Below, piece by piece: positions 1 through 64,000 of a DNA stretch of 64,000 nt. Position 1 is the first letter of the stretch. Each line of letters begins with the position of its first letter. The notes below the pieces were generated by a model. That model was not told the origin of the DNA. It saw nothing but the letters and a program-made list of their open reading frames with translations, and searched no databases. This DNA comes from Rhododendron vialii. Lineage: Eukaryota > Streptophyta > Magnoliopsida > Ericales > Ericaceae. The DNA lies in contig NC_080567.1 in the NCBI RefSeq assembly GCF_030253575.1, positions 20,361,001-20,425,000 on the forward strand. Reading direction: 5' to 3'. The translations under genes were made by a program, and so were the position numbers.

Positions 1-186
1 TAACAAAAGTTCAATAAACATTGAAAGAGTAAGAGAGAAGACAGTATCACCGAAATAGCAATAAACGGAAGCTTTAGGAGAGAAACAAACAGAAGAAGTT
101 TGAAGTTTGAAGTACATCAGAAGTAAAATTAGAAAGTGGCCGGATAGTCGATAGATATGTAGACTGAACATTCACATTTTGATGTG

Positions 187-187
187 T

Positions 188-237
<50 letters not shown>
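187..237. repeat. (CT)n microsatellite
   Basis: An uninterrupted CT run of roughly 47 bases starting near 191. Positions 1-456 otherwise contain no gene I can recognise. Confidence 0.95.
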
Positions 238-241
<4 letters not shown>

Positions 242-456
242 CATTCGTTATCTTTTGTACTTCCAAGTTCTCTGATAAATTGGAGATGTGTCCTTGTTCT
301 TTAACCCTTCTGTGTTTAGAATAATAGGAATTCTACTACATGTTTCAAAGGGGTGCTTGCTTGCAAACCCAACGTTTGGAATTTACATTTCTTCTGGGGT
401 GTTTTGGTAAGTTACTGGGGACACATTAGGTCTTGTTTCCCATTCGCAATCCTTTT

Positions 457-874
457 TGTTGTACCGAACACGAAATTGAGAATATAACAAATCAACAAGC
501 GATAAACAAAAACACAAGGATATACGTGGTTTCGTTCAAGCACAAAGCAAAAACGTACTCCACGGGAAAAAGAGCAAGAGGATTCACTATAAACGGGGAG
601 AGAAACAAAGAGCCGACTATACCCGTAACTCTACTTGAAGCACCAAACAGATATTTAGAAACAAATCTCTGGTGGAACCCAAAAGGGAGACACAAACCCT
701 TGGTGAAACCCTAAGAGCATAAACAAAACCCTAATATCTAAGACTTTGAACAAAAGACCATAACCCTAGGAACCCCCAAGGTCCCTATTTATAGGAAAAC
801 ACTAAATAAATCTAAACCGAATAGGAATAAATTAAAATCCTAGTCAATTTAAAAATTCTAGTCAATTTCCAACA
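457..874 (-). mobile_element. Solo LTR, Ty1/copia-like
   Basis: Read on the minus strand the block starts TGTTGGAAATTG at 874 and ends CGGTACAACA at 457, giving TGTTG...CAACA termini. It is flanked by a perfect 5-bp duplication, CTTTT at 452-456 and again at 875-879. A TATAAATA box sits near 788-796 on the minus strand, as expected for a U3 promoter. No internal retrotransposon sequence or second LTR is present, so this is a solo LTR left by LTR-LTR recombination. The open reading frame across 433-714 is fortuitous. Assignment to copia rests on the terminal sequence only. Confidence 0.8.
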
Positions 875-1316
875 CTTTTTGGTATGCCTGTGCCATCAAA
901 GGGAAACACTCATCAGCCGTCTTATTGGAAATGAAATGAATTGAATATTTCTTTCGAAATAGTTGGAAGTGCCTCAGATGGTATGTCCGTATTGGACGGA
1001 GAGCAAACTATCTTTTCCTTTTTTCCCATTTTTTGTTCACTTTATCCATTTCTGAGGTGCCTCGAATAATTTTTTTCAAAAGAAATAGACACGTGAAGAT
1101 TCACTTTTCTTTTCATTTTACATACCGCGGATCCTTGTATTCTATTTTGGAATTTTGAAATCTGCGTTTTCTTTTCCGAATCTTAGAGGTAATTTTTTTT
1201 ACGCAGTATGTGTAGATGAATGTTTGGACAATTACATTATCTGTTATTCTTTCTTATTCCTCTGCTGCCATGTGCCCTTCTAAGTCCAAATGTGCATGTA
1301 TAGGCAGTTTCCTGCC

Positions 1317-1359
<43 letters not shown>

Positions 1360-1464
1360 AGTAGATATACTTGGTAGTTTCATAAATAAAGTACACTCGG
1401 AAATTCTCGCTTTTCTTCATGCATGTCCTGGTGTGGTCCATGATAAATGTAAGGGGTAGTTTGA
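875..1464. other. Intergenic, no gene seen
   Basis: AT-rich sequence with a CT microsatellite at 1321-1358. No coding potential, RNA gene or element ends recognised. Confidence 0.6.
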
Positions 1465-2605
1465 TAGTTTCAAAAGATTCAATGATTTAGGATGATGAAG
1501 GGCCTACTTGGGGTATTGACTAGGCATGCATCATTAAAGGCTGTGGAACGACTCGAATACTCGATAGTTTTACTTATCGGCTTAATTGTATGGAAAGCCT
1601 CTTATTGACTATTCAAAAGAATGTCCAGATCACTGAGAATGAAATGCCTCTTATTCATGACTATTCAAAAGAAGCCCAACAATCTCCTGTCATTCCTCTT
1701 GAAGAGCCTCTTAATGTTTCATGTGTCGGTACTGTGGGAGAATCGAAGAAATTGGTTGCTGGTCTTGCATTTGAAATGTGCTTAAAGGCGTCTAATTTGT
1801 CCAAGTCTTCTAGTGAGTCGACAACATCGATCAAAGACTATTGCTGAACATCAAAAGTTTGTTGTCTCTAGGATTCAAAGATGCAGGAGATAATTTAAAC
1901 CAAGTCATATTGCAGGAATTCCAAATTATCAGGGATGAGATGCCTCCTATTGAAGACTCAGGTAATTTCCCCGAAGATACTAGGGTTGGGAGTGAAGAAT
2001 CTAGTGTTCCATCTTCTAACAAGACCAATGAAGTGAAGCAAACAGTTTCTAGTTTGGAAAGTAGTACTAGTAACCCTTCAATAGTGACTGGATGGCTTCC
2101 AAAGCTTTGCTTATGCATTACGTACCAAAAGAGATAGCTTGCGAACCTAGCTGTTGCGTTGGTGATCAATGTGCAACATATCTTATTTTGAACTCCAAAT
2201 TGCCTGATCACATGTGTTCAAGGAAGCATGGAAACTCACAAAATTCGGCCAACTTCTATTTTCATCCGGGAGGATTTCAAGGATTTTTCTTCTACTTCAA
2301 TCGATTCCATCATCCCAGAGAAATTCAACTTCGGAAATGGAATGACATCGTTGCTTTCTTTTCTTCCAGCTTTGAAGAAGATACGACGACTTCTATATGC
2401 AGATTTTGATTTGAAGATATGGTTCCAATTGAAAGCTTATGGACTGCCATTCTTCAACATTTCAAAACTCGAGGTCGACTTTTCTCTAACAAGGGGAGAA
2501 TGATGAGGTCCATTATTAATGCAGCGGGTAGCGTAGTTTCAAAAGATTCAATGATTTGGGATGATAAAGGGCCTACTTAGGGTATTGACCAAGCATGGAT
2601 CATTA
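1465..2605 (+). repeat. ~1-kb segment bounded by 72-bp direct repeats
   Basis: A 72-bp block at 1465-1536 recurs at 2534-2605 with about 6 differences. Both copies carry the core TTTCAAAAGATTCAATGATT. Between them are short open frames (1590-1847, 1841-2137, 2228-2503) whose products I do not recognise. The segment before the second repeat contains a purine-rich AAGGGGAGAATGATG stretch (about 2492-2507) reminiscent of a polypurine tract, so this may be a worn LTR-retrotransposon 3' end. No RT, integrase or gag motif is visible. Confidence 0.5.
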
Positions 2606-3011
2606 TATCTAGGATGTTAAACACATTCATCCTATTCAGCCATCTGGGTAATAGTAACAGTCTCTGGCATTAAACCCATTATATGAGCCTATATATTGAT
2701 GTACTTCAAGAGTTTGAGATATGAATGATTGAAAATTTACTAGAGCTTTAAGCTTCTATGATTGTGTGATGCAATCTCATCTTTGGTGTGATGCTAAAGA
2801 GGCCGTAGGTGTAATGCCTTTGGTAACCTAGGTGTGAGGTCTAGATCTATCCTTCTCTAACCCTTTCTGTCCTTGCAAATTACTATTCACGTGCACTATC
2901 CACAGCCCCAGTTTCTTTGTGTTTGATCTTACTTAGCCTACTTTTAATTCTGTCCTGCATCATGTCCTCCCATAGCTAGTTTTGTTAAACTGCATGTGTT
3001 TCCATTTGCAG

Positions 3012-3745
3012 CCACCACCACCTCCGCGTTTGAGGAGTAAAATGGATTCTCTCATATTCCTACCAGATTCAACTAAACCTGTGAAGGTTGAAGAAACTGC
3101 TGCGGCATTTACGGATTCATTGTCTGTGCCCCCACCAGGTAGCGAAGATATTACCTCAAAAGAAGCTACTGGGGAATTTCAGAATGATGTGGAAGTTGAA
3201 AATGTTGAGAGGCCAGTTGGCCTCTACAGGGTACGTGGTCTTCTGTCTCATAATAGTATATGCCATGTTCTGCATGCAGGTAAAATTGACATGGTAACAT
3301 GGCATGTTACTCAACCATAACCGTTTGTACACTATGTTTGTTTTTTGTTTTTCCTGCCGTCTGTTAATAAGTTGTCGACGTGTCGTACGGATTGAGGAAG
3401 ATTGATTACAACCCTGCTGGGTGTCCCCTAGGAAAACGGAAGGAAAGTAAAATCATTTTGTTTCTAATTATTTCATCGATCAATATAGGCTTCCTCTGGC
3501 TACCTAAGTTGGGCAATCAATACCTTGTGAGATTTTCTTTATATGGATAAAAGTGACGTGGATAACATGGTTTGTTGGCCAATATGACAGTTTTGTATAT
3601 GCAACTTTGTATACAGACGCTTCATGGTTTTAGCTTTCTCTGGTTATTGTTTTCCTCATGCCGGCAATATTCTCTGATGATTCAGATAGATGAAGAGGAA
3701 AACTCTAGTCCCAACCAAGTTGAGGATCCCGAAAAAGAAAAATGA
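3012..3745 (+). pseudogene. Fragment of a TOUGH-like G-patch domain protein gene
   Basis: Two exon-like blocks. 3012-3230 follows a good acceptor (TTTGCAG) and ends at a GT donor. It encodes a proline-rich start, then a stretch ending in ENVERPVGLYR. 3664-3745 continues with AIFSDDSD and, after one extra A near 3688, DEEENSSPNQVEDPEKEK then a stop. From memory this order (ERPVDLY / AIFSDDSDDE / NQVEDPEKK) matches the C-terminal half of plant TGH, a nuclear G-patch protein involved in microRNA biogenesis and splicing. The fragment is dead: the second block is preceded by CCG where the acceptor AG should be, it has the 1-bp insertion, it terminates early, and the G-patch and remaining exons are absent. 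The call depends on recalled family sequence. Confidence 0.6.
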
Positions 3746-4116
3746 AAAAGTTTAAATGGAGATGAGTCTCTATTTTGGTTGTTGAGTCTCTATATTCAGA
3801 GATCTAAAATGAGGTCTCTACTTTAGAGCTCTAAAATAGAGCTTGGTTGGAGTTTATTTGATCTCTATATCTCCCAAAATATAGAGATATAGAGCTTGGT
3901 AGGAAATGCTCTTATGAAACCCCTCACATGGTATATATGAAGATGACATCTAAAATGTGCTGCCTCTAATATTAGAGCAATGTTATGGTAACCATGTCTA
4001 AGTACATATTTTGATAGAACGTACTCCATTACATGATAAATGGGGCATATTTTATCAGTGCAGTGGTGACATGTACATCACATGATATCCAAAATGTGGT
4101 ACTTAGATATGGTCAC
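3746..4116. repeat. AT-rich, imperfectly palindromic GAGATCTCTA repeats
   Basis: From about 3760 to 3915 the sequence repeats variants of GAGTCTCTAT and AGAGCTCTAAAATAGAGC in both orientations, ending near AGGAAATGCTCTTATG. This looks like a small MITE-type remnant, but I cannot define its ends. The sequence at 3911-3970 resembles the 5' flanks of the two aspartic protease genes (ACCCCTCACATG...). Confidence 0.4.
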
Positions 4117-5717
4117 TGTAATATCCCAAAATTTTTAATAAATAAAAATTTCGTGATATTATTTCAAAAAAATTATTTCCGTTCTTATTCAATTTTTGAA
4201 TAATTAATTTGATTAGATATACTTTTAAATTCGATTTGGGTGTATTATTTCTCGTGTAAATATTTCTTTCGATCAACGAGATTTTTTTTTTCGTAAATCG
4301 AGACTGCAGTTAGTTCAAAATATTTTGTTTAATTTACGGTAATATTTTCAAAATTTCCTTAAATCGAAAACCGAACCGTGATACACCGAGAGGCACATTT
4401 CCGCGGCCGCGAGAAATAAGAAGAGTGCTAGGTACAAAGAAAATCTACCCGGAAATTACCCCAAATAAGCAAATCAATGGTGCAGATACAATTCAAAGTG
4501 AATCTGTACCATTAATTTGCTCTTTCGGAATAATTTCTGGGTAAATTTTCTTTACAATTAGCATTTCTCTAAGAAGAAAATGGAAAGAAAACAAACCTCC
4601 ACACAATTTTGTACACACCCCAATAATGTCACCTTCCCCTGTACACCATTAATTCCACCCCCACCTCCCACTGCTCCTCGCGCCAATTACTCCCTCCCCT
4701 GCCATCCCACGCCCACCTCAATCCCCCACATTTATTCCTTCTCCTATATACATATATGCACCCATATCACCACCACTCCCGCACACACCACTGTGCACTG
4801 TGTTTTCTTTCCAGAGAGAGAGAGAGAGAGCCCACCTCTCGGCCTCCACCACCTCCCGCCTCCACCACCATAACCACCGCATCCCGCACCACCTCCCTCG
4901 GTTGCCATCACCACCTCCTGCCGAGAACACCACCACACCTCCTCCAGCTGTACCCACCACCTGAAACATCTCCCTCACTCCTCCAAATTCCTTCCCTGTA
5001 GTTTTAAAAACAAAGAACAACAGCGTGTGTATGTTGCACCACCGCGGCACCGCCGCACGGTCCCGACTCCCGACGGAGTGACGCCGGATGCCACCTTTAA
5101 TTATCGGAACCACCACGATGATCTACGGACACCGTACAACACTTACTCAAGCTTAGAATCGCGTTTGAGGTAGTTTTTCAGGAAACCCGTAACTCAATCT
5201 GCGTTTCAATGGAGTTGGGACTAAAACTTAAATTCTGCTGAAGATGGGACCTGTTTTTAATTTATTAATTACTTTTTAGTCCTGTTTTCATTAATATTTA
5301 GTCCTGTTCACATAAATTGTTAACCTTGCATGCGTCAAAAATTTGTGGTAAGCCCTAGAATTGATTATATTCGTTAAATTGATGATTCTAGTGAGATAAT
5401 GGTGGATTAATGATGTAAAGAATTAATTGATTTGTGATCAAGTGGAAACATGCTCGATTGATGGTTTATAAAAAATAAAAAAATAAAAAGGATTTGTATT
5501 GTTATAAAAAAAAAGTTTGAGTATAAGTTTGTAATAATTTGTAAAGGAATAAATGAATATATGATTTTTGGATGAGATAATATATTAATAAAAATGTTAG
5601 GCGTGAAAATGAAATGAAATGATTTTTAGATCTAATAGCGAAATATATAATTTTTGGATAGTATATATTAATAATAACAAGTGATCAACGCATTAACAAT
5701 ATTTTTGTGTGTGTGTG

Positions 5718-5749
<32 letters not shown>

Positions 5750-6947
5750 AGAATAAAATTTATGAGTATTATTTGAAACTTAGAGAAAATGAAATTTTCA
5801 CGAAATACTATATTGATATCTAATAAAATTTAGAAATATGTTATTTCATGCATTGGACTTATTATGTTAGACTTAATGCATGCGATGTTGTATTTGTGAG
5901 TTTTGTTAAATTTTGGATGTTGTTGATTGTTACGTGGATTGTGGTGATTTGTATTGCTATGTGAACGTAGAAATTGGACAATGGGTACCCTGGGGGTATT
6001 CATGGCGTAATTGGAATTTAATAGACGCTAATAAGGCAATTGTCACAAAAGTGATTGGAGATTGTGCATTGTATGCAAGGATTGGAATGAGTAACCCAAA
6101 CAGAGTCCCTGTATGATGGGCGGCCAATAGGTGTGGCCTAAACGGAGCCCCTGTATGCTGGGCGGCCAGCAAATCTAGCCTAAACGGAGTCCCTAAAGGG
6201 CGGCTGGAAGGTAGAGGAAGGTAATGGATGAGTAGACTATACAGAGTCCCTGATTGGAGGGCGGCCGAAAGGATTCTAGTGATTTGTACGAGAGTTTGAA
6301 AATTTTGGTTATGACAGTCATGATTTACTTTGGTGAGACCTTTACCTCTTGCCATGGTAATAAGTGAGTCCGCTAGGTAAATAATTTAGATGCACTCACT
6401 TAGGACCCCGCTACAGGACAAGAGGGAATTTAATCATGCGACGGTCACAGTTGGAATTATTGGGAGGAAAAAAAATTCTCGATGGAGGAGAATCGTAGAA
6501 ACTGTTAAATACAAGATAAATTCATTAAAAGTCTACTACTGTGACTGTGTGTTGTAATTGTTGTATAATTTTGTGTTATTTCATTGAAACTGCATATTGT
6601 GGTATTGGATTCTAGGATTTCTACTTGGTAAATTATCACTCAGGATACGTTTGTAGCCTGACAAATCATTTGCTTCAACGATCAATTTGCCAGAGCGTGT
6701 AGGATTCTTCAGTGGAGCAGTTGATACAGGTGGGACCCCTGGAACAAAGGGTGGGCCAACGTTGCTTGGAATCCTTGTCAAAACTAGAGTCACTCTAGAG
6801 TTGTTTTTAAATAAAAATGTTAGATTTTTGTATTCTTTTGAAATTGTAATTTTTGTATAAGTACAGATAAGGGCCTAGTAGTTTGTAAAATTCGGCGTAT
6901 TTTAAGATTGATGCTTTCGAATTTTCGTGGAAAATCGGGACCTTACA
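4117..6947 (+). mobile_element. Large solo LTR, probably Ty3/gypsy
   Basis: Starts TGTAATATCCCAAAA at 4117 and ends GGGACCTTACA at 6947, the TG...CA termini common in plant Ty3-type LTRs. Flanks are GTCAC (4112-4116) and GTCGC (6948-6952), a 5-bp target duplication with one change. At 2831 bp it is unusually long, and no primer-binding site or internal region follows it. It contains a GA run (4803-4822), proline-codon-rich sequence at 4600-5000 that yields misleading open frames on both strands, and TG/TA microsatellites (5706-5749). Confidence 0.7.
6085..6275 (+). repeat. Four-copy GGCGGCC tandem repeat inside the solo LTR
   Basis: Four degenerate units built on A(A/C)NGAG(T/C)CCCTGTATG-TGGGCGGCC begin near 6098, 6140, 6183 and 6240, about 42-57 bp apart. 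They sit in an otherwise AT-rich LTR, so the GC-rich array stands out. Confidence 0.65.
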
Positions 6948-8368
6948 GTCGCCAAAGCATTTGTTCTAATATTATGTTGACATTTTACTAATTGGAGATC
7001 TCTACTGTTATGTTGACATGTTTTGTAAGTTCTATCATTATATTTCCTTTCTATACTTGAGTACCATTCATGTTTCCAAGTAGTTTTTTCTTTCTTATTA
7101 TGTATGTTTTCCTGGTTTAGTTAGATTTCTTGGTTACGAAGAATTATAGCCTATATAAAGGTATATATAAAAATGTCAGGCCTATGTTTTAGATATATAC
7201 ATCAATAAGAGCAAGTTTAAGTCAATTTACTTTCTCAACCATCGATATCTCAAATAGCATCGGATTGATGATCATTTTTAGCCGCAGTAATATTTTCTCC
7301 CATGTGAAAGTCGTGACATCCGAAGGCGAAGCTGTATGTAGAGGATGGGGCATGTGCGAAGTATCCCACCCATGTTTCAAATTAAAATTTGCGTTTACGT
7401 GATACGATTACTAAACCACTTATCAGTACCCGAACGAATTGGTCTTTATCATAACTAAAGAAAAGATAGAGAGAGAAAAAAAAATTAACAGTTCGTATGA
7501 TAAAATATTACTTATCTTAATGACATTTATTAAAGATCAAGAGAGAATTGAATCAGACCTTTACTCTTTCTTAACAAAAATAAAGTCCAAACAAAGCTCC
7601 ATTGTATCATTTTACGTACACTAATTAAATTTCATTTTGTGTACATTTATGCTCAACATACAACGCCAGAAATGGACTCCCATGAAATAACGGTACCCCA
7701 AATCCAAGTCGTGGCTTCGTCCTTGCTGACATCCATGTGCTCCTTTATGATGGGCGGACACATTTGTTGAGTTGGTGTACATTATTGTGAAAATGTAAGT
7801 CACAAGTGCGTGAGCATACGTAAAAGCTTCTTTCAAAAATATCTCAAACTAGTTAAATTCTCAAGAGCAATGAGAGCAAGCGTAGAGCGAGGATTGAGAG
7901 CGGAAGTGGCTTCCTCCAATGATTGCATACTTTCATGTATGCCTGCGCTTTTAGGGTTAGTGCCCAGATGGACAACTCTGTCCCTGAGTTTCTAATGGTC
8001 AATTTACCTACCACAATATACCACAAGCGGGGTATTTCTATGATTATGCCTTAACTCATGAACAGGACATCGATAGAGTAATGCTCAGATAATAGTACTA
8101 TCAAATGAGAGAAACTTATTCACGGAGGAGCTGTGAATAAGTTATTTACGTCTTCGCACAATCACAACCGTCTATTTTGACAATTAATGGTTGAGATACA
8201 TTTTTAAACTTGACCGATAATAATTTGTTTTTAATCTGAACTGTCCAAAACACTTTTGGACGCGTAAGATTGAGTACCGTAAATCTTATTTGTTTTTCTC
8301 TTATATTCATAAAGCAAACATTTATCATAATGCTCATGCAATGGGATCTTATCACAAAAGACTAGAAA
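6948..8368. other. Intergenic, no gene seen
   Basis: No gene or complete element identified. Around 8108-8145 the sequence CTTATTCACGGAG...GTGAATAAG forms a short inverted pair, and a related CTTATTCACGGAG motif occurs at 13370. This suggests a dispersed small element whose ends I cannot place. Confidence 0.5.
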
Positions 8369-8806
8369 TCATATCCAGTCATTAAATTTATACCACAATT
8401 GCAAATTAAAGGATCTATAAAAACCGTCAAGCCTCACCTCGTAGTAACAATTATGACCAAAGAGTTTCCACCAGCCACAGAAGCCCTCGATTTTGCGATC
8501 GTAAACAGCAAAAACTCTCTGTTTCGAACCCCAGTAAAAATGGCAGAAGAAAAGCGTCCTCCCCCAAACATTTGGGACGAAACCCCAATGGAAGTCCTCA
8601 CGATATTTGGTCGTATGATTTCCCAAATCATCATCTTTCGATTGACAACGAAATGTCAATGGTTTGGCCTGGTTTGGAATGGCATTGATGATATGAACCG
8701 TCACCTTATAAGAACCAGGGAATATTTTAGCATTTTGAAATGCCAATTCCTTTGCATGACCAATGCAGAATGTCATAAAGAGTAATGAAAGAAAAAAGCG
8801 ACCCAT
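8369..8806 (-). CDS. Plant self-incompatibility protein S1 family (S-protein homologue)
   Basis: A 145-aa single-exon gene, the usual size and structure for the family. Residues 1-18 (MGRFFLSLLFMTFCIGHA) form a secretory signal peptide. The mature part has the family hallmarks: VHIIN near the start, CQSKDDDLGNH around residues 53-64, a Trp/Phe-rich strand, FFCHFYW, then CGWW and NCYYEV near the C-terminus. Four cysteines are positioned for the two conserved disulphides. Members are small secreted beta-sandwich proteins; the poppy prototype acts in pollen rejection, but most homologues in other plants have unknown roles and are not self-incompatibility determinants. A TATATATAAA-type box lies near 8876-8888, about 75 bp upstream of the start. 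The frame is intact. Confidence 0.9.
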   Translation of the reverse strand: MGRFFLSLLFMTFCIGHAKELAFQNAKIFPGSYKVTVHIINAIPNQAKPLTFRCQSKDDDLGNHTTKYREDFHWGFVPNVWGRTLFFCHFYWGSKQRVFAVYDRKIEGFCGWWKLFGHNCYYEVRLDGFYRSFNLQLWYKFNDWI

Positions 8807-9287
8807 TGCACCTCTTGAAATGTCAAAATGATGTTTATAATTTTCTTGCTTACCCCATCATAGTACAATCAAACCTATATATATAAAATCCAGATAGATG
8901 AAGCAATCAAAAATTTTCTTCTTTGGTAGGTGAGTGAATTCGATGAATCTTACGGAATAAATAAGCAAAGAGAGTTGAATCGCGTGGTCCGAAAATTGGA
9001 AATGATTTCACATTAGGAATGTATGATAGACTATACCTGAGTGACTTTATTGTAGTTCAAGAAAGTTATAAAGCCTTGTTATTTAAATCGAAATGGTTAT
9101 CTAAGTAGATTTTGGTTATCTGTATGGAGATATATGCAGATTTTAGTTACCAAAAAAATTTACGCAGATTTCGGTTATCTAAATGGATTTTAGGAACTTC
9201 CAAATTTTTTTCCTTGAATTAAAATATGCATTGAGTACTTTGGTTATCAGTATTTGTGCATTTGTCTATACAAATTATTTTTGGTTG
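8807..9287. other. Upstream region of the S1-family gene
   Basis: Contains the TATA-like stretch at 8876-8888 (minus-strand promoter). The rest is AT-rich, with a loose repeat of GGTTATCTAAGTAGATTTTGG-like units at 9095-9200. No gene seen. Confidence 0.5.
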
Positions 9288-9628
9288 TAGAATAATTATA
9301 TCTAATTACTCCGCCTAGTTCGTGCTTAGAGTCTTATCTTTATTTTTCAGTCGGTCCCAAGCCCAGATAAAGGAGGAGGGTTGTGCATTAGGTAGCTAAC
9401 AGCCAGCACGTAAAAAAAAACCCGTCAGATCTTTATAACATTAATCCAAATATAATTACGAGACATGCTAGGGCGTTCCCTTTAAGCGACGCGTTGTGCC
9501 TGCCTTCGGGTGCTTCCAAAAATGAGCAAGGGGTGCCACATTGGCGCCTGGGTGTGGTGATAAGTGAGCAAGAGTTCTCACGCGTGTCTGGACGAGCGCG
9601 GGTAAAGAAGCTAGCCTAGGACTATAGG

Positions 9629-10294
9629 ATTCGTTTAGCAACTTGGAATATAGGGACATTAACGGGTAAGACTATAGAGCTAGTTGACACCATGCTTAGG
9701 AAGAGGATTAGTATAGCTTGACTTCAGGAGACTAAGTGGGTAGGGGAGAAAGTTAGGAAGATAGATGACACAGGTTATAAGCTTTACTATATGGGTAAGG
9801 ATAAACATAGAAATGAGGTATGTATCGTAGTAAATAAACACCTGAAAGATTCTGTAATTATAGTAACAAAGAAAGGAGATCTGATTATTTCAGTTAAGCT
9901 TGTGATCGAAGAGAGTATAGTTAATATTATTAGTGCTTATGCACCCCAAGTAGGCTTGGATGATCTTACTAAAGAGCAATTCTGGAAGCAGATGGATGAC
10001 GTGGTTCAAGGGATACCTTTTGGGGAGAAGCTATTTATAGGAGACGATTTCAATGGTCATGTGGGAATGCATAAACAAGGGTATGAGAAGGTGCATGATG
10101 GCTTTGGATTTGGTGACCTTAACGAATGTGGTAGGAGGATTTTAGATTTCGCGGTAGCTTTTGACCTCATAGTTGGGAATACTCTCTATATGAAGCGAGA
10201 GGAGCATTTAATTACATTTAAGAGTGGAGCCAATAGAAGTCAAATTAACTATTTTCTTGCTAGAGTTATAGACCACAGATCGCTTAACATGTAA
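9629..10294 (+). pseudogene. LINE endonuclease domain (exo/endo/phosphatase fold), degraded
   Basis: Conceptual reading begins FRLATWNIGTLTGK, the characteristic N-terminus of the APE-like endonuclease, and runs through LQETKWVG, NIISAYAPQVG, FIGDDFNGHVG and FDLIVGNT. These are the metal-binding and catalytic blocks. A TGA interrupts the frame just before LQETKW (9719). The usual GDFN motif reads GDDFN. The frame from 9791 to 10294 stays open and ends at a TAA soon after the 'DH' block. The domain would nick target DNA to prime reverse transcription in an active LINE; here it is inactive as read. Confidence 0.85.
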
Positions 10295-10989
10295 GGATTG
10301 TAAGATTATTCCCAAAAAGTGTCTAGTGGCACAACATAGACTTTTGGTGTTAAATATTTGCCTAAGGGGAATAATAGAAGGAGACAGGAAACTAGATGCC
10401 CACAGATTAAATGGTGAGGCCTAAGAGGGGAGATACTAGATGTATTCAAGTAAAGAATGTCTCAAGAAGTACAATGGGGAGTGGAAGGCGATAGTGACAA
10501 TATGTGGAATACGATAGCTGACGGTATTAGAAAAATATAGAAAGAAGTTCTTAGGGAGTCGAAGGAAAAATGTCCAATTTCTAAGGAGACATGGTGGTGG
10601 AATGACGAGATTCAAACCATGGTAAAAGCAAATAAGGAGTGCTTTAAAAAGTGGCAAAATGACCGGAATGAGAAAAAAAATTTAGAGTTATACGCAAGCT
10701 AGTAAGGAAGCTAAGAAAGTCGTTAGGGATGCTAAGTTGAAAGCCTATGAGAATTTCTACGCTAGACTCGATAGTAAAGATGGAGAAAATATTATTTATA
10801 AACTTGATAAACTACAAGAAAGGAAAGTTAGAGACGTTTCTCAAGTTAAGTGTATAAAAGGTATTGATTTAGTATTGTTGGTGAAAGACGAGTCGATCAG
10901 GGATAGATGAAAGTCATATTTCTATAAATTGTTAAACGAGAAACATGAAGGAGGCTTTGGTGGGGAGGAAGTATATGTACCTGTCGAGA

Positions 10990-12420
10990 ACATAGAATAT
11001 GAGTTTTATCAGAAAATACAAAAGTTTGAAGTGGTTAAAGTTTTAAAAATGATGAAATCAGGTAAGGCCCTAGAACCAGATAGTATCCCTATTGAAGTGT
11101 AAAAAAGTCTAGGTGACTTGGGGGTCACTTGGTTGACGAAATTGTTTAACAAGATTATTATGACAAGTAAGATGCCCAACGAATGGAGAAGGAGCACATT
11201 AGTACCTATCTATAAAAATAAAAGGGATATTCAAAGTTACAACAACTATAGAGGTATTAAATTGATAATTCATACGATGAAATTGTGGTAAAGAGTTATT
11301 GAGCACTGCTTGAGGATGGTGACTACTGTATCGAATAAACAGTTTGGGTTCATGCATGGAAGATTAACCATGGAAGCTATCTACCTATTAAGGAGATTGG
11401 TAGAAAAACACAGAGCAAAGAAGAAGGATCTCCATATGGTTTTTCATAGACTTAGAAAAAGCTTATGATAGGGTGCCTAAAGACATCATATGGTGGGTTC
11501 TGGAGAGAAAATGAGTGACCAAAGGGTATATCGAGGTGATTAGAGACATGTATGAATGTGTCATCACTACCATTAGATCACCAGTAGGGGAAACAAGTAA
11601 ATTTCCAATCACCATAGGATTGCATCAAGGGTCAGTCCTGAGCCCATACCTTCTTTCCTTAGTTATGGATGAATTGACTAGAGAATTTCAAGAGAATATT
11701 CCATGGTATATGATGTTTGCAGATGACATTGTTCTCGTAGATGAAACCGCTAGAGGTGTTAATACGAAACTAGAAATTTGGGGAGAAGTATTAGAGTCAA
11801 AGGGTTTTCGGATAAGTAGGAGTAAAACTAAGTATATGGTATGCAAGTTTACTGGTACCATTAGTGTGCATGAAGAAAGAGTGATGATTCTAGACCAGGA
11901 AACACCAAAGAGTGATCATTTTAGGTATTTAGGCCCAATTATTAGTAGAGATGGAAAGATTGTTGATGATGTGACCCATAGAATCCAAGTGGGGTGGCTC
12001 AAGTGGAGAAGCGCTATTGGTATACTATGTGACAAGAGGGTACCAACAAAACTGAAGGAAAAATTTTATGGAACTACCATAAGATCAGCGATACTTTATA
12101 GAACAGAATGTTGACCTATTAAAAAACATGTGAGCAAGATGGAAATAAGAATGTTGAGGTGGATGTGTGGTAAGACTAAACAAGACAGAATTAGAAATGA
12201 AACAGTTCGTGAGATGGTAGGTATAACACCTATAGAGGAGAAGTTGAGGAAAAATAGGTTAAGGTGGTTTGAGTATGTCTACCGTAGACCAGAAGATGCA
12301 ATGGTTAAGAGAGCCGATATGATAGCTCTAGGTAGCAATGCTATTGGGAGGAGTAGACTTAAATTGACATTAGATGCTGTTGTGTGCAAAGATATGAGTA
12401 TAATGGATTTGTGTGAATAA
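10990..12420 (+). pseudogene. LINE reverse transcriptase domain, degraded
   Basis: Recognisable blocks in order: SGKALEPDSIPIE, LFNKIIMTSKMPNEWRRSTLVPIYKNK, YRGIKL, QFGFMHGR, FIDLEKAYDRVP (frame-broken), LHQGSVLSPYL, and the catalytic FADDIVLV near 11716-11740 with both aspartates kept. A C-terminal arginine-rich block (RMLRWMCGKTKQDRIRNE, about 12150) is typical of these LINEs. At least four stops or frame changes separate the blocks (about 11101, 11290, 11450, 11512, 12114), so this is a pseudogene. Confidence 0.85.
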
Positions 12421-12520
12421 GTGGCCCTTGATAGAGCTTAATGGAAGAAACGGATTTACGTAGCCGGCCTCAAGTGATTAGGATGTAAGGCTCAATTTGG
12501 TTAGAATAATTGTATCTAAT

Positions 12521-13940
12521 ATATGTAGTAATATTATCACTCCGTGACTACTTGTACCAAGTGGTAGGTTCATTGGGAAGAGAATTTTTTAAAATAATCG
12601 CTAAACTTTCAATTAAATATTCCACAGAGTACACTTCGACTTCTATTATTATCATTTTCAAACTATTCAACTGCTTGCGATCCTACTTTGCGTTGTAGAA
12701 GGCGATGCACCAAGGATAGGGCTAGGTCATTGTGACCATGGTAATTCGGAAGTTCGAGGTTAAATCCACAAGAAATGCAACGGAACTAGTGGGAGGTTGT
12801 TTTATGAAGGGTTTTAGCGTTAAGACGGTCAACCTTTGACATGGATTTGGTTTGAGTTATCACTAAACTCTAATTGACTAGAAATTGTTGTTTTATGAAG
12901 GTTTTGGCGTTAGACGGTCAACGGTCAACCTTGGAAGTGGATTTGGTTTGGGTTATCATTAAACTCTAATTGACAAGAAATGGTTTAATGGAAATTTAAC
13001 TACAGGCGAGGTCTATGGATTTAATCCACCCGTAACTTAGGCCGTTTAATTCTTCTTAACGATAATTCAAGTGAGAGTCAAAGTCATTTGCTATCACTCG
13101 AAAGATTTAACCATGAAAACCGTATTAACTCATAAAATGGGGTTTGAGGTCTCCTCATAAGAAATCCTTCAGCAATGTTAGAGCAACAATTGTTTCCCGG
13201 AAAATTGAAAGGCCAGCAAACATCAAAAAATTCGAGGCTTCAAATCTAGCAAGCAACTCTAAAATGATTAAAACAGTTCAAGGTTGTGCTGTTTTACTAA
13301 ATCAGTAGGCATTGTGACTAACATTCTACAAACATGATATATAACAATCTCCAATTAGAAAAGAGGTTGGCTTATTCACGGAGCCGCGTGATCTCGATCT
13401 TCCATTTCGGCTTTAGACTCTTCCGCGGAAAAGTTTCATTAACATCCGGACCGTTCAAAACACTTTGGACGGTCGCGATTCACCTTCGTAAACAACTGCT
13501 CACGGAACCCTCAGTTAAGAAGATTTTATCATTAGAACAAACAGTAGGCAGCATTAGTCTTTTTACATTGTGTCAAAATTTCCACAACTTGAAGAAAAAG
13601 CAAGAGGGTAAAAGAAATAATTTTTTTTTTCCTTTTTGGTGATGTTTGCTGGGCTTTGAATTTTGTTTTATAGAAAAAGTTGCTTTAACATTGAAGGATT
13701 TCTTCTGAGGAGACCTCTAATTCTGATGAAACCCCTCACATGCTATCAAGATGACATATACTATATGCTGCCTCCAACAAGAAGAAAGAGTGTTGGTTAG
13801 GCAGTAACCTTGTTACTTCAATTCTAAACAGTCTTCTCTAAAAAGAAATAGAAAGACATATACACAAGCATGATACCTAGGGTGCCTGCATGATACCATA
13901 AATATGAGGCAAAAAAAAACTGAGAACTTGATTTGCCACA
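12521..13940. repeat. 5' flank of the protease pair: tandem and inverted repeats
   Basis: A ~90-bp unit (TTTTATGAAGG...GACGGTCAAC...CTCTAATTGAC) is present twice in tandem at about 12798-12884 and 12887-12980. A 13135-13215 segment (GAGGTCTCCTCATAAGAAATCC) is the inverse of 13640-13715 (GGATTTCTTCTGAGGAGACCTC), and also of 16745-16845, so the first protease gene's flank contains an inverted repeat enclosing about 420 bp. A TATA-like ATAAATAT sits near 13898-13905, 40 bp before the protease start. Confidence 0.6.
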
Positions 13941-15314
13941 ATGGAGGAAGTTTCAGCACTGATACATTGTGAACTCTCCCTTCTGTTGCTTATCACAATC
14001 TTTCTTTTCTCATGGTTTAGTGTAACAACCACCAACACCACTGCTGCCGCCACCGTCGTTAAACCACCTCGAGTGTCCATGAAACTTATCCACCGTGATT
14101 CGATTCTCTCTCCATACTACAACACAGCTGCCACCATCTCAGAACGTTTTTGGCGAGATGTTAATAGCTCAATGGCTCGCTACGCCTATCTGAAGGCAAG
14201 GACTAACAGTGCTTTTGCCACCAGTGATGATGATGTCCGCGGTGGTCTCAGCGAACATCACAACATTATGCTTCTCGTAAATTTCTCAATTGGCCAACCG
14301 TCTGTTCCACAACTAGCGGTGATGGACTCTGCGAGCGACCTATTATGGATACAGTGCTCACCTTGCAAAAAATGTTTTAAGCAACTTAGCCCTATGTTTG
14401 ACCCTTCCAAGTCATCCACGTATCGTAACTTACCCTGCAACTCTCCCTATTGCCCCGTGAACCAGAAATGTGATTCTGTAAGAACATGTGAGTACCATCG
14501 AAAATACGTAGACACCACTAGCACACGTGGAAAATTGGGCATAGAAGAGCTTCGGTTCATGACGTCTGATGGGGGTACAACAAGCGTTTCTGATGTGGTG
14601 TTTGGTTGTGGGGTTGAAAATCACGCTATAACGGAAGTAGCAAATGGGATTCTTGGACTTGGTCCACAGAAAGAATCGTTGGTTTCTCAAATGGGTAGTT
14701 CTCAATTTTCGTATTGCATTGGCAATCTAGATGATCCTCGCTACGAGTACAACCACTTGATAATAGGAGACGGCGCCAAAATAGAAGGCTACTCGACACC
14801 ATTAGAAGTGTTTGACAACACCTACTATCTTACCTTGGAAGGCATAAGCGTAGGAGACAAACAACTTGACATCGACCCAAAGATATTTAGAAGAAGAGCG
14901 TCTGGTGATGGTGGAGTGTTCATCGACTCTGGAACGGCTGCTACCTTTCTAACCAGAGCTGGGTACGAACCGCTGAGGGAAGAAGTGAGAAGCTTGATAG
15001 GTACAATATTACAAAAGGCAATCATCCAAGACCTTCCAGACTTGCTATGCTATGTCGGAGAAGTGAGCCAAGACCTAAAAGGGTTTCCAGTGGTCACATT
15101 CCACTTTGCGGGAGGAGCTGATTTGGTGTTAGACGCGTACGCGATGTTTCTTCAGCTTCGTGAGGACTACTTTTGCATGTTTGTTAGGCCAACTACGTTT
15201 AGGGAGTCGACGGTAATAGGAATTAGAGCCCAACAGTATTACAACATTGCTTATGACCTAGACGGAATGAACCTTTATTTCCAGCGAATAGATTGCGAAC
15301 TTCTTGAGGATTGA
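13941..15314 (+). CDS. Aspartic protease, A1 family, CDR1/nepenthesin-like (copy 1)
   Basis: An intronless 457-aa gene, typical of the CDR1-like class. Residues about 8-35 form a hydrophobic signal segment. A propeptide with SMKLIHRDSILSPYYN follows (43-60), a signature of the class. The mature enzyme begins near LLVNFSIGQP (111-120). The first catalytic Asp is D129 but in the motif DSAS, not the usual D-T/S-G-S/T. The flap tyrosine lies in YVDTTSTRG (189-196) and the second catalytic Asp is D329 in a normal DSGT. Cysteine-rich CSPCKKCF (139-146) is the plant nepenthesin-type insert. Family members are secreted or vacuolar; Arabidopsis CDR1 releases a defence signal in the apoplast. The Gly-to-Ala change at the first active site is shared with the neighbouring copy, so activity is uncertain. 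Start chosen at the first ATG, which is conserved in both copies. Confidence 0.9.
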   Translation: MEEVSALIHCELSLLLLITIFLFSWFSVTTTNTTAAATVVKPPRVSMKLIHRDSILSPYYNTAATISERFWRDVNSSMARYAYLKARTNSAFATSDDDVRGGLSEHHNIMLLVNFSIGQPSVPQLAVMDSASDLLWIQCSPCKKCFKQLSPMFDPSKSSTYRNLPCNSPYCPVNQKCDSVRTCEYHRKYVDTTSTRGKLGIEELRFMTSDGGTTSVSDVVFGCGVENHAITEVANGILGLGPQKESLVSQMGSSQFSYCIGNLDDPRYEYNHLIIGDGAKIEGYSTPLEVFDNTYYLTLEGISVGDKQLDIDPKIFRRRASGDGGVFIDSGTAATFLTRAGYEPLREEVRSLIGTILQKAIIQDLPDLLCYVGEVSQDLKGFPVVTFHFAGGADLVLDAYAMFLQLREDYFCMFVRPTTFRESTVIGIRAQQYYNIAYDLDGMNLYFQRIDCELLED

Positions 15315-17104
15315 ATACAAAACACTTCACATTTTCTCGTCTTTGAACCAAATATACACATAAATGAATGTCCGTATGTGTGCGCTTGTAAATTTTTTGC
15401 TTAGTCTATACTGGATCATATCTGGTGAAATCAACTACGTTTTTAAGCTAGTACTGTATGAGAACTGATTTAAACGTGACGATTGACAGAGATTGTTCAT
15501 GCTATGAAAACACTTTAGTACAAGTTCCATCAAATTAAGCAATTATAGTGCAAATCAAAACGTACAAATTCTGGTGCAAAAGGATTTTGGAAGTTTCACC
15601 ATCAGAGTCTTCATTGTGACCACCATCATCTCATGCACCTATTATTGTGTAAAGCCTCATTTTCTCCAGTTGTTTGGATATCGTCTTTTCTTGTCAAAGT
15701 GTGAGCAACATGGGGAAATGGCAAAGCTTAAATCGAATGAGTCGCTATTTGGTTTAGGATAACCAAGAACTGAAGACGGCACCATTTCAAGACGCAGTCC
15801 GGCATTACCAAAAACTCGGTCTTGGAGCTAAAGTAGAGATGAGAAAGTGTTAGGCACCCTATATCGCTCTATGATTCAGTTGGCTTCTATTTGTCACTTA
15901 TGGAGTTAGCACTTCATTATCATATTAGCAACAAGTTGAGACAGAAAAACATAGAAGATTGACGAGACAGAAAAAAAAAAAGATAGACGGATCAAAGTAC
16001 GGAATAGGCATATGATTTCACACAATTAACGCACACTTTATGATTTTCCGAAAATGGGAGGCTATAAGTAATTCGACACTGGAAGCGTTAGCACAATACA
16101 TTACAGTATGGTCCTCTGAAGTCTGGACGATCTATACCCTAAACATGCACTGCTAATTGCTAAACCAACACAAAATGAACCGAATAAAACATGCAGTGTC
16201 ATACTAAAAACTCACCAAGAAGAAAACAACAGAGAAAAACAACCTTACAACTTGCAATATAGGATAAATAGTTAAGACTCAATGCCAATGTCTAATCTCT
16301 GCCCGAAGGATCCCCAGAGGTAGCAACTTTGGTTTGTCGCAATTTTCTTTACCGTTTAGTGATCTGTCACATTAACAAGCATAAAGATGGAGAAGTGCTA
16401 AGTGATGGGGGATAGGGTAAACAGAAAGGATCGGACCTCTGGTTTGTGACTTGGTGATATTGAGGAGTGAGAGCAGCAGAGTAACGATGTATCACTGCTG
16501 GAATGATACTTTGTCAGGAAAGAAATCACTAGAATAACTTTATTATCAAGGAGAACTGCATGCATAAAAGATATATTCCCTTTTTCAGAAAGCTTCAATC
16601 GAGTTGAATTTGTAACTCAGAAACAAGTTCTGGGCGAAGAAGAATTCCGATTTTGTTAGCTGCTATGTGGTTTCTTTGGAAAGCCATAAACGAGTTTGAT
16701 TTAGTAAAACAGCACAACCTTCGACTGACATAGCTTGCCAGATTTGAAGACTCGAATTTTTTTATGTTTGCTGGGCCTTCGATTTTGTTGAATAGAAACA
16801 AGTTGCTCTAACATTGAAGGATTTCTTATGAGGAGACCTCAAGATCACTATGGAACCCCTCACATGCTATAAAGATGGCACAAATTCTATAAGGCCTCCA
16901 ACAAGAAGAAAAGGGTTAGTTAGGCAATGACCTTGTTACTGCAGTTTTAAACAGTGTTCTCAAAAAAGAAACAGGAAAAAAAAGATGTCCAAGAACAAGA
17001 GAAGATTAAACACCAAGGAAGCTTGCATGATACCATAAATATATGAGGCAAAAACACTGAAAGCTTGACTTAACTCATATTACAACAATACTAGGTTTTC
17101 CACC
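15315..17104. other. Spacer between the protease copies
   Basis: No gene recognised. 16300-16500 (GGTAGCAACTTTGGTTT...GATCGGACCTCTGG...CAGCAGAGTAACGATG) resembles 18780-18955, so the duplication extends into the 3' flanks. The distance from stop codon to this block is about 1000 bp in copy 1 and about 310 bp in copy 2. 16680-17100 is the duplicated 5' flank of copy 2, including ATAAATAT before its start. Confidence 0.55.
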
Positions 17105-18475
17105 ATGGAGGATGTCTCAGCACTGATTCATTGCGAACCCTCTCTTCTGTTGGTTATCATAGTCTTTCTTTTGTCATCATTTAGTGCAATAACCACCACC
17201 ACCACAACTGCCACTACCGTCGTTAAACCACCTCGAGTGTCCATGAAACTTATCCACCGTGATTCGGTTCTCTCTCTATACTACAACCGTACTGCCACCA
17301 TCTCAGAACGCTTTTGGCGAGATGTTAACAGCTCAACGGCTCGCTATGCCTATCTGAAGGCAAGGACTAACACTACTTTTTCCACCAGTGATGATGTCCG
17401 TGGTGGTCTCAGCGAAGATCGCAGTGTCATGCTTCTCGTAAATTTCTCAATTGGTCAACCGCCTGTTCCACAACTCGCGGTGATGGACTCTGCCAGCGAC
17501 CTATTATGGATTCAGTGCTCACCTTGCAAAACATGTTTTAAGCAACTTAGCCCTATGTTTGACCCTTCCAAGTCATCCACGTATCGTAACTTACCCTGCA
17601 ACTCTCCTTATTGCCCCATGGACCCGAATTGTGATTCTGCAAGAATATGTGAGTACCATCGAGAATATGTCGATACCACTAGCACACATGGAACATTGGG
17701 CATGGAAGAGCTTCGGTTCGTGACATCTGATGGGGGTACAACAAGTGTTTCTGATGTGATATTTGGCTGTGGTTTTGAAAACCATGGTATAACAGAAGTA
17801 GCAAGTGGAATTCTTGGACTTAGTCCACAGAAAGAATCCTTAATTTCTCAAATGGACAGTTCTAAATTTTCGTATTGCATTGGCAGCCTAGATGATCCTC
17901 ACTACGAGTACAACCACTTGATAATAGGAGACGGTGCCAAAATAGAAGGCTACTCGACACCGTTACAAGTGTTTGACAACTCCTACCATCTTACCCTGGA
18001 AGGCATAAGCGTGGGAGACAAACAACTCGACATCGACCCAAAGATGTTTAGAAGACGCGCGTCTGGCGATGGTGGAGTGTTCATCGACTCTGGATCAGCT
18101 GTTACCTTTCTAACCAGAGCTGGGTACGACCCGCTGAGGGAAGAAGTGAGAATCTTGATAGGTACAGTATTGCAAATGGTGATTGTCCAAGACCATCCAG
18201 ACTTGCTATGCTATATGGGAGAAGCGAGCCGATACCTAAAAGGGTTTCCAGTGGTCACATTCCACTTTGCCGGAGGAGCTGATTTGGTGTTAGACGCGGA
18301 CGCGATGTTTCATCAACTTGAGGAGGACTTATTTTGCATGTTTGTTAGGCCAACCACATTTAAGGACTCGACGATAATTGGAATTAGAGCCCAACAGTAT
18401 TACAACATTGCCTATGACCTAGACGAAATGAACCTTTATTTTCAGAGAATAGACTGTGAACTTCTTGAGGATTGA
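17105..18475 (+). CDS. Aspartic protease, A1 family, CDR1/nepenthesin-like (copy 2)
   Basis: An intronless 456-aa tandem paralogue of the gene 3.16 kb upstream, very similar along its full length, including the propeptide motif SMKLIHRDSV and the cysteine-rich CSPCKTCF insert. It lacks one Asp of the DDD near residue 96 seen in copy 1. The first catalytic motif is again DSAS (D128), while the second is DSGS (D328). The signal region is threonine-rich (TTTTTTATT), a slippage-prone stretch. Both copies end with an identical RIDCELLED C-terminus. Substitutions are scattered and the frame is fully intact, which argues that both copies are under constraint or that the duplication is recent. Same expected location: secretory pathway or apoplast. 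Confidence 0.9.
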   Translation: MEDVSALIHCEPSLLLVIIVFLLSSFSAITTTTTTATTVVKPPRVSMKLIHRDSVLSLYYNRTATISERFWRDVNSSTARYAYLKARTNTTFSTSDDVRGGLSEDRSVMLLVNFSIGQPPVPQLAVMDSASDLLWIQCSPCKTCFKQLSPMFDPSKSSTYRNLPCNSPYCPMDPNCDSARICEYHREYVDTTSTHGTLGMEELRFVTSDGGTTSVSDVIFGCGFENHGITEVASGILGLSPQKESLISQMDSSKFSYCIGSLDDPHYEYNHLIIGDGAKIEGYSTPLQVFDNSYHLTLEGISVGDKQLDIDPKMFRRRASGDGGVFIDSGSAVTFLTRAGYDPLREEVRILIGTVLQMVIVQDHPDLLCYMGEASRYLKGFPVVTFHFAGGADLVLDADAMFHQLEEDLFCMFVRPTTFKDSTIIGIRAQQYYNIAYDLDEMNLYFQRIDCELLED

Positions 18476-19866
18476 ATGTACAATTCATTTTACGTTTTCC
18501 CATTTTTAACCTAACATATGTACACACGAATTAGGTTATTTTATATAATCTCTTGTGAAATCTGCTAGTACTTTTTGAAAGCAAGAAGTATCGTATGAGA
18601 ACTAATTTACACTTGAAAATTGAAAGACTTCGTTGGCACACTTAATCAAGACAAATTGTTGGAATATATAAGAAAAGGGCATTGGAAGGGTTGCCAAAAA
18701 GGGCATAAATTCTCCGCTGTTTAAAAAAAAAGAAAGTGCATAAATAGTCAATAGGAATTTCTGTGCCGGGATGATCCTCACCGGTAGCAACTATGGTTCT
18801 TTGGAATGTTCTTTACCGATCCATGATCCATAACAATCTCAAAGATGGAGGAAAACACCGAGTATATGAGGTTGGAGAGGGTAAACACAGAGGATCGGAC
18901 CTCTGGTTTGTGGCCAGGTGATAGTGAGGAATGAGAACAGCAGAGTAACGATGAAGTGGGGATCCTTCAAATTTCTTGGAAACCTGGGTTCCAATTTATA
19001 GGCCAAGGTAAATTGGAGATCAAAAATCAGAATGTATCCTTCCTAAAGCGGAGTATTCTAAAGAGAGATTTAGTATCCACAGTGGATGATTTCAGAGATT
19101 GAACGGAAGGCTTACAGATTAGGGCTCAGACGTACTCATCAAACTACGGTAGTTCAAAATAAATGTCAGATATGCCAGCCATTTGGCCCCGTTGCGTTTT
19201 GGAAAGGGAGGTCTGAGTTGGAATCGTCTAAGAAACCATCTTCGGCGGCCTTGCCGAAGGAAAACGTAGTAAATACATTCTGGGGTTATGGAGGGAGAGA
19301 CTGTTCATGAGTCGTGTGCAAAATGTGTATGGCTCCACAGAAATGACCCGTGGCTTCCTACCTATGTCTGCCCCTATTCGTACATGTTTAAATCGACATA
19401 GATTGATGAAGTCGCAAAGCAAACAAGATCCCAGATCTTGAAACAACAGTACAGCCTATGCTTGAGACTTAGAAACATAGCTTTTGCTCAAGTTTAAGCG
19501 GGAGTGATCCAAAACAATTATGTATAGTACCCGTCTACACGGGCAACATTACTAACATCTCCTTGCTGTCATAGCCAGCAATTGGTTTCTCAATGTGTCT
19601 GGGTGCATATACTCATCATGTGTCCTTTCCACTAGTAAAACATCTAAAGAGACAAAAGATGTACATAGAGATGCAGAACATATATGCCGCTTTGTTATCC
19701 TCATTACAGAAATATCACAACACAAACATCACCATTGTCTTACACAACCATTGCTAGTTAGCATTGTATTGTCATATATACATGTATGGTCGTCTATACA
19801 AACCTTAATACTCCAGCAAGTCAGCAGCGTCAGTCACCCTATCCATGGAGCAAATGGCTGGGAGCC
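18476..19866. other. Region between protease copy 2 and the SAC gene 3' end
   Basis: Holds the duplicated 3' flank block (about 18780-18955) and, nearer 19866, the presumed 3' UTR of the minus-strand SAC gene. No independent gene seen. Confidence 0.5.
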
Positions 19867-22800
19867 TCAGCCAAAGATTTGACAAGCCTTTGGAACAATC
19901 CCAAGATCGGCGCCAATCAGGTCATACTCCTTGAGGGCTGCTTCCATCTCTGCTTCTACAGCAGCATCATCCATGCCATCAACGGTTCCCATACGAAGGA
20001 GATCACCATAGTACTTCTCTTTCTCAGCATCATCTTGGAACGGTTCGATTGCAGGACCCTGCAGCAGCACATCCATTAATTTACAAGGAGAAAACTACAA
20101 TAAGATACATCTTGTAAATGCTTTTCAGTATCATGTGCTTTCAAATCAAAGCACTAGACAACAAGCAGACCTTGGCACTGCAAAAATACCAATGAAGCAC
20201 AACTGAAATCAAACCAAAGAAAGCAGTGAAGGTAAGAAACAATAGCCCTGGGCATGGGCGGCACTAGGTGTGCTGCTATGAGCCCATCAACTTGTACAAA
20301 ACTACCCAGATGTATATCATGAATGTAAAAATTCTTACTCCAAAATTTCTAAGTTGAACCTACCAACCCTAGCAAAAGAATGTATAAGAGAATGTCAGGG
20401 TTGATCCACTCTTTTTGCGTGATTCAAGGTTTAAACTACCCTTTGCTAAACATTTGGAGCCAAATCTAGCAAATGAAAAAGATATATACCGCCCCCATAT
20501 ATATACTAAATACAGTTTAGTTCCCACAAGTGGGGATATTGTTGAGTTCAAAACAAGTTTTTAATACGTAATCTTATTTAGTACTTGATTTGATTTTACT
20601 CAAACATCTGAAGAAAACTTTCGAATGAACCAACAGAACAAGATTCATGGAGCTGTGACTGACTACAGGTTCTGTTTCACAACTTCCAGCAGAGGTCAAA
20701 AGATGCGCAAGCACAAGAAGAAAAGACTTGACTTCAAATAAATATGGGGTTTCTGCGGGATCTCCCTCTGATCTCGGCTCTTGGGCAGTTGGGCATTTTT
20801 CGGGTTTGCCTAATGGCTTGTGGAGATCTCAGTTTCTGCGGCTGTTTCCTCTTCTCTGGTCGCTTGCTTTTGGTGGCCGGAGCATGGTTGGTGTGCAGTG
20901 TTTGTGGAGGCGGTGTTGTTGGCGGCTGGAAGTGGGGGTTTTGTCGTCTTGGGTTCGGTGTTGCAAGGTGGGAGTCTGGTTTGCAGGTGATGGGCTGGCT
21001 TCGCTGGTGGGAGTCCGGTTTTTTTGGTGGCTGCATGATTTGCGGCGGCTGATTTGGGTGGTGTTGCGAGGTGTGGCGATCCGGGCTTGGTTCCTATGCA
21101 GCCGGCGATGCTCCGATCGTTTTTTGGTATTGGTGACATACGTTGGGTTCACGGCAGTCTTTGGTGCTTCGCGGTGGTGGCAGCTATGGAGTCCGGATTT
21201 CAGATTTTCGCTTTAGGGTTTGGGTGTGTCTTGGGCTTTAATTGCTCGGTTTTTCCCTTGTATTTGGGCTTTTAGGCCTTTTTAGGTGTTTGGGTTGCGT
21301 CCCACGTGCGTTTTATTGTTTTATCTGGCCTTTTGGGTGCTGGGCTTTGTCCCTTGGGTTTTCTCTTTGGTTGGCATCTTGCCAATCAAAGGCTTGGGTC
21401 TCAGATGGGCACTTGTTGCCCTTCTCCTTGCTCCCTTTGGTCTTTGTTTTCACATTCAAAGATTAATAAAATCTTTTTCGCCATTCAAAAAATAAATAAA
21501 TACGGGGTCACATAGAGAAATAAGTAGTTCAAGGCAGGAACAATCATATGATGACAGCAGAGATCAACACAATTGCTTCAAATACCTGACACAGTTCAGC
21601 ATAATGTTTATATATCTCACTGTTCTCATCTTGATCTCCAAGCAATGTACCACCATACCAACCATTGGCTTCTTCTACTGAAGTCATTGCTAGATATCTG
21701 AAAAGAGGTTCAATTACAGTGAATCAAATAATCACATTTCTAAATTATGCAACAAAGGAATTCTAAACCTTGACAAAATAGTTTAGAGATATTAACAGGT
21801 CAAAGTTAAAATGTTTTGTCGTTCTTGTCATGAATTGTCGATAGAAACCAAAAAGATTAAGAGCTATGTTGCACGGACATAGATACAAATACGGACACGG
21901 AATTTCTAAAAAAAATGGGGACATGGACACGGCAGGGGACACAGCAAAAATAAATAAATAATATTTATTGTATACAAGTGAAAATATAGTTAGGTGTATA
22001 AGCTTGAAGCTTCAATACTTACAAGCAGGCATCATATAAACATCGTAACACATAATATTTATTCCAAAATATATGAAGCAACTACACATTTACCCCCCAA
22101 AGTTTTACAAAAAATTGCATATTTAACTCTTGTTGTGTCCCCATACGTGTCCCTCACATGTCCCCCTAAAAAAATTAATTAAATTTATTGGACATGCCAC
22201 GTGGCGTGTCCGAAGTGTATTTTGCTGTGTCCCTGTGTTGGACACAGGGACATGCCGGCCTCTAGGAGTGTCAGTGCTACATAGATTAAGAGGAAAGTAA
22301 AACGCTCATGTGAGAGTGTATAAGTTATGTGCTCAGAAATTAGAAATTTTAAAACCACCAAAAGGGGGCAACGTGCAATCATATGTTTTCAAGACATGAT
22401 AGAACATGATGCTATTGATATATTGCCAAGTATCGCGCAGGAGTAAACTTATTCTTCTGTATAGTAATAACGAACACAAGGGCCAGCATTTCCAATGGCT
22501 ATTGCATCCTCAACTCGACTAACGTATCTGGCAGAAAGTTATTGATGCAGAAGAACATAATAAAATAAAGAAAACTCCTCACAAAAAAGACCTACGAGAC
22601 TTTAGTCAGAGTGGAGAAAGGATTGACAGCTATAAAGCATGCCACGAGAAACTGTGTTTTATTGAGAAAAAAATTACTTGAAGACTTATCATATTGGTCA
22701 CATAATTGTGATTGGTTAAGCACATATTAAAAGCACTTAATCAGTACTTCTATATTTGACCTGCTTTACTGACAACAAAATGCATCTGCAACATTACGAC

Positions 22801-23266
22801 CATGTAATTGTTAAACATGCATACAATTACAATCACTGATTTTAAATCATGGAAGAACATCCCCACTGACACTTCTTGAACTTATGCAAAATCCATGAAC
22901 AGTGGATCTTGAAGTGTCCACCACTTACCCAAATATGATGTTGCATGTCCTAGCAATACATTCATCAAGATGACAATCTTTACGGTGCACTAAACTTCTT
23001 ATCAATGCAACTCTAAGTAATATTATAAAACAATTTTCAAGTCTATAACACGACTGAACCAGATATTTACAATTCCAGAACTAAACAATGCATTGTAGAA
23101 TTCAACTTCGGATCTTTCCGGAGATGAAAAGATCCCAACTCTGAAGCAATGAATGAGCTTTAGATGCAAAAACAAAAACTTCAAACAAGGGTGTTGCAGA
23201 GGTTCATATGTACTCTACCCTTGGAGGAAGGACAATCACACCCAATCAATCAGCAGACTATGTGGT

Positions 23267-23306
<40 letters not shown>

Positions 23307-26300
23307 CTTAAAGACATCCTCTTCACCGATATCACTGCCAGAAGAAGAAAGCCAACTCAGGTCATACAGGTCTTCTAGTCTCTTATCCTCTTGAGACCTT
23401 CCCTTTGCGGTTTCATGGGAAGCCACCTTAGGAGCAGAGTTACTTTCCTCAAACTTCCTCTGGCCAAAAAGCCAGTTTGGACTTTTGAGCTGTATTTCAC
23501 TGCATAAAAGAAAGAGTACTTAAGATACAATAACCAAAATTGTAGAGTTCTGGCATACCATAGCAAAAAAAAAAAATCGTTTTCAGCAGTGGTATACAGT
23601 AGTTACTAAGAAACTTTAGACCTACCAAAAATAAATACAGAACTGCAAAAAAACAAGGAAACGGAGAAAAATGAGATGATCGCAACACTAAGAGTGCAAG
23701 AAAAATCCAAGAACAAATTAATTTTGCAGGCCACATCGAAGGACATTACGAAAAGAGAACCAGAATCAACCAGTTGAACTCATCTAGAACTTGAGAAATA
23801 GATGCAAAGGAAAGTAGGTAACAAACTACAGCAGCGTCGTATGAAATAATGTCTTGGTCTATAGGTAGATATCAATCATGCTGGGAGAGCAGAACAGGAT
23901 AAAGAAAAAAGCAGAAATGAATGCTTAACCAAAAAGGATATTAGCTCAGATCAAGTAGATATTTACGCTGCATCGGGTGCCACTCCAGAATTCCCAGGTT
24001 TTTGATCTGGTTCACTGCAAAGCCTTACATTCCTTATTGAACTGCATGTTCTCTCTAACAATTTATCAAATGACGTCAGCTTCATCCGCGAGAAGTCCTC
24101 TCTGCATGCTGGAATAGGAGCAAGAGTAGTTCTTGCTCCCATAGGCGTAGCATCAGCTAGGTAACTGCATATTAAAATAAGAACAAAAAATGTTTGAGAT
24201 AATTAGATGAAAAGAATACTGCCAATAATCTAGGTCACCACGCAAAAAGATTAGGAACAGGATACAACAGAAGGTTTACACAAGTTTCATATTCACCACT
24301 AAATACACTTGTGTAAGTATTTGCTAATTGAATCCTTGCGTACATTGCACAGTTGAGAACAATCATGTCCATAATGAGCTTAGTTAGATCCCTCCCATAT
24401 CACTAACAAATAACGAGTCTGCGTGCACATGGGAAGATGTTTGTACCACTATCCACCAACTATCCTTAAAAATTCACCATGTGACAAAACTAAAGCATCC
24501 AAACCACATATTTACATGGACTAAGTGATACCGATAACAATTTTATGTTTCTTTTTTTTTTTTTTTTTCCTATCGTGATAAAACAGTAGCATGAGACAAC
24601 TCAAACTTCGAAAGCAATAAATCCTTTCCAATTCCAATTCCCATAGTCAACATAATTTGAGAACCAAGTAACTACTCAAGCGAAGATCCTGAGAGAATAA
24701 CATAGGGTCAGAAGCCCCAAAATTTGAAAGGCATTGAGGTTTACCTGTAACCCGGGATAAGGTCATCTCCCATCCCAGACACGTGAAGATAATAATCAGA
24801 ATCCAGATCCCAAAGTGCAGGTTTACCATCTTGTGGTTGGAAGTAGCCTAAAAATCTGGTAAAATCAGGAAGAGACAAAAGATTTGATTGAGAAGCATAA
24901 TATAGGTGTAGTGATAACTTAAAGCATCCTAGATTTCCCAAAACTTGTGTCACAAATAGAGTTTGAAACTCAATGATGGCAATATAAAAGCTTCTCTCAT
25001 ATTATCTATTGTGGGCTATGTAGCACCGACAAGGGCACAGAACTCTCCAGCAAACTGGAAACAATAGCTGACCTCCCCCTCTTCTCTCCTGCTTCTCTCT
25101 AAAATCCCCTTCTCTCTCTCTCTTCACTTTTCAACGCCTAGGGGGGGGGGGGGGGGGGGGAGCGCCCGCCGCCAGCCACCTCCCTCCCCCTCCCTCTCCT
25201 TCCCTCTTCTCCTCTCTCTCCCCTCTAACTATTTCTCTCCCCCTCTTCTTTCTCTCTCTTTTTTCCCCTAACCTCCTATTGCTCGGCTCTTTCTCCACTC
25301 CGTTTGTCATCGTTCCTCTTCCTCCTGCATCCTCGCCAGTCGACCGCTGGTCTCTACTCTTGACCGTCACCGGTATGCCTCACGGCGTGGTGCGGCTTCG
25401 GGGATGGAGGAGACTTGGATGTGGGGCCTCCTGCCGGATCATTCTTGAATGATTTTCAGTTTTTCCTAACGGAAGTGGAGGACTCCGGCAAGCTCTCGGT
25501 GTGGCTGCTGTTCGGAGATGCAAATCTCGGGCTTCTTGGAGTTGGCTTCGAAGAGGGGTTTTGGCAGTGGCTTCTGGGCCACCGCTGTTCTTCGTCGTCG
25601 GTTGATTTTACGGTGCAGCCTGGTTGTGCAGTTCTGGTGGTATTGATGGTGGTGTGAGTTTGCTGGTGGCGGCATTGGGTTGTGCTGGGGGTGGCAGCGG
25701 TGGAGGCCATGGTTTGGCTGGTTTGGGTTGGGCTCTGCCTAGCACTTACCTGCCTGCTCCACTTCTTGTTGGGCTTTACATGATGGTCTGAGTTCTGGCT
25801 ATTTGCAGGTTCTCAGCAGCGATGGTGAAGGCGCGTTGATGTCAGGTCGGGATGATCCTGCAGCGGTAGTGTGGTTCTTCGGTGATCATCTATATTCCAC
25901 CCACCTCCAGTTCGGAGGCCTAGGTCCGACATTGTACTTGTAGTTGATTTGTGCAAGTTGTGGAGCGTATATTTTATTTTCGTTGTTTGTTTTGGCCTAT
26001 GGGCCACACAATTTGTATCTGTTTTCCTTAACTATATGAATTGCATTTTTTTCCGGAAAAAAAAAAAAGCACCAACACGAGCACGCGACACCGACACTTC
26101 GACAGACAAATTTTTTAAAAATTAGAGGACACGACACGGACATGTTTTAAATGATATTTATGTATTCAATTACATGAAATATGAATAGAAAAGGCTTTAT
26201 TTCTAAATATGTAACACTATAGTATTCCTTAAGTCTTATTTACCATCACATCATCCACAAAAGTATTCGAGCAAAAACCGTTTTATCATCAATGAGTCTT

Positions 26301-29300
26301 TATAATCAATACATTATCATGTCACACAAAGTCCTAACTATTTCGTTTAACACCCCCGACGTGTCTTGCGAGTGTCCTGAGAGTGTCTAGAGTATTTCTT
26401 TAGAGTGTCCCCAGAGTGTCCAATCCAAAAACATTGAGAAAAAATAGGACATATCGGATTTGAGTGTCAGATATGTGTCTGGAGAGTGTTGTGTGCGAAA
26501 AGTGTCCGACACCGGTACATGGACTCAGACGAAGTGCTTGTGCTTACATAGACTGTGGGTAGAAGTAACTCGGTAAGGTTTTATCAGTACATCAAATCTG
26601 GCATACCACTTATAAGACTAATGGATCAACAAGAAAAAAGAGGGGAAATAGATGATTACAAATTAATTGCGTCTTGCTTTTCACCGTCAGTGTAGGCATT
26701 GCTGTAGTATCGTTTGATAGATTTGATAAATTCTCGAGACTGCGTTGTAGCTTTCCACTTTCCCTGCCTTTCCAGAAACACCTGGAGTTCAAGGCAAGTG
26801 GATATTTGTATAATGTACCTTTGGCTTACCAAAAACAATACTACCCAAAACAAAGCACATGTTCAGATTAATTTCTTGACACCAGCGATAAATAAATTCA
26901 ACTCAGATTAGTGTGGGCATATACAGTATTGTGAGCAGCGGAGCCACCATATTGCTGGGCAAGAGCATCACCCATGCTCTGATACATATCCATGAGAGCT
27001 GCAGCAATGCTACTATCAGCATCCACTTTAGGCTTATCTGTCAAACCCATTGCATGAAGTTGGCGGCCTAAAGCTGCTAGGCCATAAGCATATTGTGCAA
27101 CATTTGTTCGATCCAAACAATCAATGCAATTCGTGCGCAAAACTCCACTTTGGAACCATGGGGCTGCACCACCATAATTGTCTTGTCTAACCTGTTGACC
27201 AACATCAGAGTCTCTGTCTTGTTTCAAAGTATATGATGCATCATTACCACTTCCAATCCTACCAAGGTCACCTGAATTAGCTCTCAGATCTCTCAGAGAA
27301 GCATCCCTGAAACCAACAGCAATGAGATATAAGATAATAAAACTACCCATGTAAAATCAGCCAAAAACAACGGTCTGCGTATCTTTATCCCAATTGCCAT
27401 AAACCCACAGTAGAGAAAGGAAACATAATCAAAACGTTGTGTTTCTTCTTCTATTCACCTCCAACCTTATTAGCAGATCCCCAACTTGCGAAACACTAAC
27501 AGGCTTTATCCCAAGAAGAAAAGGGTAATTTATGCAAATCAAGAGTCTTGGCTTAACTCTCACATGGATTAAACTATTTTGTGCATATGAAACATATTCA
27601 AATGCTCATGATGTATCCACTGACTTGTACCGAACTTCGAGTACATATCTCCATATTCTAAGATTATGGATTCAGGGAGGTCCAACTTATGGACACCTTT
27701 TACGCTGATACTTGTGCCCGAGTCCATGTAACATAGTTTCAAAGTAGTTGGCTTGGAACATAAGTGAACTGACCAACTTGGTCACCCATTGCCTAACTAA
27801 TTAGGCAATTATGAAATAATTAATGACAACAACGAAACAAAACCAACTTTTGATTCGATGTATTATTTTATGGCGGTGTGGGATCCAATGTATTGCTCCT
27901 GAGACATTAAAACAAGGACTTCCTAGTGCAGAAAGTTGTAAAATTGTAAGGAATGAATGTGCTAACAAAACTTAGTTCATTGATTCACAACAAGCGATCA
28001 CCAAAGGGTTCATTATTTTTAAATTAGTCTACACCATTCATTTTTTTATCTTTCGTGTTTTGAATTTTCTTTATTATGATACTGTTTCTCAACCATGAAA
28101 CACCACTTTTTCAAGACTGTTCGAAAGACCAGCTACTGTTTCTGTTTCAGCCTTTTCTCTACTGTCCGACTTATTAAAACAAAACAATGAAAAAAACTTA
28201 ACTTTCTAGCTACTTATACACTCTAATCTGTTCCAAGAGTCCATGTGAATTATGTTCATAACAAACTTGGCTGGAATTCAGACCCCAGCAGGAGGACAGA
28301 CAGAAACTAAGACTGATACTAACAACTTGCTTGAGCTGGAAAAAGAAAACTACTGTCACGCACCAAAGGGTTACACCTGTACTCAGACACTTAAATGATA
28401 AAAGCATATTATCGTTCGAGAACATGTCCTATCCATAATGTTAAGAAACAAATAATATCACCAGCACGCAAAAGCAATTCACGGTTAGCTTCCAGTAAAG
28501 AATGTCAAGATACGCTAGAACCAGTTTAAAAAAAAGAAAGAAAAAAGATACACCAGAAGAGCTCAGTAACTTCAAGCCTTACAACAACAATGGGTCGTAA
28601 ACATTAACTCCCTCAATCTTATATTGTTTGCTCCATACAGGGGAACTCAACTTTTTAAGCGAGACATGCATTAATTGAAAGTTTAACAAGATTGCTAATA
28701 TGCCCCTGTTTATTTATCTGCAAAACTACTTTAAATTATTCATGAGGGTTACTTTGAGGAAATTTTACAGACTTTTTTCTTTTGACTTTTCAGAGAGAGC
28801 AAACAATTTGGGACATCCCAAAATAGAATACAAAGCAAACAGAATGGGACGGAGGGAGTATTGAACATGGTTTTAAAGAGAGAGTGCACATAAATTTACC
28901 AAAACAGATGTAATACCTCCCTGTGCTTGTTCGACTAAGTTGTGTGGTTCTCTTTTTAAGTACAATAGGCTTCCCACTATAGTAAAACCCAGTCAAATCA
29001 AGTGCTTCACTCGCCACACCGCCCAAAACTGCTAAAACATTGGCAGACTTGCTTGAACACAGCAGAGAAAAGAACAGTTAGCTAAAATAAAACTGGCACT
29101 TCTTGCAATTATTGCACAAATCATTCCAAGGTTACCTCTTTGCAAACTTGTGGAAGTCCCAGTGGATAAATTTAAGATGATTTTCTTCTGAGAGAATTTG
29201 GTTAAGGTACCCGACCGCATTAGCAAATTCACGCCTTAGCATCATTTCACGTGGCCTTTTCTCAACAGTCTGTAAAATTTACATTTCAATTTTAAGCAAA

Positions 29301-32300
29301 TGCTTTCAATAAAATGAATTCTCTCAAGTGAAATCCAATTCAGTAGACTAAAACTGCCTTTGTTCTAGTTAAATCTGATTTGCGACTCATATGTGACATT
29401 CTCAAAAAGAGCTGTAATTTCCAGAGCAGCCATTGAGTCCCATGATATTCTAAGGCAGAACACTTTACAGTATGAGAACTGAGAACTCATCAGATCAAGT
29501 CTTTTTTGGAATAGACAAAATTCCAAATATAAAATCCGCCAGCAAAAGAAAATTCATAACAAATAACCAAATACATGGTAACCAAACAGAACTATACATT
29601 TCAAATCAGACCTTAATCAAATTAAGCACAATAATTGGGTTGCCATATCTCTTTGCGAGGTCTTCAAAATGCAGTTTGGTTGCCTCATATGTAGGATCAT
29701 ATCTTTGTACTGAAGTTGAAGAAGAAACAAGCATATCAAAACTTGTCCAATAAGACAAGGCAAGGAATAACTTGGCAAAAAGATAATCAAGGAGTAGATT
29801 GCTGATGTTCTTACAGATTATATCAGGTTTAGGGCTGAGTCTTGAAGCTTCTTGTGACCAGAATAGGGGAATTGAACCCCTCATTTGCACAACAGAACTC
29901 ATTTTTCCTTTGCACGACCCAGCTTCTTCATCAAGGACAATTTGTTCAGTTTCAACATCATTTGCAACCCTTCCACGATCATTGACCCCCCGTTTCAAAT
30001 AACTGCATCCATGACAAATAAAAGGGCTGAAGCCATTGTTACGGAACCATTACACTGTATCTCCAACATCCACAACAACGTATAGATCTGACCACTAACA
30101 CAAGCACCCAATTCAGTTCCCAGGCAGTAGCTCAAGAAAAGGAACCTAATAACAATAGAAGCATCAACCCAATGGATGTCGCAATAGGAATCGAGTACCA
30201 TGACTTTTTCGGCATATGAGAACAGTATCAAAACACATCACTATAACTAATCTGGTTGACATTAAGTTGCAAAAAGAAACTGAAAAAATGAAAACAACAA
30301 ATAAAGATAACCTTCAGTCATTATCCAATATTACTGACGGACACACAACCCAAAAAAAACTCTACACGTCGTGCACAAGAGAGATAATGGGCCGCTTTCT
30401 ACACATACAAAAGCTTATAATGACCGATTAAAACTATTGACAAAACTCCAACTCCATTCGGCTTCAACGTAATAATCTCAGATTGCAAGCCCTGGGAAGG
30501 AGAGTCAGAAAGACAACATAAAATATCTACAAGACATTACCACCGTGGAAATAACACCAAAAATATGTAGCAGAAGCACCCAAAAACTCAGGTAAAGTCC
30601 AAGCCAAACAAACAGAAACAAGAAGGGGACAATTCAATGAATTTACTACTACAAAGCACATATAAACAAAGCATGAGTCAGAGAAGCTATGCAGTTTTAC
30701 AAATTCTATTTCTGAGGATTCAAAGTGGAACCACACAAACCACCAAGTTCATTATGGAGCAGTGGGAGAAGCTGACCTGGTTTGTTGCTCATCCTCCTTT
30801 AGTCCTTCCCTGAACTTAGCATGCATGAAGGAAAATGAAAAGAAACAAAATGCAACATAATGAAAAGAGCGAAGTGCTTTCACAGGAAAAAGATGTCTTC
30901 ATGGAATTGGAAATGCATATGAAAACAGGCTTGCAGACTCTATATTAGACACGCAGAAACAGAGGAAGCACCTGTCTCTCCACCCACCCAGGACCTCTTT
31001 TTGCTCTCTTACAGTTGATTTCTAGTGTGTTCTTCATTTTAAAGCTCAATCTATGTTTAAACGCATGTTTCTCATCAACGAATCTGACTACAGGCCGTGG
31101 AACTTTCAATTTGTCAGTTCTATAAGTTTTCCCTCCTATATGAAGAGGTTTTGATGATATCCACGAAAAAAGTGATTGTTACAAATCGCCATCTTGTCGT
31201 TCATATTGTACTTTGACTAAGTTCTTGGTGATCTCTATGTGCAGAATTCACAGTTATCTCTATGGAATCAGTCAATGTTGCTCCATGAGTGAGAACTGGT
31301 GAGGTCCTTCGGCATACCTATGTTCCATAATCCGCTTTTTGTTGTATTCATTTGAGTTGAAAACATATGAACTTAATCACACGGTTAGTATGGGCAAGCA
31401 TTCATCATATTAGTTTTTGATAGAATTAATGATGGAAGTACACACCTAGGGGTTGTCCCAGTGGTTCGGGCGGATGCCTAGGCTTTGGGAGTACACCTGA
31501 AGTTCGATTCCCCACAGGGTGAGTACCTTGCAATAAGTGGGGGGCCATGACTAGTGTGGCCGTGCTGGCTCCCCCGGAGTTTGGTTGCGCAGTCAGGTCC
31601 ATTTAGTGGCTTGGCTGCAGGACTGTTCCTCCGTTACCCAAAAAAAAATATGGAGGTTGAAAAAGTTAACTTATCTCGTGGGATCGGAGACTAGGATAGG
31701 CTTCAAAAATAAGATATTTTAGCTAGTTCATACTCAAATGTTATACATACTATTACATCTTGTATTCAATTTAGTGAAAATGCTGTTGACCTTCACCCAC
31801 TAACGTAGGCCATCATGTTGGAACAACCTAAACCTTGTGCGTCTCCTCTCTCACGTCAATTACATGTTTCTTCATTATGTTTATAGTATACACATATTTG
31901 ACAACTATCAACAGCAGGCAGAGGTCCGTGTGTATGTAATCTTACTCAAACAAAGTTGATAACAATTGTTCAACACCTAGCGAGAAAAGTTTACGTGAAA
32001 GACGCAGGTGTTAAAACTGAAAGCTTCTGCACTCGTTTTGGATCTCCTATCACTCACTCCTTAAGCAAAAAGAAACAAGGTGGAATTCAAATGCCGTGAT
32101 TTCACAATACATCAAACTGAGGGCCATGAACCAGGACATACCGTGTCCCTGCAAAATGCCGAGAACGCCTTGACACCAAAGAAACACTGAAGTCCCGTCC
32201 AAATATTGACAGCCTAATCTGCAAGCACCGGAGCAACAGGATGACTGAAGAATTTTAGCAGACAATATGCCTAATGTGAACAAACTTCACAATTATATCA

Positions 32301-35300
32301 AGCAAAATCTTAATTCCGATGACTTACAGAAAGAAGAAATGACATTTTGTTGTGCTAGAAAATTCAACATCAAGAACAAAAAATAACCTACTTCCTTAAG
32401 GTCAAGATTTCAGAAAAATAATTTGCAGGCAAACCATAACATAACATATACACGAGTCAAAATGAACAGCAAAGGAGGTGTAAGAGCATTTTAGCCCCAA
32501 GGGGTTGCTGATGTATGGCCACAAAAATCCAAACGAAGATAGATGACACTTGAGATGAGGCTGAAACACAAACAAAAAAATATCTGACAACCAAAAAATC
32601 AGCAGCTTCGAGCAATAAGCTCAAATTTCCCACGTTATACATTACTGATAAGATGGAAAAGTCAAACTATTAATAACCTCCAAGAATTTCTCTTTACTTC
32701 CTAACTACTTGGACCATGATCACAACATGTAGATAATGAAACAAATCAAATTAAACCCATCACAACAAGCTTGGCCTGTTCTAAAAGTGTAATCAAATCT
32801 CCTAAAATAACCATAAACTTAAATAAATAACTCAAGCAACTATACATGCATGAATTTTCATACACGTACATTAAACAGATTCGTGTTGGAGTGCTTATTC
32901 TATTCAATTTCAGCGTTCCAAGTTTAAGACATCAAATACGATATGTCCTATAGAGTTCTTCACAATTCCATGTAATGGACACCATAAGTACCATTAACAC
33001 TCGCTACAACCCGTTTCCAACCAGTCTCGATCATGTAAGCCATTCATGACCGCAAAAACTGTTCACTTGGTTTGAGTTTGTTCTACCACCAACAAAAAGA
33101 GTTTCTTTTGCACAAGTTATTTGATTGAACTTATAAAATGGCTAACATCCTTAACTCCTCAATTTCTTTATACAAAAATTCATGAAATTGCAAGAGACCA
33201 ATTTTGTACATGACATAAAAGGCAGAAGAACCCAAACACTTACAACTACATACATGTACACATCAGCTAATAAATGACACTTCATCAAACATTAACAATT
33301 CTAAATGGAAACTATGTAAATATATCGACCCTCAAAGCATTAGTGGCAAATGGACCAAGAGGCAGTGCAACTTTGAATAAACATGTTTTTGGTTCAAGTA
33401 TTGGCAGCTTCACGTGACAAAATGTCAATTCTTAATCCGGACAATGGGCACCTATGTCCAACCTGGCCCTACCCTCTTTCCAAGTGGATTGCTCAAGGTA
33501 ACCCCATTACAACCTGCTAAACAATTGACAGGTTAATTTGAGCTATCAAAAGGTTAATTGGAAAAATGAATTGGTTGGATTTGAGCCATCCAGCTTTAAC
33601 AGATATCTTAAAGGTCCTAGGTTATACAGGAAATTTGGCAGTCTACCAATAGTGTTCAAGATGGTGTCAAGGTTGATGGGTACGTTGGGGAAAGTATGCT
33701 GGTGCGGATGGCTGTCATGGATGAGGTATGTGTTGCTTGATTTAGTCTTTACCAATGAAGTACTTGGACGTTCCTTGGGGTAGGCATCCTAGAAGTGAAG
33801 AATTGAGGGCACTAGTGTCAGAAAAGATTGGAGGGAGATTGGATGGGTGGAAAAATGCTGTTTATTCAAGGCTGTTTCATTGATATTTAGTATTTACTAC
33901 CTTGTTGAAAGTACCAGTGGGATTGCCATTCAGATTGAGAAATGTTTGTGGATTTCTCCAGAAAGGAATTCGAGACTCAAAACCGTAGGAAGATATTTGG
34001 GAAGTCATGAAGTTGTTTCGCTTCCTAAGGGCAAGGGAGGACCTAGCATGAGCCATGTTATTGAGAAAGCTATTGCTTTGCTCGGTAAGTGGTTATGGAG
34101 ATTTCTGAGGGAACGAGTGTTCATAGCATATGGTTATTAAGAGCAAAATTGGGCAACGCAGTTATAAGAGTACATACTTCCTTTAAGCATTACCAGTTCT
34201 CGCAAAATAAAGCAAAGTTGTAATACAAACAACCCACATGAGCAGAAATGACCTAAGAAAGAGACAGCAACGAAAGAGAGAAAAAACCCACCACGACTCC
34301 AACAGAAAGAAATCAAATACCTGTTTAAAATGTCCATGAACCAAAGCAATTGTCCAAATAGTATTCTTGCATCTTGAGCGTATTGATTCTGTCAGAAAGG
34401 CGTTCCAGACAAAAATATTCTCATATGGCATCCCTTCCTCGCCCATAGATAGCACATTTTTTTGCAAACTTTGCATTATAGGATATGTATAACTAAAGAA
34501 AAAGTCTTTCGTCAAATCTACACTTGACAGAAGCTTCTTGTACCTGCAGTTTTGCGGACCATTACAAAACAAACCAATGGTAAAAATGATCAATTAGTAA
34601 CAGAATAAATATGAAGGTAAAAATCAACGTTTTGCGGAAAAAAGTTACACTACCATCCAATTGTAACCAAATAATGAAGAACACCGCATTCCCTAACACT
34701 CCTAACGTTATGTTTGTTACTATCTATCTTAAGACTAATTGTCATAGCCTAAAAAAGACATTAGAAGGACTATAAAAGTTTCAAGTGTTACGTTTGACGA
34801 TTTGATCCACACATTGACAGGATAAGGCCAAGATTCGTAAAAATCTAAAGAGCTCTAGAAATTCTGGATTCCATTTTTGGCTCCTTTTTCCCTTGTCACT
34901 TGTTCTCCCGTATCCTAACATTCCTTTGTTTCACTTCTCCAGTCAGTTTCTCTTATTCACCAACTGTTCTGCAGCTTAGTGGCAGTATCATCAGGGAGCA
35001 AAAACCTACCGACTTCTTGGGTTACTCCATATTTAGGCTTGGAGATGTAGCTTTATCACTCTACTATTGCAGCATTGTTTGGCAAAGGTAAGTTTGAAGG
35101 GCATGTGCAAGGCAACCAGTTGGCAAATCTTGTTAAGGCGTTAAGGAAAAAGGAGTGTCCTTTGAAGGCGGTAATTTTTAAGAAGGGCGTGATGCAGCAG
35201 GATTTCGGGGTATTGTTGTCATTTTAGTATCTTTAGTATGTGTAAGGTTTTGAGTCTATAAATAAGTGTCTTGTGCCCTCATTAGTTAGTTTTTCTATGT

Positions 35301-38300
35301 ATTGATAAAAGAATATAGAAAGCTTTTGCTCCTTGTATCCCATTTTGGGATTTATCTCTCTTATGAATCTATCCCTTGATTTGATTTGCATTATTTGGTA
35401 TCAGAGCACTTGAGCTCAAATCCTGACGACTCATCTCGCCGGAAACCTAAATCTTGCCGGAAAATCTCGCCGGAATCCAAAAACGGTGCCGGAAAATCTC
35501 GCCAAAGACACCATTTCACTCGAAATCTCCAAATCTGTACAACCCAAGGCCATACAACTCGATTTCGAACCTTAAGATCCACAGATCAACCATTTCAAAG
35601 CTGTACAATTGATTTTCTGTACTTTTCGAAGCCCAAAAACCCTCAAAACCCACGGATCTTACTCTAAATCACTGTAGCAGGCTCCATTTGTCAATTTCTG
35701 GTCGTTTCGAGTTCTAATCCATCATTTCGAGACATGATCTGCCTGTTTCAACCCTTTTATAAGCTGTACGAACAATTTCGAGCATTACCCGGTTGATTTC
35801 GAGCTGACCCAGCCATAATCGACCTTCGATTTCCTGTTTCAAACGTGACCCAGCCATTTTCGAGGCTTGAAATCAATTTTGGACTCAGATCTGCCCTTTT
35901 TGGTACTCGAAACAGTGGTAAGGGCCTCCGTTTATACTTTTTGGCACTCGAATCTGCATTTTAAGGTTTCATTTCAGCTGGGTTATCTCAATTTGTTGCT
36001 ATTTTCTTCCATTTCTTGCGATTCTTGTGGATGTCATTTTGGGATCGTTTGTGTCAATTGCTTGCGATTTGTGGTGTGTGGAGTCTTGAGTTGATTGGGT
36101 TTTCATTATGTGGGGTTGATTTGCTTGTTTGGAGTTGATTGTGGGATTGTAATGGCTCAAAGAGATAGAGGAAGAAGAGGTAGAGGTAGAGATGCTATGG
36201 GAGATTTTGGTGATGAAATTGATACTTATGGCAATTCAAATAGCAAGAGGAATGAGATTAAAGAGTTGAGTGAACAAGTTGCTACCTTGTATGACAAGAA
36301 GCGGCGTTTGCAACGTCCGACTGAAAGGAAGGATTCCATTGCATTGGCGTAGAGCAAATTTGGTTGTATTTGAATACACATCGGTGAACGATGATGATAA
36401 TGAACTTCCCAAGTTTTGTGGAAGCCCACTAGAGTTCGTTGGTTGGTTGAACACCATTGAGAGTGTGTTCGAATATTGTTTGGTTACTGAAGAAAAGAAG
36501 GTGAAGTTGGCATCTACTTGCCTTAAGGGGAGAGCTTTGGATTGGTGGACACAACTCAAAGTTAGTCAACAAAGGAGAGGCAAAGAAAAGATTAGGGAAT
36601 GGGGTAAGATGAAGAAGAAGCTCAAGGAGGAATTCTTGCATTTCAATCAAGATTCCAATGCCGATTCCTAGACTAGTTTTGGTAAGAGCAAGTCCTTAGG
36701 GGCTGTCCCAACTGAAAATCAATCTTTAATCAGCACGTTGGAGGCTAGAAATCTGTCACCTAATGGAGTATTCAAATGCTTCAAGCTTGGAGAACCATTT
36801 CTTGAGTTGAAAGTTGGTGAAAAGGCTTGTGAGCCCGTTCCTGATGCTCTCTTTGTCGATGAGGTGAAAGAACCAAGTTATAATGATGATTATGAGTACA
36901 CTAACGTTCCAATCTATGATGAGTATCCAAGTGAGGATATTCATGTTTCTATCTTTGGTAAGATATTCATGTTTCTATCTATGGGGCTAGAGGTGATCTA
37001 GATGGCGTTCCCATATATGACAAGTTTGAAGAAGAGTTTGGTGAGGATGAAGAGAAAGGAGGACTTATCCTACCGATCAATGAGCCCTTCTTGACACCTT
37101 TGGAAGATAGTGGGCAAGTTTTGGAGGCAAGTCATGACGTAGAGGAAAGTTATGACTTTGAGATTGATGATTACTTCCAACACCTGTCTTCCAAGTTATC
37201 AGTAGAACAAGAGTAGAACAAGAGATGCAAGATGCACAAGTTTGTGTTGTTGTGGTGCCCAAACAAGTTCCAAAGTTGTCGAAAGAGGGTGTAGACTACT
37301 TGGTGCTTGAAGATCCTTTGGGTATGGTTTTAACTCGAGCAAGCCTTGGGTATGAAGTGACGTTGGACTTTTGGCACTTCGTGTTAGATGATTCTGATTC
37401 TTGGTGTGCATTGGGAACAAGAGTCATGGCCTATTACTTTGATGTGTTTCTACACAAGAGGCATTCCAAGTGGGTGATCTACTTGCACATAAGGATGGAC
37501 ACTGTGGATGTACACAAACGAAAGCTCGTATTGAAGATGGGTTATTGCATGAGGGTGACGTGGATCAAAGAAATGCAGCCACATGCCTACCTCGGAGCTG
37601 CATAATAAATACCTCTATAGTTCTATGTTTTCTTCATTTAATTGTCTCGTGTCTTGTCGTCCAACTTGAGGACAAGTTGTTTTCTTTAGAGGGGGTGTAT
37701 GATGCAGTAGGATTTAGGGGTATTGTTGTCATTTTAGTGTCTTTAGTATGTGTAGGGTTTTGAGTCTATAAATAGGTGTCTTGTGCCCTCATTAGTTAGT
37801 TTTTTTGATGTATTGATAAAAGAATATAGAGAGCTTTTGCTCCTTGTATCCCATTTTGGGATTTATCTCTCTTATGAATCTATCCCTTGATTTGGTTTGC
37901 ATCAGGGCGCATGGAGTGGTCTTCCAATTCTGGATCTGCACGTCTTATTAAATCCAAAACCAGGCAAGTACTGGTTCAAAGTATGTGGTTTGGGAGTTTT
38001 ACGTGCGGGATCCTCCTATGGGCGATGACAAATCTGCGGATCCAGAACCTCACTCCCATCGAGAAGGAATTGCATCCAAACAGGGTTGAATCAAGAACAT
38101 GAATCCCAAAGAAACAAAAGAAGAGATACCAATGGAAAGAAAATTTGCAGCATCCATATAAGAAACTAGAAAAAGAATTAAATCAAATTTACTCCAGTAC
38201 TTCGTATTTAGGTAACTTCTAATTTAATTCACAGAACTTTATCTCCAGCTGAGACCAATATCTAAAATTCGTTCATATTCTAACACATATTAAAACTGCA

Positions 38301-41044
38301 AAACTTGTATTTTTTAGATTATAAAAAAATATAATCTACAAAATAAGGGGGAGACTGCACTTCGAGGATGAGAACATAGCCTACGCATGATGACTCTTCC
38401 AAAGAAAGAAACTAAACCTTTGATACTGCAGCAATATATATTTTAAATACACATGCACATTATAGAAGCACAGTTGCTTCATTGAGAGTAGAAGCCTTGC
38501 AGAAACAGGGTCTTTGAAATCAGGGGCAGAGCCAAGATTGTCCGCTAGTGTGGTTAAAATCTTGATACATGACATCTTTTCTTGTATTAATCTATTCTTT
38601 TAAGATAATCATCATCCTCATATGTACATGATAGAATATCAATACGATTTAAAAGACGACACCGAATGTTTACATTTTGCAGCGAATAGCAATGCCCAAC
38701 AGCCTCATTTGGATGAATGATAGTTAATCCATTGATCCCTCCCAAAAAGAATGAAGAAGAAATGAACATTATACGCCATTGATAATCAACATACCCACAC
38801 TTCACTAACCTTATTAGGGTGAGTAATTTCAATGAAGAGGCACACCAAAAGAGGATTAAGGGGATAACCTTGAAAAATCCACAACACACCAAGCAATGCA
38901 ACAGAAAACAAACAGAAGATAGGCTCCTATGCTGCAATTCAGCAACAAACGGAAAACAACACCGACAAGACAAACAGGACTAAGCATGCATGACAGACCC
39001 AATAGTGCAGAAGGATGCACAAAGACATACATCATGAACTTGTTTAAGCGGTACCAATATGAAGCGGTTCAACTTTAACTCGTCATTTAAGGAAAAAGTA
39101 AGAAAGAAGCTTTCGAACAACATAAACTTTCTCCATATTAGCACACAAAGAGTTGTAGCTGCAGGAAACAACAAAGTACAATGCCCTAGATCAGCTCTAG
39201 ACCACAAAAGATCACACGGAAACCATATATAAGCAGATTAAGCAACAGAAAATCATCATACCACAGAAATGTAGTACCTCATCTCAGGTTTGGAATGAGC
39301 AATGTCGGTTTGAATTGAAGCGTGTGGAATGCTTATTAACTGGCTCTCATCTATACTGTATATTGCATGGCCACAAATACATCCAATTTGGCGTCGCTTT
39401 GTTACAAGAATTAAGTAATATGACTCCAGAAATTTAACACAACCTAAGCACATAATAACATCCAAAATCATAAGCCATGGTACAAAATTTAAGTTAGACA
39501 AACAAAAGATAAAGGACAAACAAAACAATTTGAACATCCAAACTAAACACAGAAGTAGCAAAACGAACCAGCAATGCCATAAACCTTCGCAACAAAGGTT
39601 AATCCTCCAGTGGCCCGATTGCCTTCAGAAATTCGCTGAAGCAAGCTCTTGACTTCTTGTGGAGAATAAACCACAGGGTCTTCACTGAGATTGAGATCAG
39701 ATGGCTCCATCCGGTCAATCTTCAACACTCGGAAGAATCTCTTGTTCCGATCACTCCCAATAAGGTAAAACCTCTACAAAATTTCAACAAAAAGGCCAGG
39801 ATTATTAAAACCCTGCGTTTGGTGCAAAACAGAGGAAAAGATGAAGAAAATAAAGAACTTCAGATGTTATTTTGGCATCCGAATTTTTCATTTGCCTACG
39901 GCCTTGTTCAAAGAAAAGTACCCAAATGTGTGCATTTCCCATTTAAATTGTTTAGCTAGCACAAAATTTGTGGGTTATGCGCCTTCTAACTTTTGTGTGG
40001 ATTATTTATTCTCAAAACTTACCCAGCAGGAAAAAAAACACAGACACGCACACACTCAAGATCTGCACAACACACAATATTTTGTCGGAATTCACTTTTT
40101 AAATAGTTTTCTACGCAAATAAATAGCTGTATCTTAATTTCCTTACAAAATTTGTATGTCAACTTAACACATAGAGGAAAATACAATCATCTAGTTCAAT
40201 ACACTTTTATTGGGAATTTCCCTCAACAATGTCCTTGACAACTCCACGGAGCCTTCACTCACAATTCAACTAAATAAGCTATCTCAAACACGCAAAACCA
40301 CTGCTGAAACGAATCTATAAACCCACGCTAATCGGACATAACAACCAATAGTAGCACTAAAAAGCTACGACTCCGATATTGAAGAATCCAATGAGTATCT
40401 AATGCAATGAGAAACTCAAGTTTTATGTGGTTGAAATATTTCCCAATTCCTTGTATAATGTATACCCTCTCTCGGCTATTTCTCCATTGTATCCAGCTTC
40501 TTCACAAAAAGCATCCAGAAACGGAAAGCAGCAAAGCAATGACTGGTTTTCTTATGGGACAATTCGGTTTGACCGGAAAAAAATAAATAAATTTTGATGT
40601 TCTCATCGGTCTATTATGGGCCGCTACATCCAGTATTGGTTCATCCTCATAGCCTAATTATTCCATTTCTTCATTCTACCCAGCTTCTTCAAAAAAGAAA
40701 TCTGGAAACGGGTAGCCGCAATGACTGGTTTTCTTACGGGACAGTTCCTGATGTTCACATCGAACTATGACGGGCCGCTAAATCAAAAATTAGTTCAACC
40801 TCATAGCCTAACTATTCTATTTCTCCAGTTTTGATACTTTCATCTTTTTCTCGACAACCCAACAGAATTTGAGAGAGAGAGAGAGAATTTGGCTCACAGC
40901 TTTGGTCTCGTAGAGTCTGAACTTCTCGAGCGAGTACGAATTGGGGTCGGATTCGGGATCGTTCGCCGGGTGGATCTTGGCGGAGGGGCGGACCAACGGC
41001 GGTAGCTTCGATGGACCGGCCTTCGAGTGGTCTGGTTTCGCCAT
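19867..41044 (-). CDS. SAC1-like phosphoinositide phosphatase (SAC domain), 16 exons
   Basis: Exons, 5' to 3': 41044-40898, 39773-39569, 39443-39278, 34543-34321, 32218-32142, 30002-29815, 29709-29612, 29269-29136, 29051-28917, 27306-26925, 26781-26660, 24855-24745, 24164-23967, 23499-23305, 21697-21586, 20058-19867. All junctions are GT/AG and phase-consistent; the sum is 2685 bp, 894 aa. Landmarks: LEKFRLYETKA|RFYLIGSDR at the start, ESYYLILVTKRRQIG, the SAC core, and the catalytic CX5R(T/S) loop RTNCIDCLDRTN with Cys near 518 and Arg near 524. Further on come the EEANGWYGGTLLGDQDENSEIY block and an acidic tail. Closest in layout to plant SAC1-SAC5, which act on PtdIns(3,5)P2 at vacuolar or Golgi membranes and affect vacuole shape and wall deposition. 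Length fits (about 800-912 aa). Oddities: a probable 1-bp insertion near 19878-19880 truncates the tail, and introns up to 4.7 kb are packed with transposons. Confidence 0.93.
20751..21493 (+). mobile_element. Poly(A)-ended retroposon in SAC intron 15
   Basis: A G/T-rich 743-bp insert bounded by AAATAAATATGGGGT (20736-20750) and AAATAAATACGGGGT (21494-21508), a 15-bp target duplication with one difference. The 3' end is A-rich (CCATTCAAAAAAT) and preceded by AATAAAA near 21466. This is consistent with LINE-mediated insertion of a 5'-truncated L1 3' end or similar non-autonomous retroposon. Open frames on both strands here are products of base composition. Confidence 0.7.
21864..22284. mobile_element. 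hAT-type MITE (copy A) in SAC intron 14
   Basis: Ends CTATGTTGCACGGACA... and ...AGTGCTACATAG are inverted repeats. It is flanked by a perfect 8-bp duplication ATTAAGAG (21856-21863 and 22285-22292). Internally it is rich in GACACGG / GTGTCC blocks of opposite orientation toward each end. The 8-bp duplication points to the hAT superfamily. No coding capacity. Confidence 0.8.
22449..22527 (-). other. Possible alternative terminal exon of the SAC gene
   Basis: Within intron 14 a good acceptor (TTTCTGCCAG) precedes 25 codons reading RYVSRVEDAIAIGNAGPCV and onward when joined in phase to exon 14, then TAA. Exon 15 is entered in the same phase, so this block could replace the downstream exons but cannot be included with them. 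It has no counterpart in family members I remember. Splicing use is unproven. Confidence 0.3.
23271..23303. repeat. (AG)n microsatellite touching a splice donor
   Basis: A run of about 16 AG units. On the minus strand SAC exon 14 ends AAGAG and the intron starts GTCTCTCTCT, so the repeat forms the donor site itself. Confidence 0.9.
25016..26551. mobile_element. hAT-type MITE (copy B) split by a retroposon, SAC intron 11
   Basis: Left end CTATGTAGCACCGAC at 25016, right end GTGCTTACATAG at 26551. Flanking octamers ATTGTGGG (25008-25015) and ACTGTGGG (26552-26559) differ at one base. Its internal GACACGG/GTGTCC content matches copies A and C. It is interrupted by a ~1-kb insert at 25039-26068. 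Confidence 0.7.
25039..26068 (+). mobile_element. Poly(A)-tailed retroposon nested in the hAT MITE
   Basis: The insert ends in a run of 12 A at 26057-26068. It is bounded by GCACCGACAAGGGCAC (25023-25038) and GCACCAACACGAGCAC (26069-26084), a 16-bp duplication with 3 differences. It contains a 20-base G tract at 25141-25160, a CT-rich 5' part and G/T-rich body. No intact coding region; the open frames on both strands look compositional. Confidence 0.6.
28608..28858. mobile_element. Stowaway-like MITE in SAC intron 9
   Basis: Inverted ends CTCCCTC...(left, 28608) and ...GGACGGAGGGAG (right) beside TA, with inner matches TTGTTTGCTC / AAGCAAACAG. The CTCCCTCCGTCC terminus and TA target are the Stowaway (Tc1/mariner) signature; the left terminus has drifted. 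Confidence 0.65.
31448..31649 (+). mobile_element. tRNA-derived SINE in SAC intron 5
   Basis: About 200 bp with a pol III box A-like CCCAGTGGTTCGGGCGG near 31456 and a box B AGTTCGATTCC at 31501-31511, about 35 bp apart. It ends in an A run at 31640-31649. This is the standard head of plant tRNA-related SINEs. A clear target duplication is not visible. Confidence 0.75.
33538..34140 (+). pseudogene. L1-type LINE ORF2 3' fragment in SAC intron 4
   Basis: The conceptual product reads LDGWKN, IQIEKCLWIS, LPKGKGGPSMSHVIEKAIALLGKWLWRF. This resembles the segment downstream of the reverse transcriptase in plant L1 ORF2 (the ...EEGGLGI...ALLGKWLWRF region). Only this piece is present, it has frame changes, and it is opposite in strand to the host gene. 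No ends defined. Confidence 0.7.
35190..37904 (+). mobile_element. Non-autonomous LTR retrotransposon, TR-GAG-like, in SAC intron 3
   Basis: LTRs 35190-35393 and 37700-37904 (about 205 bp) start TGATGC and end GCATTA/GCATCA. They differ at roughly 11 positions by eye. Target duplication GGGCG at 35185-35189 and 37905-37909. The primer-binding site TGGTATCAGAGC at 35396-35407 matches the 3' end of initiator tRNA-Met. A polypurine tract, TTAGAGGGGGTG, precedes the 3' LTR. The 2.3-kb interior carries gag-like sequence but no protease, RT, RNase H or integrase. Orientation is opposite to the SAC gene. Confidence 0.88.
36153..36671 (+). pseudogene. Retrotransposon gag-like ORF, frame-broken
   Basis: Starts MAQRDRGRRGRGRDAMG, an arginine/glycine-rich N-terminus. 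A frame change near 36350 then leads into FCGSPLEFVGWLNTIESVFEYC, KVKLASTCLKGRALDWWTQL and EWGKMKKKLKEEFL. The latter is the plant Ty3-type gag core (retrotrans_gag: ...L.G.A..WW..L...). The product would be a capsid-like protein packaging element RNA. It ends at TAG near 36671. A further acidic open stretch at 36738-37200 is probably the degraded gag C-terminus. Confidence 0.75.
40480..40830. repeat. ~185-bp tandem duplication in SAC intron 1
   Basis: Two diverged copies share CTTCTTCA-AAAA, GAAACGG, GCAATGACTGGTTTTCTTA, GGGCCGCTA and CCTCATAGCCTAA-TATTC in the same order, starting near 40497 and 40683. Confidence 0.7.
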
Positions 41045-42414
41045 GGAAATCGACTGGTACCCGGATCGATCTACGACATGGATTTACCGTTGTGCACGGC
41101 AATGCTCCTGAAATTCTAGGGCAAATATGGGAATTCCATTGATAAGTTCCCCCACCTTTCAGTTGCTGGATTTGAGAGAGAGAGAGAGAGAGAAGGAGAA
41201 ATAACAAACCGCGAAAAGGTCGAGTGTAGTCTCCATGTTTCAGCAGAACGCAACGCACGCTTCTCAATTTCGGGGAAAAAATTCCAGTGCCCGGTGATGC
41301 GCGCATCCGAGCTGTCTATTGCGTTTTTTAATTGCTCGAATTTGGAAAGGAAAAAAAGAGAGAGAAAGTGTTGGGGTGAGAGAAAAGAGAGGGTTTCAAT
41401 TCGAACTGTTCAAAAGTGTATTGGACGGCTCGGATGTGCTGAGCGACAACCATGTGGGATATACTCATCCGGCACCGAAAAATTTCTCCCTTTTGGTCAA
41501 AATGTGCTCCAATATTCAGATCCGGAATGCTGCAAAGCAGCTCTGAATAGAGCGCTGTAGGGCACACCTGAATTGCTCAAAAGTGTTTTTTAGCGGCTAG
41601 GGTTAAAATAGAACTCTTCCAGAAAAAAAAATTAACTCTTCTTTTGGGTCAAACGAAAATTAGATTTAAAAAAAAAAGTTTTACTCTTCACTAACTGTTT
41701 TTTGAAAAAATTTATTTTTAATCCCAACCATTAATTATCGAAATAAACGATCCGAATGCACCTTGCAGAGCGCTCTACAAGGAGCAGCTTTGCACCATGC
41801 CCGAGTCTCCTATATTCATATTAACTTAGACCAAAGGCCCGAACTTACGCAATGCATTTACATATCATGTTAAAGAGGGAAATCTATAATGAAATCTGGT
41901 ACGTGAAATTGAAAATACGGGAGAAGGAAATTTGGGGTGACCATTTTTTTTCTTTTTCCTTTTTTCGCAGTTTCTACAAGTAGTTAAAGAACAGAAATGA
42001 TATTGGTACCGAAATCGTAGGGACGGCAGCCCCAGGCCATCTCCGGCCACCAGACGGCCAATTCAAGCCGTCCAAAAATTCTAAAAAAAAAAACGAGGGG
42101 GCTCACGCGGGAATCAACGGCATCCGAGGTGTGTAAGATGTTTGATCCGAGCACCCGGCCAGCTACACTACACCTCTAAAAATTGAGGGACACAATTGAA
42201 AAAATTGGACCAAAAATGGCATCCCCCAATCCCGTTCTTATTATTTATTTAGGAGATAGGAGATTTAGGAGGATGGATAAAAAATTAAAAACTTTCTTTC
42301 TAGTTTGAATTGATTGGTCATACATATCCAATAATGTTGCTCGGGTTAAAATAGTGTTAGTCAGCCTCAAAACTGAGATTGAAATCATAAAGGGGTGTTT
42401 TCTTTATAAGATAG
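41045..42414. other. SAC 5' UTR/promoter region and flanking repeats
   Basis: GA run at 41170-41192, probably within the SAC 5' leader. An inverted pair, CTGCAAAGCAGCTC...AGAGCGCT near 41530-41555 and AGCGCTCT...GAGCAGCTTTGCA near 41770-41795, encloses about 210 bp and may be a small MITE. No second gene is evident up to 42414. Confidence 0.5.
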
Positions 42415-43439
42415 TATTTATATAATAAGGGAGAACGATTTTTAAATTTTATGTGCTACATAAATTCAACAGCTCTTATCCCTCCAACCCAATCTAACGG
42501 CCAGAAAGATGAGAATCCCTCATTAAATAATAAACCCTCCTCTAAAAAACAGAAACTACCGGTATTATTTTAGGACCCTCAATCTCACATTTCCAATAAA
42601 GTTTTGAGGTAAACGTGAGATTGCTACAGTATTTGTATGACTGTGAATTCTTAGGGGGGTTTTTACCTTTTTTTTTTTTTTTTTACCTTAGTTTCCAGGC
42701 ATTCAGAACACTAGGAATTTTATATTGCATTCAAAGTTTTGAACTCTAGGAATTTTAGATTCAATACTCTTTAGACACGTGTGTATCATTTGAGTGGAGT
42801 CTTCGCTATCTTAAAACTTTTCCAATGGGGTTATGCCAATTGTGATCAATAATATGTAGAGTGATCAATATCCTGTGATCAATTGGGTTTATGAATAGTT
42901 GGTAGGGTGATCAATACCGTGTGATCAATTGGGTTTTTTTTTTGACCCTGCGTAGTTGCTACTTTTGCCCAATCTAGCAAAAATAAAAAATTGTAAGAAT
43001 TGTTTTGCTATCTGTTTGTAAGAATTGGAATGCTATTTATTTACCTTATTTTTTAGGTTGTTACGAAGTAAGCAAAAGTGAGAGAAATGCTGGCCGAAAG
43101 GGAATTTTGTTCGTGTGATACAGGAAAATTATAAAAGAAATTTAGTTGAACAACTTTAGTATTCTATGTTGTCTGTTTCGTTCATATGATTAATTCAGTT
43201 ACACACTTGCAAAACTATATGTCTGATTTCATTGGTTTTAAGCTCATTTACTGTAGTTGTGATGAGGAATGTGGAAAAGGATTTGGTCATGGTCAATAGT
43301 AACAATTTCATTGGTTAAATTGGTCTTGACATATACTATCGTGCCTTTAAATACAGACAATTAAAGGTTGCTAAAAAAATGAGTTTCGAGCCATGACGAT
43401 TTCTTGAATGCCGATATTGAAGGCACGGGCAAACCCTAG
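42415..43439 (+). mobile_element. Helitron-like element H1
   Basis: Begins TATTTATATAATAAGGGAG after AG. Ends with a short hairpin (TGCCGATATTGAAGGCA) followed by CGGGCAAACCCTAG at 43439. The 3' hairpin plus CTAG end is Helitron-like. The 5' terminus reads TA instead of TC, so the left boundary is inferred from similarity to H2-H4. A gene-free, AT-rich interior with repeated GTGATCAAT motifs at 42840-42935. Confidence 0.45.
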
Positions 43440-43609
43440 TATTTACATAATAAGGGAAGGGTTTTTAAATCTTATCTCACTATAAATCCTAACCATTGAT
43501 TTGCTTCCTAAATCCTCTCTCTCTCTATTTCTCAAACAATATTAATTACACAATTACTACTAATTAGATCTCACGTTGCACCGTGCCTTCAAGCACGGGC
43601 AAACCTAAG
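43440..43609 (+). mobile_element. Helitron-like element H2, short
   Basis: Starts TATTTACATAATAAGGGAAGGG directly after H1's CTAG. Ends with the hairpin CGTGCCTTCAAGCACG and GGGCAAACCTAAG. About 170 bp, non-coding. Confidence 0.5.
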
Positions 43610-44222
43610 TCTATATTATAAAATAGAATAGTTTTTGTCTACTCATATAAACCCAACACCATCTACAACTGTCGAATCAAATTTTGAATAGTTTATATCC
43701 GTTAGTTCGAGAGTATACTTTGTAATATAAACCTCCTAATCTTATGACTAGTAAATTCTTTCAATTGATTGCTTTTAAGTTTTTTTCTTAAAAAAGCTTG
43801 ATTATCTTTTTGAGTTTAAATCAAATCAATTATTGATTTCCCTCTAAAGTTGATTTATGTACATTCAATTCAATATTTTTTAGCTACATGTGGAAATCAA
43901 CCTAAAAGGAAAAAATTTAAAAGCAAATATTGAAATGAATATAAGGAAATCAACATTAGTGGGAAATTAATTATTGAGTTGATTTAAATTCAAAAAGAAA
44001 ATCAAGTCTTTTAAGGAAAAAACTTAAAAGCAATCAATTGAAAGAATTTACTAGTCATAAGGTTAGGAGATTTATATTAGGAAGTATATTCTCGAATGGA
44101 TAGATATAATCTCTTGAAAATTCGATCCGATGATTGTAGAGGAATACAAAAAAAATTGAGATAAAAAACTTTTTGTGTTCAAAATGCGTTGTTTCGTGCC
44201 TTTAAACACGGACAATCCCTAG
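43610..44222 (+). mobile_element. Helitron-like element H3 with long internal inverted repeat
   Basis: Starts TCTATATTATAAAATAG directly after H2. Ends with the hairpin CGTGCCTTTAAACACG, then GACAATCCCTAG. The interior is a large imperfect palindrome: 43670-43860 matches the reverse complement of about 43960-44120 (for example CTTATGACTAGTAAATTC versus GAATTTACTAGTCATAAG). Non-coding. Confidence 0.55.
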
Positions 44223-44397
44223 TCTATATAATGACCAAGCTCAGTTTTTAAATCTTATATACATACATAAATCTAATGGCCTAGAGTGGTCCATTGAATC
44301 AAACAACCGAGATTCTAGGCTTGGCTATTCTTAGGAAGACCCAAATCATTCTCTTTATCATGTTTATTCCAAATTTGATTCCAAAACACATACACTC
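44223..44397 (+). mobile_element. 5' part of Helitron-like element H4
   Basis: TCTATATAATGACCAAGCTC directly follows H3's CTAG and matches the element starts upstream. It is cut by the LTR element at 44398. I could not find its 3' end beyond 46950. Confidence 0.45.
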
Positions 44398-46950
44398 TGT
44401 AATACCCCGTATATATAAAAAAAAAAAAATGATTCTTTTCAAGTATTATTGTTTATGTCGTACAATTAAATTAACTTTTACTATATGTTCATATACTTTC
44501 TAGATGTATAGTAGTACACGTGCATGTGTGCATGTGTTGAGGATGTGTCAACTGTCAAGTTTAGGCAGGGATGAGTCATGAGTTGGCACCCCTAGTCTTT
44601 GGCTTCATATAGATTAGAATGGTTACTGAAAGAAAATAAACTAAAGGGCTGGAGAAAGAGTCGTGAGGCAGTGGGTACTCTATCTTTTTGAGTTTCATGG
44701 TGGAATTATATCTAATGGCAAGACAATTCGAGGGTGAGTTTGAGATACATATTTCTTGTACAATATTAATGTTGAGTTTTTGTTGGTTGTGTTATGTGCG
44801 GTGACTGTATGTCGTGGAACTGTTTGGTATGTGGCGGGGTGACTAGGCTAATAAGCTATGCCAAAAGACATGTTGGCCAATGGGCTGTGGTGAGGCTAGT
44901 GAGGTGGTACGTCACCCGTCATATACCGAGGAGGACTGGATATGTGGTTCCTTTTATATGGAACGTGTTATATTTGTGGTTGGTGTTATACGTGGTGATT
45001 GACGTTGTGCAGTTTATTTGATATTGATATTGTACACGTTATTATGTCTCACACACTCTTGGGGTCCTTTGGACTCCAGCTTGCAGGTTGGTTAGCGGGC
45101 TCGTCCGAGTTGCTGCGAGAGTGGGTGTTGTTTATTTATTTTAGAGATAGTTATAAATTGTAAAAAAAATTTTGGAATAAAAGATAGATTATGGTCTTTT
45201 TAATATTGTGGTGCTTGAGGATTCGGGTCGTTACAGTTGGTATCAGAGCTTAGGTGATAGATCTTATATGGGATCTTCGGGTGATCAAAGCGCGTAGCAA
45301 ATGCGTTGTTAAAATCTGGACTGGTTTAGCTCCTATAGCCGTAAAAACAAACTTGAGAAGAGTATCTTTTGTTTTAATTAGTCGTATTCGGAAAATTTGT
45401 CACAAATACGTTTCGGAACCATCAGTGGACCAATTTCCGGTAAGTTACTTCTTGTGGTGAACTTTTATTAGTTGGAGTGTGGAAAAAGGGAAAAAAAAAA
45501 ACAATGGAAAAGATGGTACACATGTGTACGTAGGTATGAAATTTTGATACTGTGGAGTTCAAGTATATATTCTAGGAATTTACTCAAAAAGGTGCCGAAT
45601 AAAAGTTATATTGTAGATGTTCAGTAAAACAAATTCTATGATTGTGCTAATACAATCAGTGCTCTTTAAGATAGTGACGTTAGAATTGGAAGCTAAACAG
45701 GATTTCTCTTCCAGAATTGTTGATAGAAGATAAAGAGGTAGCTTAGGCTTCAAATTTTAGTGGTGTTAATTAGTGGGAGAATCAACGTATTTACCCCTTG
45801 TGAATGGGTGTAGGTTATGATGCCTTGTCTTGTGTTAATTTCTAAGTGACTTCATTGTTGCAGCTTTCTGGTTAATGGGGCATTGAAATTTTGGAGTTTT
45901 TTTTTTTTTTTTCATTATTTTGTAACCTGGTTAATTGTCATCAGTGAAGCTAAATATGTGGACATACCATAAATGGGAATACAACCATGTAAGAGAATGA
46001 TTTGGTTGTGTGTATTTGAGTGGGTGATCAGAGTGCGCAACGGAAGCGTGGAATTAAATTACATATTTTTTTGTTGTCAAATTTCGGGGACGAAATTTCC
46101 AAAGGAGGGGATATTGTAATACCCCGTATATATAAAAAAAAAAATGATTCTTTTCAAGTATTATTGTTTATGTCGTACAATTAAATTAACTTTTACTATA
46201 TGTTCATATACTTTCTAGATGTATAGTAGTACACGTGCATGTGTGCATGTGTTGAGGATGTGTCAACTGTCAAGTTTAGGCAGGGATGAGTCATGAGTTG
46301 GCACCCCTAGTCTTTGGCTTCATATAGATTAGAATGGTTACTGAAAGAAAATAAACTAAAGGGCTGGAGAAAGAGTCGTGAGGCAGTGGGTACTCTATCT
46401 TTTTGAGTTTCATGGTGGAATTATATCTAATGGCAAGACAATTCGAGGGTGAGTTTGAGATACATATTTCTTGTACAATATTAATGTTGAGTTTTTGTTG
46501 GTTGTGTTATGTGCGGTGACTGTATGTCGTGGAACTGTTTGGTATGTGGCGGGGTGACTAGGCTAATAAGCTATGCCAAAAGACATGTTGGCCAATGGGC
46601 TGTGGTGAGGCTAGTGAGGTGGTACGTCACCCGTCATATACCGAGGAGGACTGGATATGTGGTTCCTTTTATATGGAACGTGTTATATTTGTGGTTGGTG
46701 TTATACGTGGTGATTGACGTTGTGCAGTTTATTTGATATTGATATTGTACACGTTATTATGTCTCACACACTCTTGGGGTCCTTTGGACTCCAGCTTGCA
46801 GGTTGGTTAGCGGGCTCGTCCGAGTTGCTGCGAGAGTGGGTGTTGTTTATTTATTTTAGAGATAGTTATAAATTGTAAAAAAAATTTTGGAATAAAAGAT
46901 AGATTATGGTCTTTTTAATATTGTGGTGCTTGAGGATTCGGGTCGTTACA
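44398..46950 (+). mobile_element. Young non-autonomous Ty3-type LTR element (LARD-like)
   Basis: LTRs 44398-45235 (838 bp) and 46115-46950 (836 bp) start TGTAATACCCCG and end GGGTCGTTACA. By eye they are identical except for an A-run near 44410 that is two bases shorter in the 3' copy. The primer-binding site TGGTATCAGAGC is at 45238-45249 and the polypurine tract AAAGGAGGGGATAT precedes 46115. The phrase TTTCGGGGACGAAATTT just before it is typical of plant Ty3/gypsy 3' interiors. Flanks CACTC / CACAC suggest a slightly imperfect 5-bp duplication. The 879-bp interior has no gag or pol. The 75-aa frame in each LTR is not a gene. Confidence 0.9.
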
Positions 46951-48310
46951 CACACTCTCTCTCTAAACAATGAATACCAAAACAAATGTCATAGATAATA
47001 TAGACGAGACGTATATCCAATTTCAAGTGGTTCAAAATTCAAATTGGTTGGCAGGAGAACTTCTCATGGTATAATATCACTTAATGACAAGTTGGTTCAA
47101 ACTGTCATTGTAACAAGCCCAATGTTTTACTGTACTTTTCAAGCCATGAGTGGTAACTTTATATGTTGGATTTGGCTTCTCTAATATCTCGGTTTAGACT
47201 TCATAGAGTAGTTTGTGCAATTTTGATCGTCTAAAAGTGTCTTAATAATGATTAAAAACATTGCTTTTATTGGTTCAAATTTGTTAAAAGACTTGGACTG
47301 GTAAGAGCAAATATATTTAAACAAATGTGGACCACTAATTGTTGAGACTGGAGGCCGAGATGCAATTGCTTTCTGTAATCCATATTTGAAATATAAAGAA
47401 GTTATTTTTTTTTGTTTTTATGTTTGTTATTATAATAATGTTATTAATACAACATTTTTCACAAAAATATACACAATATGGACACGTAACATAGTTTTTC
47501 CATGGAATAAGATGCTGTTTTACAATAAGTAATGAGATAGTGTCAAATATAGATATGTTGTGCTGATTGTTGTTTAAAATATTGTGTTATTAGAATTTTC
47601 CTAATTATTGTACTCCAACAAATAAGTGACTTACAAGAATGTAAAGTGGTTTACTGGTTAATAAAAAGTGTTACAATGACAATTGGGATCGACCTCATGA
47701 TCGATCTAAGGGTTTGTTGCATACTTTTGCGTCATGATTGTAAACTTTTGTATACTGACCGCAAACTTTTACCCTATAGCTCCGAGCTTTTGCGTCATGG
47801 CCGCAAACTTTTGCACACTTAGCTTAAGGGTGTGTTTGAATAAAAGTTTTCCACATTATTATTGTATCACTTTATTTTGGTCATTTTTCTTGTAAATTTT
47901 TTGTTAAAAATTTTAAGAATTCATTACTCGTGTTGACAATTGGAATCTAAATTTTATAAAGTTACATAAAAAACTTTAAAAACTTAAAAAAAAAAATGTT
48001 GAAAAAAGATAATTTGTCATTGTTTTTACTGATTTTAGGTCCAACCAATGTTGTCAATTCCGTTCCATACCAGACACAAAATGGTACATATAAGTACATA
48101 TTCTATGCCACCCTAAATACCAGTTTGTATCGGTTGATACCCGACGTACCAGCCTATATTGGACGATACCAAGTGTATCAACCTATACCGGGCAATACTG
48201 GACGTACCAGTCTGTACCAGACATACTGGGCTTGTAATAGATAATAGACAATAGATATGTAGTAATGGAAGTAAAAGCTAAATTCTTTAATTTGAAGTCA
48301 TGGTTGGAGA
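46951..48310. other. Repeat-derived intergenic DNA
   Basis: Contains a GCAAACTTTTGC-type motif repeated at 47720-47820, and a degenerate array of GTACCAG / GATACC units at 48050-48235 that creates an 82-codon frame. The latter looks like a worn element with short internal repeats. No gene identified. Confidence 0.5.
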
Positions 48311-48318
48311 TTATCTTA

Positions 48319-48358
48319 GGGAGTTTATAAATACAACTGCGAATTTACTGCATGTAAC
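48319..48358 (+). repeat. MULE left terminal inverted repeat
   Basis: Starts GGGAGTTTATAAATAC and contains GCGAATTTACTGCA. It pairs with 55354-55393. Confidence 0.9.
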
Positions 48359-48657
48359 TTGTTTTTAAGTAAATAATATTCGGACAAAAATGCCCTTATA
48401 AAAATGGACAAAAATACCCCTACTTTTATTACATACAACCACAAACATACAACCACGTCAAAAAAACATGCACCCCGTAAGTCCATAACCCACCCACGTT
48501 TCCCTCCATTTTTTTCCATCTCCTTCCAGGGGAAACCATCTGGTTCTCTGGTTCCATTCCAAACCACCATTGTTGAGCTCCCACCATTGTTGAGCTCCCA
48601 TCATAAACCCAGTCGACATCTGCCTGCGAACTCTCGCTTCACACCTTCTATCTCTCA

Positions 48658-51600
48658 ATGGAAACCTCCATTGCTTCCTCTCCCTCCATTGGCAAAGAAG
48701 AAGTCTTGAACCCAACATATGAGAGCAATGTGCATTTTGATTGGGGATTGGAAGATTGTGCAATGGAAATGGAAGTTGACAAGGAAGAGGGAGCCATGGA
48801 TGTTGCAGTTTCAGAGCCAAAATCACAGCACGAGGTAACTCATCACTCATAAGCCTGGTTTTGTCCCGACATTATCATATTCTAAAAATTGAAATTACGC
48901 CACAATTTCAAACTCTAGAGTTTGAAAATTGGAAGCAATATCATATTCTAAAACTCGAAATTATGCCAAAATTTCAAACTCTAGAGTTCGAAACTTGTCG
49001 ACAATTATCACTCCTCCATTTTAAATCTGGTTCTGCCACGACATTGTCAGATTATAAAACTTGAAATTAGGCTAACATTTCAAACTCTAGAGTTTGAAAA
49101 TTGCAGATATATCATATTCTAAAACTCGAAATGTTGCCAAAATTTCAAACTCTAGAGTTTGAATTTGTAGACAATGATCACTCTCCCATTTTTAAGCTGG
49201 TTTTGTCCCGATGTGTTCAAATTCTAAAATTCAAAATTATGCTAAATTTGTAAACTCTAAAGTTTGAAACTTATATCATATTCTAAATCTTGAACTTATC
49301 ACAAAATTTCAAACACTAGAGTTCGAGACTTGCTGATAATATCATATTCTAAAACTTGAAATGTTGCCGAACTTTTAAACTTTAGAGTTCGAATATTGTG
49401 CAGAGTGTGTTTAATTGATTTTTCTTTTGGTGTTCTAGGGTGACACTTCAACATTTGGTAGTCATGTAGGACCCGCAACAAATCCTACTCCCACTCCTAC
49501 AATATATGATTATACGGAGCATTTCACAACGGACAAGGTGAGTGTTTCAAACCATGGAGTTTTTTTCATGTTCAACCTTATGGTGCAGGTTATGATTTTT
49601 TTTTTTTTTACTTTTGTACAGGTATTTTTGTCCGAGAAAGAATTGGTAGAGTGGACAAGATCTACGGGTAAACGATACGGCTTTGTCATTATCATTAAGG
49701 CCTCGGAGAAGTTTATTAAGAATCGCAAACCGAGGATGAGGTTTTCATGCGAAAGGAGCGGGAAGTATAGGAAGTTTGTGAAGAAGTATTTGGGGGAGGT
49801 GGTGGCTGTGAAGAAAAGGGCGACGCGTTCCACGGGCACAAAGAAAATTGAATGCCCATTTCTATTGAAAGGTGTAAAGGGCAATGATGGTTGGACTGTC
49901 TCTGTCCATAATGGCACTCACAATCATCCCCCAGCGGTGTACTTGGAGGGGCATTCGTATCCTGGAAGGTTGTCGGCGGAGCAAACTGCCACGTTGGTGG
50001 ATTTGTCAGTCGCTATGGTTAAACCCAAACAAATTCTAAGTCAGTTAAAGGGCAATGATCCTTCGAACGTCACGACAATCAGACATGTGTACAATGCACG
50101 ACATAAGTACCGAGTGATAGAGAAAGCCGGGAGAACTCAAATGCAACATCTAATGGCTCGGCTACAACATTTTAGCTATGTGAATTGGGATCGTTCGAAC
50201 AAGGATGGGAATGTCACAGACTTGTTTTGGGCTCCCCCTTGCGCTGGCGAGATGTTACGTGCTTTCCCTCGAGTGTTAATGATGGATTGCACGTACAAGA
50301 CAAATAGGTACAGGTTTCCATTGCTGCAAATTGTTGGCGTAACATGTACGGAATTGACTTTTAACGTAGCATTTGCTTTCATTGAGTGTGAAAAGGAGGA
50401 AAACTACACTTGGGTGTTAGAGAAGTTAAAGGGAATGATGGATGCTGATGCGCTTCCGGTTGTTATCGTTACGGATAGGGAGTTGGCGCTTATGAATGCC
50501 ATCAGCAGTGTTTTCCCTCATGCTACCAATCTCCTATGTAGGTTTCATATCTCAAAGAACGTCTTAGCTAAGTGTAGGAAGATGTTTGATGACAAGACGT
50601 GGGAGGAGTTTAGTTGTAGCTGGGGCCTAGTTGTCCTTTCAGCGAGTGTTACACAGTATGAGGAGCGCCTTCGTGCTTTGAAGCGTGATTTTCAAATGTT
50701 TCCTGCAGCACTTGATTATGTGGAGAAAAATTGGTTAATACCTTATAAGGAGAGGTTTGTTGGAGCTTGGACGGATAAAGTCATTCATTTTGGTAACCTA
50801 ACAAGTAATAGGTAAATGTTTTATTCGCAATTTAAGCACTTTCTTTTTGCATTTCAAGTAAAATCCATATATGTTATTTGATATGGCTAACGTCTAGATA
50901 TATTTATTTTTTCGTAGGGCGGAGAGTGCACATGCTGCGCTAAAACATCAGCTAGAGCACTCCCAATGTAACTTTGACAATATATGGGAGAAAATGCACC
51001 GACTTATTTTGTTACAAGAAACTGAAGTCAAAGCTTTTTTGGAGAAGAGTCTTACTTCTATCCCACATGAATTTAGGAGTCCTCTATTTGAGATATTGAG
51101 GGGAGTTGTTTCGAAGAATGGCATGACACATGTTCTGGCCGCGTCCCGTCAAGTGGAATGGATTGTGGAATCGAACCATGCGTGCGAGTGTGCTTTGAGG
51201 TACACCCATGGTTTACCTTGGGCTCATGAGATTGCTCCTTACAAGACGAAAAATATCCCCCTACCGCTTGAGTTAATACACGACCATTGGAAGAGGCTGT
51301 CTTTGGTTCCAGCCCAGAATGATGCTTCGTTGGGGGAGACAATGAAGGCTAAGTTTCAGATTTTCTACGATAGATTTGTTAGTGAAAAGCCTGATGTCCA
51401 GCGCCATATGTTCAAAAAGTTCGATGAGGCTATCAATCCGGATTACACTACCCTTGTTGAACCCCAAGAGAAGGCAAAGCCACGCGGTCGCATGTCAACA
51501 AAAGAAAAAAATGCAGCTAAAGTGAAAAATGCAACTAAAGTAAAAAATTCGACAAGTAGGAATCCTTCGGAGTTTGAGCATGTTTTGGCCTCCCTTCAAC

Positions 51601-52373
51601 CCTCCCTTGAAACCCCCAAGGCAGTCAAAGAGAAACCACGGCGCAATCCGAAAGCCAAAGAAAAAGTTACAGCACAAGTTTCAACATGCCACTTCATTGA
51701 TCAATTTCCGAAACCAATAAGACCTTACATTGAATCGGTTAAGGATGTTGAATCTGATGGGAATTGTGGGTTCCGGGCAATATCGGCCTTCATCAATGAA
51801 GATTGCAATGAGCATGAGTGGAAACAGGTAAGAATTGATTTACTAAGAGAGTTGGATGCAAATTTTGACCTGTACGAAAGAGTGGCATTGAGGAGCGGGA
51901 GGGCTTGGGAATTACATTGCATTTTAAATTGGCATGAAAGTCCTGCACCACAGGCTAAGTGGATGACAATGCCGGACATGGGTCACCTCATAGCCTCTAC
52001 TTATAACTGTGTCCTCATCCACTTATCAAAACTACAATGCCTTATGTTCCTTCCCCTTCGATCTAAACCCTTACCCTCCATGAAGCGAAAGGTTATTGCT
52101 ATTGGATTCGTTGATGGGGGACATTTTGTACAGGTACTCAAGTTATTAGTTTATTATTTACACATTTCTATATAACGAATGTTGCTCTTGAAATCCAAGT
52201 TAATGTAATTGTTATACATACCCTCTCATTTGTACATCATGAACCTCTTAAAGTCTAATTAAAATTAATTTTTTTAAAACCTACTATGGCAGGTGTTCCT
52301 TAAAAAGGGTTCCCCCATACCGCCAATAGCTTGCAATTGGACAATCTATCGCGACTCTATAGCAAAAAATTAG
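48658..52373 (+). CDS. MULE transposase with FAR1-type zinc finger, DDE, SWIM-like and OTU domains
   Basis: Exons 48658-48834, 49439-49537, 49622-50811, 50918-52133, 52293-52373; GT/AG junctions keep frame for 920 codons. Domains: acidic N-terminus (1-90); WRKY/GCM1-type zinc finger as in FAR1/FHY3 (about 100-200; C135, C170, H192, H194); MULE DDE core with Asp314 (MDCTYKTNRY), Asp377 (VTDRELALM), the C-x2-H of CRFHI and Glu491 (NRAESAHAAL). A SWIM-like motif follows (CEC...GLPWAH, 578-592) in which the third Cys is Trp. Then a basic linker and an OTU cysteine-protease domain (about 755-900) with the DGNC box (Asp769, Cys772) and GGHFVQV (His891). Expected role: nuclear protein binding the TIRs and cutting the element. 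The OTU domain suggests deubiquitinating activity, by inference. MULE-OTU fusions occur in other plants; function is not established to my knowledge. Start is the first ATG in the leader giving a spliceable frame. Confidence 0.88.
48855..49430. repeat. Higher-order palindromic repeat array in transposase intron 1
   Basis: A ~171-bp unit starting CTGGTT(T/C)TG(T/C)C recurs at 48855, 49027 and 49197. Each is built from two related blocks (TATCATATTCTAAAA...GCCA-AATTTCAAACTCTAGAGTTTGAAA). The 22-bp perfect palindrome TTTCAAAC-TCTAGA-GTTTGAAA occurs at 48906-48927 and 49078-49099, and nearly perfect at 49143. Diverged single units appear again at 52660-53060 and 54820-54960. Confidence 0.8.
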
Positions 52374-52571
52374 GATGTACCATATGTCAAGGCCATTCAA
52401 AAGTTCAAGGAGATCATTGGCAATGACGTTGCAACAAAGGAGGTCATCGATGTGGATTAGGCATTTTTATTTGTCAAATGTATCTTGGACTTTGAGTTGC
52501 TATTTTGTTTTAGAATGGTGATTGGACTTTGGATCCTAATATTTGACAAATTGTAGTTGTACATATTTTGG

Positions 52572-52655
52572 TACTTATGGATGAATGTTGGCAGTCTGAT
52601 ACTTATGGATGAATGTTGGTAGTCTGATACTTATGAATGATTGTTGGCAGTCGGA
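52572..52655 (+). repeat. 28-bp x 3 tandem repeat downstream of the transposase
   Basis: Units 52572-52599, 52600-52627 and 52628-52655 share TACTTATG-ATGA; they lie in the presumed 3' UTR. Confidence 0.85.
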
Positions 52656-53076
52656 CAAAGAACTTTCAGATTGTAGAGTTTGAAAAAATCACTTACAATC
52701 ATACTCTAGTACATGAAATTTGGAAATATTTCAATCTCATGAGATTGAAATTAGTGCAAAATTTCATATTCGTATATAGTTATGGATCCGTCAAAGGAAA
52801 GTTGGAGATATTCAAAATAGACTAGATTGGTAAAATTTATATATTTCAGATTATATAGTTCAATTTCTGGAATTTGAAATGTTGGTATTAATTCATACTC
52901 TACAGTACGAAATTTACTCATATTTGCATATTATAATGTATGAAATTTATGTAATATTTCGAGTTATAGAAATTGAAATTGTGTCGGTAAAGACTGGGTG
53001 GGGTTCAATTTGTAGAATCTGAAACTTTGTCACAACTTCATACTCTAGAGTTTGAAATTTCAAGGATTATCACATT

Positions 53077-53391
53077 CTAATATATGAAGTTGACCATACG
53101 CAAAATCTGAAACTTTGTCACAACCTCATCCTCTTCTGCCTGTGCATCCGGCCTGGCCTCCTCCTGGACCTCCTCCGCCTGTGCATTGTGCCTAGCCTCC
53201 TCCTCCGCCTCTATAGCATTCTCCTCCACCTGTTGCTCTGCCTCAGGCTTGTTCCCCTCCTCCCTGACCTCTCTGACAACCTTCTTCTGCCTCTGTCGTC
53301 GTCCTCTCCCTCCAACTTCTCCAACTTCTGAAGTTAAAGTTTGGTCAGCCTTCCTCTTTCTTGCTGAAATAGTAGGACGAGTCCTCTTCAT
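53077..53391 (-). CDS. Charged minus-strand ORF inside the MULE
   Basis: 104 codons from ATG at 53391. The N-terminus is basic (MKRTRPTISARKRKAD, then RGRRQRQKK), resembling a nuclear localisation signal. The rest is Glu/Ala-rich with imperfect repeats (EEARHNAQAEE, EEARPDAQAEE) likely to be helical. No recognised domain. A plausible acceptor (ATACAG) lies 5 bp before the ATG, and an AAAAG/GTAATT donor-like site lies near 55018 after a Pro/Ser-rich frame (55246-55022), so the ORF may be the second exon of a transcript from the right TIR. It converges on the transposase gene, as mudrB does on mudrA, but I see no sequence relation. It may also be non-coding. Confidence 0.35.
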   Translation of the reverse strand: MKRTRPTISARKRKADQTLTSEVGEVGGRGRRQRQKKVVREVREEGNKPEAEQQVEENAIEAEEEARHNAQAEEVQEEARPDAQAEEDEVVTKFQILRMVNFIY

Positions 53392-55353
53392 TTCCCTGTA
53401 TTCACCAATTCAGAGCAATCAACCTTTAGCACATGGATTCCTCTACATTTTCTGTTAAAAAAATCGATTTTAAACATCTAAAATGATAGAACATCTCACA
53501 TAGTATAAGCAAATAAGACCCATTCTTGAAAAAATATTATAAGAAAGAAACATAGAAAAACCAGTACTCAAGTGGAAAAGACCTTTATTTATTGCCCAAA
53601 AAAATAATTTGCGCATATAAGTGTTATACCATGAAAAGGAAAAAATAAATAATATGAAACTCACAAGCAATATTATTGCCTTCATACCATTAGACTTTGT
53701 ATCTTACTGCTCTATTGTTTACTTTCATTATTCTTTGAATTTCCGAATGTGGATATCGTCTGTGAATCTATCTTACGCACAATGCATTTGTAGATTGCAT
53801 GACGTTGGTGGATTCGTTTGCCTTCTTTGTGTTTTCCCAACCTAGGATGTGTTCTAGGCTTAGACTGAAACCCATGAAAAGTTGGACAGTCACGTAATTT
53901 GTTTCCATAGTGTTTTATCTATCCACTTCGTAGCTGTAATTCTTTCCATCTAATCCATCTTAGGAACTGAATGATGTGGATGACTAGATTGCAACATGTT
54001 TATTTTTTTGCTCTCCATCATAATTCCCGTGCATGACTCACAAGCAACAATTACCAAAATGGTTATTCATTCTATCACTCTCTCAAGCACCATAGTAACT
54101 AGGCTCTTCAACATGCTAACAAAAATTTGAAAAAAGAAAAGACAATAATTGCCTAAGTTAACAGCATTCCATAAGATTTAGGTATTGCTCAAATAGCAAC
54201 AAAGTTGTCAAATAAGTACTTCCAAGACCAAACACAAATGAGTCAAACGACCCAACGTAAGAAATGTAAACTTCCACAATGTGTCTTAGTGTGAGAGAAC
54301 CTTTATATTCCAGATTTGCTCCATGTACAACTTTTAGAGATTGAATGTTTGAACTGGAGAGCAATGGACTAAAGATTAACATGAGAATTGGGTTTTTTCC
54401 CGCCTAAAGGTTTTCACATATAACTACGGATGATTATACAACTAAAGTACCGATCATCATTACTACATTTTTAATCGCAGCAAGATTATCCATTAATGAG
54501 AAACTAACTCCTAAAGTTCGGAACAATGAGCTGCTGAATTACAATTGCTATAGAACCAACGCCTATTCAATAGAGTTATTAAGAAAAACAAACAAAGGTA
54601 GTGATTTTCAATCCCTTATTTGATAAATGCGCTCCGTCCTTTAGCGAAACTCTTTGATAGAAATTAATTGGATCAACTAGTCCTCTTTTCTACATTGGTT
54701 TTTCTCTTAGGAATTTCATCGAACACATGGTGTTCAAAGTTATTTACGGTTGATTAGAAACACATAAAACGAACATAGAGGAACCACTATAATTTTCAAT
54801 CTGTTTCAGATTCAAACATCTCAAATAAATGTAAAAAATCAGATTCTTAAGTTCGAAATCTGTCTCAGAAATCAATTTCAAACATCTGAAATAAATTGAA
54901 AATTTCAAGTTTATATGTCTGAATATGGCACCAGATTTTCGGACTCTAATAATTGAACAGAAAACCTAAAATCAAGTTCTAATATCTGATTGTATCAGTT
55001 AGGGATTCAAAAATTACCTTTTCAAAGAGTTGGGTTGGACGACGGAAGTGATGCCACCGTGGTGATGCTTGCTGATGTGTGGCGGTGGTGGTTCGACAAT
55101 GGAGACAGCAGAGGTAGGGAGGGAGAAGAACAGGGAGAAGGGGGAAGGGAAGTGGTGGTGTTTTGGGTGGGTTTCAAAATTGGAGCGAGGGTTGTGGGTT
55201 TTTCAGAAAACAGAAAGAGGCCGAGAGGGGAATGGAGGGTTTTCAAAAAAAATTGGCCGATGGATTGGGGAGGGATAATTTTGGAAGTTCATGCCTATTT
55301 TGGAGTTGTATGATAACAATTTTTATAAGATTTGTGGTTTAAGTTAGTAAAAT

Positions 55354-55393
55354 GTTACGTGCAGTAAATTCGCACTTGCATTTATAAGCTCTC
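55354..55393 (-). repeat. MULE right terminal inverted repeat
   Basis: Reverse complement starts GAGAGCTTATAAATGC and contains GCGAATTTACTGCA; followed by the target duplicate TTATCTTA. Confidence 0.9.
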
Positions 55394-55531
55394 TTATCTT
55401 AACACTTTAAGTATATAAATTTGTTAAATTAAATGACACCCAAAACGACGTTGCTTGGTCCAAGGAAAAGACCAATCTCCACGGTTCAACGGACCAATTC
55501 CCACCGAAACCCCTCCTTCCCTACTTCTCCA

Positions 55532-55536
55532 ATGGC

Positions 55537-55571
<35 letters not shown>

Positions 55572-55860
55572 CCTTCAAACCACATCCTATCCCCCAATTT
55601 CACTTTCGCCTCCAATCCAAATGTATCCGGTAACTCCTTGCCCAACCCCAAACTCCACAACCGAACGTCGGAGGAGAAAACGTCGTTTCGCTGCGGCCAC
55701 CGCCGCCCCTACCTCGGCATTGCGCCGCGAATCCTCGAGAGGCAAGGCCTGCTACCGCGTGGCTCGGTTCCCATTGCGATGCCGTCTAGTAGTTATGAGA
55801 GCGAATCGCATTCTCGCGAGCCAGAGAAGGTCCAGGGGCGGAGGATTTCGAGGCGGAGAG
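55532..55860 (+). CDS. Candidate first exon of an unidentified gene, frame disturbed at a CT repeat
   Basis: ATGGCGTCC opens at 55532, followed by a (TC)14 array (55541-55568) coding Ser-Leu repeats. In the ATG frame the protein stops after about 33 codons (MASSLSLS... PSFKPHP... CIR), which looks like the start of a plastid transit peptide. In another frame, reached if the array were one CT unit shorter or two longer, the reading continues about 95 codons to an RRISRRRG block at a GTAAGC donor (55861). A TATA-like AGTATATAAAT lies near 55409. I do not recognise the product and found no convincing second exon, so it may be a truncated gene copy. Confidence 0.35.
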
Positions 55861-57765
55861 GTAAGCAAAAGGAATTGTACCTAAACGTGATGATACTGTA
55901 ATCTTCATTTGAACATGTTAAATCGTAATGCATGACGGTTGCATCACGAAGTTGATTCGGTGTGAATATGAAGCACAAAATGTTATCACTATGGTAGAAA
56001 TGAATGGGTAGTTTAACTTTAGTCCCTTTCGACAATGCACCCCACGATCACTCGTGTATCTAACAGTCGTTTTTTTTTGCTGTGTGTTCAATTATGCTAG
56101 AGCTTATCCCACATTGGTTAATTATTACCTCCAAAACTAGTATAAGAGCCCAGACGGCCTATGCACTCATTGGCCAATTGGTTTTGAGTTGGATGTTATT
56201 AGATAGTTTTATCATTAACATGTGCCCCCTATACTACAAAATCGAGGAACTAAAGAGACGTTACACCATGGAAGCATGCCCTGAATCCAAGCCGGAAGGC
56301 ATTGGAGAGGGCATATTAAGGGTAACGAAATTGCAAATTCGTTGACGTGCCCACATTAGTAAAATACTACACTTATCATATATCACAGGTTTGGCCTGCC
56401 AATTGGGCAATTCAAGAATTTTCATAGGTTCACCCAGATTAGGTCTTCTCCAATACATTTTGTGAGGTCATGTTGGAGTTCCATACTTGCCCACAACCTT
56501 TGTTTTGATTGATCTTGTGTTGTCCTATTGTCGGTTTGTTGACTATCTTGTAATGACGTTTAACTCCATTAATTTTCCAGCACAACACCACCATGTTCGG
56601 AACACACAAGTACTGCATAGTGCATACTACAAATTTTGGGAGAGCTTTTCTGTTCATCCTCACCTAAGGCGAGGTTAACCATACGCAAAATTGGTGAGGT
56701 AACAATTAATTTTCCAATAGTGCCTTTCTTCGATGATCACAACCATTAATTTTTAAGAATTGATTTGTTAGGAGAGACCATGCATTATGCAACAATTCTG
56801 CACAATTGGATATCGACGATAAGTACTTGATCGAAAATCTATTCTTTAGTTTAGAACTAAATTAAGTACAAGTGGATTTTTGGAACAAATAATTACCGAT
56901 ATCCTATCGAACTGAATTTATGCATGGTCTCCTAATGGATGAGCTCTTGCAAAATGAATTATTCTGATCATTTTTTAGCGAGACCTGCACTATACTTCAC
57001 AAAATGTGGGTAAGGTTACCCTGCCCTTGGTTAGGTGAACAGAATTACTCTCCAAATTAGTCCTGTTGGATACTGCCTTTTTTTTTTGGGACTCCAGGTT
57101 TTCAAGGGAGGAATAACCCAATTACTAATAACAAAGACTAACAAAGAGGAAGCAAACAATATAAATCTGGGCCAATGAGGAACAAAATTGCTCTAAGGGC
57201 TCTACCAAGACTTTCAAATTGCCAGATAATGCCTTACTCGCAAACCTAATTTATGAGTTAACTAAAAATCATTTAAGTTGTGGTACGATAGTTGTTTTTC
57301 CAACTTTGAAATCATTGTAAGGCACAAGGATTCCAATTACACAGAAGGGGTTAGCACAAAACGACCTTCCCTAATTACCATACTTGGCTATTAAAATTGA
57401 CACGTTCAGCATAAAATCAAAGAAACGGACAGCCATGACCCTAGTAGGGTGTGGGATTTTCTAGAAAGTGATCTCTCTCTCTCTCTGAGTGAGCCATGGC
57501 CACGGTCTCCGACATGTACGGAGTTGGTTGTTCAAGTTGATGAACTACTGGCATATAGAATTAGATATAGTATGAGTATATAACAATGTGAGGAGTGGGC
57601 TTCTGTGCACGTACGGGCTATGAAGTTGAAACTTTCTAATCTACGTCCTCATATAGAAACGTGAGAGACAAAAATATAGCTTTGCTAGATCGAGCTTCTT
57701 TTTTTCAGAGAAATGTTCTTCCAAATCGTAAGAGATGATTCACTAGTAGAATGCGAAATTATATA
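55861..57765. other. Intergenic, no gene seen
   Basis: AT-rich. Similar phrases AGGCGAGGTTAACC (56668) and TTACCCTGCCCTTGGTTAGG (57015) hint at dispersed repeats. Short CT run at 57472-57486. No coding region or RNA gene recognised. Confidence 0.5.
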
Positions 57766-58152
57766 CTCCCTCCGTCCGTGTTTGTTGGTCCACAAACATA
57801 CTTTTCTCTGTCCCTCAATGTTTGTCTAGGTTTGAAAGTCAAAGAATAATTGTGTAACTTTTACTCTTTTACCCTTGGAAATTGTTTTAAATGAATTGTG
57901 GTTGGAGAATGAAATTTCAAATTGATTTGAGTTCCCCACTTCCTGAAATCTGAATTTTTGGCAGCATGTTATAGGAGTTTCAAAATTGGAATGCTCAATT
58001 TTTAGGAGAATGGCGGCAAATTCAAAAGAAAAATGACTTTGATTGGTTGAAGGGTAAAATTGGAAAGAAAAAATTTTCCAAAGCAACCATGATGTTTCCA
58101 AAAAAAAAAGTTGGAATCCCCAAAATGGACTAACAAACACGAACGGAGGGAG
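57766..58152. mobile_element. Stowaway-type MITE
   Basis: Left CTCCCTCCGTCCGTGTTTGTT and right end, reverse complement CTCCCTCCGTTCGTGTTTGTT, are long inverted repeats flanked by TA on both sides (57764-57765, 58153-58154). 387 bp, non-coding. Confidence 0.88.
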
Positions 58153-58160
58153 TAATATTT

Positions 58161-58526
58161 TGTGAAGTGTAGTCCCACATCACTTGGGTACCAAAGTAAT
58201 ATGAAGGATATACGCGTAAGGGCACCCTCACTTCAATAGCTAGCTTTTGGGGTTGAGTTTTACCCAAGACCGTGTAACATGGTATCAAAGCCGGGTATGC
58301 CAAGGATGGGTAGGGTGCGTGTCCTTAGCTTGCATGTGATAGGTGCTGCGGAGTGAGCACGTTGGGCATGAGGGAGGGTGTGAAGCGAAGTCTCACATCG
58401 CTTAGGTACCAAAGTAATATGAAGAATATAAGCATGATATGAAGAATATAAGCATGAGTGCACCCTTACTTCAATAGCTAGCTTTTAGGGTTGAGTTCTA
58501 GTTGTTCTACCCAAGACCGTGTAACA
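58161..58526 (+). mobile_element. Complete TRIM retrotransposon
   Basis: Miniature LTRs 58161-58279 (119 bp) and 58379-58526 (148 bp) start TGTGAAG and end GTGTAACA. The primer-binding-site-like TGGTATCAAAGC is at 58280-58291, and a polypurine GAGGGAGGG precedes the 3' LTR. Target duplication TATTT at 58156-58160 and 58527-58531. The 3' LTR is longer because of an internal duplication (ATGAAGAATATAAGCATGA twice). The interior is about 100 bp and non-coding. Confidence 0.88.
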
Positions 58527-58809
58527 TATTTATTCCCTCTCTACCGTCTTAGCAAAAGCGAGAACATAATTTAGTGATTTGATTGTACATAGATTTTTGT
58601 ATTTTGAGGCTCTGACAGCTATACTCATTAAATGGGATGGTCATTTGAACACCCTCAAGCATAAAGATTGTATTGTGGATGATTTATTTAGAGCTACCTA
58701 CTTAATTGAACTCCTTATCCAAAAACATTATGAACACCCACATCTCTTAAGATAGAAGGGAAAATTCTGCATAAGGCAACATAATGCAATTGGTTCACTG
58801 GACAAATGG

Positions 58810-58810
<1 letters not shown>

Positions 58811-58857
<47 letters not shown>
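58811..58857. repeat. (CT)n microsatellite
   Basis: About 23 CT units. Similar CT runs occur at 60916-60953 and 62103-62157. Confidence 0.95.
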
Positions 58858-58862
<5 letters not shown>

Positions 58863-60112
58863 ATAGATGCTGAAATTCCATCTATCTAAACGAATTTTTC
58901 CTTTTAACTTTTATTCATAATTTGTTAACAATATCGAAACTAGCTACCTATTTTTTGTGTTCAACTGTTCATCTAGCTAAACTATTGCACTATCAATTCA
59001 CAATTTTCCTAAGTATAAAATAATATTCGAAAACAAATGAAATCCTATGTGTTTGTACATTATATGGTGAAAATTTCAATGTCAACACATTATGTAAGAC
59101 TGTTTTATAGGATTTGTAGAACTTAAGTTATTTAATGACCACCCTCATGAAAAATCCTAGAGCCGCCATTGTTTGGAGGTGTGAGTAACAAAGAGTGGTT
59201 TGTTATATGATTTTTGGGAAAGCAAGTAGAGAGGCAAGTTAGTGATGGGATTGTTAAAGTATTGAAGGGCGGCGGCAAAGGTGTCAGTGACTTGTTGAGA
59301 TGACGTTTGTTGATAATGATGGTTCATTGGCTCTTATGTCGGTTTTCAAGGTCTCTATGCAGTCATGTTCAGAAGAGGAAACTAACTTCAACGAGATATT
59401 GTTAAAAGAATTTCAGAAGAGGAAAATATGGACTTGTTGTTTCAGATGTCAACCTTAAGTGATGATATACTCACGATATTAATGTAATACTAATGAAATT
59501 GTCCCAGTTATTCTTTACACCCTCAACTGTTTTAAAAGTGTCGCGGGGGGGGGGGGGGGGGGGGGGGGGGCGGGGGGGGGGGGGGGGGTGATGCCAGTAT
59601 GGATCACCACAATGTCCGTTGGCAATATCTTAATGGAGTGTTCCAATTCGGGAGTTCATTTGGTAATGCCACATTGTTGTGAATTGTGATATATGATGTA
59701 ATCTGATTTTTTGGGCTTTGGGTCTAACTACAGAGTGCGAACTCTTTGAAGACTATGATGAGTGTGGTCCTATTGGTTCTTTGCTTTAAAGGAATGCAAG
59801 TTTTTTAAGAGAAGAGCAATGATGTGAGAAGATTTGTTATCTAGTTTCTTTTTTGGTTCTGATATCTCCTCATTTCAAAGGTAACCAGGGTTCTTGATTG
59901 GTAATGAGTGGAGAGTTATTTGTAGAGCACAGGGATTATTTAGTTTTCTTTTTAGTCGACTTCTTGTCCTTCCCTTTTGTGTTTTCCATGTTTATATTAA
60001 TGAATCTTCCTTTGGCTGATACTTTTTCCCCAAATTCAATTTACAAAAAGAAAACCTCTGACAAATTAGAAGCTATAAGATGAAAAAGTTTATAAAAACT
60101 AGTTACAGTAAA
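58858..60112. other. Intergenic, with a long G tract
   Basis: G26-C-G17 at 59545-59588. No gene recognised elsewhere in the stretch. Confidence 0.6.
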
Positions 60113-60120
60113 GTATCATT

Positions 60121-60638
60121 CTATGTAACACCAACAGAGACACGGGACACAGACATGGACATGACACTGACACTCCGACACGTAAATTTTAAAAATTGGA
60201 GGGCATGACACATTAGTGGACACATTTTAAAAATATATAGATATACTATTCTCTGAGTAGAAACTAAAAACATGAAGGTTCTAATTGTAAATATGCAACA
60301 CCACATATACCTTAAATATATCCATCATTATATCCTTCACCAAAGTATTTTAATTTTTAACCACTAGCATTTCATCATTTGTATGTCTTTCTAACCAATA
60401 AAACATCATCTGTCACACAAGAAATAAGACTTTCTACTATGTCGTTTATCACCCCCAACTTGTTTCCCGAGTGTCCGGAGCATTTTTTGAAGTGTCCCAG
60501 GAGTGTCCAAACGAAAAACAACGAGAAAAAATAGGACACTTTGAATTTGAATGTCACACACATGTTTGGAGAGTGTCGGTGTCCAACCAGTGTATGACAC
60601 CGATACTTGGCCTCCAACGAAGTGTCCATGCTACATAG
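60121..60638. mobile_element. hAT-type MITE (copy C)
   Basis: Left end CTATGTAACACCAAC, right end GTCCATGCTACATAG. Perfect 8-bp duplication GTATCATT at 60113-60120 and 60639-60646. The internal GACAC/GTGTCC pattern is shared with copies A and B in the SAC introns. Confidence 0.85.
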
Positions 60639-60646
60639 GTATCATT

Positions 60647-60911
60647 TGTGAAAAATATTTGAATAAACTAATCCATCGATCTCTCTCGACATGTTTTACA
60701 ATTTTTCTTTTGTTGGCACATGGTTAGGTCTTTGTTGAAGTTAATAAATTATTTTGGCCCTTTAGTACTATATATGCAGAGTACTTGCGTGTTTGGGCTT
60801 GGAGTGCAAAGGTTAACCAAAGACCTATTGACTGTGTTTGCTTTGGATCTCTAAAACCAACCCCTCTTTTTGTGCACAGTCCCCGATAAGTTTTCTCTAA
60901 TTATTACTCTC

Positions 60912-60957
<46 letters not shown>

Positions 60958-62098
60958 ATTACCCCAAAAAACCACCCTCAAAATCCAAACGAAACAAACC
61001 CAGTGGGGTTTTGGTATAAAAGAAAAGGTCAAAATATTGATGCCCAATGTTTGGTATTGTACCATGAAGGATGTTAGGTGGGAGCCGTAATATTCTCTTA
61101 TTTTTTGTTTGGGGGAAAAACTCTGGGTCCAAGACGGCCATGTTGCTATCAGTCCTCAGGGCCTTGTGTCGCGTCAATGAAGAGAGGTGGTTGATCATGG
61201 AAGTAGGGTGGTTGAGGAAATGAGAGAGGGGAAGAGCAGGTAAAGATAATTGGGATGGCAACTTAGCAAAATCATTTTTGGTGAAGAATTATATTTGATG
61301 TTAGAGTTAGTTTTGACACTGAATATATGTAAATAAATCCAGGGGCAAAACTTAATTCCATATTGTCGGTTTACTCTTCTTACCCTATTGTTACTAAAAG
61401 GAAGGCGAAAGTTCCAAACTAATTGGACTGGTTGTAATAAACCCGAAAGTCCAGGGAGACTGTAATGCACCCAAATAAGAAAAGAAAAAAGTTAAAGATA
61501 GTTTGTGTTTGTAGACCTGATTTATATCTTACCTTCTATGTCCAAAATGAATAATGTGTGTCACTTGTTGCCCGTAATGGTAAGGCAATTAAACTTCGTT
61601 ACTGGGATTGAGTTCCATCGAATACCTCACTCATGCATCATTTTAAGGGCCCCACCTTTCACGAATTGTACGAATGTTGGTAGTACATCAAAAGATATTG
61701 AGTTCCCATATTTGCTTAGAATGTCATTATTGTTTTCATTTAGAGTTGGACGCATTCACATTTGAAACGGATGAGCAAAGAAGACATTCACAAATGACAA
61801 TGATTGTTCTGACACCCTACAGGTCATTTCCTATGCTACGATGGAACTTTCCAAGAATCAATTTTCAAATATCTTCCAAGGTCCACCAATGTCGAAAGAT
61901 TAGTAATGCCAGCGAAGGTCTATCTATTTGTCAATCTTCACAGGGCCACAAGTTCCCCTTCGAGATACTTATAATTCGCTTGGGACTAGGGGGGCATGTA
62001 CTAAACCAGAGCATAGGAAAACTTTGGCCTGCAACCACAGGTTCTTGCTTTTTAGATCAGAAATCCAGGTTCTCTCTCTGTTTCTCCAACAGTTGTGC

Positions 62099-62161
<63 letters not shown>

Positions 62162-62308
62162 TCCCCCTATTAAGTACATATCTGCATATGTTTGTATACA
62201 TAACCTCATTGTGTGCTACTCCTCTTAAGGAAACAAGTTTTTCTAGTCATCTCTGCTAATCAACCATTTTGTAGCCAGATTTTACAGACTCCAAAAAGAA
62301 TCTTCTGG
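60647..62308. other. Upstream region of the HD-ZIP IV gene
   Basis: CT microsatellites at 60916-60953 and 62103-62157; the latter lies about 150 bp before the start codon and is probably in the 5' leader. A possible intron acceptor (TTTCTCCAACAG) is near 62091. No separate gene recognised. Confidence 0.5.
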
Positions 62309-63944
62309 ATGGCTGAAAGGGGTGGATTCATGTCTGCTGATGAGAATGAAATCTCAAATTCTCCAAGAAGAAGGCGGCGACTTGCATCTTCCCAGACTCT
62401 AAGGCTTGAAGCGTAAGGCCACTGTTGAATTTTCGTCATCTTTTTTTGTGAAGCATTTTTTGGGCTTTGTATATGCTATTGGGAAGGGTGTTACCTTGTT
62501 ATGTTCATTGCATCTATCACATATTCGGGAAAAAATGGTTGGCTTGATTACGTTGAATGCTGATATCCTACCTTTTCTTCAATGTTTTCTTAGAATGACT
62601 TCATCCTTTTTCTCTATGACTTTGTCCACGAACCTCTCTGTGCCTATGTTTCTTGCTTCCTGGTTGTGTTTAGGCTATTATCTGCTACACCTTGGTCCAA
62701 TTACTTGGATCAGTCTTTAATGTGAAAGGACTTTCTTGTGGTCATATATAGATTAACTAATATCTCTTTGTGTTGTCTGCTAATGATTTTTTCTTCTTGC
62801 TGATGAAGGTATTTTGAGGAATGCCAACATCCAAATGAAAGGCAACGACTTCAACTGGGAAGGGAACTGGGACTCACACCTACACAGATCAAGTTCTGGT
62901 TTCAGAATAAGAGAACTCTAGTGAAGGTGCTCTATGAAATTCTTATTTCTGTTTGTGGAGGATTCAATTTTTTTTTGTCCTTTGATTTCACTATTGCCCT
63001 TGATTATAGAATGTGTATGTTCATGTGGATGATTTCAGGCACAATATGAGAGGCTTGAAGGCAATGCTCTTCGGGCAGAGAACAATAGGCTCAAGTGTGA
63101 GAACCTTGCCTTTGGAGATGCACTGAAGGTGAAGTCCTTATGCACACCGTGCAAGGGTTTGCCCTTTAGCAAAGAAAAGAATCATTCAATTCTGGAGGAC
63201 CTTTGGACAGAAAATGCCATACTAAACAAAAAGGTTGATTGTCCCCCCCTCTTTTGAACTTAGGTCTTCTTCATTCTAATTTATAAGGCTCCCCATATTT
63301 GCAGTATGAAAAACTCAGCAAACTTGTTGTCAATATGGGCATTTCGGGTTCAAAAGTCCACTCACCCGGCTCTGGACCTTCACGGGATGCATCGATAGGA
63401 GGTTTCCCGGGACCAAGGATGGGAATGCTTTCACTTGATCACAATATTTGCTCCAGAAACTTTAGACATCCCAACTTTTTGTGCGACTTGAAGGAGATGA
63501 AAGAATCTGACAAATTAGGAATGTTTCAAACTGTTGTCAATGCTGTTAATGAAGTGGTTAGCCTTTTGTCCATTGAGCCTCTATGGATTAAGGACCCTAC
63601 TGATGGGAGATATGTGATTCACCGTGACAACTATGGAAAGTCCTTTCCAAGGATTAATCACCTAAAAGGTTCACGTCCTCAATTCGAGTCATCAAAGGAT
63701 GAGGGCATTGTAAGAATGCATGGATCACAATTGGTTGGCATATTAATGGACTCGGTTAGCTCCAATATCTCATTGTTAATATATCTCATATTCCATACCC
63801 AAGTCCCTGTTCTTTGTATACCAAACCACTGATCAAATTTTGCAGGCTAAAAGAGCGAATTTTTTCCCTACAATCATCACAAAAGGAAAGACAATTCAAG
63901 AACTTGACGCTCAATCAGGAAACCTGAATGGTTCATTACAACTG
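62309..63944 (+). CDS. HD-ZIP IV homeodomain-leucine zipper/START protein (5' part)
   Basis: Exons 62309-62412, 62809-62926, 63039-63233, 63305-63754 and 63846-63944, all in phase (322 codons), ending at a GTAAGT donor; the gene runs off the window. Homeodomain about residues 19-76: basic SPRRRRR, then [22 protein letters not shown] zipper-loop-zipper follows (about 77-150) whose loop keeps the class IV CxxC (CTPCKG). The START lipid-binding domain begins near residue 205 ([60 protein letters not shown]). Class IV proteins are nuclear regulators of epidermal differentiation. Odd points: the usual KKRYHRHT before helix 1 is replaced by RRRRRLASS, and WFQNRR reads WFQNKR. The N-terminal region before the homeodomain is very short (about 18 aa). 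Start is the first in-frame ATG of the exon consistent with family layout. Confidence 0.9.
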
Positions 63945-64000
63945 GTAAGTAGTCCAAAGGGTTTATAATTATCTCTTTTTCTTGAAGAATGTTGTTGGAA

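Follow-up and report, generated by a model that had tools for sequence, protein, structure and literature searches.

A probable internally deleted member of a plant MULE family with an OTU-like domain in its transposase

The window, the whole stretch of 64,000 nucleotides of Rhododendron vialii DNA analysed here, contains a MULE of 7,075 bp at 48319-55393. In our judgement this locus represents an OTU-bearing plant MULE family with an additional antisense plant mobile domain (PMD) gene, in a copy altered by an internal deletion and by point mutations (probability about 0.8). The copy is probably unable to produce a transposase that works fully, and its movement would depend on help from another copy. 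The first-pass annotation had called the element apparently intact, a description that is unsupported because three private lesions show against sister copies.

Identity of the element and lesions of the window copy

The 35/40 terminal inverted repeats and the perfect 8-bp duplication claimed earlier were re-found at both element borders (Table 1), the duplication falling within the 8-11 bp of MULEs. A genome search with the element ends gave 133 candidate places for the left end and 52 for the right, 40 of each being scored, and the ends paired by position into about two dozen elements in the genome. Flanks matched in all 12 further elements that were read at both ends, with TSDs that were perfect in nine (8/8), one mismatch short in two (7/8) and best read as 9 bp in one (8/9). 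Thus, the TIR and TSD are not due to chance, given the end matches elsewhere in the genome and the matching flanks at these 12 elements. The insertion, described as recent, is supported as young on a million-year scale.

The sense gene was reproduced as annotated, with five exons, GT-AG at all junctions and a frame without stops over 920 codons, and the claimed residues D314, D377, E491, C772 and H891 are all present. Among the four domains named in the annotation, the MULE transposase matched PF10551 at 7e-28 (residues 310-405), which together with the DDE residues and the TIR/TSD bore out the MULE identity; FAR1 matched PF03101 at 8e-5 with 23.7 bits, under the curated cut-off of 28.1, and the scan of the whole window protein returned no match for SWIM or OTU. 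The CxC...CxH pattern of SWIM is seen in relatives only, as Trp590 takes the place of the third Cys in the window.

The lesions were revealed by comparison with a sister copy of about 9.5 kb (C9:25820878-25830430), a fuller form of the family that has the same exons and shares 97.6% identity with the window in the left part (4.78 kb) and 98.2% in the right part (2.27 kb). Changes private to the window relative to sister copies amounted to 12/1,477 and 14/1,765 sites in the two stretches compared, and both C590W and W921* were among them. The stop behind codon 920 is this private nonsense change, behind which 28 conserved codons remain in frame, the full family transposase running to the family's own stop after about 949 codons. 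Trp921 is kept in most relatives; at this codon L027 and L046 likewise have a stop, and L032 has Cys. The third SWIM Cys is kept in 18/19 other pattern-bearing loci (17/18 distinct elements; L024 has Tyr), so that the annotated Trp stands as a residue but not as a family peculiarity, and by this comparison it is decay of one copy. Finally, 2,528 bp of the sister copy are absent from the window, with a 30-bp filler instead, and the junction is spanned by the window alone among 9 genome matches.

The lost part comprises most of the antisense gene. The antisense ORF of the sister copy matched PMD in Pfam at 3.3e-44, and window 53391-53077 is the counterpart of its N-terminus. Scanned with Pfam by itself, the window's antisense ORF gave no match, and it was identified as PMD because the sister copy's ORF carries the match. 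As read from that copy, the family's antisense gene is one that encodes a plant mobile domain protein.

Table 1. Features of the element and its flanks, in window coordinates
Feature	Position	Strand	Remarks
Left TSD TTATCTTA	48311..48318	.	8 bp, perfect
Left TIR	48319..48358	+	35/40 vs right TIR; match to left end at 40 scored genome places
Exon 1	48658..48834	+	codons 1-59; GT donor; aligned to sister copy C9
Exon 2	49439..49537	+	codons 60-92; aligned to sister copy C9
Exon 3	49622..50811	+	FAR1-like region and MULE transposase domain; D314 at 50285-50287, D377 at 50474-50476
Exon 4	50918..52133	+	E491 at 50922-50924, SWIM-like motif, linker, OTU core; Cys772 at 51765-51767, His891 at 52122-52124
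SWIM-like CxC...(C)xH	51183..51227	+	codons 578-592; C590W by private C>G at 51221
OTU-like domain core	51699..52133	+	from alignment, profile, dN/dS
Exon 5 to private premature stop	52293..52373	+	TAG at 52371-52373, W921*, change at 52372
Conserved 28-codon tail DVPYVKAIQKFKEIIGNDVATKEVIDVD and family's own stop	52374..52460	+	in frame past premature stop
Truncated antisense second gene	53077..53391	-	PMD protein N-terminus, about 89 codons to 53124, then run-out into filler
30-bp filler	53094..53123	.	replaces 2,528 bp of C9; 53104-53124 copies 53016-53036 (21 bp)
Right TIR	55354..55393	-	pairs with left TIR
Right TSD TTATCTTA	55394..55401	.	8 bp, perfect

Two other accounts of the locus were weighed against this evidence. 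It is very unlikely that the window copy is an intact, autonomous and currently mobile MULE that tolerates Trp590, its shortened C-terminus and the lack of the PMD gene. The uninterrupted frame, the good splice sites, the perfect TSD and the retained DDE and OTU residues speak for this account, and PMD is perhaps dispensable, as none was recognised by eye among the ORFs of at least 100 aa in 9 kb around one copy of a young related family. Nevertheless, W921* and C590W are private and lie at positions kept in most relatives, and in the second of the two stretches the private changes to the coding sequence (7 non-synonymous or nonsense versus 4 synonymous) resemble unconstrained decay; with most of the PMD gene region lost as well, and all three lesions private among the copies compared, the full coding capacity of the family is not retained. 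A domesticated FAR1-type host gene would share the FAR1-MULE-SWIM layout, which is common to FAR1/FHY3-type plant genes according to the part of the source consulted (PMC8599713), but this account was rejected because of the TIRs, the TSD and the copies, the last counting about two dozen end-paired elements, and the decay of the window copy likewise leaves it next to no probability. We retain the reading of a deleted and mutated family member. For this transposon a long clean frame, even together with TIR and TSD, was insufficient evidence of intactness, since the three lesions surfaced through sister copies.

The OTU-like domain

Absence of an OTU profile match, which the first-pass annotation had named as counting against its OTU call, is literally what Pfam returned for the whole window protein (no OTU-type match at E ≤ 1); a family profile nevertheless finds OTU proteins in PDB. 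That profile comprised 21 rows, namely the window and 20 of the OTU loci, 40-99% identical to the window, and all 10 of its PDB matches were OTU proteins, with a best E of 9.1e-6. The set is without L015, L017, L022, L023, L025, L027 to L032, L036 and L037, and without L019 and L026, in both of which Tyr replaces the Cys. The best OTU-type Pfam E value among the 21 rows was 0.011, and several longer relatives scanned with Pfam gave no strong OTU-type match. A PDB search with one sequence yielded two weak matches, at E 0.93 to a prenyl synthase and at E 1.3 to 5jze, which we take to be a viral OTU. The AlphaFold2 model of the OTU core from a single sequence reached a pLDDT of 42, too low to be informative on the fold. 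In the 70% class, a second OTU remnant downstream was set aside as a C-terminal relic. The sequence comparisons support the fused domain as OTU-like, a call that was right in kind.

A role of this domain in cleaving ubiquitin in the relatives is suggested tentatively, at somewhat short of even odds. The catalytic Cys, as DG[NH]C, is kept in 20/21 rows and the His in 21/21, among rows 40-99% identical, as catalysis would predict, and this speaks against the domain being a ubiquitin-binding or structural module devoid of catalysis, serving for example in dimerisation or target binding. This non-catalytic alternative, which we consider somewhat unlikely, accords with the weak Pfam scores, with the Tyr in place of the catalytic Cys in relatives L046, L019 and L026, and with the residues at the His, which read HFV[QHM] across rows and are followed by no evident catalytic acid. 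For the OTU core, dN/dS between the window and relatives of the near and 70% classes was 0.06-0.34; between copies within the 70% class the constraint was weaker, with medians of 0.33 for OTU (44 pairs) and 0.55 for DDE (28 pairs).

Relation to known elements

Set beside the published table by description, the window element resembles the Jittery group of plant MULEs, for which that table gives TIRs of 39 bp or more, an 8-bp TSD wherever a length is stated, an N-terminal FAR1 and a SWIM-type motif; TSD length and domain layout agree, while OTU is absent from the group's entry and antisense PMD is entered for other plant groups (PMC6446971). CitMule of citrus, placed with Jittery by its authors, is likewise about 7 kb with five exons, FAR1, SWIM and a MULE transposase, but differs in its 9-bp TSD, degenerate ends and predicted protein of 795-805 aa, and the word OTU is absent from its main text (PMC4334395). 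No report of OTU in plant MULEs was found in the literature searched.

Ubiquitin-family proteases in MULEs are already published, both as OTU in Hydra and as ULP1 in plants, as far as the consulted parts of these sources go. The Hydra element MuDR-6_HM, entered with an 'Ovarian Tumour Gene', is also an OTU-carrying MULE, although its host is an animal, FAR1 and SWIM are not in its entry, and the likeness is one of description rather than sequence (PMC6446971). Plant ULP1 MULEs (Kaonashi; melon, rice and grapevine) include Jittery-like elements and also carry a ubiquitin-family cysteine protease, which sits downstream of the transposase ORF and may have either orientation, whereas the OTU-like domain of the window is an in-frame fusion (PMC2528002). 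Ginger1 (PMC2836005) and Helitron/Helentron (PMC6431247) have, as here, an OTU domain added to an enzyme of transposition, but belong to other transposase superfamilies and to animal and some fungal hosts. The PMD genes captured by MULEs are, in the account consulted, transposase fusions in grasses and Amborella (PMC5418596), in contrast to the separate antisense gene of the present family, which is broken in the window copy. If our reading is true, the link between ubiquitin-family proteases and DNA transposition seen in these systems extends to plant MULE transposases of the FAR1 type that contain OTU as an in-frame fusion.

Proposed mechanism and abundance of the fusion

In the mechanism that we propose, the FAR1-like domain would bind the element ends and the DDE domain would cut and join, leaving 8-bp TSDs; the window deletion with its templated filler looks like the trace of an interrupted gap repair. 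The OTU domain of living relatives would most likely be a cis-acting deubiquitinase that reaches element ends and target chromatin, where it would strip off the ubiquitin carried either by the transposase complex (stability) or by chromatin or repair proteins (access, anti-silencing). More broadly, the family might belong to a large, old and still active plant MULE lineage with a transposase fused to an active cis-acting deubiquitinase at insertion sites, some families countering MAIN/MAIL-type silencing with an additional antisense PMD gene and so holding two separate counter-silencing tools, but we regard this wider picture as doubtful.

Across the genome, 98/148 OTU places had a scored DDE match 0.3-5 kb upstream on the same strand, and none of the 148 had a scored DDE match downstream or on the opposite strand; the other 50 had no scored DDE match, with 150/892 DDE candidates scored. 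The count of 148 excludes two rows that are second pieces of one locus (C9:7603533, C4:13612296). By these matches, the transposase-OTU fusion is common in this plant genome. One related family is also, judged by copy identity, one that multiplied very recently: four copies are 99.86-99.88% identical to L047 over 1.7-2.1 kb, and such young copies make the role of the OTU domain testable. The young family is 5.1 kb in size, and the open-frame family of C6:13741090-13741530, with five copies read, shows an identity of about 99.9%. At the ends of the young family, the C13 copy has a matching TSD and the C6 copy lacks one.

Structure and decay of the window element

As the first-pass annotation had proposed, the element proved to be real: its 40-bp ends agreed at 35 of 40 positions, and perfect 8-bp copies of TTATCTTA formed its target site duplication (TSD). 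The 920-codon frame was likewise recovered as five exons with GT-AG borders throughout, its product carrying the DDE triad (D314, D377, and E491) and the OTU pair C772/H891. In a Pfam scan of this protein, MULE was matched with an E value of 7e-28 and FAR1 with 8e-5, the latter under the family cut-off. A palindromic TTTCAAACTCTAGAGTTTGAAA-like unit recurs many times within intron 1 and downstream of the gene. An ATG frame opens about 140 bp past the right end; its predicted product begins rich in Ser and Leu (MASSLSLSLS...), and the frame is perhaps that of a host gene encoding a transit peptide.

Coordinates of the features discussed (window positions unless a contig is named)
Feature	Location	Remark
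Window element	48319-55393	
Stretches read for private changes	48319-49818; 51037-52563	first; second
Palindromic units	48880-49400; 52640-53090	intron 1; behind gene
OTU core	51699-52133	
Repeat within the 30-bp filler	53104-53124	repeats 53016-53036
Opening of PMD frame	53391	antisense
ATG frame	55532 onward	
Sister copy	C9:25820878-25830430	~9.55 kb
L004	C2:32667863-32669266	1.4 kb
L046	C4:26451900-26453000	OTU-like domain
Second OTU remnant (L012, L013, L014, L018, L020, L022, L024, L025, L029)		~1.1 kb downstream of first OTU, same strand
Young-family copies (L047, L070-L073)	C6:13741090, C6:23137393, C13:18263327, C8:12435237, C10:13602834 regions	OTU and DDE frames open

The apparent intactness of this copy did not survive comparison with its relatives, given a nonsense change at codon 921, the change C590W, and the loss of most of an antisense plant mobile domain (PMD) gene with 2,528 bp. 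Private sites, called against the sister copy and four other copies (first stretch) or the sister copy and two (second stretch), numbered 12 of 1,477 and 14 of 1,765, respectively (~0.8%). At usual plant rates, such a share would take about half a million to a few million years to build up, a maximum insertion age because some changes may predate insertion. Coding changes private to the window in the second stretch comprised 7 non-synonymous or nonsense versus 4 synonymous, and included the loss of the third SWIM Cys (C590W) and, at codon 921, a TGG to TAG change; 28 codons kept in relatives follow this stop in frame and run to the family's own. Codon 921 is mostly Trp in the relatives listed, with a stop in L027 and L046 and Cys in L032. 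The third SWIM Cys was present at 18 of the 19 other loci showing the pattern (17 of 18 distinct elements, L030 and L037 being one), the exception being Tyr in L024; therefore Trp590, previously singled out as a peculiarity, is decay of the window copy. C>T or G>A changes made up 11 of the 14 private ones in the second stretch, the pattern that methylated DNA would give, and 1 of the 12 in the first. Overall, the window copy looks spent.

The sister copy and the lost PMD gene

The closest full-length copy among those read lies on contig C9 and matches the window element with 97.6% identity in the left part (4.78 kb) and 98.2% in the right (2.27 kb); its gene has the same five exons plus one in-frame stop of its own. 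It contains the 2,528 bp absent from the window element, which on the antisense strand prolong a frame opening in the window into a PMD protein (PF10536, 3.3e-44). In their place the window has 30 bp, 21 of which repeat nearby sequence. A 111-bp query across the deletion junction gave nine genome matches, and only the window's own spanned the junction; the near copies L028 and L030 also diverge from the window at the deletion point. Interrupted gap repair leaves internal deletions with templated filler (Mutator, Ac), and the window deletion would fit such an event. Ikeda et al. 2017 (PMC5418596) raised, as speculation, an anti-silencing role for captured PMDs.

Identity and constraint of the OTU-like domain

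The OTU assignment stood at the level of the family profile: a 21-row domain profile searched against all PDB chains gave 10 matches at E up to 10, every one an OTU protein (best 9.1e-6), whereas the Pfam scan of the window protein listed neither OTU nor SWIM at E up to 1. These matches comprised three viral entries, three of VCPIP1, two of OTUD5, and one each of OTUD1 and OTUD3; the viral "polymerase" entries we take to be OTU domains. Pfam matches of the 21 rows were all weak (otubain C65 in 16, best E 0.011; OTU in 1, E 0.12). In separate scans of relatives, C65 reached 12.8 to 14.5 bits in L034, L035, and L043 against a cut-off of 24.3 and was not matched in the others scanned alongside. 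The catalytic Cys was found in 20 of the 21 rows and the His in all 21; two loci outside these rows, L019 and L026, have Tyr at the Cys position.

Between the window and its relatives, OTU-core dN/dS was 0.06 (sister copy), 0.12 (L030), 0.22 (L028), and 0.34 (L011), the nearest-pair values being rough owing to small counts of changes, and 0.26 to 0.34 for eight loci of the 70% identity class; for the DDE part, where read, it was 0.14 to 0.21. Pairs within the 70% class gave medians of 0.33 for OTU (44 pairs) and 0.55 for DDE (28 pairs). Judged from these ratios, constraint within the class looks weaker, which would fit many copies being dead. In the 70% class, a second, N-terminally truncated OTU-like remnant (e.g., SNHQCLTFFPLRYPPLPPES..NGDHFVTVHL) lies behind the transposase-OTU gene, and L028 has a shorter piece of it. 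At L046, an OTU-like domain with Tyr for Cys directly follows sequence resembling exons 1 and 2, which lead into the transposase, with the transposase part itself absent; this is perhaps an OTU-only gene or a deletion.

Alongside the ends, TSDs, domains, conservation, and lesions that were observed, a mechanism may be sketched in which the FAR1-like domain would bind the element ends, the DDE domain would cut and join DNA, and the OTU domain might trim ubiquitin off the transposase, or off chromatin or repair proteins at the site. Automatic protein annotations with a transposase-OTU layout may exist. OTU domains in transposition enzymes have been published for Ginger1 and Helitrons, and Bao et al. 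2010 (PMC2836005) suggested that OTU/ULP1 contribute to repair during transposition. Also on record are a Hydra MULE with "Ovarian Tumour Gene" (a table of PMC6446971) and ULP1 carried by plant MULEs (PMC2528002). A survey published in 2021 and covering 18,744 plant FAR1 genes (PMC8599713) contains no word beginning with OTU in its main text, and searches limited to open-access papers turned up no plant MULE described with an OTU domain.

Spread of the fusion and a young family

The genome searched comprised 532.6 Mb in 13 contigs. The left 82 bp of the element had 133 candidate places, with 40 scored and 4 of those (window's own included) at 100%; the right 92 bp had 52, with 40 scored. Matched up by eye using position and strand, the scored ends delimited 24 elements of ~0.8 to 11.2 kb, including the window's. 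TSDs in 12 other elements read at both ends were perfect 8-bp copies in 9, agreed at 7/8 in 2, and were best read as 9 bp with 8/9 in 1; TSD length is ambiguous for the sister copy and L004 because T runs and A runs, respectively, flank them. L004 is a non-autonomous deletion derivative joining family positions up to ~1108 to ~6801-7081 of the window element (TSD counted in).

The OTU core had 325 candidates in the genome, of which 150 were scored, with identity from 99% down to 38%. In at least 98 of 148 OTU places, a scored DDE match in the same orientation lay upstream at a distance of 0.3 to 5 kb (median 1.33 kb), a lower bound because only 150 of 892 DDE candidates were scored; at none of the 148 was there a scored DDE match within 5 kb on the downstream side or on the opposite strand. 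A second, different OTU-MULE family was found at at least 8 places with equal OTU score and open frames among the 150 scored matches. Its element is ~5.1 kb, the C6 and C13 copies being 99.5% identical over 5.1 kb; a 9-bp TSD, CTCCACGCA, flanks the C13 copy, and none was seen at the ends read of the C6 copy. Across the five copies read, the other four matched L047 at 99.86 to 99.88% over 1,671 to 2,111 bp. Thus, by sequence identity, the OTU-MULE lineage has evidently moved recently, the window copy apart.
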